A stretch of 64,000 nucleotides of DNA from Abditibacterium sp. (GTDB lineage Bacteria > Armatimonadota > Abditibacteriia > Abditibacteriales > Abditibacteriaceae), in assembly GCA_030448265.1 (NCBI GenBank), contig JAUJNG010000006.1:70967-134966 (forward strand), written 5' to 3'. Positions 1 through 64,000 of the stretch are shown here, piece by piece. The position numbers and the translations under genes are program-made. The notes beneath the pieces were generated by a model that had not been told where the DNA came from, searched no databases, and saw only the letters and a program-made list of their open reading frames with translations. Every line of letters starts with the position of its first letter. The stretch's first letter is position 1.

Positions 1-116
1 ACAGGCCACCTGGTGGCTGAATACAGCCGGCTAGGGCAGGCCGGGGTGGGGTGGCGGCGGCTTTAGCCTCCAGGCAGACAAAGGTGGCAACTGGATGCGT
101 TAGCGTTCGGTCAACG

Positions 117-151
117 AAAACCGCCGGATGCAAGGGCATCCGGCGGTTTCG
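117..151. terminator. Bidirectional intrinsic terminator-like hairpin downstream of rpoZ
   Basis: aaaaccgccggatgc-aagg-gcatccggcggttttcg palindrome. Confidence 0.7.
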
Positions 152-163
152 AGCAGTCGCGGG

Positions 164-601
164 CTAAGCTGATGCGACAGAGGATTCGTCTGCCGACGCT
201 TCATCATCAGGGGCGTCGTCGGCGAGGGCCTGCGCTTCGGCGGCTTCGGCAGCCGCAGCCGCTTCTTTGGCGGCTGCGGTTTTGCGCGGCGCGCGTTCTT
301 TTTTCGCTTTGACCGGCGGCGCGTCGTCGCTCACGATGGGCAGCACTTCTTCCATCGCGTCGGAGGCGGCGATGGCTTCGCCCTCGTCGTCGGTTTTGAC
401 ATCGTCGCCAAAGCGAAAGTCGATTTTGCCCTGCACGATTTCGTCGATGGCCACGCTGAGCGGATTGGGCGTTCGCACTTCGACAAGCGGAATCACCTGG
501 CCACTTTGGAGTTGGCGGGCGCGTTCGGCAATGGCGCGGGCGAGGGTGTATTTTCCGCCAGGCACGCGGCGTTTGAGTTCGCTAAGGTTATCAAGAGGCA
601 T
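164..601 (-). CDS. rpoZ: DNA-directed RNA polymerase subunit omega
   Basis: MPLDNLSELKRRVPGGKYTLARAIAERARQLQSG...VAIDEIVQGKI is omega-like; Ala/Glu-rich C-terminal tail; start trimmed to the internal ATG. Confidence 0.8.
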   Translation of the reverse strand: MPLDNLSELKRRVPGGKYTLARAIAERARQLQSGQVIPLVEVRTPNPLSVAIDEIVQGKIDFRFGDDVKTDDEGEAIAASDAMEEVLPIVSDDAPPVKAKKERAPRKTAAAKEAAAAAEAAEAQALADDAPDDEASADESSVASA

Positions 602-724
602 GGGATTTTTCTCCCCAAAAAGGGACTCCCCAGTATAGCACCTGTGCCCTTCAACACAAAACCCTTTTCGCGGCACGAATCTTGGGCGCGTGCAAGGTCT
701 CAATTTTCAACTTCCCGACTTTTT

Positions 725-1981
725 ATGGCCGATTCTCCTTTACTCTCTCAAAGCGCCGTGCGCGAGCTTTTGAATCAAGGCGCGCTCGACGGGCAGGTTT
801 CTTTTTCTCAAATCAACGACCTGCTCATCGACCTCGAACTCGATGAAAACGATGTCGATGAACTGCTCGAAACCCTCGAAAAACGCGCCATCGCGGTGTC
901 CGACGCCGCGCCAGCGGAGGAGCGGAGGAGCGGAGGAACGGAGGAGAAAGTTGCTCCAAGCGCGCCCAAGCCTCCGAAAAGTGCGGCGAAACCGTCAGGC
1001 ACGTCAAACGCCGATCTCGATGCGCTTCTGGCGCAGCTTGATGAAATCGAGTCCACCGATGTGGATGATGTGGCGAGGCTCGCGGGCGAGACCGGCGACG
1101 AACTCGACGACGAATTCACGCCCGTCGAAGACGCGCTCAAGCTTTATCTCGACCGCATGGGCGCCATTCCGCGCCTTTCGCCCGAAGAAGAGCGCGAACT
1201 GGCCCGCATCGCGCGCGACGGCGATGCCGAAGCGATTCACGAGGCGCAAAACAAACTCGTCGAATCCAATTTGCGCCTGGTCGTGCATCTCGCCAAACAC
1301 GCCGCGCCGCGCACCACGCTTTCGACCGCCGATTTGCTTCAGGAAGGCAATCTGGGCCTTCTCGACGCGGTTTCGCGCTACCGCCCCGAATCGAAAAAAA
1401 CCTTCGGCGCCTACGCGACGTGGTGGATTCGCCGCGCGCTCAATCGCGCCATCAACGAACATTCGCGCTCCATGACCTTATCGGGCGAGCTTTACAACGC
1501 GATTCAAACCATGCAGGCCGGCCAGCGCCAGCTCACCCAGCAGTTGGGCCGCACGCCTTCGCGTCAGGAACTGTCCGAATTCACCAAACTTTCGATTGCC
1601 CAGATCGAAGAAGCCCAGCGCGCCGCCGCGCAGCCTCTTTCGCTCGATTCGCCATCGGGCGGCAATGAGGAAGGCTCCGAACTGGGCGAAAGTCTCGCCG
1701 ACGATTCAAGTGAAGCCGTCGAAAACAGCGCCGCGCGTCAGGAAGTTGCCGCCGGTCTCAGCACGCTACTGGAAGAACTGTCCGAGCGCGAAAAACTCAT
1801 TGTGCAGATGCGATTTGGTCTGGGTGAGCACGCCGCGTCGGGTTCGCGCGCTTCGGAAGATGTCGCCAAAATTCTGGGCATTTCGCGCGAGCGGGTGCAT
1901 GAACTCGAACTGCGCGCGCTGCGAAAACTGCGCAAAAAGGCCAAAGGTTCGGGTCTGGATCAGTTGTTTGGCGAGACTTGA
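725..1981 (+). CDS. Sigma-70 family RNA polymerase sigma factor (RpoD/SigA-like)
   Basis: Regions 1.2-4: EDALKLYLDRMG, NLRLVVHLAKH, DLLQEGNLGLLDAVSRYRP, FGAYATWWIRRAL, C-terminal SREKL/HELELRALRKLR. Confidence 0.9.
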   Translation: MADSPLLSQSAVRELLNQGALDGQVSFSQINDLLIDLELDENDVDELLETLEKRAIAVSDAAPAEERRSGGTEEKVAPSAPKPPKSAAKPSGTSNADLDALLAQLDEIESTDVDDVARLAGETGDELDDEFTPVEDALKLYLDRMGAIPRLSPEEERELARIARDGDAEAIHEAQNKLVESNLRLVVHLAKHAAPRTTLSTADLLQEGNLGLLDAVSRYRPESKKTFGAYATWWIRRALNRAINEHSRSMTLSGELYNAIQTMQAGQRQLTQQLGRTPSRQELSEFTKLSIAQIEEAQRAAAQPLSLDSPSGGNEEGSELGESLADDSSEAVENSAARQEVAAGLSTLLEELSEREKLIVQMRFGLGEHAASGSRASEDVAKILGISRERVHELELRALRKLRKKAKGSGLDQLFGET

Positions 1982-2009
1982 ACCGCTTTCGCTAAAATAA
2001 CTCTGGCTC

Positions 2010-2372
2010 GCGCCTGTAGCTCAAGGGTTGGAGCAGGGCACTCAAAGGAAGAGGGTGTTCTAAGTGGAAAATACAGTTTCCATAAGAGACCTTCTTTGGG
2101 GTTGCCGGAACAATCCGGTAGAATCCGTCAAATTCAGGGAAGCCTAAGCGTCGAAAGGCGGATGGTAATCCTGAGCCAAGCCTCACGTTTGAGAAATCGA
2201 AAGCGAGGAAGGTGCAGAGACTAAACGGCGGACGAACGTTGAAAAGCAGTTTTTCAGCGGGAGAAGAGATAGTCCAGACCACGAACCGAATCTCCAAGCG
2301 AGTTTTCGGGCGTCGAAAGGCGAAGTGGGATGCATAATGCCTTGGTTGGGGGTTCGAATCCCTCCAGGCGCA
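2010..2372 (+). tRNA. tRNA-Ile(CAU) interrupted by a group I intron (exons 2010-2042 and 2333-2372)
   Basis: Spliced 73-nt cloverleaf GCGCCTG TA GCTC AAGGGTTG GAGC A GGGCA CTCATAA TGCCT TGGTT GGGGG TTCGAAT CCCTC CAGGCGC A; acceptor stem fully paired. Confidence 0.9.
2043..2332 (+). other. Group I self-splicing intron in the tRNA-Ile anticodon loop (IC3-like, no ORF)
   Basis: 5' exon ends in U, intron ends in G; IGS GGUGU pairs with exon GCACU giving U.G at the splice site; P7 GACTA (2219-2223)/TAGTC (2270-2274); conserved-looking AATCCTGAGCCAA and GTGCAGAGACTAAACGG. Confidence 0.88.
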
Positions 2373-2384
2373 GTTTGTTGTTTG

Positions 2385-2418
2385 CCAACGCCGCGCGGCC
2401 CCTTCGCGCGGCGTTTGG
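2385..2418 (+). terminator. Strong GC hairpin downstream of tRNA-Ile
   Basis: ccaacgccgcgcg-gcccctt-cgcgcggcgtttgg. Confidence 0.55.
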
Positions 2419-2588
2419 CGCGCCAGTTCTTTATTCGTTCGATAACTTTATTTGAGTTGGGCACCAGAGAGTTAAACTTCTTTTTGTTTTAGGACTTACA
2501 CAGTTGAATCGTTTACTCCCGTTTTGTCCAAGCGGGGCTTACAGAAATTCTTAGCTGCGTTAACTCCTCCGTTTAAGAAGAGGTTCTC

Positions 2589-3515
2589 ATGAGCGTTGTG
2601 ACCCCAACTGCAAACCTGACAGCTCTGGGCGTGCCCCTCGACACTTCGCCCGAAAAGTTCGGCGATCTGCGCGATTCGTCGGCCCTGGACTTCGATGGGG
2701 CGGCTTTGCGCGCCCGCATGGAAGAGGACGGTTATTTGTTCTTGCCTGGTCTTTTGAATCGGGATGAAGTGCTCGATGCGCGCCTCAAAATCGCGGAGCA
2801 CCTGCGCGCCGAGGGGCATTTGATGCCTGGCACCCCAGACCTGGACTGTATTGCCCAGTCGAACAGCAAAATCACTTTTTTGCACGAAGTCGGAAGCTGG
2901 TGCCCCGAACTCATGAAGGTGCTCTACGACGGCCCCATGATGGCGTTTTACGAGCGGTTTCTGGACTCGCCGGTGCGTCACTTCGACAACACCTGGTTTC
3001 GCGCCATCGCGCCTGGGCTTGGCACGCCGCCGCACACCGACGCGGTTTACATGAATCGCGGCACCCACAAACTCTTCACCTCGTGGACGCCCATCGGCGA
3101 CGTGTCCCTCGAAACCGGCGGCCTCATGGTGCTGGAAAATTCGCACCGCCACCAAAAACTGCGCGAAAACTACTCGACCAAAGACGTGGACGCTTTTTGC
3201 GAAAACCGCGTCGGCGCCGGATATACCGGCATGGGCGGCGGCGGCAACATTCGGGAAATGGGCTGGCTTTCCAACCAGCCGTTCAAACTGCGCGAAGCCC
3301 TGGGCGGTCGCTGGCTGACCGCCGAGTTTCGCGCCGGCGATTTGCTGATGTTCTCCATTTTTACCGTCCATGCCTCGCTGGATAACCAGTCCAACTGCAT
3401 CCGCCTTTCCAGCGATTCGCGCTACCAGAGCGCCCACGACCCCATCGATGAGCGTTGGATCGGCCCCAATCCTATCGCGCACGGCCCCGCCGGAAAGCGT
3501 GCTATGATCTGCTGA
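2589..3515 (+). CDS. Phytanoyl-CoA dioxygenase (PhyH) family protein
   Basis: DGYLFLPGLLNRDEVLDARLKIAEHL...HTDAVYMNRGTHKLFTSWTPIGDVSLETGGLMVLENSHRH, with HxD motif and 2OG-oxygenase layout. Confidence 0.85.
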   Translation: MSVVTPTANLTALGVPLDTSPEKFGDLRDSSALDFDGAALRARMEEDGYLFLPGLLNRDEVLDARLKIAEHLRAEGHLMPGTPDLDCIAQSNSKITFLHEVGSWCPELMKVLYDGPMMAFYERFLDSPVRHFDNTWFRAIAPGLGTPPHTDAVYMNRGTHKLFTSWTPIGDVSLETGGLMVLENSHRHQKLRENYSTKDVDAFCENRVGAGYTGMGGGGNIREMGWLSNQPFKLREALGGRWLTAEFRAGDLLMFSIFTVHASLDNQSNCIRLSSDSRYQSAHDPIDERWIGPNPIAHGPAGKRAMIC

Positions 3516-3555
3516 GGATGGCCTGTCTAACAAGATCCCTCTGCCGGAATCCCTG

Positions 3556-3584
3556 AACCCGCCCTGACACGGCGGGTTTTTTGG
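3556..3584 (+). terminator. Intrinsic terminator downstream of phyH-like gene
   Basis: CCCGCC-ctgacac-GGCGGG followed by TTTTTT. Confidence 0.8.
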
Positions 3585-3729
3585 TTTGAAAATTTCCTGA
3601 TATTGACTTCACTTAACCGAGTGAACCCGTTATACTGGGCGAAGTTCGCCGCAGCGCGCTCCGTTTGAGCGCGCTGCGAGATTGTTTCTCCCTTTGGCAG
3701 ACATTCATCGCAGTTCGAGGAGTTTTTTT

Positions 3730-4722
3730 ATGAGCATGACATTTCAAAAGGCCACCAAAAAGAGCGCGCGGCTTCGCATGGCGCTGATTGGCGTCGCGGG
3801 CGCGGGCAAAACCTACACGGCGCTTTCGATTGCCTCGCATCTGGGCAATAAAATCGCGGTTCTGGACACCGAACGCGGATCGGCGTCCAAATACTCGGAT
3901 TTGTTCGAGTTCGACGTGATGGAGCCGGAAACTTTCAGCCCCAAAACCTACATCGACGCCATCGAAGCCGCCGAAAGCGCGGGCTACGATGTCATCATTC
4001 TGGATTCGCTCTCGCACGCCTGGGCCGGAAAAGACGGCGCTTTGGAACTGGTGGATCGGGCTTCGCGGCGCGCGCAGAGCGGCAACAATTTCGGCGCCTG
4101 GCGCGACGTGACGCCGCTTCACAACGCGATGGTGGACACCATTATTGGCGCCAAAATCCACATCATCGCTACCATGCGCGCCAAAACCGAATACGTGCAG
4201 GAAAAAGACCCCAAAACCGGCAAAACATCGGTGCGAAAAGTCGGCATGGCGCCGGTGCAGCGCGACGGTCTGGAATACGAATTCGATGTGGTGGCCGATA
4301 TTGACAGCGAAAATAATCTGGTGGTAGGCAAAACGCGCTGTCCGGCGATTGCCGGCGCGGTTTTCAACAAAGCGGGCAAAGACATCGCGCTGCGCCTCAA
4401 AAACTGGCTCACCGATGGCGGCGTGGCGCGCGAGGTCGCGCTTCCCAAAGCGGCGCCCAAATTCGAGAAAAAAGTGACGCCGGTGGCGGCTCCCGTCGAG
4501 GAATTCGAGGACGACGCTATTCACTGCGATTGCGGCATTCCGGCGAAGTATGTGCGCGGCAAAAGCGGCGCGGGCTGGATTTGCGGCCATTCGGGAAGCG
4601 GCGAGGCGATGTGCGGCTTTCGCATGAAGGAAGAAGCCGTTGAAGTGGGAGATGACCCGTTTGAAGATACGCCGGTTGCGCTCGGCGACAACAAAGTGTT
4701 GCTTAACGGCGCGCATGGTTGA
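3730..4722 (+). CDS. AAA-family ATP-binding protein, phage AAA_24/Sak4-like, with Cys-rich C-terminus
   Basis: Walker A GVAGAGKTYTA, Walker B VIILDSLSHAW, RDVTPLHNAMVDTIIGAKIHIIATMRAKTEY; C-terminal CDCGIPAKYVRGKSGAGWICGHSGSGEAMCGF. Confidence 0.7.
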   Translation: MSMTFQKATKKSARLRMALIGVAGAGKTYTALSIASHLGNKIAVLDTERGSASKYSDLFEFDVMEPETFSPKTYIDAIEAAESAGYDVIILDSLSHAWAGKDGALELVDRASRRAQSGNNFGAWRDVTPLHNAMVDTIIGAKIHIIATMRAKTEYVQEKDPKTGKTSVRKVGMAPVQRDGLEYEFDVVADIDSENNLVVGKTRCPAIAGAVFNKAGKDIALRLKNWLTDGGVAREVALPKAAPKFEKKVTPVAAPVEEFEDDAIHCDCGIPAKYVRGKSGAGWICGHSGSGEAMCGFRMKEEAVEVGDDPFEDTPVALGDNKVLLNGAHG

Positions 4723-4784
4723 GAATCAGAGAGTGGAAAAACCGCGAGAAGAGGAGTCTTCTCGTGGTTTTTTGTTTGTATTAG

Positions 4785-5087
4785 TTATGATCCTTTGCGA
4801 TATGCCCAAAGAAGGCCAATAAAGAAAAGGAATAAAAGAACAGCAGGAGTCAAACTACCAATCAATAAAGACCACGCAACTTGTCTGTATCTCCGAGATG
4901 GCTCTCTGGAAAGGACTATCATTGAAGCGAAAACAAAAAAGAACAATATCGACAAAAACCAAGATAACCAAAACTCAAATGGCAGAATTCGCTTCACCCA
5001 AAGGTAAAAAATTACAAGTGGAATCAGGAAGCAGACGGAATTTAATAGCCAGTTGGGATCATCTTTGCTTTTCGCTTTTTTATTCAT
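4785..5087 (-). CDS. Small hypothetical membrane protein
   Basis: Three hydrophobic helices after MNKKAKSKDDPNW; AT-richer than surroundings. Confidence 0.5.
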   Translation of the reverse strand: MNKKAKSKDDPNWLLNSVCFLIPLVIFYLWVKRILPFEFWLSWFLSILFFFVFASMIVLSREPSRRYRQVAWSLLIGSLTPAVLLFLFFIGLLWAYRKGS

Positions 5088-5210
5088 AGTGGCCCTACAT
5101 TGTTGTGGACTTAATAATCGCACGGTTCGTAGGGACACGGCTTACCATGTCCACTGGAAAGCATATCACTCTTTCTAACGGACACAGCAGTCTGGTTTAA
5201 GGGCCCAAAC

Positions 5211-5252
5211 CGAAAAAACGCCGCGCGAAGTTCGCGCGGCGTTTTTGGTTTG
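5211..5252. terminator. Bidirectional terminator upstream of xylA
   Basis: cgaaaaaacgccgcgcgaa-g-ttcgcgcggcgtttttggtt. Confidence 0.75.
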
Positions 5253-5291
5253 GGTAAAATCGCCCTGTCTTTTGCTTTTGCGAGAAAAATT

Positions 5292-6452
5292 ATGAGCGAT
5301 TACACACCCAAACCCGAACACCGTTTCACTTTTGGCCTCTGGACCGTCGGCAACCCTGGCCGCGATCCTTTTGGCGAACCCACGCGCGCCGTTGTTGATC
5401 CCAACGACTCCGTTCGCAAGCTGGCCGAACTGGGCGCTTACGGCGTCAACTTTCACGACGACGACCTGGTGCCTTTTGGCTCCGACGCCGCCACGCGCGA
5501 GAACATCGTTTCGCAGTTCAAGAAGACGCTCGATGAAAGCGGCATGAAAGTGCCGATGGCGACGACGAATCTGTTTACGCAGCCGATTTTCAAAGACGGC
5601 GCGTTCACTTCCAGCGACCCCAAGGTGCGTTCCTACGCGGTGCAGAAAACCATGCGCGCCATGGATTTGGGCGCCGAGTTTGGCGCCGAAACCTACGTTT
5701 TCTGGGGCGGGCGCGAAGGCAGTGAAGTCGATGGCGCCAAAAACCCGCTCGAACCGCTCAAATGGTTCCGCGAGGCGCTCAATTTCCTCAACGCCTATCA
5801 GATGGAGCAGGGCTACGGTTTTAAAATCGCGCTCGAACCCAAACCCAACGAGCCGCGCGGCGATATTTATCTGGGCACCACGGGCCATGCGCTGGGCTTT
5901 ATCGCCACGCTTGACCACCCCGAAAACGTGGGTGTCAACCCCGAATTCGCCCACGATACCATGGCGGGCCTCAATTTCGTTCACAACATCGCGCAGGCCA
6001 TCGATGCCGGAAAACTGTTTCACATCGACCTCAACGGCCAGAAACCTGGCCGTTTCGACCAGGATTTGCGTTTTGGCGCCGAAGATTTGAAGGGCAATTT
6101 CTATCTCGTCAAATTATTGGAAGACAATAATTACGCCGGCCCGAAGCATTTCGACGCTCACGCGCTCCGCACCTCGGACGCCGATGACGTGTGGAATTTC
6201 GCCAGAGGCTGCATGAGGACGTATCTGGTGCTGGCCGAAAAAGCGCGCCAGTTCAACGCCGATTCCGAAATTCAAGCGATTGTGAGCGAACTCAACGGCG
6301 GCGGCGCTTCGGCGTTCGCGGGCGGCTATTCTAAAGACTCCGCCGAGGCAATCAAGAATCAGAGTTTCGATGTGGGGGCGCTCACGAGCCGTTCTTTGCC
6401 GTATGAAAAACTCGACCAGTTAGTGATTGATTTGCTGCTGGGCGTGCGTTGA
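5292..6452 (+). CDS. xylA: Xylose isomerase
   Basis: [92 protein letters not shown]. Confidence 0.97.
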
Positions 6453-6455
6453 GTG

Positions 6456-6564
6456 CAGCGAATAAATTCGCCGCCAACAACGACGCGAAACCTGCCTTCG
6501 CAGGTTGGGGCTTCAGTCCGCGCAGGCGGACTTCGCGTCGTTGCTGCGGCGAATTTATTCGCTG
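6456..6564. repeat. Long inverted repeat with two internal mini-hairpins
   Basis: Outer arms cagcgaataaattcgccgc/gcggcgaatttattcgctg; internal acctgccttcgcaggt and agtccgcgcaggcggact. Confidence 0.85.
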
Positions 6565-6641
6565 TGTTTGGGAAAGCGGTTGACGCTGGGCGGTTATTCC
6601 GGTAATATTTTTCGGGCGCCCTGGTGCACATCACCGGAAAT

Positions 6642-6715
<74 letters not shown>

Positions 6716-6725
6716 CTTTTCAATC

Positions 6726-6770
6726 AAAGGCCACGCCGAGATCAAATCTCGACGTGGCCTTTTTGTTTTT
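6726..6770 (+). terminator. Intrinsic terminator after tRNA-Arg
   Basis: aaaggccacgccgagatcaaatctcgacgtggccttttt. Confidence 0.8.
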
Positions 6771-9700
6771 AGGCGATTGCGGGGGCCGCTTCCAACGCTT
6801 CGCTCGCCGCTTCGAGAGAACGAGAACTCCAGTTGGTATTGCTCGAAAGCAGACTGTGCGCGTCGTTGCAAGTGAGGGGCCTGGCGAAAAAGTAGCCCTG
6901 GCCGTAATCGCACAAGATGTCGCGCAGCTGCTCCATCTGGGTTTCGGTTTCGATGCCCTCGGCGATGACGTCCATGTTGAGGTTGCGCGCCAGATTGACG
7001 ATGGTGAGCACGATCTCGGAGTTTTCGCCGTTGGGCTGCATACGGCGCACGAACGATTGATCGACTTTGAGCGTATTGAGCGGAAAACGGTGCAAATACG
7101 ACAGGGAAGAGTAGCCCGTCCCGAAATCGTCGATGGAAAGCCGAATTCCCGAGTCGCGGAGCTGATGCAGCATACTGGCGGCGCTGTCGGGGTTATTCAT
7201 CAAAACGCCCTCGGTGATTTCCAGTTTGAGCGACTCCGGCGACAAACCGGTGTCTCTGAGCACGCCTTGAATGTGCGGGATGAGGTCGGGCTGCGCGAAC
7301 TGTTTGCTCGATAAGTTGACGCTGATGGTGAGGTGGCGCTGGGGAAACAGATCCTGCCAGAGCTTGACCTGGGTGCAGGCCTCGCGTAGCACGAAATGGT
7401 CGAGAGGGATGATGAGGCCGGTTTCTTCGGCGAGCGGAATGAATTCGCCTGGTGAGATCATGCCCCGTTCGGGATGCTGCCAGCGCACTAAAGCTTCAAA
7501 ACCAGTGATTTTGCCGGATTCGAGATGGACGATGGGCTGGTAATACACCAGAAAGTTCTGGCGTTCCAGGGCGCGGCGCAGGTCGGTTTCGAGGCGCAGC
7601 GAGAGCAGGGCCTCGGCGTGCATGGCTTCGTCGAAAATGGCGTGGCGCGCGCGTCCCAGCGACTTGGCGCGATACATCGCGGTGTCGGCGTCGCGCAGCA
7701 GGTCTTCGGGGTTGCGGTAATCGGCTGAACTCAGGGCGATGCCAATGCTGGACGTGGAAAAGATTTCCTGGCCGCCGAGCGTAAACGGCTCTGAAAGCGT
7801 GGACTGGATGCGCTCCACGATGCGGGTGGCGTCTCCGGCGTCGATGATGTCGTCGAGCAAAATGGTGAATTCGTCGCCGCCCAGACGCGCCGCCGTATCG
7901 CCAGGACGCAGACACGATTCGAGGCGCCGCGCGACGTTGACGAGCAGGGCATCACCGTTGCCATGCCCCAGACTGTCGTTGATGGTTTTAAAGCGGTCGA
8001 GGTCGAGGAAGCACACCGCGAAGTAATGTCCCTTGCGACGCTGTGTCCGCGTCAGGGCGCGGCCCAGCAAATCCATGAACAGGGCGCGATTGGGAAGACC
8101 GGTGAGGCCGTCATAAAAGGCGTTGCGCTCCAACTGTTCGTTGGCCTCGATTTGCTGCGTTATGTCGCTTTGCGAACCGGCCATGCGCGTGGGCTGTCCG
8201 GTCGCGTCGCACACGCGCAGGCCGCGCGACAATACCCAGACCCAGTGCCGGTCGCGATGCTCCATGCGGTGCTGGCTTTCGAAGTGGGCTTCGCCGCTGC
8301 TTAGATGGGCTTCGAGCTGCGCCTTCATGCGGCTCAAATCGTCGGGGTGAACGCGGCTATACCAGTCGTCGATTCCCGCCCCAATTTCATTGTCCTCGTA
8401 GCCCAGCATCGACTTCCAGCGCGGCGAATAGTAAATTTCACCGGTTTTCAAATCCCAGTCCCACAGGCCGTCGTTGGCGCCGCGCACCGCGAGGGCATAG
8501 CGCTCTTCGGCGCGACGCAGCTGTCTGGCATCTTCCAGTTGAAGAAAGGCGATGCTGACGCTCCACGCCAGCATTCCTCCTGCGAGGGCATTAGCAACCG
8601 GCAGGTAATAATTGAGTCGCGACAGGCAAAACAAAGCTGTGCACCACAGCGCGATGCAAAGCATCAGAGTGGCGAGTCCACTCACTCTGGAATTCCAGCG
8701 AAACGCGATGGCGCCAATCAGGGCCGGAAACGCCAGGATGAGCAGCAGCTTCGTCAGCAAAGATGCCGGACGCAGACTGCGCCCCAGCAAAATATCGTTG
8801 ATGGCGTTGGCCTGCAGGGTAACCGCCGCGTCGATGGATGAGAATGGAGTGGGCCGAATCTCCGTCGAACCGGCGGCGGTGACGCCAATCAGGACAATTT
8901 TGCCTTTGAATTCCGAAGCGGGCACACGGCCAGCCAAAACATTTTTCAGAGTATGAGTCGCAAAAGATTTGTGCGGCCCAATCCAGTTCACCCAGGTGCG
9001 TCCGTCCATATCCAGTGGAATGTGACGGGTTCCACTGGCGGCAGGGAGCACGATTTCATGAGGGCCAGCCACGATCTGGTTTGGTTTGACGTCCAGAAAA
9101 TGCGCTGCGGCGGCCAGCGCAAGCGAGGGATGCAAAGTGGGAGCCTGACCGCCTCGAAAGCCGAGGATGTTGTGGACTTGACGCAGGACACCGTCGACAT
9201 CGGGGGGCGCGTTGATAAGGCCCAGACCGGCAGCCGCTTTTTGCAGCTCGGGCATGGCGGCGGTGCCCCACACCGTCGTGGGAGCCATTGCGCCCTGGGT
9301 GGGAATGCGAAAGCGCGGCAGAATAAGACTGGCATTGGCGGGATTTCCCACCCCGAGGGAGAGGTCTTGCTGCGGTTTGAAGAAAAACGCTGCGGAATGA
9401 ATAACCCGTCCCGACGCCTGCGTGGAGGCGATTAGTTTCGCGTCCTGGTGGGGTGATTTGGAACGGCGCGGAAACATCACGTCGAAAGCGATGGTTTTGG
9501 CTCCTGCCTGCGTCAACTGATCGACCAACTGGCCATAAACACCGCGCGGGATGGGCAGGGGATAGTCCTTTATAGTCGAATCGTCAGCTTCCACGATGAC
9601 GATGTTTGGCGAGGGATAGACGATGCCACGCGCGTTGAACAGCGTGTCGAGGCTGTTTCGCTCCAGGCCGTGAAAAACACCGAACCCGTCGATGATGAAG

Positions 9701-9780
9701 AGGAAAAGGGCGCACAGAGCGCCTAACAACAAACCCTGTCCTGCACGCAGGACAGGGTTGGAGCGGGAACGCGACATCAT
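6769..9780 (-). CDS. CHASE2-PAS-GGDEF-EAL bifunctional c-di-GMP signalling protein
   Basis: N-terminal CHASE2-like extracellular domain and TM helices; PAS (YEDNEIGAGIDDWYSRVHPDD); RLGGDEFTILLDD; FEALVRWQHPERG. Confidence 0.92.
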   Translation of the reverse strand: MMSRSRSNPVLRAGQGLLLGALCALFLFIIDGFGVFHGLERNSLDTLFNARGIVYPSPNIVIVEADDSTIKDYPLPIPRGVYGQLVDQLTQAGAKTIAFDVMFPRRSKSPHQDAKLIASTQASGRVIHSAAFFFKPQQDLSLGVGNPANASLILPRFRIPTQGAMAPTTVWGTAAMPELQKAAAGLGLINAPPDVDGVLRQVHNILGFRGGQAPTLHPSLALAAAAHFLDVKPNQIVAGPHEIVLPAASGTRHIPLDMDGRTWVNWIGPHKSFATHTLKNVLAGRVPASEFKGKIVLIGVTAAGSTEIRPTPFSSIDAAVTLQANAINDILLGRSLRPASLLTKLLLILAFPALIGAIAFRWNSRVSGLATLMLCIALWCTALFCLSRLNYYLPVANALAGGMLAWSVSIAFLQLEDARQLRRAEERYALAVRGANDGLWDWDLKTGEIYYSPRWKSMLGYEDNEIGAGIDDWYSRVHPDDLSRMKAQLEAHLSSGEAHFESQHRMEHRDRHWVWVLSRGLRVCDATGQPTRMAGSQSDITQQIEANEQLERNAFYDGLTGLPNRALFMDLLGRALTRTQRRKGHYFAVCFLDLDRFKTINDSLGHGNGDALLVNVARRLESCLRPGDTAARLGGDEFTILLDDIIDAGDATRIVERIQSTLSEPFTLGGQEIFSTSSIGIALSSADYRNPEDLLRDADTAMYRAKSLGRARHAIFDEAMHAEALLSLRLETDLRRALERQNFLVYYQPIVHLESGKITGFEALVRWQHPERGMISPGEFIPLAEETGLIIPLDHFVLREACTQVKLWQDLFPQRHLTISVNLSSKQFAQPDLIPHIQGVLRDTGLSPESLKLEITEGVLMNNPDSAASMLHQLRDSGIRLSIDDFGTGYSSLSYLHRFPLNTLKVDQSFVRRMQPNGENSEIVLTIVNLARNLNMDVIAEGIETETQMEQLRDILCDYGQGYFFARPLTCNDAHSLLSSNTNWSSRSLEAASEALEAAPAIA

Positions 9781-9825
9781 TGGATATTCCCAGAAACAGT
9801 GGTCTTAGAAAGCCTCACTGCAGGC

Positions 9826-11025
<1,200 letters not shown>

Positions 11026-11159
11026 GGTGGTGTTTGTTGTGCCCTTAAACGTGCCGTCACCACTTCGGTTCAAGGGCGCTTTACGTCCAGAGGATTTTTT
11101 GATTGTGAATTTATTAGAAGCACAAAAGTTGCCAAAAAGATTTCGTCGCCAAATATTCG

Positions 11160-13073
11160 TCATACCTCTGCTTCAAGTGCGGTTTTGCGCTTGAAAATCA
11201 GCACAGCACTCACAAATCCAAGCGCGCACAACGCAATGAAGCCGCCCAGGCGAAAGGTTTCTGGCTGATACCTGCCCGCCTTCCAGCCTGGGGTGAAACT
11301 GGCGCCACTGGCGCGCAGCGCCCCGCCGATTTCGCGTTGATAGACATCAGCGCCATTGGCAGAAAAGATTTTTTGCCCTGACCTGAGGGGCGCTTCGCCT
11401 TGCAAGGTTACGACATAGCGCACGGCAAGCGAATCGAGCAGCGCCGGCGAAGGCGCTTCCAACAAAACCATGTTGCCGTTGAATTGTGGCGACGGCCCAC
11501 CCGCTTCGCCGCCCACCCAGGCGCGATAGACACGCGGCGAAAGCGAATCGTAGCCGTTGACATCGTGAATGCCATAAACCATCGCGCCGTTGGGCGGCAA
11601 AACGCCTGGCGGATGATTGCGCCCACCGCGCGCCAAGTTTTCAGAGGGCAGCCACGCATTTTTAGGCGTGACGAACAAAACCCGCGCGTTGGGGCCACTG
11701 TTGCGAGCCAGAAAAGTCGTGAGTTGGGTCGGGGGATAAATCGCGGCGCGCGGCGCGGTGGGCTGGGTCGAAAACGCGTTGAAAAACAGTTCGGCGCTCA
11801 CCAAAAGCAGCGCCATGACGGGAAAAACCGCGCTTTTAATTTTGGAACGTCCCAAATCGAGGCCAAATCCCGCCAGAAGCGCCACGCCCAGGCTCCACAA
11901 CAAGAGGGCACGCCCCGTTCCACCCATTTGCGACACGCCAGGCGCGTTGAAAAAGAAAAACTGCGAAACCGGCGTGGCCAGTGCGTAAAGCAAGCCGAAA
12001 ATCGCCAAAGTGAAGGCGTAATTTTTGGGCATAGAAGAAAACAAGGAGAGTAAGGAAAATTTTTCTTTCTCTCTTCTCTTCTTCCTTGCTTCTATTCCCC
12101 AAAAAACACCCAGCATTCCCAGTCCGAGCGCGCCCACGCCCAGATAACCGAAATTTTCGTTCAAACTGCCCCCGCTCATCGGCCAGTTCGGAAAGAGCAG
12201 CGAGGGCCACTCGGCGCCTTGCAGCGCGCGCGGCTTCCAGAATTCCCAGTCGGCGAGCGTGGGTGGGCCGCCGGCGCGATGGCCCAGCCGTGCCAGTTCG
12301 AGCGTCGGCAAAAGCTGCGCGGCGCCCAGACTCAGCGCCAGAAGCGTGGCGCCACACAAAATCGCCAGACCGCGCCATTTGCGCTTTAAAAATGGCTGGC
12401 GCAGCGCCAGGGCCAGCAAAATGTAGAAGAAAATTTGAGCGTGGCCCGCCAGAAGCGCACAACTCAGTGCCAGCGCGAGGAAAAAACTCGCCGCGCCATT
12501 TGTTTCGTCGTCGCTGGCCAATTCAAAGAGCAGAAGGCAAAGCGGCAGCCACGAGGCGGTCGCGAACAGCGTGGGCAGCAAGGCCCAGGCGCTCAGATAG
12601 CCGCAAAACGTGTAAATCACCGCCGCGACGGTGGCGGCGGCGCGGCTCAAATTCCAGCGCCGCGCCAGAAAATAGGTGGCGAAGCTCGCAAGAATCGAGT
12701 GCAAAAACGCCGAGATGCCAAAAGCACGCGCCGTATCGAAAATCCAGAACGGCAGATTTAATGGATATAAAACCGCGCTCTGCGCGTTGGCCAGAAACGG
12801 CGTGCCGGAAAATTGAAACGGGTTCCAGAGCGGAATTTCGCCGCCGCGCAGACTTTGCGCCGCGAAATGCCGCCAGGGAAAATACTGCGCCAGTGCGTCC
12901 CACTGCAAAATCGTCCAGGGCGCGTTGGGGTCGCTTCCGAAGGGCGCGAAACCGCGCAACATCGCGCCAGGCAGTAAAACCTGATCGGTCAGCAGCACGC
13001 GGCTCCAAAATGCCAGGCACAGCGCCGCGAGCAGAAAAAGCGGCGCGCTGGGCCGCGAAAGAAGGGCTTTCAT
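11160..13073 (-). CDS. YfhO-like/GT-C-type polytopic membrane protein
   Basis: Multiple TM helices; WNPFQFSGTPFLANAQSAVLYPLNLPF; MVYGIHDVNGYDSLSPRVY. Confidence 0.65.
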   Translation of the reverse strand: MKALLSRPSAPLFLLAALCLAFWSRVLLTDQVLLPGAMLRGFAPFGSDPNAPWTILQWDALAQYFPWRHFAAQSLRGGEIPLWNPFQFSGTPFLANAQSAVLYPLNLPFWIFDTARAFGISAFLHSILASFATYFLARRWNLSRAAATVAAVIYTFCGYLSAWALLPTLFATASWLPLCLLLFELASDDETNGAASFFLALALSCALLAGHAQIFFYILLALALRQPFLKRKWRGLAILCGATLLALSLGAAQLLPTLELARLGHRAGGPPTLADWEFWKPRALQGAEWPSLLFPNWPMSGGSLNENFGYLGVGALGLGMLGVFWGIEARKKRREKEKFSLLSLFSSMPKNYAFTLAIFGLLYALATPVSQFFFFNAPGVSQMGGTGRALLLWSLGVALLAGFGLDLGRSKIKSAVFPVMALLLVSAELFFNAFSTQPTAPRAAIYPPTQLTTFLARNSGPNARVLFVTPKNAWLPSENLARGGRNHPPGVLPPNGAMVYGIHDVNGYDSLSPRVYRAWVGGEAGGPSPQFNGNMVLLEAPSPALLDSLAVRYVVTLQGEAPLRSGQKIFSANGADVYQREIGGALRASGASFTPGWKAGRYQPETFRLGGFIALCALGFVSAVLIFKRKTALEAEV

Positions 13074-13127
13074 GCGATTTCAAGACTGGGGCGGGAGGTC
13101 TATTCTAAACTGCTCTTCGATTTATTT

Positions 13128-13592
13128 ATGCGTCAACTCGTTAAATTTTGCATCGTCGGCGCGTCCAGCACCGCCATCGACCTCAGCATCTACGCTTTTT
13201 TGCTCAATGCATTGCCTCAGATGCCCTGGTATGTTTCGCAAACCATCGCATTTTGTTTTGGCGTCACCAACGGCTTCATCTGGAACCGCTTGTGGACATT
13301 TCAGGCCCACCAAGGCGCGGCCCGCAACCAATATCCCAAATTTTTCGTCACCAATGTGATCGGCTGGGCGCTCAATCTGGGCCTGCAAAAAGTGTTTTTG
13401 GTGCTCCTGACCGGCCAACTCGTTCACGCCGCCAATCCCGACCCCCGCACTTTGATTTTGGTCAAGCTGTGCGCCATCCCCATCGTGGTGATCTGGAATT
13501 TTTCGGCGGCACGCTTCTGGACATTTCGCGCACCTGCGCCACCGCGTCAGTCTTCCACTTTGCCGGTTCCTCCCATCGCTTCGTCCGAATAA
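13128..13592 (+). CDS. GtrA family membrane protein
   Basis: MRQLVKFCIVGASSTAIDLSIYAFLL...FGVTNGFIWNRLWTF...FSAARFWTFR. Confidence 0.85.
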   Translation: MRQLVKFCIVGASSTAIDLSIYAFLLNALPQMPWYVSQTIAFCFGVTNGFIWNRLWTFQAHQGAARNQYPKFFVTNVIGWALNLGLQKVFLVLLTGQLVHAANPDPRTLILVKLCAIPIVVIWNFSAARFWTFRAPAPPRQSSTLPVPPIASSE

Positions 13593-13600
13593 AGTGAAAG

Positions 13601-14185
13601 TTACAGATTGCCAAAGCGCGACATCGGCCACAAAATCATTTGGATACGCCCGCGAATATCCTTTTCTGAAATGGGGCCGTTTTCGCGCGAGTCGTCGGAA
13701 AAATTGCGGTTGTCGCCCATCACATAATAGTGATCCGGCGCCAGCACAATGGAAAGCGTATCCTGAGCGTCGGGACTGTCGGCCAGATACCCTTCGCTCA
13801 GGAGCTTTTTGTTGATGTAAACGCGCCCGCGAAACACGACGATCTCTTCGCCAGGCAGCCCGATGATGCGCTTGACCAGGCTCGCGCCTGGCCCCTTCCA
13901 CGAGGCGGGCGCTTCAAAGAGCACCACATCGCCGCGCCGCCACGAACCCTGCAAAGCCGCGCGGTGATCGACCAGGGTGTAATCGCCGCGATAAAGCGTG
14001 GGCTGCATCGACCCCGAAGTAATCAGCACGCCCTCGAAAGCCAGCATGCGCAGCAAAAGCACGAAGAGCAGCCCCAGCAGGGCGACGCCGCCCAACGTCA
14101 GCGAGCGCATCAGGCGCCGCCGTTCTTTGTGCTCTTCGGGCGAAATTTTGGGCGCTTTGGCGCCGGTCGAAACCACGATACCCAT
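13601..14185 (-). CDS. lepB: Signal peptidase I
   Basis: ITSGSMQPTLYRGDYTLVD, LFEAPASW...VKRIIGLPGEEI, YYVMGDNRNFSDDSR. Confidence 0.92.
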   Translation of the reverse strand: MGIVVSTGAKAPKISPEEHKERRRLMRSLTLGGVALLGLLFVLLLRMLAFEGVLITSGSMQPTLYRGDYTLVDHRAALQGSWRRGDVVLFEAPASWKGPGASLVKRIIGLPGEEIVVFRGRVYINKKLLSEGYLADSPDAQDTLSIVLAPDHYYVMGDNRNFSDDSRENGPISEKDIRGRIQMILWPMSRFGNL

Positions 14186-14214
14186 AATTTGATTTTTAAC
14201 CCGTCGCGTTTTTG

Positions 14215-14308
14215 GGGACACAGATGAACCGGATGAAGAGGATAAACACGGATGTCTTCCAGAAAATTATCCGTGTTTATCCTTTTCATCCGGTTCATCT
14301 GTGTTCCC
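14215..14308. repeat. Long inverted repeat, ~39-nt arms
   Basis: gggacacagatgaaccggatgaagaggataaacacggat / atccgtgtttatccttttcatccggttcatctgtgttccc. Confidence 0.85.
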
Positions 14309-14360
14309 TTTTGACCCATCCAGACATCAGAGCGAGCAGCCTGAGTTGACTGATACCAAT

Positions 14361-15653
14361 TTACACTCTGCGGCGCAGTTTGGCGGCGAACATCCCGTCG
14401 CTGCCGTGACGGTGCGGAAAGGTGTTCAAAAACCCCTCCTGCGTCGCGGCGGGCGCCAGAAAAGCGGGCGCCATTTCAGTTTCGTAATGCGGGAAACGAG
14501 CCAGAAACGCCTCGATTTGCCCCTGATTTTCCTCGATTTCAAGCGAGCAGGTCGAATAAACCAGCGCGCCTCCCACTTTGACGAGCGGCGCGGCGGCGTC
14601 GAGCAATTCGCGTTGCAACTCAAGCAGCTGCTCCAACTGCGCCGCCGTTTTGCGCCATTTGGCGTCGGGGCGGCGGCGCAGCGTGCCGGTTCCCAGACAG
14701 GGCGCGTCGAGCAAAACCACATCGGCGCCCCCCGTTTCGCGCTCCAGTTGCGGTGCGAGACCCCGAAAATCTCCGGCGCGGGTTTCGACACACGAGATTC
14801 CCAATCGAGTCGCGTTGTCGCGCACCATCTCCAAACGAGGCGGCGCGCTGTCGAGGGCCAGAATTCGACCCGCATCGCCCATGATTTGCGCCAGATGCGT
14901 GGTTTTTCCGCCAGGCGCGCTCGCGGCGTCGATGACGAAATCGCCCGCGGCCGGCGCCGCGAGAAGGGAAACCAACTGCGCCGCCTCGTCCTGGGCGATG
15001 ATTTGTCCTTTTTTCCACTGCGGCAGCGCCGTCGCGTCGCCCCGTTCCAAAAGGAGCGCGTCGGGCGATAAATTTCCGCTTGTCGCGCCCGAAATTTGAT
15101 TCAGCATCTCGTCGCGCGTGGTTTGGAGCGTGTTGACGCGCAAACAGAGTGGCGCGATTTGATTATTGGCGCGCAGAATCTCGGCGGTTTCGTTCGGGCC
15201 GAAGCGCTTCAGGTAGCGCTCGACCAGCCATTTCGGATGAGAAAATTCGATGGAAAGATCGTTCGAGGCGCGCCACTCGGAAGCCAGACGGCGCGTGATG
15301 GCGTTGACGAAACCAGTCGCCGAGGCCAATTTTTCGCCCTTCATCAAGCCCGCGTATTCGTTGGCGAGGGCGCGGTCGGGGGTTTGCAGCGCAATTTTTT
15401 CGTATTGCGCCAGTCGCAGCGCGGCGCGCACGGGCGCATCGAGTTTGGCGAGCGGTTTTTGGAGCAGGGGCGCTAAAGTCCAGTCGAGGCGCGCGCGGTG
15501 GCGCAGCGTTCCCGAATAAATCTCGCGCGCGAAAGGGCGCACATCGCTTTCGAGAGATGCGAAATCGCCCGTTGTGAACGCCTCGCGCTCCGAGGCGACG
15601 AGGGCGAGCATCGCGGCGCGGCGCGCGAGAGTTTTGGGGTGGATTTCGGGCAT
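14361..15653 (-). CDS. rsmB: 16S rRNA (cytosine(967)-C(5))-methyltransferase
   Basis: NusB-like N-terminus, then DAASAPGGKTTHLAQ, VVLLDAPCLGTGTLRRRPDAKWR, GGALVYSTCSLEIEEN. Confidence 0.9.
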   Translation of the reverse strand: MPEIHPKTLARRAAMLALVASEREAFTTGDFASLESDVRPFAREIYSGTLRHRARLDWTLAPLLQKPLAKLDAPVRAALRLAQYEKIALQTPDRALANEYAGLMKGEKLASATGFVNAITRRLASEWRASNDLSIEFSHPKWLVERYLKRFGPNETAEILRANNQIAPLCLRVNTLQTTRDEMLNQISGATSGNLSPDALLLERGDATALPQWKKGQIIAQDEAAQLVSLLAAPAAGDFVIDAASAPGGKTTHLAQIMGDAGRILALDSAPPRLEMVRDNATRLGISCVETRAGDFRGLAPQLERETGGADVVLLDAPCLGTGTLRRRPDAKWRKTAAQLEQLLELQRELLDAAAPLVKVGGALVYSTCSLEIEENQGQIEAFLARFPHYETEMAPAFLAPAATQEGFLNTFPHRHGSDGMFAAKLRRRV

Positions 15654-15683
15654 TTGGAAAATTGGGGTGGCCGCAAGGTTGGA

Positions 15684-15888
15684 AACCTTCCCCGCCCCCT
15701 CCTTCGTAAACGGATGGTGAGGGTTGGGAATTTCAACACAGAGAACACAGAGGAACAGAGGACTTTTCAAAGGGGATTTCGCTTGAAACTTCTCAAAAAA
15801 TCTTTGTGGCCCTCTGTTTCTCTGTGTTCTCTGTGTTGAAATTCCCAACCCTCACCATCCGTTTACGAAGGAGGGGGCAGGGGAGGTT
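15684..15888. repeat. Composite long inverted repeat, ~78-nt arms
   Basis: aaccttccccgccccctccttcgtaaacggatggtgagggttgggaatttcaacacagagaacacagagg... and its near-exact reverse complement. Confidence 0.9.
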
Positions 15889-15893
15889 TACAA

Positions 15894-16814
15894 TTACCGC
15901 ATCGAATCTCCCACTTCCAAGCGCGCGCCCCGCGCCCAGTCGCCCGCGTTCATGCGAGCTTTACCCGCCGCCTGAACTTCCAAGACCCTGACCACGCCTG
16001 CCCCCGACGCGACGAGAACGCCCTGTTTTCCAGCTTCCAAAACCGTTCCCGCCGCGCCGTTTCCCGCCTCGACCTGCGCGCGCCAGATTTTAAGCGGCGC
16101 GCCGCCAAAACCCGTTTGCGCCGTCGGCCAGGGGTTCATGGCGCGAATCAAATTGACGATTTCAAGGGCTGGTTTCGACCAGTCAATTTCGGCCATTTCC
16201 TTCCTGATTTGCGGGCAAAACGTGACGCCGCTTTCCTCCTGTGGCGTGCGCGGCGCGGTGCCCTTTTCGAGAAGCCCGAAGGTTTCGCGCAAAACTTCGG
16301 CGCCGATTCCCGTCAGGCGCTCCAAAAGCTCGCCGGAGGTTTCGCCGTCTTGAATTTCGACTTCGCGTTGTTGAATGATGTCGCCCGCGTCGAGTTTTTC
16401 GGCCATCCACTGCGTGGTCACGCCGGTGGTTTTGTCGCCGTGCCAGATCGCGTATTGCACCGGCGCCGCGCCGCGCCAGCGCGGAAGCAGCGAAAAATGG
16501 AGGTTGACACACCCGCGCGGCGCCATTTCCAAAACTTCGCGCGGCAAAATCTGGCCGAAAGCCACAACGGCAATCGCGTCGGGCGAAAACTCGCGCAGTT
16601 GCGCGATAAATTCCTCATTTCGCGCCCGCTCCGGCTGCAAAACGGAGATTTCGAGTTCGAGCGCGCGTTTTTTGACCGGCGAAGCGAGCAGTTCGTGCCC
16701 GCGCCCGCCGATTTTATCGGGCTGCGTCACGGCGACGATGATTTCGTGGTCGCGCGCCAGAGTTTCCAGGCACGGCACTGCGAGCGCAGGCGTGCCCATA
16801 AAAGCAATTTTCAT
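15894..16814 (-). CDS. fmt: Methionyl-tRNA formyltransferase
   Basis: MKIAFMGTPALAVPCLE, VVAFGQILPREVLEMAPRGCVNLHFSLLPRWRGAAPVQYAI. Confidence 0.95.
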   Translation of the reverse strand: MKIAFMGTPALAVPCLETLARDHEIIVAVTQPDKIGGRGHELLASPVKKRALELEISVLQPERARNEEFIAQLREFSPDAIAVVAFGQILPREVLEMAPRGCVNLHFSLLPRWRGAAPVQYAIWHGDKTTGVTTQWMAEKLDAGDIIQQREVEIQDGETSGELLERLTGIGAEVLRETFGLLEKGTAPRTPQEESGVTFCPQIRKEMAEIDWSKPALEIVNLIRAMNPWPTAQTGFGGAPLKIWRAQVEAGNGAAGTVLEAGKQGVLVASGAGVVRVLEVQAAGKARMNAGDWARGARLEVGDSMR

Positions 16815-16820
16815 GGTTTA

Positions 16821-16911
16821 GAGGCAATAGGGAACAGGCAACAGGCAATAGTAAAGCGGGGCGCAAAAGTGCTCGTTTTCACTTTCACTATTGCCTGTTG
16901 CCTATTGCCTC
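16821..16911. repeat. Inverted repeat built of caatagg/caacagg units
   Basis: gaggcaatagggaacaggcaacaggcaatagt ... actattgcctgttgcctattgcctc. Confidence 0.8.
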
Positions 16912-17525
16912 GAATTTCTCTCCACCCGTTCGCGCAGCACATCAGGGACGTGGGTATCGGGCGGGAATTTGCGGGCTTTGTAGGCGGCGGCGATGGCGTC
17001 GGGCGTGGTTTTTTTCATCAGAATCGTGTCCTCGCCCTCGTCGTCCACGCCTTCGATGAGCCAGGAAATCGAATCGGGAATGGCGCGCTGCAAATACATC
17101 ACGCCGTCGAGATGATCGATTTCGTGTTGCACACAGGTCGCGGCGCGGCCCGTTTCGTCGCTGTCTTCAAGTTCCCATTCGACCGGCTTGCCCTTGGCAT
17201 CGCGCCCCGTGACGACCACTCGCTTGGCGCGTTTGACGCGCGCCTGCACGCCAGGAATCGAAAGACAGCCTTCATCGCCGGTGCATTGGCCTTCGCGCCG
17301 CACGATTTTGGGATTGATGAGCGCGTGAGTTTCGTCGCCGATGCGAAACACGAAAATGCGCCGCGAAACCCCGACCTGAGGCGCCGCGAGTCCGGCGCCG
17401 TCGGCGGCGTTCATGGTTTCGATCATGTCGGCGATGAGTTTTTTATCGGCGGGCGTCAATTTATCGACCGCCACCGCCTTTTTGCGAAGCACTGGGTCGC
17501 CCCAGATGCGAATGGGTAAAAGCAT
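16902..17525 (-). CDS. def: Peptide deformylase
   Basis: GAGLAAPQVGVSRRIFVF, EGCLSIPGVQ, CVQHEIDHLDGVMY. Confidence 0.96.
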   Translation of the reverse strand: MLLPIRIWGDPVLRKKAVAVDKLTPADKKLIADMIETMNAADGAGLAAPQVGVSRRIFVFRIGDETHALINPKIVRREGQCTGDEGCLSIPGVQARVKRAKRVVVTGRDAKGKPVEWELEDSDETGRAATCVQHEIDHLDGVMYLQRAIPDSISWLIEGVDDEGEDTILMKKTTPDAIAAAYKARKFPPDTHVPDVLRERVERNSRQ

Positions 17526-17533
17526 TTTTTTGA

Positions 17534-17611
17534 GGAATACGGGAGACGGAATACGGGAGACGGAAGATGCGAAACGCGCTTAGCGCTCCCGTATTCCGTA
17601 TGCCGTCTCCC
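17534..17611. repeat. Inverted repeat of atacggg/agacgg units
   Basis: gggagacggaatacgggag ... ctcccgtattccgtatgccgtctccc. Confidence 0.75.
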
Positions 17612-17614
17612 TTG

Positions 17615-19618
17615 CTATCGAATTCCTTCCTGGCTCCAGCGATTCCAGATTTGGTTTTGCCCCAGACCGGTGACGGCGCGAAAGGCGGTTTCGGGCGGCA
17701 CGTCGCGCCCGATTTGACGCAGAATTTCCAAAACCGCTTTTTTGCCCCACTCCTGCACCATGAAATCGACGATGGAATTGGCCTGAGAGTAAGCCAGAAA
17801 AGCGCGTTCGCCGTCCACGTTCCACGCCGTCATTTCGCGCATCGAAAGCAGCGTTCCGGCTCTGGCGGCGCGGCGCACGCGCGCGATGTAGCCTTCGTAG
17901 CCGCCCTCGACCGAAGTGGCGATGCCCTCGTTGAACCACACCGGCACCAGACGGCCCTTGGCGAGTTGGCGCACCGCGACGTGGCCGTATTCGTGGGCGA
18001 CGGTGCTGAAAATCGCTTTGGTGTCGCGCGGGTCGGTGAAAGTGTTGATTTCTTCGCCCAGAACGAGGGGCCCCAGGCCGGTCGAGACCAGTTTGGTGAG
18101 GGTGAGCGCCGCCACGAACTCCGAGCCGCCCTGCGCCGAAAACTGCGTGGTGTAGCGCGCGAATTCGCCTTGATTACGCCATAAAATGACTTCGGAATTG
18201 CCCATCGGAATCCCGAAACCGGCGTAAACGGTGTGCTGGGCTTCTTCGAGCGCCGCGAGCAGGGGAATCGCGGTTTTATCGCCAGGCCAGACGCGCACCG
18301 TGAACAGCGCCGAGCGCAGGATGTTGGAGGGTTTCACGCGCGCCAGGCGGCTGCGTTCGCGCCCGTGCTCGACCAGAAGCTGCACCCAGTCGGCGTCCTG
18401 ACGACGCACTGCGCCGCGTTTCATCAGGTCGCTCGCGACGCGCATCCAGGCGGCGGCGCGCTCTTCCTCGGCGAGGCGCGAGTATTCGAGGGCCAGTCGC
18501 AGCGCCACGATGACGCTGGGAGTCGCGCGCTGGCGGCGCTGCAAGGCGCTAATGACATCTTGAGGATGTTCGGGCGCCAGGCCGACGTTCTGTTCGCTTT
18601 CGATCTGGCGCTCGACGCGGTTTTGTGGATCGGCGGCGCGGTTGTTTTCGGCTTCTTTGAGCCTGGCGGCGCCCACGATGCCTGGCTGCAACAGCTCGGC
18701 TTTTTGCAATTCGTCGGCGGCTTCGTTCCACAGCCCGACGGCTCCCAGCGTCAACCCGAAATCGCGGTGCGAGGCCGCCGAGGTGTATTCACTTCCCGCG
18801 ATGCGTTCGCGCCACAGTGCGGCGGCGCTGTCGGCGGCGGGCGGGATGTGGCGCTCTTCTTCGAAGGCCGCGCCCACTCCGAACCAGCCGGCGGCGCCCT
18901 TTTGGAGCAAAAAATGAGCGTTGACGGCGCGACTGCGCGGCGCGGCGCTCATGCGCGCGAGCAAAAATTCGCGCGGTTTGGGCGCGCGGTTTTCTTCGCT
19001 CGCATCGGAAAGCTGACCGTCCCAGCGCTGGCGCCGCAAAGCGATCCAGCGCCCCCCGATGCGCGAAGCAATCACATCCAGCACGGCGGGCGTCTGATCG
19101 CCTCCCACGCTGTCCCATTCGCTCTCGACGGCCCCCGCCAGTTGCGCCAAAGCATCGGGAGGCGCCGCAAAACGAGTCGGCGTGAGCGCGAAACTGCCGT
19201 CGGCGTTGCGCGCCAGCCACAACTCCTGCGCGCCGCTGCTGAGCGTCGCGGGCGTCGCGCCCTGTCTCGAAAGCGCGAAAACCTGGCGCACCAGAGCGCC
19301 GCGTGGCGTCACGGCGAGATGAGTGATGCGCTCGCGCAAAGCGAGCGGCGCTTTATCGGCGGGAACGCTCGCGCCGAAAAAAGCGAGCGCGTTGGCATCA
19401 CGCGCCAGCGCGGCGCGTTCGAGGCGGTCGAGGGTGCCCTGGATGCTTTCCAACTCGCCAGGCGAAGCGTTGGAGACCAGAGCCGCGCCCACAACTTCCT
19501 GTCCCAGCGCGCGCTGCGGCGCAACGCTCAGAGCGAGGGCCAGACCTAAGGCCCAGACGATGAAAAACCGCGCGAACGTGTCGCGCGGTGAAAAATGGCG
19601 GTTGGCGGTTCGATTCAT
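17615..19618 (-). CDS. Peptidase MA-like (HEXXH) secreted/anchored protein
   Basis: N-terminal hydrophobic segment; TVAHEYGHVAVRQLAKGRLVPVWFNEGIATSVEGGYE. Confidence 0.75.
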   Translation of the reverse strand: MNRTANRHFSPRDTFARFFIVWALGLALALSVAPQRALGQEVVGAALVSNASPGELESIQGTLDRLERAALARDANALAFFGASVPADKAPLALRERITHLAVTPRGALVRQVFALSRQGATPATLSSGAQELWLARNADGSFALTPTRFAAPPDALAQLAGAVESEWDSVGGDQTPAVLDVIASRIGGRWIALRRQRWDGQLSDASEENRAPKPREFLLARMSAAPRSRAVNAHFLLQKGAAGWFGVGAAFEEERHIPPAADSAAALWRERIAGSEYTSAASHRDFGLTLGAVGLWNEAADELQKAELLQPGIVGAARLKEAENNRAADPQNRVERQIESEQNVGLAPEHPQDVISALQRRQRATPSVIVALRLALEYSRLAEEERAAAWMRVASDLMKRGAVRRQDADWVQLLVEHGRERSRLARVKPSNILRSALFTVRVWPGDKTAIPLLAALEEAQHTVYAGFGIPMGNSEVILWRNQGEFARYTTQFSAQGGSEFVAALTLTKLVSTGLGPLVLGEEINTFTDPRDTKAIFSTVAHEYGHVAVRQLAKGRLVPVWFNEGIATSVEGGYEGYIARVRRAARAGTLLSMREMTAWNVDGERAFLAYSQANSIVDFMVQEWGKKAVLEILRQIGRDVPPETAFRAVTGLGQNQIWNRWSQEGIR

Positions 19619-19700
19619 CGGGGCAAGGGTGAAATTGGGGTGACGAGCGGCGAATTTGAGGAGTTCCACTGGGGGCGTTTGGTTGTCGGAGCGTTATTGT

Positions 19701-19815
19701 GCCAGGAGGCTAAAGCCTCGGCAACCAAACCAAGCCTGCCTTCGCAGGCTACACCTTCTATCTATAGGCCACGAAGGTGGCCTTGGTTTGGTTGCCGAGG
19801 CTTTAGCCTCCTGGC
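19701..19815. repeat. Long inverted repeat, perfect 34-nt arms, two internal mini-hairpins
   Basis: gccaggaggctaaagcctcggcaaccaaaccaag / exact reverse complement; internal gcctgccttcgcaggc and gccacgaaggtggc. Confidence 0.92.
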
Positions 19816-19818
19816 GCC

Positions 19819-21174
19819 CTACTTTTTCGTTTCCGGCTTGGTCTCCGTTTCACCCTTCTTGCGCCGTTTGTTGCGTCGCAGCCGCTTGCCGCGATGATAA
19901 GCCACGGTGCGCCGCGCGATAAAGCAACTATATTCCTCGCGCAGTCGCATCACCACTTCCTGATCGGTCAGCCCTGGATGCTGCGCGATGAGACGCGCCA
20001 CCACATCGGTTTTGCTCTGACACAGAAAAAGCAGCGGGATTTTGCCCCAGGGCGTTTCGATCATCTTGCCGCGAATCAGGCGCGACACCATTGAGGGATG
20101 CTCGCCCAGATCGCGCGCCAGAGCCGCCTGCGCGAGCGGTTTGAGCAACCGCGCGTCGCCCGTCGCCAGATACTCGCGCTGCGACTCGCACAAGGTCGTA
20201 ATCAGCCGCGAGAGCGCCGAAAGCCGTTGGTTGATGTAGCGGGCGCGCATCAGAAGGTCGCGCGCGTCCTGGGGCGAAGTCGCCTTGATTTCTTTGATGG
20301 CGCCTGGCTTGATGCGATAGCGCTGGGTGTAAATCGAATCGTGGTGAAATTGGATCGCCAGTTCGCCATCGAGGATTTGCACGAACGCGACCGGCTCGTC
20401 GTTGGTCAAAACGCCGCGTGAGGGGCCGGCTTTTTTGTCGGGCGTCTGTCCGGAATCCTCGTAGCTCTGCGCCAGATAAACGCGGTCGGCGCTTTCCAAA
20501 ATCTCCTCGGCCTCGCGCACGCTGCAACCGAAATGCTCGGCGAGTTCTTCGGCGCCCGTTTCGCCGCCCAACACCAAATCGAGAAATTCCTGCTCGGAAA
20601 CGTCGTATTTTTCGACGAAGCCGCGCGTGCTTTCAATAATTTCCGTCAAATCGACCAGGGCGCCGCCCGCCAGGGTTTCGTCGATGCCAGGGCGCCGCTC
20701 GTCGTCGCCGCCCGTGCCCACTGCGCCGCCGCGCGACAGCACGCCCGACAGATTTTGCGCGCCCGAAGCGTTGATGTAGCGCAAAAAACGCAGCGTTTCG
20801 CCAATCGGCGCGCCGTAGCGACCCGCGATGTCCTGGGCGCGTTCGGTCGCGTAGGGCGAGAGAAAATCTTTTTCCCAGCCGTCGTGGTTGGTGATGCCGT
20901 AGAAACCCAGAAAGTGCATCATCTGCTCGTCCATGAAGGTTTCGTATTTCTCGCGCGGAATTTTGCCGCGCAGGCGCACCTTGGAAATCATGCCGTCCGA
21001 CAGCAGTTTCTCAAACGCTGGATGGGTTTCGAGAGTGTCCACATAGGAACGAAATTCCCGCTCGCTTTGCGAGAGCAGCATGACGTATTCCGTCGGCGGG
21101 CGGCGCATCCGCAACGCCATATCTTCGCGCATATCGCCGCGCTGACCGGAGCGCATAGAAGGAGCTGTGGACAT
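19819..21174 (-). CDS. Divergent RNA polymerase sigma-54 factor
   Basis: HTH-like LARDLGEHPSMVSRLIRGKMIETPWGKIPLLFLCQS and RpoN-box-like FIARRTVAYHRGKR. Confidence 0.72.
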   Translation of the reverse strand: MSTAPSMRSGQRGDMREDMALRMRRPPTEYVMLLSQSEREFRSYVDTLETHPAFEKLLSDGMISKVRLRGKIPREKYETFMDEQMMHFLGFYGITNHDGWEKDFLSPYATERAQDIAGRYGAPIGETLRFLRYINASGAQNLSGVLSRGGAVGTGGDDERRPGIDETLAGGALVDLTEIIESTRGFVEKYDVSEQEFLDLVLGGETGAEELAEHFGCSVREAEEILESADRVYLAQSYEDSGQTPDKKAGPSRGVLTNDEPVAFVQILDGELAIQFHHDSIYTQRYRIKPGAIKEIKATSPQDARDLLMRARYINQRLSALSRLITTLCESQREYLATGDARLLKPLAQAALARDLGEHPSMVSRLIRGKMIETPWGKIPLLFLCQSKTDVVARLIAQHPGLTDQEVVMRLREEYSCFIARRTVAYHRGKRLRRNKRRKKGETETKPETKK

Positions 21175-21343
21175 GAGATTAATTGCCTGTGTTGTTGAAT
21201 CGGGTTGGGAAATGGCACCCGCAACTTGAATTATAGCCCAACGACGAAAAAACGGCAGCGACGTTGCACTACAATCGGACAAATTCGACGGTTGGGCAGG
21301 GACAAGGCTTAAAATTGAGCGAAATCGAAGAGGGGAAAGCGCG

Positions 21344-21531
21344 GCTCTCTTGGCTCGACTGAAGTCGGCGCTGTCGGGCCTGCGGCCAACTTTGCGCCTT
21401 CGCGCAAAACACAGCAAACGACGTCAACAGGTCTACGGTCTCCTCTATCTCGTTGGCCACACTCTGTTTGCGCGAAGGCGCAAAGTTGGCCGCAGGCCCG
21501 ACAGCGCCGGCTTCAGTCGAGCCAAGAGAGC
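21344..21531. repeat. Long inverted repeat, ~65-nt arms with about 1 mismatch
   Basis: gctctcttggctcgactgaagtcggcgctgtcgggcctgcggccaactttgcgccttcgcgcaaa and reverse complement at 21467-21531. Confidence 0.92.
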
Positions 21532-21560
21532 TTTTCGGCCCAACCAGCCGTCTGTTTCGC

Positions 21561-22412
21561 TCACTCACTGGGAATTCGTTCCAGAAGACCCTCGCCAAAA
21601 GTTTGGTCGAGATGCAGCCTTTCCAGATGCACATAACCGATGTGGCAGCCGCAAGTCGCGTTGGGACAGAGGCGCGGCTGTAAAATGCGCTCCCAATCTT
21701 CGTCGTAGAGATTGCCCAGTGGGGTTTTGACGAAATGACAGCGCCGAATCGTGCCGTCTCCATCGACGGAAATCACGCTTTCTCCGGTGCGACACGCCTG
21801 GCCCGCGCTGGCGTGGCGCACGTTGTTGAGCGGGAAAAGCCGGTCGATTTGAGTCAGAAATTCGATTTCCTCGCCCGCGTAATAGCCCTCAATGCGTTTG
21901 AACGCATTGACCCACAGATAAACATCGCTCGGCAACGCGGCGCGCAACGCTTCGATGGCGCGGAAGTGTTCTTTCAAGCCAACGACGCCGACGCTGAAAC
22001 GCACGCCGCGCGAGCGCATTTGCGCCACGCGATTGAGAAATTCGTCGTGGGTGGTCTGGTCGGGGTGATAAGTGACCCACAAACCGAGGCGCGCTTTGTC
22101 GCACCCTTCCGCCCACTCGAAACGGCACGATCCGTTGGTTTGAATCGCCACTTTTCGCACACTTTGCGCGTTGGAGAGGCGCGCGAGAGCCTTCTGATAG
22201 CGCGAACGCACCAGCGCCTCGCCCCAGGGCGTGAAAAAGACGGAAATCTCGCGTCCCATCTGACCTTCGACCCAGGCCACGAACCGTTCCAGAGCGAACG
22301 CATCGGCGGCGTGCTGGGCGTCGCTTTCGACTCGTTTGGCGAAGGGGCAGTAGTCGCAGGCGTAGTTGCAGCTCGAAAGCGGCCCGCGATAGAGAATGGT
22401 GAGCGGTTTCAT
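21561..22412 (-). CDS. STM4011-like radical SAM protein
   Basis: LTILYRGPLSSCNYACDYCPFAKR (CxxxCxxC), GTIRRCHFVKTPLGNLYD, CPNATCGCHIGYVHLERL; ATGA overlap with the upstream gene. Confidence 0.82.
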   Translation of the reverse strand: MKPLTILYRGPLSSCNYACDYCPFAKRVESDAQHAADAFALERFVAWVEGQMGREISVFFTPWGEALVRSRYQKALARLSNAQSVRKVAIQTNGSCRFEWAEGCDKARLGLWVTYHPDQTTHDEFLNRVAQMRSRGVRFSVGVVGLKEHFRAIEALRAALPSDVYLWVNAFKRIEGYYAGEEIEFLTQIDRLFPLNNVRHASAGQACRTGESVISVDGDGTIRRCHFVKTPLGNLYDEDWERILQPRLCPNATCGCHIGYVHLERLHLDQTFGEGLLERIPSE

Positions 22413-23740
22413 CGCAGCGAAAATCCCTCCATTTGCTCGCGCACGCGCGCCGAAGCCAGCCAGGGGCCTAAAACATCCGACCATTCGAGTCCCTCGGGCG
22501 TGGGACGCAAAACTTCGCCGTCGTCGCGCGCCAGATCGAGCGCTTCGAGTTCGCCAAGCTGCGGGAAATCGTCGCGCGCCGAAGTGCCGAAATATCTTTC
22601 GTAAGCATGCCAGTTCAAACCGTCGATTTGCAGCAGCGACTGGATGAGATAGCGCCTTCGCTGTTCTTCGGCATCGAGTTCAAAGCCGTAATCGCAAAAG
22701 CGAAACGAAGGCTCGTCGCGGTCGAGATAATGGCCCAGAATAGCGCGCACGCCCTGCGCACCGACGGCATACTCGGTCGAGTAGTGCAGCGCCCGCGTGT
22801 AGGAGCGCGCTCCGGCGCCCAATCCGACCATGCCATCCTGCTGACAGCAATAATGCGGGCCGTTCATATCGGCAACGCCGGCGCGTTGAAACATTCGCAT
22901 TGAAATCTGGCGAAAACCGTTTTCGAGCAAATAATCGCGTCCGGCCCGATAAAGTTCGAGCTGCGAATTATCTGCTGCCGCGCCGCGCTTGCCCAGTCCG
23001 GTCAGGGGGCGCACATAAAGCGGATAAAGATAAATTTCATCCGGCGCGAAGTGCAGGGCTTCCCAAAGCGAGTGAAGCCAGCTTTCGCGCGTCTGTCCCG
23101 CCGTGCCGTAAATCAAATCGAGGTTGAAAATCGGAAAATTCGCCGCGCCGATGCGTTCCAGAGCGCCGCACAGTTCCTCGCTTTTCTGGGGACGGCCCAG
23201 CGCGCGAGTTTCGACTTCGATAAATGACTGCACGCCAATCGAAACCCGCGACACGCTGCGATTTTTCAGAATTTGCAACCGTTCGGGCGTCGCGGTGGCG
23301 GGCGAAGTCTCGACCGAACTCGGAATCTGCGCGGGATTCGCCCCGAAATAGCGCGCGGCGAGATCGAAGAGCCGCTCCAACGCGTGCGGCGAAAGAATGG
23401 TCGGTGTGCCGCCGCCAATCGCCATGCGCGCGAACTGGCCGTCGCCGATTTCGCTGGCGACAGCGCGCATCTGGCGTTCGAGCGCGTCCAAAAAGCGTTC
23501 GTGCGCCGCCGCGTCGCGCTCGATGTGCGTGAAGAGGTTGCAAAAGCCGCAGCGCATTTCGCAAAACGGGACGTGCAAATAGAGAAAGCGCGCCGCGTGT
23601 GGTTCATGTTTCCACACTTCGCGCAACGCGCGCGGCGCGAGCGGGCGATAAGCGGTTTTGTGCGGATAGGAATAAGCGTAGGAGGCGAAGGGCGTCGCGC
23701 TCAAAAGCGTTTGAAGCGGCGGGGATTCGAGGGTTGGCAT
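22409..23740 (-). CDS. STM4012-like radical SAM protein (HemW/coproporphyrinogen oxidase-like)
   Basis: YLHVPFCEMRCGFCNLFTH (CxxxCxxC), GGGTPTILSPHALERLF, VSIGVQSFIEVETRALGRPQ. Confidence 0.85.
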   Translation of the reverse strand: MPTLESPPLQTLLSATPFASYAYSYPHKTAYRPLAPRALREVWKHEPHAARFLYLHVPFCEMRCGFCNLFTHIERDAAAHERFLDALERQMRAVASEIGDGQFARMAIGGGTPTILSPHALERLFDLAARYFGANPAQIPSSVETSPATATPERLQILKNRSVSRVSIGVQSFIEVETRALGRPQKSEELCGALERIGAANFPIFNLDLIYGTAGQTRESWLHSLWEALHFAPDEIYLYPLYVRPLTGLGKRGAAADNSQLELYRAGRDYLLENGFRQISMRMFQRAGVADMNGPHYCCQQDGMVGLGAGARSYTRALHYSTEYAVGAQGVRAILGHYLDRDEPSFRFCDYGFELDAEEQRRRYLIQSLLQIDGLNWHAYERYFGTSARDDFPQLGELEALDLARDDGEVLRPTPEGLEWSDVLGPWLASARVREQMEGFSLR

Positions 23741-23745
23741 GGGGG

Positions 23746-23840
23746 ATTTGAATAGCAGCGAGGCGGTGTTTGACGCGACATACATTCTTTCAGCGTCGAA
23801 TTTTGTGGGTCATTTGAATAGCAGCAAATCGGTGTTTGAC
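23746..23840 (+). repeat. Direct repeat pair (23746-23774 and 23812-23840)
   Basis: atttgaatagcagcgaggcggtgtttgac vs atttgaatagcagcaaatcggtgtttgac. Confidence 0.75.
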
Positions 23841-23984
23841 CCCTCCCCGACCCTCCCCACCAGTGGAGAGGGAGTCAGACTGGCATTTGCTCGTTTTTAC
23901 TCGAACTGTCAATAAAACGGAGCACGTTGACGCTCGACTCCCTCTCCACTGGTGGGGAGGGTCGGGGAGGGGTCGAACACCGAT
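23827..23984. repeat. Long inverted repeat, perfect 39-nt core arms
   Basis: gacccctccccgaccctccccaccagtggagagggagtc / exact reverse complement; extends outward as aatcggtgtttgac/gtcgaacaccgatt. Confidence 0.92.
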
Positions 23985-23995
23985 TCGCAGAGTCA

Positions 23996-24819
23996 CTAAC
24001 TCACGCGCGGCAAAACCAATTCCGCATAAGGCACGTTCCACACGCTGGGATGGCTCAGACGATGGCCCTGGAAACCGTCCTCGCCATAAGCTGTGCCGTG
24101 ATCGGCACACATCACCGCCAGAAGCGGCGCGCGGCGGCGCAGCGCCTCGAAAAGCGGCGCCAACTGCCATCGACATAAGAGAGCGCCTGCGCCATCGTCG
24201 CGGGCGTATCGCGCGTCGCGTGAGGCGTGAAAATGCAGTTGGGCTGGTGCAGCGCCGAAATATTGAGGAACAAAAACACCCGCCGCGAAAGTGGAATTTC
24301 GGCCAGAATTTGCTGGGCCAACTCGGCTTGATGGCGCGTCGAATGCGGCGATGTCACGCCCATTTCTTCGCTCCAATGGCTTTCGCGGAACAGGTTCGGC
24401 AAAACACTGCCGAGCGGCGTCTGCTTGTTGAAAAATCCCACGCCGCCGATGCAAATCGTGTGATAACCCTGTGATTCGAAGCCGCTCACGATGTCGGCGC
24501 TTTCGAAAACGGCGGTGGCCGCAGTCGTGGTTTCGCTGCCGCCAAAACGCGCCGCGAAGAGGCGCGGGTGAAGGCCAGGAACGGCGGGCGTGGGCAGAAA
24601 TCCGGCGAAAAAAGCGTGATGCGCGGCGTAGGTGAAACTGCCTGGCGAATGGCGCATCTGCCAGCCCTCGCGCGGCAGCAAACTCCCTAAAAAGGGCGTT
24701 TGGCCGCTCGCCCACGCTTCGCGCGCCACGTCGTAGCGCAGCGTATCGAGCGAAAGAAACAGCACGTCGTGAGTGCCAACGAGGGCGCGGGCGTTGAGAG
24801 GGGAATCGAGCATCAGCAA
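23996..24819 (-). CDS. STM4013/SEN3800-like sulfatase-fold hydrolase, apparent frameshift near 24164-24172
   Basis: Frame 1 MLMLDSPLNARALVGTHDVLFLSLDTLRYDVA...TMAQALSYVD, continuing in another frame as QLAPLFEALRRRAPLLAVMCADHGTAYGEDGFQGHRLSHPSVWNVPYAELVLPRVS. Confidence 0.78.
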
Positions 24820-24852
24820 AGCTTTAAAGGATTCTCAGTGGGAGTGCTTCCC

Positions 24853-24918
24853 TGGGAGCGCAGGAATCCTTGCCCGTTTGAAATTCATTCCATGCGGGCA
24901 AGGATGCCCGCGCTCCCA
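24853..24918. repeat. Inverted repeat (gggagcgc...caaggat family)
   Basis: tgggagcgcaggaatccttgcccg ... cgggcaaggatgcccgcgctccca. Confidence 0.8.
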
Positions 24919-26057
24919 AAATACGCAACGGCGCGAATCTCGTCTTCGTAAGTGTCGCGGCCCTCGCAGCGTGCGTCGGGCAGCAAATCGCCCCAGGCGT
25001 TGAGTTCGATGATCGCGTGGCGGCGAAAATCGGGCGAAAAAACGAGGTCGGCGCCGCCCATCAAACTGTGCGGATACGCGCGCATCGCCGCTCCGCACGA
25101 CGCCACAATTTCGCCCCATTTCTCTTCTGTGAGGCGACTTTTCAAGGCTTCGAGCGGCGCGCGCTCGTTGCCGAGATGCAAATTCGTGAGCGGCCCGCGC
25201 GATAGCCGCACCTTACCCTGCCGCGCCTGTCCGTCAATGATGACCAAACGCACGTCGCAAACCCGCCCGCCCAGACTGGCTTTGGGCAGCCATCGCTCGA
25301 CGTGGACGCGCTCACGGCACAGAGCGTCGATTAAAACTTCGACTTCACGCCACGTTTGATAGCGGCGCACGCGGCGCGAGTTGTAAAGCCGAATTTCGCC
25401 GTTTTGCTCGACCATTTCGGTCGTCGTGGTCGCCAAAACGCGGCCTCGACTCATTTGGAGCGCCACCACGCCCGATGCGCTCGATCCGTGCGATAATTTC
25501 ACGAAAACGCGATTCCAGCCGCGCTCTTTCAGCACCGACAGCAGCGCTTCGAAGTTTTCGATCTCCGCTCCCAGCGCCGGAGCCACCGGCACGCCTGCCG
25601 CGAGCAAACGCGCGTGACAGGCGATTTTATCGCTCATTTCGAGGCAGTGGCGCGCGTCGTGCATCGCCCGATGCGGCGGCGCGGCGTCCAGTTCGCTTTG
25701 CAACTCCTCAAACAACGAGCGCAAACCCAGAAACCACTGCCGCGACGGATGCAAACGGCCTCGTTCCTCTTCCAATTGCAGCGCCGCTTCGCTCTCGATG
25801 CAGCGAAACCGATTCTCGCGTTGCGCTTCGCTCGCGCCGCGCGCGAGGAGCAAGCGTTCCACCTCGAAATCGCGCCCTGGCGATTCGATTCGCACCGTAT
25901 CGTCAGCGCGAAGAACCTGTGCGAGCCGCACTTCGCCCCGCAAAAGCGCGGCGTAAGGCACTACGACGGGCGGCGACAGCCCCAGCTTTTGCAGCGCGCA
26001 CTCGAACAACCGCAGGCGGCGGCAGTCGGGATTGGCGAGGACGACAAAACGCGCCAT
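24885..26057 (-). CDS. STM4014-like protein (ATP-grasp-like)
   Basis: CLEMSDKIACHARLLAAGVPVAPAL...VFVKLSHGSSASGVVALQ...HAIIELNAWGDLLPD; position within the cluster. Confidence 0.75.
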   Translation of the reverse strand: MARFVVLANPDCRRLRLFECALQKLGLSPPVVVPYAALLRGEVRLAQVLRADDTVRIESPGRDFEVERLLLARGASEAQRENRFRCIESEAALQLEEERGRLHPSRQWFLGLRSLFEELQSELDAAPPHRAMHDARHCLEMSDKIACHARLLAAGVPVAPALGAEIENFEALLSVLKERGWNRVFVKLSHGSSASGVVALQMSRGRVLATTTTEMVEQNGEIRLYNSRRVRRYQTWREVEVLIDALCRERVHVERWLPKASLGGRVCDVRLVIIDGQARQGKVRLSRGPLTNLHLGNERAPLEALKSRLTEEKWGEIVASCGAAMRAYPHSLMGGADLVFSPDFRRHAIIELNAWGDLLPDARCEGRDTYEDEIRAVAYFGSAGILARME

Positions 26058-26067
26058 GATGCGCCTT

Positions 26068-26991
26068 TTACTCGTTCACCGCGACGTAACGATGAACTTC
26101 GCCGTCCCATTCGTCGCCGCTCTGCGCGTCGCTGACATCGACTTCAAGCGGCAGTTGCTTCAACTTTTCCTGCATCGCATCGGTGCAAAAATGATAATGC
26201 AGGTCGAGTTTTTTCAGCCCGCGCACCAACGGGCTGTCGAGAAGCGCCTGGGCGCCCTCATCGCCCAGCGTTCCCAGCGACAAATCGAGGGTTTCGATGC
26301 GATTGAGAACCGGCGCGGTCACAAGGGCGCCGGCGACCTCGTCGACGATTTCGGCATCGCGCAGCCCCAGATATTTGAGCGCGGGAAAAACTCGGCCCTC
26401 TAAAATCGGCGCCAGGTCTTCAATGGTCACCGTGCCGCCATATTCGTCGGTTCCCAGATAGAGTTCGAGATGCTCCAGAGCGGGCAAATCGGCTTCGCCC
26501 AGAGCGCGCACCACGCCGCCATCGAGTCCGCCGCTTTCGATGACGAGAGTTTTCAAATTGGCGTGACGCGGCGAACCTACCTTCAAACCATCGCCGCCGC
26601 GCGCGCCCAGATATTCGAGGTCGGGAAAAGCCTCCAGAAGCGGCGAAAGATCGGATTGCAGAATCCAGGAGATTTCGTTTTCTTCCGAAACGATGTCGCC
26701 GATGAACAGCGCGCGCAAAGAGGCGAACTGGTCGCGCGCCGCCACAATCGCTTCCACAACAAACGCTGAATTTTGGCTCGACGCGAAATCGTAAGCGCCC
26801 ACCACCAGGCCCGCCAGCGGCCCCGTGTCCACCTCTTCGAGAAACTCCTCGAAAGCGTCCGTCCAGCTCCTTTTGTTCTCGTAATCGTCGTAGTCAATGG
26901 CAACGCGCGGAATCGCGCCGGCGGGCAACGGCTCGCCCGCTTTCCAATCCACGACCGGATGGCCGAGCAAGGTTTCGAGATGATCAATCAT
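26068..26991 (-). CDS. STM4015-like leucine-rich-repeat protein
   Basis: Repeated LxxLExLxL units (PALEHLELYLGTDEYGG, PALKYLGLRDAEIVDEVA, LNRIETLDLSLGTLGDEGAQAL); position within the cluster. Confidence 0.75.
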   Translation of the reverse strand: MIDHLETLLGHPVVDWKAGEPLPAGAIPRVAIDYDDYENKRSWTDAFEEFLEEVDTGPLAGLVVGAYDFASSQNSAFVVEAIVAARDQFASLRALFIGDIVSEENEISWILQSDLSPLLEAFPDLEYLGARGGDGLKVGSPRHANLKTLVIESGGLDGGVVRALGEADLPALEHLELYLGTDEYGGTVTIEDLAPILEGRVFPALKYLGLRDAEIVDEVAGALVTAPVLNRIETLDLSLGTLGDEGAQALLDSPLVRGLKKLDLHYHFCTDAMQEKLKQLPLEVDVSDAQSGDEWDGEVHRYVAVNE

Positions 26992-27118
26992 GCGTTTTCT
27001 CCCTCCATAAGTTGGTGCGGCGCATTATGAAACCTTTCGCCATCAAGCGAATTCATTTCATTGAAGAAAATGATAACGTGGTGATTGGGCGAGGGAAAGG
27101 GGTTTTTGGCGCGTTATT

Positions 27119-27595
27119 TCAGGGCGATTGGGTGTCGCGCTGAAAATCGCCGCTTTTGCCGCCGCTTTTGTGCAAAAGCACGATGTTTTCGATTTCGAGG
27201 CTGTCATCGACGCCCTTGGTCATGTCGTAAATGGTGAGAAGCGCGGCGGCAACGGCGGTGAGCGCTTCCATTTCGACGCCGGTTTGTCCGGCGCATTTTA
27301 CGGTCGTGGTGGCGGTGATGCGGCCATTTTCGGCGTCGCATTCGAAGTCGCAGTCGATGCCCGAAAGCAGAAGCGGGTGGCAAAGTGGGATGATTTGGGG
27401 CGTGTTTTTGGCGGCCAGAATCGCGGCGACGCGCGCGGTTTCGAGAGCGTTGCCTTTGGGAAGCTGGCTGTTGCGGGTCAATTCGACGGTTTCGGGACGC
27501 ATTTTAATCGTGCCGCGCGCGCGGGCGACGCGCTGCGTGATGGCTTTGGCGCCGACGTCGATCATTTGGGTGGGATGAAGCGTGGTTTGCGGCAT
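27119..27595 (-). CDS. moaC: Cyclic pyranopterin monophosphate synthase
   Basis: MIDVGAKAITQRVARARG, KNTPQIIPLCHPLLLSGID, GQTGVEMEALTAVAAALLTIYDM. Confidence 0.95.
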   Translation of the reverse strand: MPQTTLHPTQMIDVGAKAITQRVARARGTIKMRPETVELTRNSQLPKGNALETARVAAILAAKNTPQIIPLCHPLLLSGIDCDFECDAENGRITATTTVKCAGQTGVEMEALTAVAAALLTIYDMTKGVDDSLEIENIVLLHKSGGKSGDFQRDTQSP

Positions 27596-27682
27596 GGTGA
27601 TTTGGTAGATTAGCTTGAACGCGCCGCGTCGAAAACCGTCCGCCGCGCCGTTGCACCCTCACTTTGGTTACGGGAGTTTGAC

Positions 27683-28753
27683 GTGGTTCGCACCTTTTGC
27701 CGCACCTTGTTGGCGCTTTTTTTGTTTTGTGGTTTTGCCGCGCCCTCGGCGCACGCCAAAGGCCGCCCGATGTGGCCGATTCCGCCGCTTTCGGGTTTCG
27801 ACGGCACGCGCTGGGGCAATTTGCAAATCGGGCGCACCACGCTGGGCGTGCTGCGCCAGCACTACGAAACCGGCAAAGGGGCCTACGAACGCTCGACCGA
27901 ACTGACCCAGCCCAAAGATACGCCGCTTCGCGTTGATTTGCTGTGGAACAAACGCGACAAAGATGAGGTTCTGGCCGCTATCACGGTGCGCTTCGCCGCC
28001 GAGGGCGCGCGCTGGAGCGATGTCGAAAAGCTGTTTCAGGGCGCGGCGCCCCAAAACGGCTACGTTCAGGGGCGTTTCGAGGACTGGCGCGTGGCGCGCT
28101 GGCCCGCGCGCGGCGTGGCGGCCTTCGTCATGCGCGCGGGCGAAGCCGAAAACGTGCCCCTGCTCGTTCTGGCCGCGCCCGACGCTCTGGGCGCGCTGCA
28201 AAATCGGCTTTTGCCCAATGCGCCCGCCGAGGAATACGTGGATGAGTTCGCAAACGAGCCGAAACGGGTGGAATTCGGCACCATCGAAATTGAGCTGGAT
28301 GACGATTTGGAGTTGTCCAGGCGCGAAGAATCGCGCACCCGCGACGCCATCAAAAGGGCTTATGCCGGCGGCACGCTGAGCTACGACCGCGAGGGCGAGG
28401 GTTCCTACCGCGTCAGTGTGTCGGGCAGCAAAAAAGCGACGGGCGGCTCGGTTTCAGTCTCGGTTTCCATCAAGGGTGAAGGGCCTTATGGAACGGTTTC
28501 GGCTTCGGGATCGGGTTCCGATTCGTGGAAATGGAATCAGGGCGAGGAGCGCGACCAGGATGATGTCGTGGATGCCTATCGCGACGCCGTGCGCGAGGCG
28601 CGCGATGCGGCAGAAAGGAAGTTCGAGCGCGCCATGCGCGAGAGCGGCCCGCCCTCGCCCGCACAGATTCGGGAGGAGCAGTGGACACAGCTCATCGAAA
28701 CCGTGCGCGGCGCGGCCTCTCAAAACGCGCTAACACCTCAGCTTTTGCGCTGA
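27683..28753 (+). CDS. Hypothetical secreted protein
   Basis: Signal peptide MVRTFCRTLLALFLFCGFAAPSAHA; GTG start. Confidence 0.6.
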   Translation: MVRTFCRTLLALFLFCGFAAPSAHAKGRPMWPIPPLSGFDGTRWGNLQIGRTTLGVLRQHYETGKGAYERSTELTQPKDTPLRVDLLWNKRDKDEVLAAITVRFAAEGARWSDVEKLFQGAAPQNGYVQGRFEDWRVARWPARGVAAFVMRAGEAENVPLLVLAAPDALGALQNRLLPNAPAEEYVDEFANEPKRVEFGTIEIELDDDLELSRREESRTRDAIKRAYAGGTLSYDREGEGSYRVSVSGSKKATGGSVSVSVSIKGEGPYGTVSASGSGSDSWKWNQGEERDQDDVVDAYRDAVREARDAAERKFERAMRESGPPSPAQIREEQWTQLIETVRGAASQNALTPQLLR

Positions 28754-28777
28754 TTTTCACTGAGAGGAATCGCAACT

Positions 28778-29437
28778 ATGTTTTTCATCCGTCGCCTGCC
28801 GCTGATTTTTTCCCTGGGAATTTTGCTCGCCTCGCCGTTGCGGGGCGCCGAATCGCCCGCGCCAACAACCGTCGCGGAGTTTGGGGTCGTGACGCTGGAT
28901 ATTTCGCGCGCGCAGGCGTTTTCGGACTTCATTTCCGAGAAAAAAACCATCAAAAACATCCAGAAATCGACCGCCAAAGGCGCGATGCGATTTCGCGAGG
29001 GCGCGAGCGGGATTTATCATGTTCGCACTCTTGCCAACGGCAAACCTACCGACGACCAGGGCAGGTTTGAAACCATCGTGACCATTTCAATTCCGCGTCC
29101 CGATGGCACGCTGCGCTTCACGGCGACCGGCGAGGAGCGCTGGAGAGTGCCCGCGAACGTGCCGGAAATATGGCCGCGACACGACGACCCCTGCGAACCA
29201 ATTTTTCGCGGGCCCAATGCCAGAGAAAAACGCAAAAAATGGCGCAGCAAGAGATTCCACCGCGATGTAGAAAAAGAGAGGCGTCAACGGCAGGCGCGTG
29301 AAGACTATCGCAGGCGGGCGATTGGCGAAGCCTTCAGGGAGTCGCTCGACGCGGCGCGCGACGAAGCCGAAATGCAACTGCAAAAATCACTGCAAGGCGG
29401 CGCGGTTTCTCCAACGCCAACATCTGAAAATAAGTAA
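28778..29437 (+). CDS. Hypothetical secreted protein
   Basis: Signal peptide MFFIRRLPLIFSLGILLASPLRGA. Confidence 0.6.
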   Translation: MFFIRRLPLIFSLGILLASPLRGAESPAPTTVAEFGVVTLDISRAQAFSDFISEKKTIKNIQKSTAKGAMRFREGASGIYHVRTLANGKPTDDQGRFETIVTISIPRPDGTLRFTATGEERWRVPANVPEIWPRHDDPCEPIFRGPNAREKRKKWRSKRFHRDVEKERRQRQAREDYRRRAIGEAFRESLDAARDEAEMQLQKSLQGGAVSPTPTSENK

Positions 29438-29465
29438 AGAAGAGCGCAAAAACGTCATTTGGTAG

Positions 29466-30989
29466 CTACTGTCGTTCAGAATGGCGGCGAAAAATCAGAT
29501 AAGCCGGTTCCTGACCATGACGGAAGGTTTTCTTCAACCCGTAGTGTTTTTCCGGCAGGGCAGGATCTTGCTTTCGCAGCCATGCGACTTCCTGAGGCCG
29601 CAAGCAGAGCCACTCCGGTTTGAGCCGCGTCACCATATCAGCAAGCGGTGTTGCGGTGCGATACGATGCTTCGACTTCCGGCGAAACCAGACCCACCAAA
29701 TCGAGGATGCGCTGCCGCGAAAAATAACCGATATAACCGATGGGCTCCAGCATGATGCGCTCGTCATCGCGCATATTTTGGCGCAGAAAATGTGATAAAC
29801 GCGGGATTACGTCATCGTAAAAGCGTTGTTGAACCTCTAATATCGGGATAACACGGTTGATTTGCCAGTGACCGGCTACAATCATCGCCGCCGCAAGCGA
29901 AACTGCGGCCAGCGAATTTTTCCACCTGAGCCCGATTCGCAGTGAAGATAAGAGTGGCCGAAGAGCCAGAAAAAAAGGCCAGATAACCAGCATCCAAAAG
30001 ATAGGACGCGGCGGGAGCAAATACCAGTAGAAAACGGGGCGGCGTCCGGCAATCAAGGCGCCGTAATAAAGCAACATCCACACAAAGGCGGCGAGCAGCA
30101 CAACTCTCGCGTCTCGCCACCATGCTCGATCCGATGACGTTGAGTGAGTGCGAACCAGTTGCGCGAACAAGAGCAGCGCGCCTGCAAAACACAACAAAAC
30201 GGAAAGCTTTCCGAATGAGCCGCCGAACTGGTTCTCAAAACCGCTCAGGCTCGTGTTCCAGGACGGCGGATAAGCCCACAGTTTGGCACGCAGCGAATTG
30301 GGAAGCGGCGAACCAAAATAAACCCAGGAAAACAGTGTCCACGCCAAAGGCGGAGCGATCAGAAGTGTCCAGCCAAGCGGCGAGAATTTCACGCCGCGAA
30401 GCCTCGCGCAAAACACCAGAATCAGCACTAAAGGCAAGGTGTCGATGCGGAGCAGCAACAAAACGGCGCCGCAAAGCGCTGCCGGAGTCGCGCGACGCTC
30501 TAAAACTGCCCAGAAGCCGAGGATGCCCGCCAAGGTCACAAGCGGCGTTTCCATGCCACTGACGGCGACTTCGTGCGAGGCCCTGTCGAGCGCCCACAAA
30601 AGTGCCGCGCAAAGTCCAGCCCATTTCGCGTTGTAAGCGGGGCGCGCCAGCCAGCGTGCGATCACAAACGCCGTGATTCCGTCGGCCAAAATCCCCAGGG
30701 TGCGAGAAAAAGCCATTGCATCGAACCCTGAGGCGATGCCAAGGGCCACGAGCATGGTTCCCAGAGGCGTGGTCGAGCCTTGCACCCGCTCGCCGAGATT
30801 GAAAACGAAACCGTGCCCCTGCGCCAGGTTTTCGGCGTAGCGCATGGTGATGTAGGCATCTTCGCCAGCGAAACCGCTCCCGCGCCAGATGAAAAGTCGA
30901 ACGATGATGGCGTAGAAGGCCATGCAGAGCGCCGCCAGTTTCCACGCCTTCTCACCTGACAAATTCAATTTCAAGTTTGTGGTTAACAA
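29466..30989 (-). CDS. Polytopic membrane protein, GT-C glycosyltransferase-like
   Basis: Many TM helices; SGFAGEDAYITMRYAENLAQGHGFVFNLGERVQGSTTPLGT. Confidence 0.65.
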   Translation of the reverse strand: MLTTNLKLNLSGEKAWKLAALCMAFYAIIVRLFIWRGSGFAGEDAYITMRYAENLAQGHGFVFNLGERVQGSTTPLGTMLVALGIASGFDAMAFSRTLGILADGITAFVIARWLARPAYNAKWAGLCAALLWALDRASHEVAVSGMETPLVTLAGILGFWAVLERRATPAALCGAVLLLLRIDTLPLVLILVFCARLRGVKFSPLGWTLLIAPPLAWTLFSWVYFGSPLPNSLRAKLWAYPPSWNTSLSGFENQFGGSFGKLSVLLCFAGALLLFAQLVRTHSTSSDRAWWRDARVVLLAAFVWMLLYYGALIAGRRPVFYWYLLPPRPIFWMLVIWPFFLALRPLLSSLRIGLRWKNSLAAVSLAAAMIVAGHWQINRVIPILEVQQRFYDDVIPRLSHFLRQNMRDDERIMLEPIGYIGYFSRQRILDLVGLVSPEVEASYRTATPLADMVTRLKPEWLCLRPQEVAWLRKQDPALPEKHYGLKKTFRHGQEPAYLIFRRHSERQ

Positions 30990-31630
30990 GGTGCGCCCAT
31001 AAGTTTCAGCCTGATGGCAACCTCCGCTTGCGCCGGAAGATAAACCCGCTCAAGCGGAGTGAGCAGGTCGGCGTAATTCTCCGCTTGAGCGTTGCGGCGT
31101 TGCTCTTCGACAAACTGGCTGATGTCCTCGATTTCGAGGATGGCCTCACGAGCGTATTCTTGCAACATTTGCTCGCGCAAACCCAACTGAATCGCTCGGC
31201 GCTGCACCGAAGCGCCGGAGGGCGCATGATCGGGATCCCACTGCAAACGAACGGAGGACGACGCCACCGCGCGTTTCCATTCCTCGATGTTGGCGTATAA
31301 ATCGGCATCGGAATTCGACGGCACGGCCTGCTCCAAAACCGATTCGAAAAACTCGCGTTTGATGCGAACCGCCAGCGTCACCTCTTGACCTTCCTTCGTG
31401 CCCCAGCCGGAGCGATACATCATCCACAAAAAATTCGGCTTGAACCAGCTCATGCGGCTCAAACTGAATTCGCCGCCAAAATAACCGTTTCGAGCCGCGA
31501 AATGACCAATGGCCGGACGATAGGCTTGATAAACGATAACTGAAGTCTCATCATAATGAGCCAGAATATGGCGACCCTCGGTTGGCCACCTTTCGTTCTG
31601 CTTCAGGTAAAGCTCTATCGGGGTTTTCAT
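30983..31630 (-). CDS. DUF4291-like protein
   Basis: VYQAYRPAIGHFAARNGYFGGEFSLSRMSWFKPNFLWMMYRSGWGTKEGQE. Confidence 0.8.
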   Translation of the reverse strand: MKTPIELYLKQNERWPTEGRHILAHYDETSVIVYQAYRPAIGHFAARNGYFGGEFSLSRMSWFKPNFLWMMYRSGWGTKEGQEVTLAVRIKREFFESVLEQAVPSNSDADLYANIEEWKRAVASSSVRLQWDPDHAPSGASVQRRAIQLGLREQMLQEYAREAILEIEDISQFVEEQRRNAQAENYADLLTPLERVYLPAQAEVAIRLKLMGAPC

Positions 31631-31667
31631 ATGAACAGTGGCACATCAAATGTCCCGCGAACAACCA

Positions 31668-31742
31668 AAGGGAGGAAGGGAAGAGAATCGAGTCAGCGAA
31701 TGGGCGTTTCGATTCTTACTCCCCTTCTCCTTCACTCCCTTT
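31668..31742. repeat. Imperfect purine/pyrimidine inverted repeat
   Basis: aaagggaggaagggaagagaatcga ... tcgattcttactccccttctccttcactcccttt. Confidence 0.55.
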
Positions 31743-31747
31743 CTGCT

Positions 31748-33142
31748 TTACCCGCCGCCCCCGCCCGAACCTTTGATGCCGCCTTTGGTCATCTCTTTGG
31801 CATCCAGAAGCGTTTCCAACTCTTCGGTGCTCAAATCGGTTTGCTCCGCCGCCAGATCTTTCAAAGTTCGCCCTTCTTTGTAAGCCTGTTTCGCCAGCGC
31901 CGCGCCTTTTTCGTAGCCGATAATCGGGTTGAGAACCGTCACCATAATCGGGTTTTTGTCCACCAGATCGAGCATTTTTTCGCCCTTGACTTCGAAATCG
32001 GCAATCGCTTTGTCGGCCAGCACTTTGGAGACGTTGCCCAGCAGCGTGATGGATTGCAGCAGGTTGTAAGCGGCGACCGGCAGCATCACGTTCAATTGGA
32101 AATTGCCGCTCGCGTTGCACAGCGCAATGGTGGCGTCGTTGCCGATCACCTGCGCCGCGACCTGCATGGTCGCTTCGGGAATGACGGGATTGATTTTGCC
32201 TGGCATGATGCTCGAACCTGGCTGCAACGAGGGCAAAACGATTTCGGAAAGTCCGCCCTGCGGGCCGGAATTCATCCAGCGCAGGTCGTTGGCGATTTTA
32301 AAAAGCCCCGTCGCGAGGGTTTTAAGCTGGCCGCTCATTTCGGTGGCGGCGTCGAGCGTGGCCTGGGCCGCGAAATGGTTGCGCGCTTCGCGAAACGGAA
32401 TGTGGGTGAGTTCTTCCAACTTGCGCGCCATCAATTCACCAAATTCGGGATGGGCGTTGATGCCGGTGCCTACCGCCGTGCCGCCAATCGCCAGTTCCTG
32501 CAAACGCGGCAGGCTGCCCAGAATGCGCTCGATGGATTGCTCAATCTGCGCCGCCCAGCCGCCGATTTCCTGGCCTAAAGTCACCGGCATGGCATCCATC
32601 AAATGGGTGCGGCCCGTTTTAACTACATCCTGATTCTGTGCCTGGCGCTCATGCAGAACCGACAGCAGATGGCGCAGGTTGGGCAGCAGATTATCGGCAA
32701 TTTCCATCGCCGCCGCGACGTGAATCGCGGTCGGAATCACGTCGTTGCTCGACTGGCCCGCGTTCACATCGTCGTTGGGATGAATTTTGAGGCCGCCCTG
32801 CGACGCCAGACTCGCCAGAACCTCGTTGGCGTTCATGTTGGTCGAGGTGCCGCTTCCGGTCTGAAAAATGTCGATGGGAAACTGGCCGTCGTGCTTTCCC
32901 CCCGAAACTTCGAGCGCGGCGGCGCGAATCGCGTCGGCTTTGTCGCGCGGCAAAAGCTCCAGATCGGCGTTGACAAGGGCCGCCGCGCCTTTGATAACCG
33001 CGAGGGCTTTGATGAAAGCGCGCGGAAAGGTGAGTCCCGAAATCGGAAAGTTTTCGACGGCGCGCTGGGTTTGCGCGGCGTAAAGCGCGTCGTGGGGCAC
33101 CTGCATTTCGCCCATCGAGTCCCGTTCAATGCGATATTCCAT
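31748..33142 (-). CDS. fumC: Class II fumarate hydratase
   Basis: MEYRIERDSMGEMQVP, GSGTSTNMNANEV, GSSIMPGKINPVIPE. Confidence 0.96.
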   Translation of the reverse strand: MEYRIERDSMGEMQVPHDALYAAQTQRAVENFPISGLTFPRAFIKALAVIKGAAALVNADLELLPRDKADAIRAAALEVSGGKHDGQFPIDIFQTGSGTSTNMNANEVLASLASQGGLKIHPNDDVNAGQSSNDVIPTAIHVAAAMEIADNLLPNLRHLLSVLHERQAQNQDVVKTGRTHLMDAMPVTLGQEIGGWAAQIEQSIERILGSLPRLQELAIGGTAVGTGINAHPEFGELMARKLEELTHIPFREARNHFAAQATLDAATEMSGQLKTLATGLFKIANDLRWMNSGPQGGLSEIVLPSLQPGSSIMPGKINPVIPEATMQVAAQVIGNDATIALCNASGNFQLNVMLPVAAYNLLQSITLLGNVSKVLADKAIADFEVKGEKMLDLVDKNPIMVTVLNPIIGYEKGAALAKQAYKEGRTLKDLAAEQTDLSTEELETLLDAKEMTKGGIKGSGGGGG

Positions 33143-33153
33143 AATTTTCCTTT

Positions 33154-33240
33154 AGCCACAGAGAACACAGAGAAGTCACAGAGAGGCACAGAGATTCTTT
33201 TAAATATATTTGTGGGCCAATCGGCCACTTCTCTGTGGCT
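33154..33240. repeat. Inverted repeat (cacagaga family)
   Basis: agccacagagaacacagagaagt ... acttctctgtggct. Confidence 0.7.
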
Positions 33241-33248
33241 TTTATTGT

Positions 33249-34583
33249 CTATAAGTTACCTAACTTTTTCTGCAACTGCTTCCATAAAATAGCGCCCAGA
33301 AGCGAAACCGCGACAACACTCGCGCCTGTCACGCCCAGCGTCCCCCATCCCAGCGCGTTGGAAACGAGCGCTAAAATGCCGAACAGCAGCATGGCGCCCG
33401 CGCCCGCTTTGACCGGTGTGGCGTTGTCGCCCAGAGCGTAAAAGCCGCGCGCGATGAGCTGCTGTGCGCCCAATCCTGGCAGCGAAAGCGCCGAGATGAG
33501 CAGCACTTTTCCCGTCCACACCGAATCGGCGGCGGAAAATTGGCCGCCTTTGACCGTTCCCAGCAAAAGCGGAATCGCCACAATCCACAACCCGACAACC
33601 GCGACACACAGCAGTTTCAGCGTGCGCCGCAGAAGGGCGCCCAGTTGACGCCCGACCTGCGCCGTTTCGCCCCGCGCCGCGAGCGCCGAGAGCGTGGGAA
33701 AAATGGCGATGGCGCTGCCCGACGCGAGCAGTTCGAGCGGCAAAATCATCAGCCGCGAGGCGTTGGAAATGGTGGTGGCGCCGCCGCCCGCTTCGCCCGC
33801 CGCCAGAATCGTGGGCAGCGAAAGACTCAAAATGCGCCCCGACGCCAGACCGAAAAACACCGGCACGAGGGCCGCCACCACCCGTTTGACGCCCTCATCG
33901 CGCACATCCCACAGGGGCGCGACCGAAAGCCCCGCCCGCAGCGCGGCGGGAATTTGCACCAGAATCGAGCCGACAACGGCGCCGCCCAGCGCCCCCCACG
34001 CCTGCGAGACCACGCCGTAGCCCATTTTGTGCCCGATGTAGCCGGCGATGATGATGCCGACATTGAAAAACACCGGTTGCAGCGCGGGCCACCAGAACAG
34101 GCGCAGCGAATTGAAGGTGCCGGTAAAAACGCCGCCCACGATGAAAAAAAACTGCGCGGCCAGCAAAATGCGTAAATTGTCGAAATAAAGCGCGCCGTCC
34201 ACGTTATCGGGCACTAAAAAACGCAAAAGCGGCGTCCAGGTCAGCGCGACGAGGGCGAGCGTGCCCGCTCCCACCGCGACCATGAGCAGCGTGAGCAGAG
34301 CGCGAAAGGTGCGCCGCGCCTCGTCGTGCTGCCCCCGCGCCAGAAAACCCGAAAACGTGGGCACAAAGCCCGTCGCGAGGGCGCCGCCCGCGATCACAAT
34401 CGAAATCACTTCGGGAACGGCGAAGGCGGCGTTGAACGCTTCGGCCTGCGCTCCGGTGCCGTAAAGCGCTGAAGTCAGCACGTTGCGCCCGAATCCCGCG
34501 AGGCGCGACAGAAAAATCAGGCCCGCCAGAATCGCCGAGGCTTTGCCGAGCGAAATTTCGTTGACGTGGAGAGGTTTCGACAT
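33249..34583 (-). CDS. murJ: Lipid II flippase MurJ
   Basis: ASAILAGLIFLSRLAGFGRNVLTSALYGTGAQAEAFNAAFAVPE; MATE-like TM pattern. Confidence 0.9.
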   Translation of the reverse strand: MSKPLHVNEISLGKASAILAGLIFLSRLAGFGRNVLTSALYGTGAQAEAFNAAFAVPEVISIVIAGGALATGFVPTFSGFLARGQHDEARRTFRALLTLLMVAVGAGTLALVALTWTPLLRFLVPDNVDGALYFDNLRILLAAQFFFIVGGVFTGTFNSLRLFWWPALQPVFFNVGIIIAGYIGHKMGYGVVSQAWGALGGAVVGSILVQIPAALRAGLSVAPLWDVRDEGVKRVVAALVPVFFGLASGRILSLSLPTILAAGEAGGGATTISNASRLMILPLELLASGSAIAIFPTLSALAARGETAQVGRQLGALLRRTLKLLCVAVVGLWIVAIPLLLGTVKGGQFSAADSVWTGKVLLISALSLPGLGAQQLIARGFYALGDNATPVKAGAGAMLLFGILALVSNALGWGTLGVTGASVVAVSLLGAILWKQLQKKLGNL

Positions 34584-34684
34584 AATGGGAGGGCGCAACC
34601 TAACTTAACCCGCCGCGCCGCGCGCGTGCAAAGTAGCCGGATGGCGGACGAAGCATTAACATTTAATCAATTCTTAATTTCCAC

Positions 34685-34987
34685 ATGAACAATTCTCCCG
34701 ATCCCGTCGAAATCAGCCGCGACCCCGAATTTCAAAATCTGGCGCGCCGCAAGAATTCGCTGTCTTTGCTGCTTTCGCTACTCATGTTCGGCGTCTATTT
34801 CGGCTTTATCGCGCTGCTGGCCTACATGCCCGACGTCCTGCGTGCCCGCGCGGGTGCCGCGACGCTGGGCATTCCCATTGGCATCGGCGTGATCGTTTTC
34901 GCCTGGATTTTGACCGGCATTTACGTCAAATGGGCCAACGGCGCCTACGACGCGATGGTGGCGCGGGTCCGAGGCAGCCGCCAATAA
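34685..34987 (+). CDS. DUF485-like membrane protein
   Basis: PEFQNLARRKNSLSLLLSLLMFGVYFGFIALLAYMP...YVKWANGAYDAM; precedes a symporter. Confidence 0.85.
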   Translation: MNNSPDPVEISRDPEFQNLARRKNSLSLLLSLLMFGVYFGFIALLAYMPDVLRARAGAATLGIPIGIGVIVFAWILTGIYVKWANGAYDAMVARVRGSRQ

Positions 34988-35004
34988 CTTTTAAGTGGGA
35001 GTCC

Positions 35005-35144
35005 GTTGACCGGTTCCCTCTCCACTTGTGGGGAGGGTTAGGGAGGGGTGAGCGGTGCAAGTGAGCGCCCGATGAAGGAACAGCGAATCTTCCGGTTGAA
35101 CCCCTCCCTAACCCTCCCCACAAGTGGAGAGGGAAACGGTCAAC
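35005..35144. repeat. Long inverted repeat, perfect ~36-nt core arms
   Basis: ttccctctccacttgtggggagggttagggaggggt / acccctccctaaccctccccacaagtggagagggaa. Confidence 0.92.
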
Positions 35145-35161
35145 ATCTCCCCCCATCCAAA

Positions 35162-36733
35162 ATGAACACTCAACTCGGCCAGCTTTCCCCCGTTGCCATC
35201 GCGTTTTTTCTGGCATTTATCGGTGTCACGCTCGCCATCACCTACTGGGCGGCGCGCCAGAGCAAAACTACCGCGCAGTTCTACGCGGCGGGCGGCGGCA
35301 TTTCCGGTTTTCAAAACGGTCTCGCCCTCGCCGGCGACTTCATGTCTGCCGCCAGTTTTCTGGGCATCGCCGGACTTGTCGCGACGGGCGGCTACGACGG
35401 CCTCATCTACTCCGTCGGTTATCTGGTGGGCTGGCCGGTCGTGATGTTTCTCATCGCCGAACCGCTTCGCAATCTGGGCAAATACACCTTCGCCGATGTC
35501 GTCGCCTACCGTTTGCGTCAAAAACCGATCAAGACGATGGCGGCGATTGGCTCGATTGTCACCGTCATTTTCTATCTCACCGCGCAAATGGTGGGCGCCG
35601 GAACGCTCATCAAACTCATGTTCGGCCTCAGTTATGAAACCGCCCTCGTCGCCGTCGGGTTTTTGATGATCGCCTACGTCCTTTTCGGCGGAATGCTGGC
35701 CACGACGTGGGTGCAAATCATCAAAGCGGTGCTGCTGATTGGCGGCGCGACGCTGCTCACCGTTCTGGTGATGAACCGCTTCGGCTGGAGCTACGGCAGC
35801 CTTTTTTCCGCCGTGCGCGCGCTGCCCAACGGCGAAAATTTGCTCGATCCTGGGCAGTATAAAGTCGCGACTTCGCCGCTCGATCTGGTTTCGCTTTCGA
35901 TTGGCCTCATGTTCGGCACGGCGGGACTGCCCCACATCCTGATGCGCTTCTACACCGTGCCCGACGCCCGCGCCGCGCGCAAATCAGTGTTTGTGGCGAC
36001 GGGTTTTATCGGCTTTTTCTACATTCTGACTTTCACCATCGGCTACGGCGCGGCGGTTTTGGTCGCACCCGAATATCTCGCCAAAGAAGCGCCAGGGTTC
36101 GGCTCCAACATGGCGGCGCCGCTGCTGGCCGAAATTCTGGGCGGCGGGCCGTTTCTGGGCTTTTTGTGCGCCGTCGCTTTTGCCACCATTCTGGCGGTCG
36201 TGGCGGGACTGACGCTCGCGGGCGCCTCGGCGCTGTCTCACGATATTTACGCCGGAGTCATCAAAGGCGGGCAGAGCGACGAAAAAACCGAAGTTCAGGT
36301 CGCTAAACTCGCCACCATCAGCCTGGGCATCGTCGCGGTGTTGATGGGCCTGCTCTTTAAAACCGTCAACGTGGCGTTCATGGTCGGCCTCGCTTTCGCC
36401 GTCGCCGCGAGCGCCAATTTTCCCGCGCTTCTCCTCTCGATTTTGTGGAACCGTTTCACCACGCAGGGCGCCGTCGCGTCGATGGCGGTCGGATTATTCT
36501 CCGCCGTTTTGCTGATTGTGCTCTCGCCGACGGTGTGGACGGATGTTTTCCACCTCGCCTCCGCGCCGCCCGTGCCGATGAAAAATCCGGCGCTGATTTC
36601 GATGTCGCTGGCGTTTTTGACCGGATATGTCGTTTCGCTTTTTACGCGCGACATCGAGGCGGAAGAAAGATTCGAGGAACAGATGGTGCGCTCCTATCTG
36701 GGCGCCGACAAAGCCACAATTGCCTCGCATTGA
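35162..36733 (+). CDS. actP: Cation acetate symporter (sodium/solute symporter family)
   Basis: ITYWAARQSKTTAQFYAAGGGISGFQNGLALAGDFMSAASFLGIAGL; downstream of DUF485 gene. Confidence 0.88.
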   Translation: MNTQLGQLSPVAIAFFLAFIGVTLAITYWAARQSKTTAQFYAAGGGISGFQNGLALAGDFMSAASFLGIAGLVATGGYDGLIYSVGYLVGWPVVMFLIAEPLRNLGKYTFADVVAYRLRQKPIKTMAAIGSIVTVIFYLTAQMVGAGTLIKLMFGLSYETALVAVGFLMIAYVLFGGMLATTWVQIIKAVLLIGGATLLTVLVMNRFGWSYGSLFSAVRALPNGENLLDPGQYKVATSPLDLVSLSIGLMFGTAGLPHILMRFYTVPDARAARKSVFVATGFIGFFYILTFTIGYGAAVLVAPEYLAKEAPGFGSNMAAPLLAEILGGGPFLGFLCAVAFATILAVVAGLTLAGASALSHDIYAGVIKGGQSDEKTEVQVAKLATISLGIVAVLMGLLFKTVNVAFMVGLAFAVAASANFPALLLSILWNRFTTQGAVASMAVGLFSAVLLIVLSPTVWTDVFHLASAPPVPMKNPALISMSLAFLTGYVVSLFTRDIEAEERFEEQMVRSYLGADKATIASH

Positions 36734-36756
36734 GTTCGTCCCACGATACCCAAAAA

Positions 36757-36783
36757 CGCCCCGCGATTTTTCGCGGGGCGCTA
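36757..36783 (+). terminator. Terminator-like hairpin downstream of actP
   Basis: cgccccgcga-ttttt-cgcggggcg. Confidence 0.65.
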
Positions 36784-36803
36784 TTGGATTTTACTGGACT
36801 TCT

Positions 36804-36893
36804 CGTCATTCTGAAGGGAGCTGCGCGACCGAAGAATCTTGCGTAGCAGTCACTTGAGATGCTTCGGTCGCTGAGGCTCCCTTCAAAATGACG
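36804..36893. repeat. Inverted repeat (GTCATTCTGA...GAAGAATCT family)
   Basis: cgtcattctgaagggagctgcgcgaccgaagaatct ... agatgcttcggtcgctgaggctcccttcaaaatgacg. Confidence 0.88.
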
Positions 36894-37103
36894 CCTTTTT
36901 TTGACTTCCGAGACACCCTCTGAGGACGACCGATATTTTCGCTTCAACGACGTATGAAAGTGGTCTATTGCGGGAAAAGCGACGGTTCGCCGTGCGGCGA
37001 AAGCGAGAAGTGTGGCCAGTTTTTGAAGAGTTGCGCCAAAATTGTTACTCTTTCTACCGCTTGCCCGAACGGGGGTTGACCTGCTCAATCCCAAAACTCG
37101 CTC

Positions 37104-40100
37104 ATGAAATTAACCGGTCTGACTTCCCCTCAAGTCCAGCAAAGCCGCCAGCAACACGGCGCCAATGTTCTCACTCCACCCCCGCGCATTCCGTGGTGGC
37201 AGGAGTTTCTCTCCAAATTTGAAGATCCGGTGATTCGCATCCTGATGATCGCCGCCGCGATTTCGTTCGGCATCGGCCTTCTCGAAGGGCACTTATCAAT
37301 CGAATCCATCGGCATCGTTATCGCGATTTTACTGGCGACGGGCCTCGCCTTTTGGAACGAGCGCAAGGCCAACGCCGAATTCGACGTTCTCAACACCACC
37401 TCGGACGACGTTTTAGTCAAAGTCATGCGCGACGGCGGCATCACCACGACGGCGCGCAAAGATGTCGTGGTCGGCGATGTGGTGATTTTAGACCAGGGCG
37501 ACGAAATCCCCGCCGATGGCCGCGTTCTGGAAGCGACTTCGCTCGAAGTCAACGAGGCCGCCTTCACCGGCGAATCGATGCCGGCGCGCAAAAACGCCGG
37601 CGAAAATCAGGGCGGCACCTTCGCCTCCAACCAGCTTTTGCGCTCGACCATGGTTGTCGATGGTCACGGCGTCGTCGAAGTCGAAAAAGTCGGCGACGCC
37701 ACGCAAATCGGCCAGATCGCGCGCGAATCGACCGAAGACACCGGCGAGAAATCGCCGCTCAACCAGCAGCTCGAACGGCTTTCCAAATGGATTGGCGTGC
37801 TGGGATTCGGCATCGCGGCGGGCACTTTTCTGGCGCTGATTGCCCGCGGCGTTTTGCTCGGTGAATTAGTGCTGAATTCGTCGCAGTGGATTGTGGCCCT
37901 CGCCGGACTTGTGGGCGTGGGCATCGCGCTTACTCCGGTCTGGCTCCCGCTCATTTACGACTTTTTTGAGTTGACCGGACGCGAAAAAGAGCCTCCCGCG
38001 TGGCTGGAAAACGGTGTCAAAACCTGGCTCTCGCTGTTCGTGCTGGGTCTTGTCACCTTTGGGATTTTGATCGGTATCGGCATCGCCGCCGGTCAGGTGC
38101 CGCGTTCGCCGTCGAACTGGCTGCCGCTTCCCGTCATTGAAACCCTGCTGCGCTTTTTCATGATCGCGGTGACCATCATCGTGGTGGCCGTTCCCGAAGG
38201 GCTGGCGATGAGCGTGACGCTTTCGCTCGCTTATTCGATGCGCCGCATGACGGCGACCAACTGTCTGGTGCGCCAGATGGACGCCTGCGAAACCATCGGC
38301 GCGGCGACCCACATTTGCTCCGATAAAACCGGCACGCTCACCATGAACGAGATGCGCGTGCAGGAAGGCTATTTCGGCCACACCGACAAAAACGCGGCGG
38401 CAGGTCAAAGTTGGAACCAGACGCCCGCGACCGTTCCGTTTCTTTACGAGGCCATCGCCATCAACTCGACGGCGAACCTGGGCGAGGTCTCGGCGCAGGG
38501 CCAGAGCGAGCCGCAAAGCGGTAAAATCGGCGTCATCGGCAACCCGACCGAAGGCGCGCTTCTGCTGTGGATGCACGACAGCGCCGCCGATTATCAACAG
38601 GCGCGCGAAGGCTTTCAAATCGCGCACCAGTGGCCCTTTTCGACCGAACGCAAGTTCATGGGCACGCTGGGCACATCGAGTCACGGCAATTTGCTCCACG
38701 TCAAAGGCGCGCCCGACATCGTTTTGGCGCGCTGCGAAACGCAGCTCACGAGCGGCGGCGAAGTGCCGCTCAACGTCGCCGCGCGCGACCAGATTCTGGC
38801 CGCGATTGCCGATTGTTCGAGTCGAGGCATGAGAACTTTGGCGTTCGCCTTCAAAAGCGGCGAGGGGCTTTCGCCCGACGCCGATTTGCTCGAAGTCGCG
38901 CAGGGATTGACGTGGACGGGCTTTGTGGCGATTGCCGATCCGGTGCGCCCCGAAGTCAAAGACGCCGTGGCGCGCTGCCGCGCGGCGGGCATCGAAGTCA
39001 AAATCGTGACCGGCGACAACCCCTACACCGCGAGCGAAATCGGGCGTCAAATCGGACTTTTCGGCGCCGACAACGAGCGCGCCGGAGCGCGTCCTGGCGA
39101 GCCGATGCCCGACGACGTGATGCTCGGAACCGATTTCGCCGCGCTTTCGGATGAGGGCGCCGAAGCTGCCGCCCAGCGCGTCAAAGTGCTGGCGCGCGCG
39201 CGTCCCGCCGATAAATTGCGCCTGGTCAACTCGCTCGCCAAACGCGACGCAGTCGTGGCCGTGACGGGCGACGGCACCAATGACGCGCCCGCGCTCAACC
39301 AGGCGGCAGTCGGTCTGGCGATGGGCAAAGCGGGAACGGCGGTGGCCAAGGAAGCCTCCGATATCATCCTGCTCGATGATTCCTTCGGCTCGATTGCTAC
39401 GGCGGTGAAGTGGGGCCGCGCGCTCTACCTCAACATCCAGAAGTTCATCTTGTTCCAGCTGACCATCAACGTGGTGGCGTGCGGCATCGCGCTTTTGGGG
39501 CCGTTCATCGGCATCGAACTGCCGCTCACCGTCATGCAAATGCTGTGGGTCAACCTGATTATGGACACCTTCGCGGCTTTGGCTCTGGCGACCGAGCCGC
39601 CCGAAGAGCGCGTCATGGAGCAAAAGCCGCGCGGCGCCGAGGATTTCATCGTGTCGCCGGAAATGCTGCGAAAAATCTTCGCCGTCGGCCTGATTTTCAT
39701 CGCGCTGCTCATCGTGGCGATTCGCCTGCCGATTTTCTCCGAGCGCGCCCTGACCCAGATTCCGCGCGAGGAACTGGCCAGAGGCACCGTCGAAACCACG
39801 GCGTTTTTCACTTTTTTCGTGCTGCTTCAGTTCTGGAACCAGTTCAACGCGCGCACGCTCGGCTCCAGCAAATCGGCGTTTAGCGGCATCCTGGAAAACC
39901 CCTACTTTCTGTCGATTTGCGCCGCGATTCTGCTCGGTCAAATTCTGATCGTGACCTTTGGCGGTCAGGCGTTTCGCGTCGTGCCGCTCTCGATTCCGAT
40001 GTGGGTGACACTGATTGGCGTTACCAGCATGGTTTTGTGGATCGGCGAACTCGTGCGTTTCATCGCGCGGATGAGCGGGCCCAAAGCCGCGCCGGTCGCG

Positions 40101-40127
40101 GCGAATCGTGCGCCCGTCGCGCAGTAG
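37104..40127 (+). CDS. Calcium-translocating (PMCA-type) P-type ATPase
   Basis: AAFTGESMPARKN, ICSDKTGTLTMNEM, TGDGTNDAPALNQAAVGLAMG, PPEERVM. Confidence 0.92.
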   Translation: MKLTGLTSPQVQQSRQQHGANVLTPPPRIPWWQEFLSKFEDPVIRILMIAAAISFGIGLLEGHLSIESIGIVIAILLATGLAFWNERKANAEFDVLNTTSDDVLVKVMRDGGITTTARKDVVVGDVVILDQGDEIPADGRVLEATSLEVNEAAFTGESMPARKNAGENQGGTFASNQLLRSTMVVDGHGVVEVEKVGDATQIGQIARESTEDTGEKSPLNQQLERLSKWIGVLGFGIAAGTFLALIARGVLLGELVLNSSQWIVALAGLVGVGIALTPVWLPLIYDFFELTGREKEPPAWLENGVKTWLSLFVLGLVTFGILIGIGIAAGQVPRSPSNWLPLPVIETLLRFFMIAVTIIVVAVPEGLAMSVTLSLAYSMRRMTATNCLVRQMDACETIGAATHICSDKTGTLTMNEMRVQEGYFGHTDKNAAAGQSWNQTPATVPFLYEAIAINSTANLGEVSAQGQSEPQSGKIGVIGNPTEGALLLWMHDSAADYQQAREGFQIAHQWPFSTERKFMGTLGTSSHGNLLHVKGAPDIVLARCETQLTSGGEVPLNVAARDQILAAIADCSSRGMRTLAFAFKSGEGLSPDADLLEVAQGLTWTGFVAIADPVRPEVKDAVARCRAAGIEVKIVTGDNPYTASEIGRQIGLFGADNERAGARPGEPMPDDVMLGTDFAALSDEGAEAAAQRVKVLARARPADKLRLVNSLAKRDAVVAVTGDGTNDAPALNQAAVGLAMGKAGTAVAKEASDIILLDDSFGSIATAVKWGRALYLNIQKFILFQLTINVVACGIALLGPFIGIELPLTVMQMLWVNLIMDTFAALALATEPPEERVMEQKPRGAEDFIVSPEMLRKIFAVGLIFIALLIVAIRLPIFSERALTQIPREELARGTVETTAFFTFFVLLQFWNQFNARTLGSSKSAFSGILENPYFLSICAAILLGQILIVTFGGQAFRVVPLSIPMWVTLIGVTSMVLWIGELVRFIARMSGPKAAPVAANRAPVAQ

Positions 40128-40132
40128 GATGA

Positions 40133-40162
40133 AAAGGACGCGCTTAAGGGCGCGTCCTTTTT
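40133..40162 (+). terminator. Intrinsic terminator after P-type ATPase
   Basis: aaaggacgcgc-ttaag-ggcgcgtccttttt. Confidence 0.82.
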
Positions 40163-40178
40163 GGTTGCTGAGATGTTC

Positions 40179-40243
40179 AGGCGGGGCTTGTGCCCTCTCC
40201 CAATCTCCACTTTCCCAATTGGAAGAGGGCGCAAGCCCCGCCT
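40179..40243. repeat. Inverted repeat (GGGGCTTGTGCCCTCTTCCAAT family)
   Basis: aggcggggcttgtgccctctcccaat ... attggaagagggcgcaagccccgcct. Confidence 0.88.
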
Positions 40244-40305
40244 CGACCAGATTTAGCAACAGAGGAAGATTGAGTTCTTTCTATCTTCAACGGCAACATC
40301 GGATC

Positions 40306-40857
40306 ATGGATGAACAAGAAAAAGAATTATTCCGCGATTTGTGTTTTGAATAAGCTGTGAGGCAAAAAAAGTTGTCGTGGGAGAGTGCCTTGAAGCAGTT
40401 CGTGACACAATTCCGACCACACCAAAGCGATTCACAACGGATACGCGATGTTTTGGAAGAGGCTATCCAATCTCAAGACTCCAGAGAAGTTGGCATATCT
40501 CTTTCCGTTGTCCGTGGCCTCGGTTATATCCATGGTGTGGGGTATTCTAAGGAGTATCTTCCACTATTCGCGGAGTTATTCCGACAGGAATGGCACTCTG
40601 CCCACGAGGATATGATTAATATTTTCGAGAATTTCAAATCAGAGGAAGCTATAGAGGAGTTGGGTGGGGCTGCACAAGTCAGGTTGAAATACTTGGATTT
40701 TAACGACAGCGAGGAGCTGGCCCGCAAAGCGATTTATGCGCTGTCCAGGATTCCTGGGCCACAAGCGCAGGAGAAGTTACAATTTATTGCTCAGAACTGT
40801 GACGGGCCGCGCCGAAAATGGGCGCGGCAGAAAATGAAAACTCAAGCCTGCCTGTAG
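40306..40857 (+). pseudogene. Hypothetical HEAT-like helical protein with in-frame TAA at 40351-40353 (GTG restart possible at 40357)
   Basis: MDEQEKELFRDLCFE*AVRQKKLSWESALKQFVTQFRP...; the same frame continues after the stop. Confidence 0.5.
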
Positions 40858-40978
40858 ATCGGCCAGAATTTGAGGCGAGAAGCGTAGCAATGGAAGCTGT
40901 AGCTGATTCCTCGGTCGCCGAAACTCCTTCGGAACGGCAAAACTGTTTGCAGGCCGCAAATTAAGGAAGGAACTCCCC

Positions 40979-42034
40979 ATGCAATCTCATGACCGCCGCT
41001 TGCCGGTTTATCTGCTCATCGACTGCTCGGAATCGATGGTGGGTGAGGCCATCGAAGGCGCCAACGCCGGAATGCGCCAGCTGCTTCTCGATTTGCACTC
41101 CGACCCGCACGCGCTCGAAACGGTGTGGATTTCGGTCATCACCTTCGCCCAGACCGCGACGCAGGTATTGCCGCTCACCGAAATGATCGGCACCAGAGCG
41201 CCCAAACTCAAAATTCAGCCAGGAACCGGCCTCGGCGCCGCGTTGCGCTTGTTGCAGGAGTGCATCGCGCGCGAAGTCCGCACCCACAGCGCGACCGAAA
41301 AAGGCGACTGGAAACCCCTCGTTTTCCTGCTCACCGACGGCGATCCGACTGACGAATGGCGCGAGGCGGCCAAAATCCTCAAAGAACCGACCAAAAGCGG
41401 CGGCAAAAAACTCAATCTCATCGCCATCGGGTGCGGCGAGGACGCCAATCCGCTGGTTTTAAACGAAATCGCCGATTCGGTTTTGATGATGGGCGATTCG
41501 CAGCTCGATTTTCGCAGTCTGTTTCAATGGATTTCGCATTCGCTGTCGGTGTCGAGCCAGCAAATCAACACCGGTGGCAAAGAAGCGGTATCACTCGCCA
41601 AAATTCCCGTCGAAACCTTCCGCGCGCCCTCGATTCCAGCTGGCGGCGCCCTCGAACTGAGCAAAACGCGCCAGCCGTCGCAGCTTTTTCTGTCGGTGCG
41701 CTGCTCCGACACGCGCAAGCCTTATCTGGTGCGCTACGGTTTCGAGAGCGAATACGGCGTTTATCTGGCGCGCCGCGTTCACGTCGTGGACGAAGATTAT
41801 TTCGCCGGCCCGCGCCCCAACGAAGACGCGCAACTGGGCATTTCGAGCGAAAAAATCGTCGGCGTTTTGCCCTGTCCGCACTGCTCCAATCAGGCGGCGG
41901 GCGCGTGTCCCCAGTGCGGCCAGCTTTTCTGCGCGCCCGACGACAATTCCGCCGTGCAGTGCCCCCACTGCCAGGCCGTTTTAGGCGGTGGCGGCGGGCC
42001 GAGCGAGTTCTCGATTTCGGGCCGCGTGGGATAA
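40979..42034 (+). CDS. TerY-like VWA domain protein with C-terminal zinc ribbon
   Basis: RRLPVYLLIDCSESMVGEAIEGANAGM (MIDAS), CPHCSNQAAGACPQCGQLFCAPDDNSAVQCPHCQ. Confidence 0.88.
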   Translation: MQSHDRRLPVYLLIDCSESMVGEAIEGANAGMRQLLLDLHSDPHALETVWISVITFAQTATQVLPLTEMIGTRAPKLKIQPGTGLGAALRLLQECIAREVRTHSATEKGDWKPLVFLLTDGDPTDEWREAAKILKEPTKSGGKKLNLIAIGCGEDANPLVLNEIADSVLMMGDSQLDFRSLFQWISHSLSVSSQQINTGGKEAVSLAKIPVETFRAPSIPAGGALELSKTRQPSQLFLSVRCSDTRKPYLVRYGFESEYGVYLARRVHVVDEDYFAGPRPNEDAQLGISSEKIVGVLPCPHCSNQAAGACPQCGQLFCAPDDNSAVQCPHCQAVLGGGGGPSEFSISGRVG

Positions 42035-42096
42035 GCGGCGCATTTGCGCCACACTGAGAGAGAAAATTTCGCGCGCAATGCGCCCCAACAACAATC

Positions 42097-42747
42097 ATGG
42101 CTCAATCTGATGCGGCGATCCGGCGCTTACCGGTGTATTTGGTTTTGGACTGCTCCGGCTCGATGACCGGCGCGCCCATTGAAGCGGTTCGTCAGGGCAT
42201 GAAAACCCTTTTAAACGAACTCAAATCCGATCCTCAGGCGCTCGAAACCGTGTTTTTGAGCGTCATCACCTTCGATTCGAGCGCGCGCCAGGTCGTGCCG
42301 CTCACCGAATTGATGCTGGTCAAGGAACCCGACTTTCAGGCGACCGGCACGACCGCTCTGGGCGGCGCGCTGCGTCTTTTGTCCGACTGCATTTCCAAAG
42401 AAGTGCGCCAGACCACCGCTGAGCAAAAAGGCGACTGGAAACCGCTCATTTTCCTGATGACCGACGGCGCGCCCACCGACAAATGGGAAGACGCCGCCGA
42501 CGCCATCAAATCCAAAAAACCAGGCAATTTCATCGCGTGCGCGGCGGGCGCGGGCGCCGATGAAGCGACTTTGAAGCGCATCACCAACATCGTGGTCAAG
42601 CTGCACGATTTGCAGCCCGAAGCCCTCAAACAGTTCTTCCAGTGGGTTTCCGCGAGCGTGGCGACGACCTCGACGGGCGTGGCGAATCGGGGCGAAGCGG
42701 CGGTCGCGCTTCCGCCGCCGCCGCCGGAAATTGTCATTGTGCCGTGA
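42097..42747 (+). CDS. TerY-like VWA domain protein
   Basis: RRLPVYLVLDCSGSMTGAPIEAVRQGMKTLL...LIFLMTDGAPTDKWEDA. Confidence 0.88.
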   Translation: MAQSDAAIRRLPVYLVLDCSGSMTGAPIEAVRQGMKTLLNELKSDPQALETVFLSVITFDSSARQVVPLTELMLVKEPDFQATGTTALGGALRLLSDCISKEVRQTTAEQKGDWKPLIFLMTDGAPTDKWEDAADAIKSKKPGNFIACAAGAGADEATLKRITNIVVKLHDLQPEALKQFFQWVSASVATTSTGVANRGEAAVALPPPPPEIVIVP

Positions 42748-42753
42748 AAAGAG

Positions 42754-42887
42754 TGTCCGAAAGCTAAAGCATCCGGCAGGGTGACTTCGCTCCGGTCGTG
42801 CTTCGCACGAGTTCCAGGTTCTGCGGGGTCAAATCGTGCGGAACACGACCGGAGCGAACCCCCTGTTAGATGCTTGGCTTCCGAACA
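42754..42887. repeat. Nested inverted repeat
   Basis: Inner cagggtgacttcgctccggtcgtgcttcgcacga/tcgtgcggaacacgaccggagcgaaccccctg; outer tgtccgaaagctaaagcatc/gatgcttggcttccgaaca. Confidence 0.75.
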
Positions 42888-42895
42888 GCCTATAG

Positions 42896-43054
42896 ACCTC
42901 TTGCAAAAGTGAGAATTCCGTCATTCTGAGGGGAGCCGTGCGACCTGAAGAATCTGGTTGGAGTTTCCACCAAGTCACGTTTGGTGAAGACAGCAGGTAG
43001 ATTCTTCGGGTCGCACGGCTCCCCTCAGAATGACGTGGCTGTGACTTTCCACAC
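42896..43054. repeat. Inverted repeat (GTCATTCTGA family), second copy, 37-nt core arms
   Basis: cgtcattctgaggggagccgtgcgacctgaagaatct ... agattcttcgggtcgcacggctcccctcagaatgacg, with weaker outer arms. Confidence 0.9.
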
Positions 43055-43105
43055 TTTCGCAAACGTCTTATGAATCGTCTTCGACTCTCGCCCCAACCCG
43101 CCTTT

Positions 43106-44653
43106 ATGAACCCCCAGACCCCAACACCCGAAAACGCGGCATCCACCGTGTTGACGCCTGTTCCATCCCCCGAAGAGGCGCAAGGCACGCCGGACGAACC
43201 CGTTTCCGCGCCTGAACCGGTTTCGTCCGCGCCTGAATCGTCCGTTCCGCTAGTTGAATCGAGCGAACCATCACCTGAATTGCTTGCACCTGCTGCTGAA
43301 TCGCTTGCCCCGTCAACTGAACCTGTCATTCCGGCACCTGAACCAGCCACATCATCACCTGAATTGGTGGCACCTGCTGCTGAATCGGTCATTCCGGCAC
43401 CTGAACCAGTCATTTCCACACCGGAACCGGCTTCTTCCACGCCCGAACCCCTGTCCGCGCCCGCCGAAACGCCGGACAATCCGGCGCTTTCACTTTCGTT
43501 TTCGCCCGCGCCGGATGCGCCGTTTCAATCTTCCCTCGCGCTGAGTTTGATTTGCGCGCGCGAAACCGCCCAAATTCGCTATGCCCTGGGCGCGCATGAT
43601 GTCGGCGAAAACGCTCTCATCTTCGATCCCAAAGACAAAATTCTCCTCACCTCGACCATCGACATCGCCGCGCGCGCTTTTGAAAATGGCGAGCGCGGGC
43701 CGCTTTTAGCCGGCACCTTTGAAATCAAAAAACCGGTGTGGCAGGAACTCGAACCCGCCGATCAAAGCGACGCGACGCCGCACAAAATCGGCGCGAACGG
43801 GGCTTGCGGCGACGGCTGGAAAATCGGCGCGGGCAGCGTGCGCGGCAAACTGCACGCGCATCGCGGGCTGTGGCGCGAGGATTCTTTTGCCTTTTCGAGC
43901 GCTGCTCAGGGCGAAGCGTTGTGGCAAATCGTGGCGGTTGCCGACGGTGCGGGTTCGGCGCCGCTTTCGCGCGTCGGCTCCCGCGTGGCGTGCGACGCGG
44001 CAGTTGCGGCCCTGGAAAAGTCGCTGGCACAGTTGCCCGCGTTTTCGCTCCATAAAGACGAGCTTCAATCCCAAGCTCTGCCGCTCCTGCGCGAGGCGCT
44101 CACTCAGGCGGCGGGCGCGGCGCTCGAAGCGATTCGCGCCGTTGCCGCCCAGCGCGGCAAGCCGCTCACCGCGTTCGCGGCCACTTTACTGGTTCTGGTG
44201 CGCCGTGAGTGGAACGGCGCGCAGCTTTGCGCGAGCGTGCAGGTCGGCGACGGCGCCATCGCGCTGTGGGACGAAGCGGGGCTGACGCTTTTGGGCGTCG
44301 CCGATCACGGCCAGCATTCCAGCGAAACGCGCTTTTTAACCACCAACGGCGTCGAAGCCGAATTCGCCTCGCGCGTCAAATTCTCGATTAAGCCCGATCT
44401 GCGCGCTTTTGCGCTCATGAGCGATGGCGTCAGCGACGATTATTTTCCCGAAGAAAAATGGCTCAGCGGCGTTTTTGACGCGGTTTTGCCGGTTTTACAA
44501 AGCGAGGATGATGGCGGCGCGGCGCTGGTTTCCTGGCTCGGCTACGAGAAAAAAGGCTCGTCCGACGACCGCACGCTCGTGGTGAGCTGGAAAGAGGCCG
44601 CGAGCGTGAAAACGGAGGCGCAAGATGGCGATTCTGACCGCGACGCTCGATAA
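43106..44653 (+). CDS. PP2C-family protein phosphatase with N-terminal Pro/Glu/Ser-rich repeats
   Basis: QIVAVADGAGSAPLSRVGSRVACDAAV, VQVGDGAIALWDEAGLTLL, FALMSDGVSDDYFP. Confidence 0.85.
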   Translation: MNPQTPTPENAASTVLTPVPSPEEAQGTPDEPVSAPEPVSSAPESSVPLVESSEPSPELLAPAAESLAPSTEPVIPAPEPATSSPELVAPAAESVIPAPEPVISTPEPASSTPEPLSAPAETPDNPALSLSFSPAPDAPFQSSLALSLICARETAQIRYALGAHDVGENALIFDPKDKILLTSTIDIAARAFENGERGPLLAGTFEIKKPVWQELEPADQSDATPHKIGANGACGDGWKIGAGSVRGKLHAHRGLWREDSFAFSSAAQGEALWQIVAVADGAGSAPLSRVGSRVACDAAVAALEKSLAQLPAFSLHKDELQSQALPLLREALTQAAGAALEAIRAVAAQRGKPLTAFAATLLVLVRREWNGAQLCASVQVGDGAIALWDEAGLTLLGVADHGQHSSETRFLTTNGVEAEFASRVKFSIKPDLRAFALMSDGVSDDYFPEEKWLSGVFDAVLPVLQSEDDGGAALVSWLGYEKKGSSDDRTLVVSWKEAASVKTEAQDGDSDRDAR

Positions 44654-46058
44654 CGGCGGGCTGATTCAATACGATTCCGAGGTCATCGGCGAGGGCGGCA
44701 TGAAGCGCGTTCACTTCACGCCCGACAAAAAATCGGTCGTCTGTTTTTTCAAAGATGCCGAAGTCGGTCAGGATCCGCAGCGCCGCGCGCGTTTGCAGAA
44801 AATCGTCGGCGAGTTCAATCCCACGACCGATCCCAGTGTCGGCGACTATTGGAAAAACTTGTTTTGCTGGCCGACGGCGATTGTCATCAAGCCCGAAATC
44901 GGCGTGGTGGCGCCGACTTACGCCGCCAATTTTTTCTTTGCCGAGGGCAATTTCAAGGGCAAGGAAAAACAGGCGAGCTGGTTCACCTCTCCCAAACTGC
45001 GCCGCTATCTGCCCGCCTCCGAACTGGGCGACTGGCTCAAATACATCCACATCTCGACCCGCCTGGCGCGCGCGGTGCGGCGCATGCATTCGGCGGGCGT
45101 GGCGCACTCGGATCTGAGCAACAAAAACGTCCTCATCGACCCCACGACCGGCGGCGCGGTGATTATCGACTGCGATTCGCTCGTCGTGCCGCAGATTTAT
45201 CCGCCCGACGTTCTGGGCACGCCTGGCTACATCGCGCCCGAAGTTCTGGCCTCGCAAAAGCTCGAACTGACCGATTCCCAGCGCATCCTGCCCAGCATCC
45301 TCACCGACCGCTACGCGCTCGCGGTTTTGATTTACGAGTATTTACTGGGCCGCCATCCGCTCAAGGGCCAGCGCGTCAACTCGGCGCTTTCGACCGAAGA
45401 AGACGACTGGCTTTCGATGGGCAGCCGCGCGCTGTGGATCGAAAACCCCGCCGACCCTTCCAACCCGCCCTTCGAGCCGCTTCAGGCGAACTACAAGCAA
45501 ACCGGCCCCTATCTCGCGCCGCTGTTCGAGCGCGCTTTTGTCGATGGACTGCACGCCCCCAACGCGCGCCCCGACGCCGGAGAATGGGAGCGCGCCCTGG
45601 TTCGCACGACGGATCTTTTGTATCCGTGCCCCAACGCGAACTGCGCGCAAAAATGGTTCGTTTTCGACGCGCAGTCTAAACGCTGCCCCTGGTGCCAGAC
45701 CGCGATTGCGGGCGCCGTGCCGGTTCTCAACTTCTACCGCGAGGGCAACAAAGGGCAATTCAAAGCGGAAAACAGTCGTCTGGTGGCGTGGCATCACCAA
45801 CGGCTGTGGAAGTGGCACATCTTCACCAACCAGTTCGCGGGCGAACGCGCCGACCGCACGCCCCAGGCGTATTTCGCCAGACAGGGCGACGATTGGTGGC
45901 TCATCAACCAGAGCGACGACGCGATGGTGGTCATCGCGGGCGCCGCGACGCCCAACAAAGCCCTGGGCAAAGGCGGCGGCGAAATTTTGCGCGACGGAAT
46001 GCAGATTCAGCTGTCGCGCGCCGGATTTGGGAGGCTGGCGGTGGTGCAGATGATTTAA
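44625..46058 (+). CDS. ter-associated protein kinase-like protein with zinc ribbon
   Basis: VIGEGGMKRVHFTPD, HSAGVAHSDLSNKNVLIDPTTGGAVIIDCDSL, GTPGYIAPEVL, CPNANCAQKWFVFDAQSKRCPWC; overlaps PP2C end. Confidence 0.85.
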   Translation: MAILTATLDNGGLIQYDSEVIGEGGMKRVHFTPDKKSVVCFFKDAEVGQDPQRRARLQKIVGEFNPTTDPSVGDYWKNLFCWPTAIVIKPEIGVVAPTYAANFFFAEGNFKGKEKQASWFTSPKLRRYLPASELGDWLKYIHISTRLARAVRRMHSAGVAHSDLSNKNVLIDPTTGGAVIIDCDSLVVPQIYPPDVLGTPGYIAPEVLASQKLELTDSQRILPSILTDRYALAVLIYEYLLGRHPLKGQRVNSALSTEEDDWLSMGSRALWIENPADPSNPPFEPLQANYKQTGPYLAPLFERAFVDGLHAPNARPDAGEWERALVRTTDLLYPCPNANCAQKWFVFDAQSKRCPWCQTAIAGAVPVLNFYREGNKGQFKAENSRLVAWHHQRLWKWHIFTNQFAGERADRTPQAYFARQGDDWWLINQSDDAMVVIAGAATPNKALGKGGGEILRDGMQIQLSRAGFGRLAVVQMI

Positions 46059-46069
46059 ATCAGCCTGCC

Positions 46070-47437
46070 ATGAGCCAAATTCACGACGAGTTCGAGGCGT
46101 ATCTGCGCTCTCAAACTGCGACCCCGATGCAAAGTTTCATTCGCGGCCAACGCGCCAAACTCTCCCAATTTTCCGACCGCACGCGCCGGTTTTCGGTTCA
46201 GATCAGCCTTTCCAGCGCGCACCTCGTGGTGTTCGATTTCGTCTGCTTCGGCATCGACGCGCGCGGACAGCTTTCCGACGACCGCTACATGGTCTTTTTC
46301 AACCAGAAAAGCGCGCCCGACGACGCGATTCAATTAGAAACTTTAAGTGACAAAGCGGCGAAGTTCGTTTTCGATCTCGATCTCGTGCCGCCTTCGGTTG
46401 CGCGCCTGGTTTTCACGGTTTCCATCGACGGCGCGGGCACGATGGCCGACCTTACGCCTTCGACGCTGCAACTGGGCGAAGACGGCGTTTCCTCGCCGCA
46501 AACTTTGCTCGAATATCGTTTTTCGGGCGCCGATTTCGCAGGCGAGAGCGCGCTCATGCTCGCCGAGATTTACCGCAAAGACGGCGAGTGGCGGTTCTGG
46601 GCGCAGGGCCAGGGCTTCGCGGGCAATTTGAGCGCGCTGTTGAAGCATTTCGGCGGGCAGGAAATCGAGGACGCGGCGCAAAATACGCCGCCTGCGCCCT
46701 CAATGCCGCCGCCCGCGCCGGTTTCGCCGCCCGCCATCGCTTCGGTCGTGGTGACGCCGCCCGCGCCCGCCGTTGCGAACGCGCACAACGCGCTGCAAAT
46801 GGCCATCAACGACGCGCCCATCGGCGGCACTCTTCAACTGGTGCGCGGCGAGTTTCAGGGGCCGATAGTCGTCGATAAACCGCTGGTTCTGGACGGAAAC
46901 GGCGCCGTCGTGTGGGCGCAAAACGGGCCGGTCGTGCGGGTTACGAGCGCGGGCGTGACGCTGCGCGAGCTGGAAATCGAGGCGACCGCGCCCGACGCCG
47001 CGCCGCACGGCGATGTCGCGCTGTGGATAGACGAAGGCGCCAATACCATTTTGCAAAGCGTGCGGGTGCGCGGCGAAATCGTCGGCGTGGCGGCGGCTCA
47101 GGGGCAGTGGCGGCTGCCGCCGGCCCTGAACCTGGGCGAATTCGCCGCGCGAGAGAACAACTCTTTCGGCTTTGAAATCGAGGTGCCGCACGCCTGCGAT
47201 CTCAAAACCAACATCACCGGACTTTCCATCGTGCCGCCGCGCGTCGAAGCGGGCCGCGCCAGCGTCGAAGTGCGCGCCGGAGGCATCGGCGGCGACACTT
47301 TTTTGGCCGGTCACATCGAGCTTTCGAGCGGCGGCATCGGGCGCACCATTCCGCTTTCGGGCCGCAGCACGAGCGGCGCGCCGACCGCGCAGGGCGTTTG
47401 CCTTTGGCGCGTTGACAGCGCGCAAAACGGGGCTTAA
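46070..47437 (+). CDS. TerD-domain protein fused to right-handed beta-helix-like C-terminal region
   Basis: FDFVCFGIDARGQLSDDRYMVFFNQ (TerD); LQMAINDAPIGGTLQLVRGEFQGPIVVDKPLVLDGNGAVVWAQNGPVVRVTSAGVTLRELEI. Confidence 0.8.
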   Translation: MSQIHDEFEAYLRSQTATPMQSFIRGQRAKLSQFSDRTRRFSVQISLSSAHLVVFDFVCFGIDARGQLSDDRYMVFFNQKSAPDDAIQLETLSDKAAKFVFDLDLVPPSVARLVFTVSIDGAGTMADLTPSTLQLGEDGVSSPQTLLEYRFSGADFAGESALMLAEIYRKDGEWRFWAQGQGFAGNLSALLKHFGGQEIEDAAQNTPPAPSMPPPAPVSPPAIASVVVTPPAPAVANAHNALQMAINDAPIGGTLQLVRGEFQGPIVVDKPLVLDGNGAVVWAQNGPVVRVTSAGVTLRELEIEATAPDAAPHGDVALWIDEGANTILQSVRVRGEIVGVAAAQGQWRLPPALNLGEFAARENNSFGFEIEVPHACDLKTNITGLSIVPPRVEAGRASVEVRAGGIGGDTFLAGHIELSSGGIGRTIPLSGRSTSGAPTAQGVCLWRVDSAQNGA

Positions 47438-47508
47438 GCTAAAGCGGTGACGGGTGAGAAATTTGCAGCCCTTCGCGCCCGAACTCTCCACAAAAGGACA
47501 ACCCAATC

Positions 47509-48084
47509 ATGCCAGTTTCACTTTCCAAAGGCGGCAACGTCTCGCTCTCCAAAGAGGCCCCTGGCCTCAAGAAGATCCTCATCGGCCTCGGCTGGGACAC
47601 GCGTGCCACCGACGGCGCGGGCTTCGACCTCGACGCTTCGGTGTTTTTGCTTTCCGAAACCGGAAAAGTGCGCTCCGACGCCGATTTCATCTTCTACAAC
47701 AACAAAACCGACGCCGCGAATTCGGTCGAGCACCTCGGCGACAACCTCACCGGCGAGGGCGAAGGTGACGACGAACAAGTGAAAGTCATGCTCGACAGCG
47801 TGCCCGTCGATGTCGCCAAATTGTCGGTGGCCGTCACCATTCACGACGCCGAAACGCGCAGCCAGAATTTCGGCATGGTTTCCAACGCCTTCATGCGCGT
47901 TTTGAACGCCGAAGGCGGCGCCGAGATCGCGCGCTACGACCTCTCCGAAGACGCCTCGACCGAAACCGCGATGATTTTTGGCGAGATTTACCGCAACAAC
48001 GGCGAATGGAAATTCAAAGCGATTGGACAGGGCTTCGCGGGCGGACTGGGGCCGCTCGCCAAAAACTTTGGTGTCAGCGTTTAA
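47509..48084 (+). CDS. TerD family protein
   Basis: [39 protein letters not shown]...[12 protein letters not shown]...[19 protein letters not shown]. Confidence 0.95.
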
Positions 48085-48088
48085 AAGT

Positions 48089-48186
48089 GAGCCACAAAGG
48101 ACACAGAGAAGGCACAGAGGGACACAGAGAAAATCCAGGAAGAATTTCTGTGTCCCTCTGTGCCTTCTCTGTGTCCTTTGTGGCTC
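48089..48186. repeat. Long inverted repeat (cacagaga family), ~42-nt arms
   Basis: gagccacaaaggacacagagaaggcacagagggacacagagaaa ... tttctgtgtccctctgtgccttctctgtgtcctttgtggctc. Confidence 0.92.
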
Positions 48187-48198
48187 ATCCACATCATC

Positions 48199-48774
48199 AT
48201 GGCTATTTCACTCAACAAGGGCGGCAACCTGTCGCTTTCCAAATCCGATCCTGGACTCAAGAAAATCAGCGTCGGTCTGGGCTGGGACGTGCGCTCGACC
48301 GAGGGCGCCGATTTCGACCTCGACGCTTCGTGCTTCATGGTCGGCGAAACCGGAAAAGTGCGCTCCGACGCCGATTTCATCTTTTATAACCAGCTCAAAT
48401 CGGCGGACGGCTCGGTCGAACACACCGGCGACAACCTGACCGGCGAAGGCGAGGGCGACGACGAATCGGTGTTGATCGATTTGACGCGCGTTTCGCCCGA
48501 TATTTTCAAGCTGGCGTTCGCGGTCACCATCCACGACGCGCAGACGCGCGGCCAGAATTTCGGCCAGGTGCAGTCGGCGTTCATCCGCGTCGTCAATGCC
48601 GAAACCAGCAACGAAATCGTGCGCTACGACCTCAGCGAAGATGCCTCGGTCGAAACCGCGATGGTTTTCGGCGAGGTTTATCGCAACGCGGGCGAATGGA
48701 AATTCCGCGCCGTGGGACAGGGCTTCGCGGGCGGACTGGGGCCGCTCGCCCGCAATTTCGGCGTCAACATTTAA
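48199..48774 (+). CDS. TerD family protein (paralogue of 47509-48084)
   Basis: [39 protein letters not shown]...[13 protein letters not shown]. Confidence 0.95.
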
Positions 48775-48780
48775 ATTCAA

Positions 48781-49055
48781 TGGCCACAAAAGACAGAAAA
48801 AATACAAAAGGGGTTTGGTCGAAGCTTTTACTTTAAAGCGGTTCTCCAATGAAATAACAGGTTCGTAGGGACGTGGCCTGCCATGTCCTTGGACAGCGTA
48901 AGAAGCACCCTAAGGACATGGCAGGCCATGTCCCTACCAACGAGCGCGGAGCAACTCAAACGAGAACCGCAATAGGGAATTTAATTTAAAGCTTTTTCTC
49001 GGAAGTTGGAGTTTCGACCAACCCCTTTTTGTGTTTTTTGTGTCTTTTGTGGCCA
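48781..49055. repeat. Nested (three-layer) inverted repeat
   Basis: Outer tggccacaaaagaca.../...tgtcttttgtggcca; middle agcttttactttaaagcggttctc / gagaaccgc..tttaaagctttttc; inner gtagggacgtggcctgccatgtcctt / aaggacatggcaggccatgtccctac. Confidence 0.85.
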
Positions 49056-49071
49056 TTAAAAATCGACTTCC

Positions 49072-50295
49072 ATGCTTACTCTCACTCGCGGTCAAAAAAC
49101 CAAACTCGCCGATCTCACGCCCGCGCTCCAGCTTCGCGCGACCCTTGCGGCGACCTCGCCCAGCCTTCAATTCGATTTTTCGTGTTTCGGCGTGGACGGC
49201 GCCGATAAACTTTCCGATGACCGTTATTTCGTCTTTTTCAACCAGAAGTCTTCACCCGAAGGCGCGATAACGCTGGATGGAAACGGCGAATTTTCGATTG
49301 ACCTGGCGAAAATCCCCGCGAATATCAAAAAACTGGTTTTCGCGGCGACCATCGACGGCGCGGGCGAGATGCGCGCGCTGGGAAGCGGCTCGTTTTCGCT
49401 GCAAAGCGGCGGGGGTGAAATCGCGCGCTTCGAGTTTCGCGGGAGCGATTTCAGCAACGAAAAAGCGATTATCGCGGCGGAAATTTATCTGAAAGACGTG
49501 TGGCGCCTGGCGGCAGTGGGTCAGGGCTTCGCGGGCGGACTCTCGGCGCTGCTGAAGAATTTCGGCGGCGAAGAAATCGCGCCGAGCGCGCCGCCTCCGC
49601 CTCCGGTTCGCAGCGCGCCGCCCGCACCCGCGTCCACGCCACTGCGGCCCAATCCGGCGCCGCTTCCTGACAGGGGTGCGCCAACGCCTCCCGCGCCGGT
49701 GAATCTGGGCAAAGTCACGCTCGATAAAAAGGGCGCGAAAACCGCCATCAACCTGCAAAAAGGCGGCGGCACGCAGCCGATCCGCGTCAATTTGAACTGG
49801 GACGCGCCGCAGAAAAAAGGTTTTCTGGCCGCGCTTCAGGGCGCGCCCGATCTGGATTTGGGATGTATGTATCGCCTCAAAAGCGGCGAGGCGGGCGTAA
49901 TTCAGCCGCTCGGCAACATTTTCGGTTCCCAAAACAGCGCGCCATTTATCTTTCTCGACAAAGACGACCGCTCCGGCGCGGCGCGCGACGGCGAAAACCT
50001 CACCATTTTTCGGCCCGATCTGGTGGATCTGGTCTTGATTTTCGCCATGATTTACGGCGGCGCGCCCGATTTTACTTCGGTGAACGGTCGCCTCACCCTC
50101 AAAGATCAGAGCGGCAGCGAGATTCTGGTGCAGCTCAACTCGCCCGAACGCGGCCAGGGTTTTTGCGCCGTCGCCACGATTCGCGCGGTCGGCAGCCAGG
50201 TCGAAATTACCAAAGAAGAGTTGTATTTCAAAGGCCACCCCGAAGCCGACAAGCGTTTCGGCTTTGGTTTTCGCTGGGCCGCCGGCTCGAAATAA
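49072..50295 (+). CDS. TerD-domain/TerA-like fusion protein
   Basis: FDFSCFGVDGADKLSDDRYFVFFNQKSSPEGAI; second half IRVNLNWDAPQKKG...DLDLGCMYRLKSGEAGVIQPLG. Confidence 0.85.
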   Translation: MLTLTRGQKTKLADLTPALQLRATLAATSPSLQFDFSCFGVDGADKLSDDRYFVFFNQKSSPEGAITLDGNGEFSIDLAKIPANIKKLVFAATIDGAGEMRALGSGSFSLQSGGGEIARFEFRGSDFSNEKAIIAAEIYLKDVWRLAAVGQGFAGGLSALLKNFGGEEIAPSAPPPPPVRSAPPAPASTPLRPNPAPLPDRGAPTPPAPVNLGKVTLDKKGAKTAINLQKGGGTQPIRVNLNWDAPQKKGFLAALQGAPDLDLGCMYRLKSGEAGVIQPLGNIFGSQNSAPFIFLDKDDRSGAARDGENLTIFRPDLVDLVLIFAMIYGGAPDFTSVNGRLTLKDQSGSEILVQLNSPERGQGFCAVATIRAVGSQVEITKEELYFKGHPEADKRFGFGFRWAAGSK

Positions 50296-50307
50296 GGAGA
50301 ATCCGCC

Positions 50308-51585
50308 ATGCTGACTCTCGCTCGCGGCCAGAAGCAAAAACTGGCCGATCTCACGCCCGCGATGCAAATCGGCGCGCAGCTTCGCGCCCTCGCGCCTGGC
50401 CTGGCGTTCGATTTTTCGTGTTTCGGCGTGGACGGCAACGACAAACTCTCCGACGACCGTTACTTCGTCTTTTTCAACCAGAAATCCTCGCCCGAAGGTG
50501 CGATAACGCTGGGCGCCGACGGCGAGTTTGCGCTTGATCTGGCGCGTTTGCCCGCTTCGATTCAAAAGTTGGTTTTCGTCGTTACCATCGACGGCGACGG
50601 CACGCTTTCACAGTTGCAAAGCGGGCATTTCAGCCTGGGGACGAGCGGCAGCGAAGTCGCGCGCTTCGAGTTTCGCGGGAGCGATTTCGGGAGTGAAAAG
50701 GCCATCATCGCGGCGGAAATTTATCGCAAAGACGCGTGGCGTCTGGCGGCGGTCGGGCAGGGCTTTAGCGGCGGCCTCGATGCGCTTCTGGCGCATTTCG
50801 GCGGGCAGCAAATGGAAGAAGATGTGCCGACACCGCAGACGGTTTCCAAGCCCGCTCCGGCTCCCCCGCCACGGGAGGTCGCGCCCGCCGAAGCCGCGCC
50901 AAAAAAGGTGACGCTCACCAAGGCGGACAGCACGTTCAAGATCGATTTGAGCAAATCGTCGGGAGAAATCGTGGCGACGGCGCAGTGGATCGATAACGGC
51001 GACAACCGAAGCGACAATGACGATCTCGATCTGCGCGCCGGCATTTTGTTTCCCGACGGCACCATGAGCATCGTGACTTGCACCGCGCCAGGATCGCTGC
51101 AAAACAAGCCCTTCGTTTTCCATCTTGGCGATGTCAAAAGCGCCACGCGCGACAAGCCTGGCAGGGAGACAATGAAGGTCAACCCGCAAATTTCCGCCAG
51201 TCAGCGCGGCAAAATTGCGATTGTTTTCAGCATCTATTCGGCGATTGCCAACGGCCCTGTGGCGATTGCGTCGCTGAAACCGGTCATCGAACTTGAACAT
51301 GGAAATCAGACCGTGAAATGCGACCTGGATTTTTCCAGCAACAAAGACGCGAAGAAAAAATTCGTTTACACCTACGTCATCGGTCTGGCGATTATCGATG
51401 GCAACGAGGTGCAAATTTCGCCAGGAGGTCAAGTTTCTCCTCCGGCCAGTGAAGCGACGCCCTGGCTGGAGTGGGATGAAAACGGCGGCGTCAATCTCAC
51501 CTTCACGGGGCCGGCGGTTTTGAAAAGCGGCGGGAAATTCCTGACCGGCTTGCTCAATGTGGGCAATTCCAAGCGCTACGTTTAG
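50308..51585 (+). CDS. TerD-domain protein with second TerA/TerD-like C-terminal domain
   Basis: FDFSCFGVDGNDKLSDDRYFVFFNQKSSPEGAI; C-terminal AQWIDNGDNRSDNDDLDLRAGILFPDG. Confidence 0.82.
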   Translation: MLTLARGQKQKLADLTPAMQIGAQLRALAPGLAFDFSCFGVDGNDKLSDDRYFVFFNQKSSPEGAITLGADGEFALDLARLPASIQKLVFVVTIDGDGTLSQLQSGHFSLGTSGSEVARFEFRGSDFGSEKAIIAAEIYRKDAWRLAAVGQGFSGGLDALLAHFGGQQMEEDVPTPQTVSKPAPAPPPREVAPAEAAPKKVTLTKADSTFKIDLSKSSGEIVATAQWIDNGDNRSDNDDLDLRAGILFPDGTMSIVTCTAPGSLQNKPFVFHLGDVKSATRDKPGRETMKVNPQISASQRGKIAIVFSIYSAIANGPVAIASLKPVIELEHGNQTVKCDLDFSSNKDAKKKFVYTYVIGLAIIDGNEVQISPGGQVSPPASEATPWLEWDENGGVNLTFTGPAVLKSGGKFLTGLLNVGNSKRYV

Positions 51586-51623
51586 GCTGCGCTGCTCAGA
51601 ACCGACCCAACGAGGTAACAGAG

Positions 51624-51686
51624 GTGGGACTTACGTCCTCTTCAAATCGGTGGCTGTCAGGGATTGGAAGAGGATGTAAGTCCCGC
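51624..51686. repeat. Inverted repeat (GGGACTTACGTCCTCTTC variant)
   Basis: gtgggacttacgtcctcttcaaatc ... gattggaagaggatgtaagtcccgc. Confidence 0.82.
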
Positions 51687-51756
51687 TGAGACTGACTCTC
51701 TGGCATACGCTCTTAACCCAGCGCGAGTCGAAAAGCGCCCTTCAAAGGATCTTGTA

Positions 51757-53099
51757 ATGATTTCTCTCTCACGCGGCCAGAAAATCAAGCTGGCCGATTT
51801 AACCTCTTCGCTGCAATTGCGGGCGCAGATCTCGGCGCAGGGGGCGGGGCTGACGTTCGATTTCTCCTGTTTTGGCGTTGATGCGAATGGAAAATTATCC
51901 GACGACCGCTACTTCGTTTTCTACAACCAGAAAGCCTCGCCCGAAGGCGCGCTCAAACTCGAAAGCGACAGTGTTTTCGCGCTCGATTTAGCGAAATTGC
52001 CAGAGGCGATCCAGAAACTGGTTTTCGTGGCCACCATTGACGGCAGCGGCACGATGGCGAATCTGGATCGCGGCGCGTTTTCGCTTTTTGCCGGTGGGAG
52101 CGAAGTCGCGCAGTTTGTTTTGCAGGGCAGCGATTTTGGCAGCGAGAAAGCGATTATGGTCGCCGAGATTTATCTCAAAGATGTCTGGCGCGTCGCGGCA
52201 GTGGGACAGGGCTTCGCGGGCGGTCTGGATGCGGTTCTGGCGCATTTCGGCGGGCAGCAAGCCGAAGAAGCGGTGCCCGTTGCGCCGCCTTCCGCGCCGC
52301 CCGCCAAGCCGGTCAATCTCAAGAAAGTCGAACTCGAAAAGAAGATGGAGCGCCAGGCGCCACAACTGGTTTCGCTCGCCAAAAAAGCGCAGGTTTCGCT
52401 TGAAAAAGTCGGGCTTTCGCAGCACACGGCGCGCGTGGCGCTTTGCCTCGACATTTCGGCTTCGATGAGCGGACTTTACCGCGCCGGAAAAATCCAGCGT
52501 TTCGCCGAAAAAGTGCTCGCCCTGGGCACGCGCTTCGATGATGACGGCGCCATTGATGTGTTTCTGTTTGGATCGAGCGCACATGAGGCGGGTGGGATGG
52601 GCATCGACAACTTCAAGGATTTCGTGCCGCAGATGCAGCGCCGCTTTCCGCTCGAAGGCGGCACGATGTATGGCCGCGCCATGGAATTGATTCGGCGCCA
52701 CTATTTTCCCGACGCTCTGGGCCGCGCCCGCACTTCGCCACGCTCCGACGTGACGCCGGTTTATGTCATGTTTCTCACCGATGGTCAAACCGCCGACGCC
52801 GAAGTGACGAAACAGCAGGTGCAGTGGTCGAGCTACGAGCCAATTTTCTGGCAGTTCATGGGGCTGGGTAAGTCGCGCAAAGACGTAAAAAAAGGCGGCG
52901 GCGGTTTTTGGGCGAGCGCACTGGCTTCGGATTTCTCGTTTCTCGAAGAGTTGGACACCATGACGGGACGCTACTGCGACAACGCCAACTTTTCAGCGTC
53001 GCCGACCCCGACGTTCTGGCCGACGACGAACTCTACGATCTGATGATGAGCGAATATCCGGCGTGGGTCAAAGCCGCGCCCGCCAGGGGACTTTTGTGA
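51757..53099 (+). CDS. TerF-like TerD-VWA fusion, apparent 1-nt frameshift at the T-run 52990-52993
   Basis: TerD module FDFSCFGVDANGKLSDDRYFVFYNQ, then VWA ARVALCLDISASMSGLYRAGKIQRFAEKVLALG; conserved-looking C-terminus ADPDVLADDELYDLMMSEYPAWVKAA lies in the next frame. Confidence 0.82.
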
Positions 53100-53228
53100 C
53101 GGATTCACCGATGTGCGCCTAAAAAGTTCAGGTGCAGGCTGCAACGGCAAAGCGATGGAACTTTCGCGGAATGGGGCGCAAAACGATACCTTTGATTTTC
53201 AACTAAAATCAAGAGGCGTTAATCATAC

Positions 53229-53354
53229 GAGTTACGCAGTTGGATCCTTCACAGCCACTGCGTTCAAGCGGGGCTTGTGCCCGCTTCCAATCGTGCTTGA
53301 AGATTGGAAGAGGGCGTAAGCCCCGCCGCGACCAAAATTTCAACTGCGTAACTC
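53229..53354. repeat. Nested inverted repeat (GGGGCTTG family inside 14-nt outer arms)
   Basis: gagttacgcagttg...caactgcgtaactc enclosing gcggggcttgtgcccgcttccaatc ... gattggaagagggcgtaagccccgc. Confidence 0.85.
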
Positions 53355-53385
53355 CTAAATCACCAACAGAGAAAGGAAAACAATC

Positions 53386-53967
53386 ATGGCAATTTCACTG
53401 GCTAAAGGCCAAAAAATCAGTCTCGACAAAGAAGCGGGCGGCGGCTTGACCCGCATCGTGATGGGACTCGGCTGGGATGTCGCGCAGAAAAAGGGCTTCA
53501 TGGCCAAACTCGCCGGCCCCGCGTCGGTTGACCTCGACGCTTCGTGCGTGATGTTCGACGAGAACAAAAACCAGATCGACGCGATCTGGTTTCAGCAGCT
53601 GCGCTCCAAAGACGGCTCGATTCAGCACACCGGCGACAACCTCACCGGCGCGGGAGAGGGCGACGACGAACAAATCAACGTCGATTTATCGAAAGTGCCC
53701 ACCAACGTCAAATCGCTGGTTTTCGTGGTCAACTCCTTCACCGGACAAAACTTTTCGCAGATCGAAAACGCCTTTTGCCGCATCGTCAACGCGGCCAACA
53801 ATCAGGAAATCGCGCGCTACAACCTGAGCAGTCAGGGCACGCACACCGCACAAATCATGGCGCGGGTTTACCGTCAGGACGGCGAGTGGAAAATGCACGC
53901 CATTGGCGAAAACGCGAGCGGACGCACCTTCAACGACCTGATGCCGGTCATGAAAGCGGCGCTTTGA
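53386..53967 (+). CDS. TerD family protein (TerZ/TerE-like)
   Basis: ISLAKGQKISLDKEAGGGLTRIVMGLGWD...[48 protein letters not shown]. Confidence 0.93.
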   Translation: MAISLAKGQKISLDKEAGGGLTRIVMGLGWDVAQKKGFMAKLAGPASVDLDASCVMFDENKNQIDAIWFQQLRSKDGSIQHTGDNLTGAGEGDDEQINVDLSKVPTNVKSLVFVVNSFTGQNFSQIENAFCRIVNAANNQEIARYNLSSQGTHTAQIMARVYRQDGEWKMHAIGENASGRTFNDLMPVMKAAL

Positions 53968-53974
53968 GTAGATT

Positions 53975-54050
53975 GTTGGGTGACTGAGTTGTCAACACTC
54001 AACCACCCAACAACCTAACCACCCAACAACCTAACCACCCAGCCACCTAC
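53975..54050 (+). repeat. Inverted repeat plus short tandem repeats (accacccaacaaccta)n
   Basis: gttgggtgactgagttg ... caacactcaaccacccaac, then aaccacccaacaacctaaccacccaacaacctaaccaccc. Confidence 0.75.
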
Positions 54051-54053
54051 TCC

Positions 54054-55073
54054 ATGTTTCCCTCTGCGCCCTTGAGCGCGCCTCCCGCGACGCGGCTCTG
54101 GCAGGTCGAGCGCGACGGCAACCCGCTGCGCCGCTTTGGTCACGTTTCGCCCTATATCGGGAAACTGGCGCCGGTTTGCGCTTCGCATCTCGATCAAATT
54201 GGCCAACTGACGCGCGCGGTGCTGCCCGATTTGCCCGAACCGACGCTGGTGATTGGCATGACGGAATCGAGCCTGCTACTCGCGTTTTTCATGGCGCGCT
54301 GGCAGCAACGGCCGGTCGATCTGCGCTTCACGACGCGAAAAAATCGCCTCACAAAAGACGAGAAAATCGCTTTTCGTGAACCCCATTCCCACGGGCCACA
54401 GCATTTTCTGGCGCTCGAAGCGGGGCGGCGCTATTCGCAAATCGTGGTCATCGAAGACGAACTGACGACGGGCGCCACGCTTCGCAATCTGATTTTGGCG
54501 CTGCGCGAGGTGTCGAACCGCGTTTTCGTGGCGACGCTGCGCGATCTGCGCCCGCAAATCCTGCGCGACGAACTGCGGGCCGAAATGAAAAGCGCGGGCA
54601 TCGAACTCGAAGTTTTAGGTCTGGAATCCTTCGACTGGCGGCCTGATGCCGTCGAAACTCCCCTCGCGCCGCGTTTCAACCCCTTTGGCCGCACCGAAGC
54701 CGCGCTTCAAAACGCGCTCGATGCGGTGGAAAACGAGTTTGAAGAGTTCCAGCCCGACACGTTTTTCATGATCGGCGAATGCGTGGACATCGCGCTGCGC
54801 TTCTGGCTCGATTTGCCCGCCGACGCGCGCCCGCATTTGCGGCAAATCACGCGCAGCCCCTGGAAGGTGGATGGTGAAAGCGTGGCATCCGCCGTCAAGT
54901 TTCCGGCGCTTGAAGGCGGCTCCAACTATTTTCTTTATAATTTCGAGCCAACCGAAACGCGGCGCGCGCTGTGGATCGCCGAAGGTTCCAACGCGCTCGT
55001 CGGGGCGCAGGCGAGCGAATTTTTCAACCAAAACGGCATCGAAACGCGCGGCATCGTGGTGGATGGAACCTGA
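54054..55073 (+). CDS. Phosphoribosyltransferase-domain protein of ter biosynthetic module (TRSP-type C-terminus)
   Basis: GHVSPYIGKLAPVCASHLDQIG; PRPP-loop-like IVVIEDELTTGATLRNLI. Confidence 0.8.
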   Translation: MFPSAPLSAPPATRLWQVERDGNPLRRFGHVSPYIGKLAPVCASHLDQIGQLTRAVLPDLPEPTLVIGMTESSLLLAFFMARWQQRPVDLRFTTRKNRLTKDEKIAFREPHSHGPQHFLALEAGRRYSQIVVIEDELTTGATLRNLILALREVSNRVFVATLRDLRPQILRDELRAEMKSAGIELEVLGLESFDWRPDAVETPLAPRFNPFGRTEAALQNALDAVENEFEEFQPDTFFMIGECVDIALRFWLDLPADARPHLRQITRSPWKVDGESVASAVKFPALEGGSNYFLYNFEPTETRRALWIAEGSNALVGAQASEFFNQNGIETRGIVVDGT

Positions 55074-55080
55074 GCAGTGG

Positions 55081-55187
55081 GCAGCGAATGAATTCGCCGC
55101 AAGACAACAAAACCTGCCTTCGCAGGTTAATGCCTCAGTCCGCGCAGGCGGACTTCGCATCGTTGTTGCGGTGACTTTAGTCGCTGC
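55081..55187. repeat. Long inverted repeat with two internal mini-hairpins (second copy of the 6456 family)
   Basis: gcagcgaatgaattcgccgcaa ... ttgcggtgactttagtcgctgc; internal acctgccttcgcaggt and agtccgcgcaggcggact. Confidence 0.85.
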
Positions 55188-55255
55188 AAGAGGAACCTAT
55201 CGAGATACGTTCTTAAGCAGTAGGCAACGCATGAATTCGCCGCTCGTAACCCAAG

Positions 55256-56299
55256 ATGATTCACACGCCCTGGCCGAACCTGCAAATCGTCGCGCAAAGT
55301 CGCGGCCTGGTTGATCCTTATCTGCCGCAAAATGCGCCGCTCTTTCGCGGCGAAGAAGCCTTCGATGCCGCCGTGACGGGTCGCGCGCGCTGGAGCAAAC
55401 CCTCGCCCGAACCAGCGCTCGACGCCGATTTCGAGGCGGTTTTGCTCGATTCCCTCGCCAAAAACGCGGCTTTGATGAGCGCTCTGGCGCACGAACTGGC
55501 GCGCAAAATCGGCGATTTTTACGGCGCGGGCGAAGTGCCGGTTCTCGTTGCGATTTTGCGCGCGGGCGTGCCCGTCGCGGCGCTTTTGTCGCAAATTTTG
55601 GAAGAGAAATGGGGCGAAACCGTGCCGGTGCGCGCTTTTTCGCTCTTCTACGGCCTGGGCTGGGACGAATTGGCGCTCGAAACCATCGTCGCGCAGTTCC
55701 CCCATCGCCCCTTGCTGTTCGTGGACGGCTGGACGAGCGGCGGCAACGTCGCCATCGAGTTGAACCGCGCTTTTGGGGAGTGGAAACGTGCCGAAAAACC
55801 CGATTTCGCGCGCGGCGAGCATCCTCGACTCGCGGTTTTGTGCGACCCGCGCGGCAAAGCCGATTTCAGCGCGGTGCGCTCCGATGTGTTCGTGCCCTCG
55901 GCGTGTTTCACCGCGCCCGAAACGCTGGGATTTTCGCGCGGTTTCGCTCTGGGCGAGGACGAAATGTTCGGCGTTTACGAGTTCCCGCGCGGGCATTTGA
56001 AGCCCCACTGGGTCAAAGAGTGGCTCGATGTTCTGGGCGTCGCGCCCGCGCCCATCCCGCCCGATTTCGCGGGTGAGATCGAGCCGACGCCACCTGGCGT
56101 GCGGATTCACATCAACGAAGTCGTGCGCGCCCTGATCAACCGCGACCCGCGCGAAATCTGGCTGTGCGACGCTGAGAAAACCGCGCGCGAGCGGCTCGCG
56201 CCGCTTTTGCATCTGGCGAGACTTCGCGGCGTGCCGGTTCGGTTCGAGCGCGCTGAGCCGCGCCGTTGGGGTGCGATTGCGGTGGCGCCGATGGCATGA
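55256..56299 (+). CDS. StiP-like/phosphoribosyltransferase-like protein of ter module
   Basis: VPVLVAILRAGVPVAALLSQIL, PLLFVDGWTSGGNVAIELNRAF; adjacent to the PRTase gene. Confidence 0.72.
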   Translation: MIHTPWPNLQIVAQSRGLVDPYLPQNAPLFRGEEAFDAAVTGRARWSKPSPEPALDADFEAVLLDSLAKNAALMSALAHELARKIGDFYGAGEVPVLVAILRAGVPVAALLSQILEEKWGETVPVRAFSLFYGLGWDELALETIVAQFPHRPLLFVDGWTSGGNVAIELNRAFGEWKRAEKPDFARGEHPRLAVLCDPRGKADFSAVRSDVFVPSACFTAPETLGFSRGFALGEDEMFGVYEFPRGHLKPHWVKEWLDVLGVAPAPIPPDFAGEIEPTPPGVRIHINEVVRALINRDPREIWLCDAEKTARERLAPLLHLARLRGVPVRFERAEPRRWGAIAVAPMA

Positions 56300-56703
56300 A
56301 AGGCGATGTTCAGACGCGAAAGGTGCGGGCTGACGCGCTGATTTTGCGGCTCATCGGGCTTTATCAGCGCCATCTTTCGCCGCGCAAAGGCTGGCGCTGC
56401 GCCCACAGCGTTTTGCACGGCGGCGCGGGGTGTTCGGGCGCGATTCAAAGCGCGATAGAAACTCACGGCTGGCGCGGGGCGCGGCGTCGGGCGCGCCAAC
56501 GCTTTCGGGAATGCAAACTCGCCGCGCAAACCCTGCGCGCTCAGGCCGACTCCGATTCAAGGCGAAATTCAGGGCGCAGACGCCCCAGGCAAGGTGGCGG
56601 AGTCTTGAATCGCTGCGATTTCGATTGGTGCATTTGTCTCCATTTCGCGTTTGATTGCGGCCCTGGCGATGTCGGCTGCTGCGATTGCACGCCCTGCAAC
56701 TGA
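56296..56703 (+). CDS. YidD-like small protein with Cys-rich C-terminal tail
   Basis: LILRLIGLYQRHLSPRKGWRCAHSVLHGGAGCSGAIQSAIETHGW; ATGA overlap with preceding gene; tail CDFDWCICLHFAFDCGPGDVGCCDCTPCN. Confidence 0.6.
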   Translation: MKGDVQTRKVRADALILRLIGLYQRHLSPRKGWRCAHSVLHGGAGCSGAIQSAIETHGWRGARRRARQRFRECKLAAQTLRAQADSDSRRNSGRRRPRQGGGVLNRCDFDWCICLHFAFDCGPGDVGCCDCTPCN

Positions 56704-56707
56704 AAAC

Positions 56708-57526
56708 ATGACCCGAACTCCCTTTCAAACCATGCGCCGCGCCCTGATTTTAGACCTCGATTTCACCCTGCTGCATCTCGAAGCCGTTCCCGATGCGATT
56801 GAAGTTCCTGGCCGCACGCGCTCGGCATGGGTGGCGCCGCGCACCGTCGAAATTTTGGGCGATTTGCAAACGAAATTCGACATCGTTGTGGCGACGGCGC
56901 GGTCGTGGGACGGCACGCAATGGGTCGTCGATGGCTTGCAAAATCGCGGTGTTGAAGTCGCGGCGCTGGTTTTGGAAGATGGCGCGCGATGGGGCGCGCC
57001 CCACGATTTGCGTGCTTTCGAGCCGAGTTTTGAGGTCGAGGGCTGGCGCGCCCGTTTCGATGCCCAGAAAATGGACGGGCCGCAGTTCGAGTGGCAGTTC
57101 GATTTTTGCAGTTGTCTTGTGGCGCGCTGCGAGAACGGCGAGGCGAGCGAAATTTTGCGTCAAAAATGGGCGCAGCAGTGGAGTGAGGCCGACCGAATCC
57201 GCTTTTTCCGCGACGGGCGCAAGGTGTATGCGCTTCCCGCTCACGCCAACAAATGGAGCGCTTTGCAGCGACTTCTTGGCGCGCGGGCGGCGGGTGCGGC
57301 GGGTGTTGGGGATGGGGATAACGATCTGGTGTGGCTTGCGAAAATCGGCTTTCCGGCAACTTTTGCCGATGCCAGACCCGCAGTCATTCAAGCCGTGCGC
57401 GCTCAGGGAGGACTTGTCGGCGCGGCGGGCGGACATGAAGCTATTGCAGGCCTTCTGTGCGGCCTCAACCGTATCTTGGGCGAGGGCGAAACCGAGAAAA
57501 TTTCTTATTGCAGAAGCGAGTTTTAG
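56708..57526 (+). CDS. HAD-family hydrolase of ter module
   Basis: RALILDLDFTLLHLEAVP (DxDxT-like), GVGDGDNDLVWLAKIGFPATFADA. Confidence 0.8.
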   Translation: MTRTPFQTMRRALILDLDFTLLHLEAVPDAIEVPGRTRSAWVAPRTVEILGDLQTKFDIVVATARSWDGTQWVVDGLQNRGVEVAALVLEDGARWGAPHDLRAFEPSFEVEGWRARFDAQKMDGPQFEWQFDFCSCLVARCENGEASEILRQKWAQQWSEADRIRFFRDGRKVYALPAHANKWSALQRLLGARAAGAAGVGDGDNDLVWLAKIGFPATFADARPAVIQAVRAQGGLVGAAGGHEAIAGLLCGLNRILGEGETEKISYCRSEF

Positions 57527-57615
57527 CACTTACACTGCGACCAATTTTATCGCTCTGCCTTTGTTATTCCAATCGAAAGGGGCGGTAATTACTGACGCGA
57601 AAAAAGGTATTTCAC

Positions 57616-57885
57616 ATGAGAAATTGGATTCTGCTGGCTTGTTTCACCTCGGCCCTCGTGGCCCTCGATTCTCCTCCGGCCCACGCGAGAGGCGCCGGCC
57701 TCATCGGCGACCTGTGGACTCTGGGCCAAAACGTGTTCAACGGCACCATTCCCCTGCCTTACGTCCTGGCTTTTGGCGGCTTGATTGTGGCCATCGTGGT
57801 TCTGGGCGTGCTCGAAGCCCGCAAAAATGCGCGCAGAGCCGCGCAGGACGGCAGCGAATCGTCCTCGATTCGACTCGATAAATAA
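57616..57885 (+). CDS. Small hypothetical membrane protein with signal-like N-terminus
   Basis: MRNWILLACFTSALVALDSPPAHA...VLAFGGLIVAIVVLGVLEARKNARRAA. Confidence 0.6.
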   Translation: MRNWILLACFTSALVALDSPPAHARGAGLIGDLWTLGQNVFNGTIPLPYVLAFGGLIVAIVVLGVLEARKNARRAAQDGSESSSIRLDK

Positions 57886-57889
57886 ACCA

Positions 57890-57932
57890 AAAATCCGCCA
57901 ACAACCCAGAGTTGTCGGCGGATTTTCTTTTT
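57890..57932. terminator. Bidirectional terminator between small membrane protein gene and terB
   Basis: aaaatccgccaacaac-ccaga-gttgtcggcggattttcttttt. Confidence 0.8.
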
Positions 57933-57943
57933 GGGGCTTTGGC

Positions 57944-58399
57944 TTAAACGTCGAAGTCCGAAGGCGGGATGCCGACGGCGTTGCAGGCATCGCGCACGGC
58001 TTTCATTTCGTTCTTGTCGAAGTTGCCGTCGGCGCCGCCAATCACGATGCCGATCTGAATCACGGCGCGCGCCTGGTCGGGTTTGGATTTGTTTTTGGAA
58101 ATCGCCTGAATCGCTTCGATGCGGCCAAAATCGGCGTCGGCAGAAAGTTTGTCGCAGTAGAAATCGAATTTGGCTTTGAGTTCGGAAGCCGGAAAGATTT
58201 TCAGCGTCTCATTGTTGCCAATCAAAGCGGCAGTTTTGGCGCGCTCCGAGGCGTCGATTGAGCCGTCGGCGGCGGCGATAAGAGCGCACATCGCCATCGA
58301 AGCGTCGGCGAATTCTTTGTTTTTGAACTGCGACGCTTTGGTTTGCAGTTGGGCGTTCATCGACGCCGCGTTGGTTTTGAGTTGATCCCAGAAGCTCAT
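57944..58399 (-). CDS. terB: TerB family tellurite resistance protein
   Basis: NKEFADASMAMCALIAAADGSIDASERAKTAALIGNNETLKIFP...IGGADGNFDKNEMKAVRDACNAVGI. Confidence 0.92.
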   Translation of the reverse strand: MSFWDQLKTNAASMNAQLQTKASQFKNKEFADASMAMCALIAAADGSIDASERAKTAALIGNNETLKIFPASELKAKFDFYCDKLSADADFGRIEAIQAISKNKSKPDQARAVIQIGIVIGGADGNFDKNEMKAVRDACNAVGIPPSDFDV

Positions 58400-58459
58400 G
58401 GTAGTTCACAGTGTGCGCGATTTCAAGCAGCGAAGGCAAACGCGCTTGCAATTTTGCTT

Positions 58460-59890
58460 CTAATCGACGCGGCGCACCGCCAGGGCCAGGTCATTGGCGA
58501 AGCGAGGCAAAACACAGTGCAGCAGCCCATCCTTTTCCACCTTCAGTTCGTGGCGCGCGGGCGAATCGCCCCGCACCGTGTCCCATTCCTGCACCGTGTA
58601 AGTTCCCGACCTGACCTGGCGCAAAGTCAGCACGATTAGCTCGGATTGTCGCGGGGGCAGCATTCCGGTTTGGTTGCGCGTCGGGTTGCCCCGCAGCAGC
58701 CACACAACGGCCTGCGCTTCGTCGCGGCAGCCGAAAATCTGCACGTTTTTGAGCGGCTTGCCTCGTTTCGCGGGGTGAGTGGAGACTGCGTTAATTTCGA
58801 GGTCGGGCAGGGCGTCGCGCGGCGCGAAGCGGCGCCAGTCGATGAGCGGCAGGAACTTCGAGAGGCTGTGCAGCGAACGCTTGGTTCCCTGGGTGAGGAT
58901 GTGGGGGTGGCGCGCGGGCCAGCGCATTCCACTTCCGGCGCCGCCCGACGCGAGGTGCGCCCACATGAGATGGCGCTCGTATTCGTCGTCGAAGTCTTCG
59001 GGGAGCGCGCGGCGCTTGTCGTTGAACAGGTGGATGGGGCCGTGTTCGGTATCGAGAAACGGGTAGTGCGGCGGCACATGGTTCAAGGCATAACGCACTT
59101 CGCGGCCCATGGTGAGGGCCGGATTCACGGTGTTTTTGGGGTCGTCGATGGAGCCAGTCGCGTAGATGTGCGAGGTGGCGAAGTCGATATTGGGATGGCG
59201 AAAAATCAGGTTCTCGTAGCCATGAGCGAGATTGGGCCCGTAAATCGAGATGGTCTGTGGCCGCGTCCAGCCCCATGTTTCCATTTCGATGGCCCGAATC
59301 GCCTCCGACATCCGCGAAAAAACGCCTTCCTGGTGTTCGATGGTGCCACCCCAGTGCGTCCAGATCTCGTTCCACAAATCCCAGGCGGCGATGACCCCGC
59401 TCTCTCCCCAGCGCTCGATGACAAAACGAAAGCGGCCCATCAAAATTTGAAAGACGGCTTCATCGGTCAGGACGGAACTCTTTTTGGTGGCAGGGCCGCC
59501 GTTTTCGGCGTTGTAGGGATGGCGTTTCCAACGGCGTGACATCCAGAAGGTGTCCCAGGGTGTGAGCAAAACTCGCAGTTCCAGGCGTTCGCAAAGGGCG
59601 AACAGGTCGTCCCACAGGCGCACCATGTCGGGATTGAACTCACCAGCGCGGCGCTCGAAATAACGGCCTTCGCGGTGAACGTATTCGAGCATCAGGCGAA
59701 TGGTGTTGATGCCGTGATCGCGCAGGTCTTCGAGATAGGTTTCGACGCCGGCGAGATCTCGCCGCCGGTAAAGCCCACCCAGACCCTGCCAGGCGATGGC
59801 GTCGTTGAAGCCGACCATCAGAAAAGGAGCGCCGTCGAAAGTCTCGAAATAGCGCCCGCCAGGAGCGACGCGAAGGGGTGAAAGGGGCAT
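58460..59890 (-). CDS. Cellulase-like (GH5-type) glycoside hydrolase-like protein
   Basis: LRDHGINTIRLMLEY, VIAAWDLWNEIWTHWGG, FLDTEHGPIHLFND. Confidence 0.7.
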   Translation of the reverse strand: MPLSPLRVAPGGRYFETFDGAPFLMVGFNDAIAWQGLGGLYRRRDLAGVETYLEDLRDHGINTIRLMLEYVHREGRYFERRAGEFNPDMVRLWDDLFALCERLELRVLLTPWDTFWMSRRWKRHPYNAENGGPATKKSSVLTDEAVFQILMGRFRFVIERWGESGVIAAWDLWNEIWTHWGGTIEHQEGVFSRMSEAIRAIEMETWGWTRPQTISIYGPNLAHGYENLIFRHPNIDFATSHIYATGSIDDPKNTVNPALTMGREVRYALNHVPPHYPFLDTEHGPIHLFNDKRRALPEDFDDEYERHLMWAHLASGGAGSGMRWPARHPHILTQGTKRSLHSLSKFLPLIDWRRFAPRDALPDLEINAVSTHPAKRGKPLKNVQIFGCRDEAQAVVWLLRGNPTRNQTGMLPPRQSELIVLTLRQVRSGTYTVQEWDTVRGDSPARHELKVEKDGLLHCVLPRFANDLALAVRRVD

Positions 59891-59941
59891 CTCTTGTTAT
59901 GGTGGCTTTTGTTTTATAGCTCTTAAAGCAGTGAAGGCTAC

Positions 59942-60052
59942 AAAGCGACATGAAGTCGCAGCCAACGAAAGTGTCGGCCTTCGCCGACAGCGTGACTCTC
60001 GTTATGTCGGCGAAGGCCGACAATTTCGTTGGCTGCGACTTCATGTCGCTTT
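59942..60052. repeat. Long inverted repeat, 48-nt arms with about 1 mismatch
   Basis: aaagcgacatgaagtcgcagccaacgaaagtgtcggccttcgccgaca ... tgtcggcgaaggccgacaatttcgttggctgcgacttcatgtcgcttt. Confidence 0.93.
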
Positions 60053-60118
60053 GAAAGCTGTAGTCACCATTCCTTTAGTTGCTATAAAAGTTGCGCCGTT
60101 GGCATTGCACGCGAAATC

Positions 60119-60190
60119 TGGAGGCGGGGCTTGCGCCCTCTTCCAATCGGGAGAACTAAAAATTGGAAGAGGGTGCAAGCCCCGCCTCCA
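60119..60190. repeat. Inverted repeat (GGGGCTTGCGCCCTCTTCCAAT family), 29-nt arms
   Basis: tggaggcggggcttgcgccctcttccaat ... attggaagagggtgcaagccccgcctcca. Confidence 0.92.
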
Positions 60191-60201
60191 CGATGCTGCA
60201 A

Positions 60202-61446
60202 TCAATGCCAGTTGGCATCGGCCTGAGTGTTCAAGCGCTTCGCGGCGTCGATGACTTCCTGCAATTCGACCGGATCGCTAAACGGATCTTCGTCCAGTTC
60301 GGTGATGCGATTGAGTTCTTTTTGCCAGCGCCGCAGTTCCTGAACGTAAGGGTCGTGCAGCACGCGGCGCAGGCGCTCGCCGTCCCGTTCGAGGTCGCAG
60401 ATGCCGTTGTGGAGCCACTCGCCGGTGTGCCAGTCGGGCATATCGACGGCGGGGAACAAACAGATGCCGTGCAAATCGATGCCTCGGTTCACGGCGGCCA
60501 GCGATTCGCCCATCACGTCGCGCAGCCAGTCGGGGCGCCCCGCTTCCATGCCGCTCGTTTCGCCGATAATCATGGGACGATTGTAGCGCCGGTGGACGCT
60601 TTCCATGAGGTCGCAAAGCGGGATGATGCGGTCGTCGTCGGGCGGAAGCGCGGCGTGCGGGCCGCTTTCGCGGAATTCCATCTGGCCAAACGAATAGTTG
60701 TTGGCGCCCACGATGTCGAGAATCTCCGGCGCGCCGCCCAGTTCGGAATGCAGTTTCCCCGCGATGATGTCCCACGCCACAAAGGTATCGACCTCGGTTT
60801 CGTGCCGTGCGGCTGCGGCGAGATCGGGCCGGTCGCGCGGCGCCACGATGTGAACGAGCGGGTCGATGTGAACCATGCGCGCCTGGGGATCAATTTCGCG
60901 GATCGCTTTGACGCCCGCGATGTCGGCTTCACAGAGGCGGCGGCGAAATTCGGTGCGGTCGGCTTTGGTGTTGCGGTAGGGCGCGACCCAGCCCCATTCG
61001 CCTCCCGCGAACGCGAAGAACGTGATTTCGTTGATGGGCGTGAAATAGTGCGGCCCGCGCACGCGCGGCACCACATATTCGGCAACCGCGCGGCAGTAGC
61101 GTGTGAAACGGGGCACGAACTGGTCGGAAAAAGGATCGAGATCGTCGGGGTAGCCGTAGTGACACAAATCCCAGATGGGCAGGATTTGGGACTGGTTCAT
61201 GGCCTCAATGAGCGGGTCGAGAACGGAAAAATCGTAGTCGCCACCAATATCGACCTGCGGCCAGGGCACACCTTCGCGCGCCACGGCGATGCCAAGGGTT
61301 CGCAAAATCTCGTAATCTTCGCGCGCGTGCAGCAAGTGCTGAGTTTCGGCGCAGAGGTCGCGCCGGCCCTGGTCTTTCCAGAGAAAGGTCGAACATTCGA
61401 AGCCGGAGAGGAAAAAGGTGGGGAAAATGCCCGCTTTGTGCGCCAT
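60202..61446 (-). CDS. GH1-like/family 1-type glycosyl hydrolase-like protein
   Basis: LRTLGIAVAREGVPWPQVDIGG, LPIWDLCHYGYPDDLDPFS, YFTPINEITFFAFAGGEWGW, IIGETSGMEAG. Confidence 0.72.
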   Translation of the reverse strand: MAHKAGIFPTFFLSGFECSTFLWKDQGRRDLCAETQHLLHAREDYEILRTLGIAVAREGVPWPQVDIGGDYDFSVLDPLIEAMNQSQILPIWDLCHYGYPDDLDPFSDQFVPRFTRYCRAVAEYVVPRVRGPHYFTPINEITFFAFAGGEWGWVAPYRNTKADRTEFRRRLCEADIAGVKAIREIDPQARMVHIDPLVHIVAPRDRPDLAAAARHETEVDTFVAWDIIAGKLHSELGGAPEILDIVGANNYSFGQMEFRESGPHAALPPDDDRIIPLCDLMESVHRRYNRPMIIGETSGMEAGRPDWLRDVMGESLAAVNRGIDLHGICLFPAVDMPDWHTGEWLHNGICDLERDGERLRRVLHDPYVQELRRWQKELNRITELDEDPFSDPVELQEVIDAAKRLNTQADANWH

Positions 61447-61539
61447 GAGAGAAATCCTTTGGAGGTTGGTGGCGCCCTTAGCAGCACGAAGGGGGCCAAT
61501 GGCCTCAAGGTCTCGAATTTGCCGTCGCCAGAGAACACT

Positions 61540-62430
61540 ATGTCCCAACAAATTCCCCTCGATGAAAGCGCCGTCGCCTCGCAAAACGAAGCGGCGCAGG
61601 ACGGCACCAACGAAGTTCTGCCCGATGTGGCTTATAAACGCCTCGCGGTGTCCAATCTGGCGTTTATCGGGCCGCAAAACGCGGGCGATGGCGGCTGGGT
61701 TTTGGTCGATGCGGGCGTGATGGGAAGCGCCAAACTTATCGAAGCCGCCGCCGCCGCGCGCTTCGGCGAGGGCGCGCGCCCCGTCGCGATTGTGATGACG
61801 CACGGCCATTTCGACCACTTTGGCGCCCTCGAAGCCTTAGTTGAAAAGTGGCAGGTGCCGGTCTGGGTTCACGAACTCGAAGCGCCCTATTTCAACGGAA
61901 CGGCCTCGTATCCGCCGCCCGATCCTGGCGTTGGCGGCGGCATGATGGCGCTTTTATCGCCGCTTTACCCGCGCGGGCCGGTCGATGTGAGCCAATATCT
62001 GCAAATTTTACCCTCGGACGGGGGTGTGCCGCCCCTCCCCGAATGGAAGTGGATTCACACGCCAGGCCATACGCCAGGCCACGTTTCGTTCTGGCGCGAG
62101 CGCGACCGGACGCTTTTGGTGGGCGACGCTTTCATCACGACGGCGCAGGAATCGGCGTATGCGGTCGCGGCGCAAAAACCGGAAATGCACGGCCCGCCGA
62201 TGTATTTCACCCAGGATTTCGACGCTTCCAAAGTTTCGGTCGAGAAACTGGCGGCGTTGCAGCCCCAATTGGCGATCACCGGACACGGCGCGGCGATGAG
62301 CGGGCCGGAACTGGGAAGTTCCCTCGCGGAACTGGCGCGCGAGTTCTATCGCGTCGCGGTGCCGCAGGATGGGAAATATGTGATTCATCCGGCGCGGGTG
62401 GAGGATGGATCGGCTTACGACGAGAAGTAA
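61540..62430 (+). CDS. MBL-fold metallo-hydrolase
   Basis: VMTHGHFDHFGAL, WKWIHTPGHTPGHVSFW, LLVGDAFITT, ITGHGAAMSG. Confidence 0.93.
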   Translation: MSQQIPLDESAVASQNEAAQDGTNEVLPDVAYKRLAVSNLAFIGPQNAGDGGWVLVDAGVMGSAKLIEAAAAARFGEGARPVAIVMTHGHFDHFGALEALVEKWQVPVWVHELEAPYFNGTASYPPPDPGVGGGMMALLSPLYPRGPVDVSQYLQILPSDGGVPPLPEWKWIHTPGHTPGHVSFWRERDRTLLVGDAFITTAQESAYAVAAQKPEMHGPPMYFTQDFDASKVSVEKLAALQPQLAITGHGAAMSGPELGSSLAELAREFYRVAVPQDGKYVIHPARVEDGSAYDEK

Positions 62431-62446
62431 GGTTTTGCAGAAAAGA

Positions 62447-62480
62447 AGACGCCGCCTGAAAGGTTCGGGCGGCGTTTTTT
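62447..62480 (+). terminator. Intrinsic terminator after MBL-fold gene
   Basis: gacgccgcc-tgaaaggttc-gggcggcgtttttt. Confidence 0.8.
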
Positions 62481-62619
62481 GGTTCGCTCGACTAAAGTCG
62501 GCGCTATGGGGCACTTCGTGCCAACTTCCCGCCTGCGCGGGAACCTCAAACTGATTTTTCGGCGCAGGCCGAAAGTTGGCACGAAGTGCCCCATAGCGCC
62601 GACTTCAGTCGAGCGAACC
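62481..62619. repeat. Long inverted repeat, 49-nt arms, two internal mini-hairpins
   Basis: ggttcgctcgactaaagtcggcgctatggggcacttcgtgccaactt ... aagttggcacgaagtgccccatagcgccgacttcagtcgagcgaacc. Confidence 0.93.
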
Positions 62620-64000
62620 TAATTCTCTTCTTCCCTCGGCAACTCCATCAATCCCAACTCGCTCCATCGCTCCGATGGAATAAAAGTCGGCGCGCCCGTG
62701 AGCGGATCGGTTCCGCCCGAAGTTTTGGGAAAGGGAATCACTTCGCGGATATTCCCATCGGGGATTCCGGCCAGCAGCGTCACCACGCGGTCGAAGCCTG
62801 GCGCGATGCCGCCGTGCGGCGGCGCGCCGTATTCGAAAGCATCCAGCATGAAGCCGAAACGCTCCTGCGCCACTTCTTTATCGAGGCCAATCACCTCGAA
62901 AATGCGATGCTGGATGTCGCGGCGATGGCAGCGAATCGAGCCGCTCGCCAACTCGAAACCGTTGAGCACCAAATCGTAAAGCCAGGCGCGAACGCGCGCG
63001 TGAGGATGCGCGACATCGGATTTGGCGATTTCCGTCGTGAAACCTGCCTCGAACAGCGCCATATCTTCGGGGTTGGGCAGGCAGAACGGGTGATGGGTGG
63101 CGTCGAAACCGTGTTTTTCCTTGTCGTATTCGAACATCGGCGTGTCCACGATCCACAGAAAATTGAACTGATCTTTGGGAATTAAATCGAGCCGTTTCGC
63201 CATTTCGCGGCGCAAAAAATCCAGCGACTGCGCGACGACACTGGGTTGGTCAGCCACAACTAAGACCAAATCGCCAGGATTGGCGCCGGTGCGCTCGAAA
63301 ATCGCGTGCATCTGGCCCTCGGAGAAGAATTTGGCGACATTGCTCTTGATTTCGCTTTCGCCGAGGGCAAAAGTCGCCAGCCCGCGCGCGCCGAATCGCT
63401 TCACCAGTTCGGTCAGTTCATCGACTTCCTTGCGACTATACGCCGCGACGCCAGGCGCGCAAATCGCCTTGACCTGCCCGCCCGTGGCGATGGCGCCGGT
63501 GAAGACTTTGAATTGCGAATCGGCCACCAGATCGGAAATATCGGTGAGTTCGAGGCCGAAGCGTGTGTCGGGCTTATCGGTTCCGAAACGGCGCAGGCTT
63601 TCGGCGTAGGTGAGGCGTGGGAAGGGCAGGGGAATCTCGATGCCTTTCACTTCGCGCATCAGGTGCGAAAAGAGGCGCTGCGTGAGTTCCAAAACGTCGT
63701 CCTGGCCCACGAAACTCATTTCGATGTCGATCTGGGTGAATTCGGGCTGACGGTCGGCGCGCGCGCTTTCGTCGCGGAAGCATTTGGCGATCTGAAAATA
63801 CTTTTCCACGCCGCCCACCATCAATAATTGCTTGCAGATCTGCGGGCTTTGCGGCAGAACAAAGCCTTTTCCTGGATGACTTCGCACCGGCACGACATAT
63901 TCGCGCGCGCCTTCCGGCGTCGATTTCCACAGCAGCGGCGTTTCGACTTCCCAGAAACCCTCGGAATCTAAAAATCGCCGCGTTTCGCGCGTCAGTTTGT
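62619..64000 (-). CDS. aspS: Aspartyl-tRNA synthetase (5' end beyond window)
   Basis: TPEGAREYVVPVRSHPGKGFVLPQSPQICKQLLMVGGVEKYFQIAKCFRDESARADRQPEFTQIDIEMSF; PHGGIAPGFDRVV. Confidence 0.95.
   Translation of the reverse strand, partial: KLTRETRRFLDSEGFWEVETPLLWKSTPEGAREYVVPVRSHPGKGFVLPQSPQICKQLLMVGGVEKYFQIAKCFRDESARADRQPEFTQIDIEMSFVGQDDVLELTQRLFSHLMREVKGIEIPLPFPRLTYAESLRRFGTDKPDTRFGLELTDISDLVADSQFKVFTGAIATGGQVKAICAPGVAAYSRKEVDELTELVKRFGARGLATFALGESEIKSNVAKFFSEGQMHAIFERTGANPGDLVLVVADQPSVVAQSLDFLRREMAKRLDLIPKDQFNFLWIVDTPMFEYDKEKHGFDATHHPFCLPNPEDMALFEAGFTTEIAKSDVAHPHARVRAWLYDLVLNGFELASGSIRCHRRDIQHRIFEVIGLDKEVAQERFGFMLDAFEYGAPPHGGIAPGFDRVVTLLAGIPDGNIREVIPFPKTSGGTDPLTGAPTFIPSERWSELGLMELPREEEN

Follow-up and report, generated by a model that had tools for sequence, protein, structure and literature searches.

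A segment on the minus strand of the analysed window, a 64,000-nucleotide stretch of the Abditibacterium sp. genome (assembly GCA_030448265.1, contig JAUJNG010000006.1, positions 70,967 to 134,966), codes for five co-directional genes (Table 1). They encode proteins of the STM4015, STM4014, STM4013, STM4012 and STM4011 families, each scoring above its curated NCBIfam cut-off (STM4013 by its amino-terminal part), and they have the order found in Salmonella. The family assignment, the gene order and the overlap of the STM4012 and STM4011 coding sequences by an ATGA at 22409-22412 agree with the original prediction, which was made from the sequence alone. That prediction missed two features: a frameshift that interrupts the STM4013 gene and a conserved tail at the carboxyl terminus of the LRR protein.

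Table 1. Features of the STM4011-STM4015 locus; coordinates are those of the window and scores are in bits.
Coordinates	Strand	Feature	Supporting data
26068..26991	-	STM4015-family leucine-rich-repeat protein (307 aa), proposed substrate/carrier protein	NF038076 347, cut-off 275; AlphaFold2 pLDDT 97; Foldseek best hit 2RA8 of Bacteroides fragilis
26071..26091	-	Conserved carboxyl-terminal heptapeptide R-Y-V-A-V-N-E of STM4015 (stop codon at 26068-26070), proposed modification site, terminal Glu in particular	E307 is one of 11 invariant columns of 60
24885..26057	-	STM4014-family ATP-grasp ligase (390 aa), LysX/ArgX/RimK-like	NF038074 368, cut-off 175
23996..24819	-	STM4013/SEN3800-family alkaline-phosphatase-superfamily hydrolase, broken by a single-base frameshift at about 24167-24168	NF038075 309 (N part, first 220 model positions, ORF 24112-24819), cut-off 250; 69.8 (C part, last 53 model positions, frame of ORF 23996-24715)
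23824..23988		Inverted repeat (53-nt arms, 96% complementary) between STM4013 and STM4012, probably not part of the system itself	Repeat search
22409..23785	-	STM4012-family HemN-like radical SAM enzyme (probable start ATG at 23740)	NF006067 585, cut-off 380
21561..22412	-	STM4011-family radical SAM enzyme with SPASM-like carboxyl terminus (CxxxCxxC plus five further invariant Cys)	NF038073 397, cut-off 200

The five genes recur together across many phyla. In Salmonella and E. coli, where the locus lies next to typA, annotated copies show the same five families in the same order, with overlapping STM4012 and STM4011, and a gene for a Cof-type HAD-IIB hydrolase follows STM4011. The Abditibacterium copy lacks this gene. 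Of 59 genomes with STM4015, 59 have STM4011 and 58 have STM4014, even where the genes are unlinked, while 6 genomes without STM4015 have neither. No sixth gene is universal across phyla: HAD phosphatases, DUF6745 together with a small His-rich protein, and MoxR/VWA genes recur only in some lineages. A replacement of STM4013 by the HAD protein in Bacteroides is weakened by the presence of both in Salmonella and E. coli. DUF6745 proteins end in Y-x-P-x-x-E-[TSA], but they are not retained as second substrates because the Streptomyces copy lacks the Glu. A role in anti-phage defence found no support, as the proteins tested gave no PADLOC match.

The STM4013 hydrolase was described in the original prediction as having a sulfatase fold. 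This is right as a fold, also by profile comparison, but the nucleophile position is occupied by Thr in 34 of 34 sequences, so phosphatase or phosphodiesterase chemistry is likelier than sulfatase chemistry. The homologues aligned with it are read in one frame, in contrast to the frameshifted gene of the window. The invariant Thr also bears on a possible maturation of STM4013 by STM4011 in the manner of anSME, suggested by the sulfatase-like fold and by the second-best NCBIfam match of STM4011, an anaerobic sulfatase-maturation model. Formylglycine formation needs Cys or Ser, and this reading leaves STM4014 and STM4015 unexplained; it is therefore disfavoured and very unlikely.

The extra cysteines noted in the second radical SAM protein, STM4011, are real: C207, C225, C249, C254 and C256 in its carboxyl-terminal part are invariant in 47 homologues. 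The SPASM domain scores below the Pfam cut-off. STM4012 has HemN (1olt) and the radical SAM methyltransferase NocN as solved relatives. It was seen as HemW-like in the original prediction, but its scores against the HemW (154.9 of 205.4 bits) and HemN (121.5 of 324.95 bits) models are below the curated cut-offs, and a HemW/HemN role was rejected.

Of 153 distinct STM4015 proteins 151 end in glutamate and two in aspartate, normally within a motif R-[YF]-x-x-V-[GSTA]-E that follows a variable acidic linker. In 121 non-redundant sequences position -1 carries 4.2 bits, -6 (Y/F) 3.6 and -3 (V) 3.2, against about 0.6-1.9 in the linker at -9 to -20. The stretch from -20 to -8 has a mean net charge of -4.5. 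Diverged copies keep the terminal Glu, as in Salmonella (YMNAMYTE), E. coli (YMHPMFTE), Bacteroides (WYYPMITE) and planctomycete tandem LRRs (YLFEGDYE and others). The solved member of the family, 2RA8 of Bacteroides fragilis (1e-78), is a WGR-LRR protein of unknown function from structural genomics with an amino-terminal WGR domain and the tail YSYPMITE; its deposited chain continues past the Glu (aligned to 354 of 362 residues), consistent with a carboxyl-terminal tag. Most LRR proteins of the same genomes outside the family do not end in E, and STM4011, STM4012 and STM4014 have no fixed last residue. Tandem copies, up to five per locus, have bodies 51-72% identical while their tails are usually 76-94% identical.

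The original prediction read the set as a biosynthetic or modification pathway and proposed to look for a short precursor peptide ORF nearby. The pathway reading fits, but no separate short precursor was found. Motif scans of all ORFs gave only STM4015-type proteins and a few antisense chance hits; among 9520 ORFs of 100 aa or more, [YF]xx[VIL][GSTA]E-stop occurs in 175, of which 173 are STM4015-type. The precursor is most likely the tail of the LRR protein itself.

Comparison of STM4014 with known structures points to enzymes that activate protein or peptide carboxylates, often a carboxyl-terminal Glu. Its profile hits in the PDB are led by LysX and RimK, and the Foldseek top hits are ArgX bound to LysW (3vpb), PsnB, LysX/ArgX with LysW-gamma-AAA (5k2m), LysX, DcsG and RimK. 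It shares a similar (S/T)NLH motif with RimK, the ribosomal protein S6 glutamate ligase, but falls below the curated cut-offs of the RimK and LysX families. Amino-group carrier proteins are loaded at the gamma-carboxylate of a carboxyl-terminal Glu and recognised through acidic residues (PMC9303977). STM4015 likewise ends in Glu after an acidic stretch, but it is an LRR protein with no invariant Cys instead of the small zinc-binding LysW, the accompanying enzymes are of radical SAM and phosphatase type, and no conserved peptidase that would release a product was found among the cross-phylum neighbours.

Taken together, the best explanation, held with somewhat more confidence than not, is that STM4011-STM4015 form a protein-tail modification or carrier system whose substrate is STM4015. 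A rigid LRR scaffold would present the acidic linker and the short tail, STM4014 would activate the carboxylate of the terminal Glu with ATP and couple an amine to it, and STM4011 and STM4012 would then alter the tail or the attached group. The hydrolase STM4013, with a HAD phosphatase in some lineages, would remove a phosphate. Conservation and fold support this scheme, but no chemistry was observed and the substrate role of the tail, the order of steps, the cargo and the phosphate are inferred.

AlphaFold2 predicts the tail as ordered (about 92 pLDDT for residues 301-307), so part of its conservation may be structural. The tail might thus be a structural cap or docking motif of an adaptor that assembles the enzymes or presents them to a target, the real substrate being a free small molecule or another protein. 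LRR domains usually bind partners, and R-7, Y-6 and V-3 look like packing or recognition residues. However, a cap or docking motif does not need to stop exactly at an acidic residue, whereas all 153 distinct sequences stop at E or D with no extension. The structural kinship of the neighbouring ligase with enzymes acting on protein or peptide carboxylates also speaks against this alternative, and several diverged LRR copies per locus with like tails suit multiple substrates. It is considered unlikely.

Still more doubtful is an intramolecular, RiPP-like chemistry in which the ATP-grasp enzyme closes a ring as in graspetides and/or STM4011 cross-links tail residues, the mature LRR protein carrying a peptide-derived cofactor or macrocycle without an added amine. 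The graspetide macrocyclases PsnB and MdnC are among the closest structures to STM4014, and STM4011 has a SPASM-like carboxyl terminus and a weak match to SkfB. Yet apart from the terminal Glu no reactive group is conserved in the tail, where -2 is G/S/A/T, -6 is Y or F and -7 is R, Y or others, leaving no conserved partner for a lactone or lactam.

SPASM radical SAM RiPP pathways and pearlins, which are carrier peptides, share with the proposed system an enzyme chemistry, radical SAM included, on a genetically encoded carboxyl-terminal sequence. Here, however, the leader would be a whole LRR domain, and there is neither a PEARL ligase nor a short precursor.

The gene set is spread over many phyla, including Salmonella and about 3% of complete E. 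coli genomes (154 of 5426), and no functional study turned up in the full-text literature searched. The almost invariant terminal glutamate of its LRR protein, encoded next to a LysX/RimK-like ligase, is the new element. It is possible, though this bolder reading remains tentative, that bacteria use LRR proteins as dedicated carrier or precursor proteins, a LysX-like ligase loading a building block onto the carboxyl-terminal glutamate and two radical SAM enzymes and a phosphatase processing it there. This would be a new class of carrier-protein-based biosynthesis or protein tail modification found from Planctomycetota to E. coli, and would extend carrier-protein and RiPP logic to LRR proteins.

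The minus strand of the segment 21561-26991 carries five co-directional genes whose products are all named by NCBIfam over curated cut-offs as members of the STM4015, STM4014, STM4013, STM4012 and STM4011 families. Pfam adds Radical_SAM and HemN_C, sub-threshold SPASM, LRR and ATP-grasp, and gives nothing for STM4013. The original prediction of a five-gene cluster requires one correction: the STM4013 model is split over two reading frames, showing that the gene has a single-base frameshift. This could be a real mutation or an assembly error, while homologues, including the congeneric copy, are read in one frame. Two inverted repeats with nearly perfect arms, which look like small mobile or hairpin elements, lie between STM4013 and STM4012 and downstream of STM4011, respectively.

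Window coordinates of the STM4011-STM4015 genes and of neighbouring sequence features
Feature	Position	Strand	Remark
STM4015	26068-26991	minus	LRR protein
STM4014	24885-26057	minus	ATP-grasp ligase family
STM4013	24819 to about 23996	minus	split over 24112-24819 and 23996-24715
Frameshift in STM4013	about 24167-24168		single base
STM4012	22409-23785	minus	radical SAM
STM4011	21561-22412	minus	radical SAM
Inverted repeat	23824-23988		53-nt arms; between STM4013 and STM4012
Inverted repeat	21344-21531		65-nt arms; downstream of STM4011
Palindrome	24855-24918		about 23-nt arms; overlaps the 3' end of STM4014

A scan of genome contigs yielded 80 loci from Chloroflexota, Planctomycetota, Myxococcota, Actinomycetota, Deinococcota, Bacteroidota, Bacillota, Pseudomonadota and others. 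In most of them the five families lie together, usually in the order 4015-4014-4013-4012-4011, while in many Myxococcota 4014/4015 are divergent from, or distant to, the other three. The distribution of the set is patchy: STM4015 was found over cut-off in 5 of 291 genomes of the window's phylum, 40 of 297 actinomycetes, 1 of 274 genomes of the gammaproteobacterial class sample and 2 of 295 Bacteroidia. Of 59 genomes with STM4015, 59 have STM4011, 58 STM4014 and 57 STM4013, whereas six genomes without it have neither STM4011 nor STM4014.

The Salmonella original and the E. coli copies (154 of 5426 genomes) lie next to typA, mostly with ompL on the other side, and form a six-gene set whose additional member codes for a Cof-type HAD-IIB hydrolase. 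One E. coli STM4015 is annotated as frameshifted. The Bacteroides finegoldii record shows only 4015, 4014 and a STM4011 fused to a HAD-IIB domain. In several phyla a DUF6745 LRR-like protein, mostly together with a small protein of about 100 aa featuring GH[SA]H and HEEH motifs, recurs next to the STM401x set. MoxR-type ATPase genes are found beside the set in Xanthomonas, Myxococcota and an acidobacterial MAG (in one of these loci the bpMoxR of MoxR-vWA-beta-propeller ternary systems), and a VWA gene in Deinococcus, which is a possible link to conflict systems.

The ends of the LRR proteins were compared in the search for a precursor peptide. They share a carboxyl terminal motif, normally R-[YF]-x-x-V-[GSTA]-E-stop, preceded by an acidic linker of variable sequence. 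Of 153 distinct sequences 151 end in E and two in D; the information content is 4.2 bits at the last position and falls to about 1 in the linker. Among 9520 ORFs of at least 100 aa only 175 match the tail and 173 of these are STM4015-type. Tandem copies diverge in the body of the protein and mostly keep the tail. The Glu stays also where the rest of the tail has changed, as found for Salmonella, E. coli, Bacteroides and planctomycete copies, and in Myxococcota genomes where the LRR gene is far from the cluster its product still has the tail. In contrast, LRR proteins of the same genomes that do not belong to this family mostly do not end in E.

The structural model of the LRR protein (pLDDT 97) matches 2RA8, an uncharacterised WGR-LRR protein of B. 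fragilis whose aligned sequence ends YSYPMITE before the remaining residues of the deposited chain. The tail is predicted to be ordered, a caution that part of its conservation may be structural. Some STM4015 proteins carry an amino terminal WGR domain, otherwise known from nucleic-acid-related proteins.

A profile built from 45 STM4014 proteins finds LysX and RimK first among solved structures, with weak but consistent scores (1e-7 to 1e-6) and an aligned TNLH/SNLH motif. The AlphaFold2 model (pLDDT 94.7) matches best ArgX in complex with LysW, followed by PsnB, LysX/ArgX with LysW-gamma-AAA, LysX, DcsG and RimK. LysX/ArgX load a carboxyl terminal Glu of a carrier protein, and both this reaction and the role of acidic carrier residues were described (PMC9303977). 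Because of the palindrome that overlaps the 3' end of its gene, the last dozen residues of the STM4014 protein encoded here (the last six with pLDDT below 50) seem to derive from a repeat.

STM4013 has conserved metal-site residues typical of the alkaline phosphatase superfamily and a Thr at the nucleophile position in 34 of 34 sequences, which excludes formylglycine there. HAD phosphatases recur beside STM4011 or STM4013 in several lineages, which suggests a phosphate-removal step. STM4012 is closest to HemN and to the radical SAM methyltransferase NocN, while STM4011 features a SPASM-like carboxyl terminus with five invariant Cys.

The cluster is thus real and its family assignment was already known. 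The new point is that the LRR protein is probably the substrate or carrier of the pathway, with the ligase acting at its terminal Glu, although none of these data shows the chemistry, the cargo or the biological role. The set would work like an amino-group carrier system but is not a member of that family, because the LysW domain is absent.
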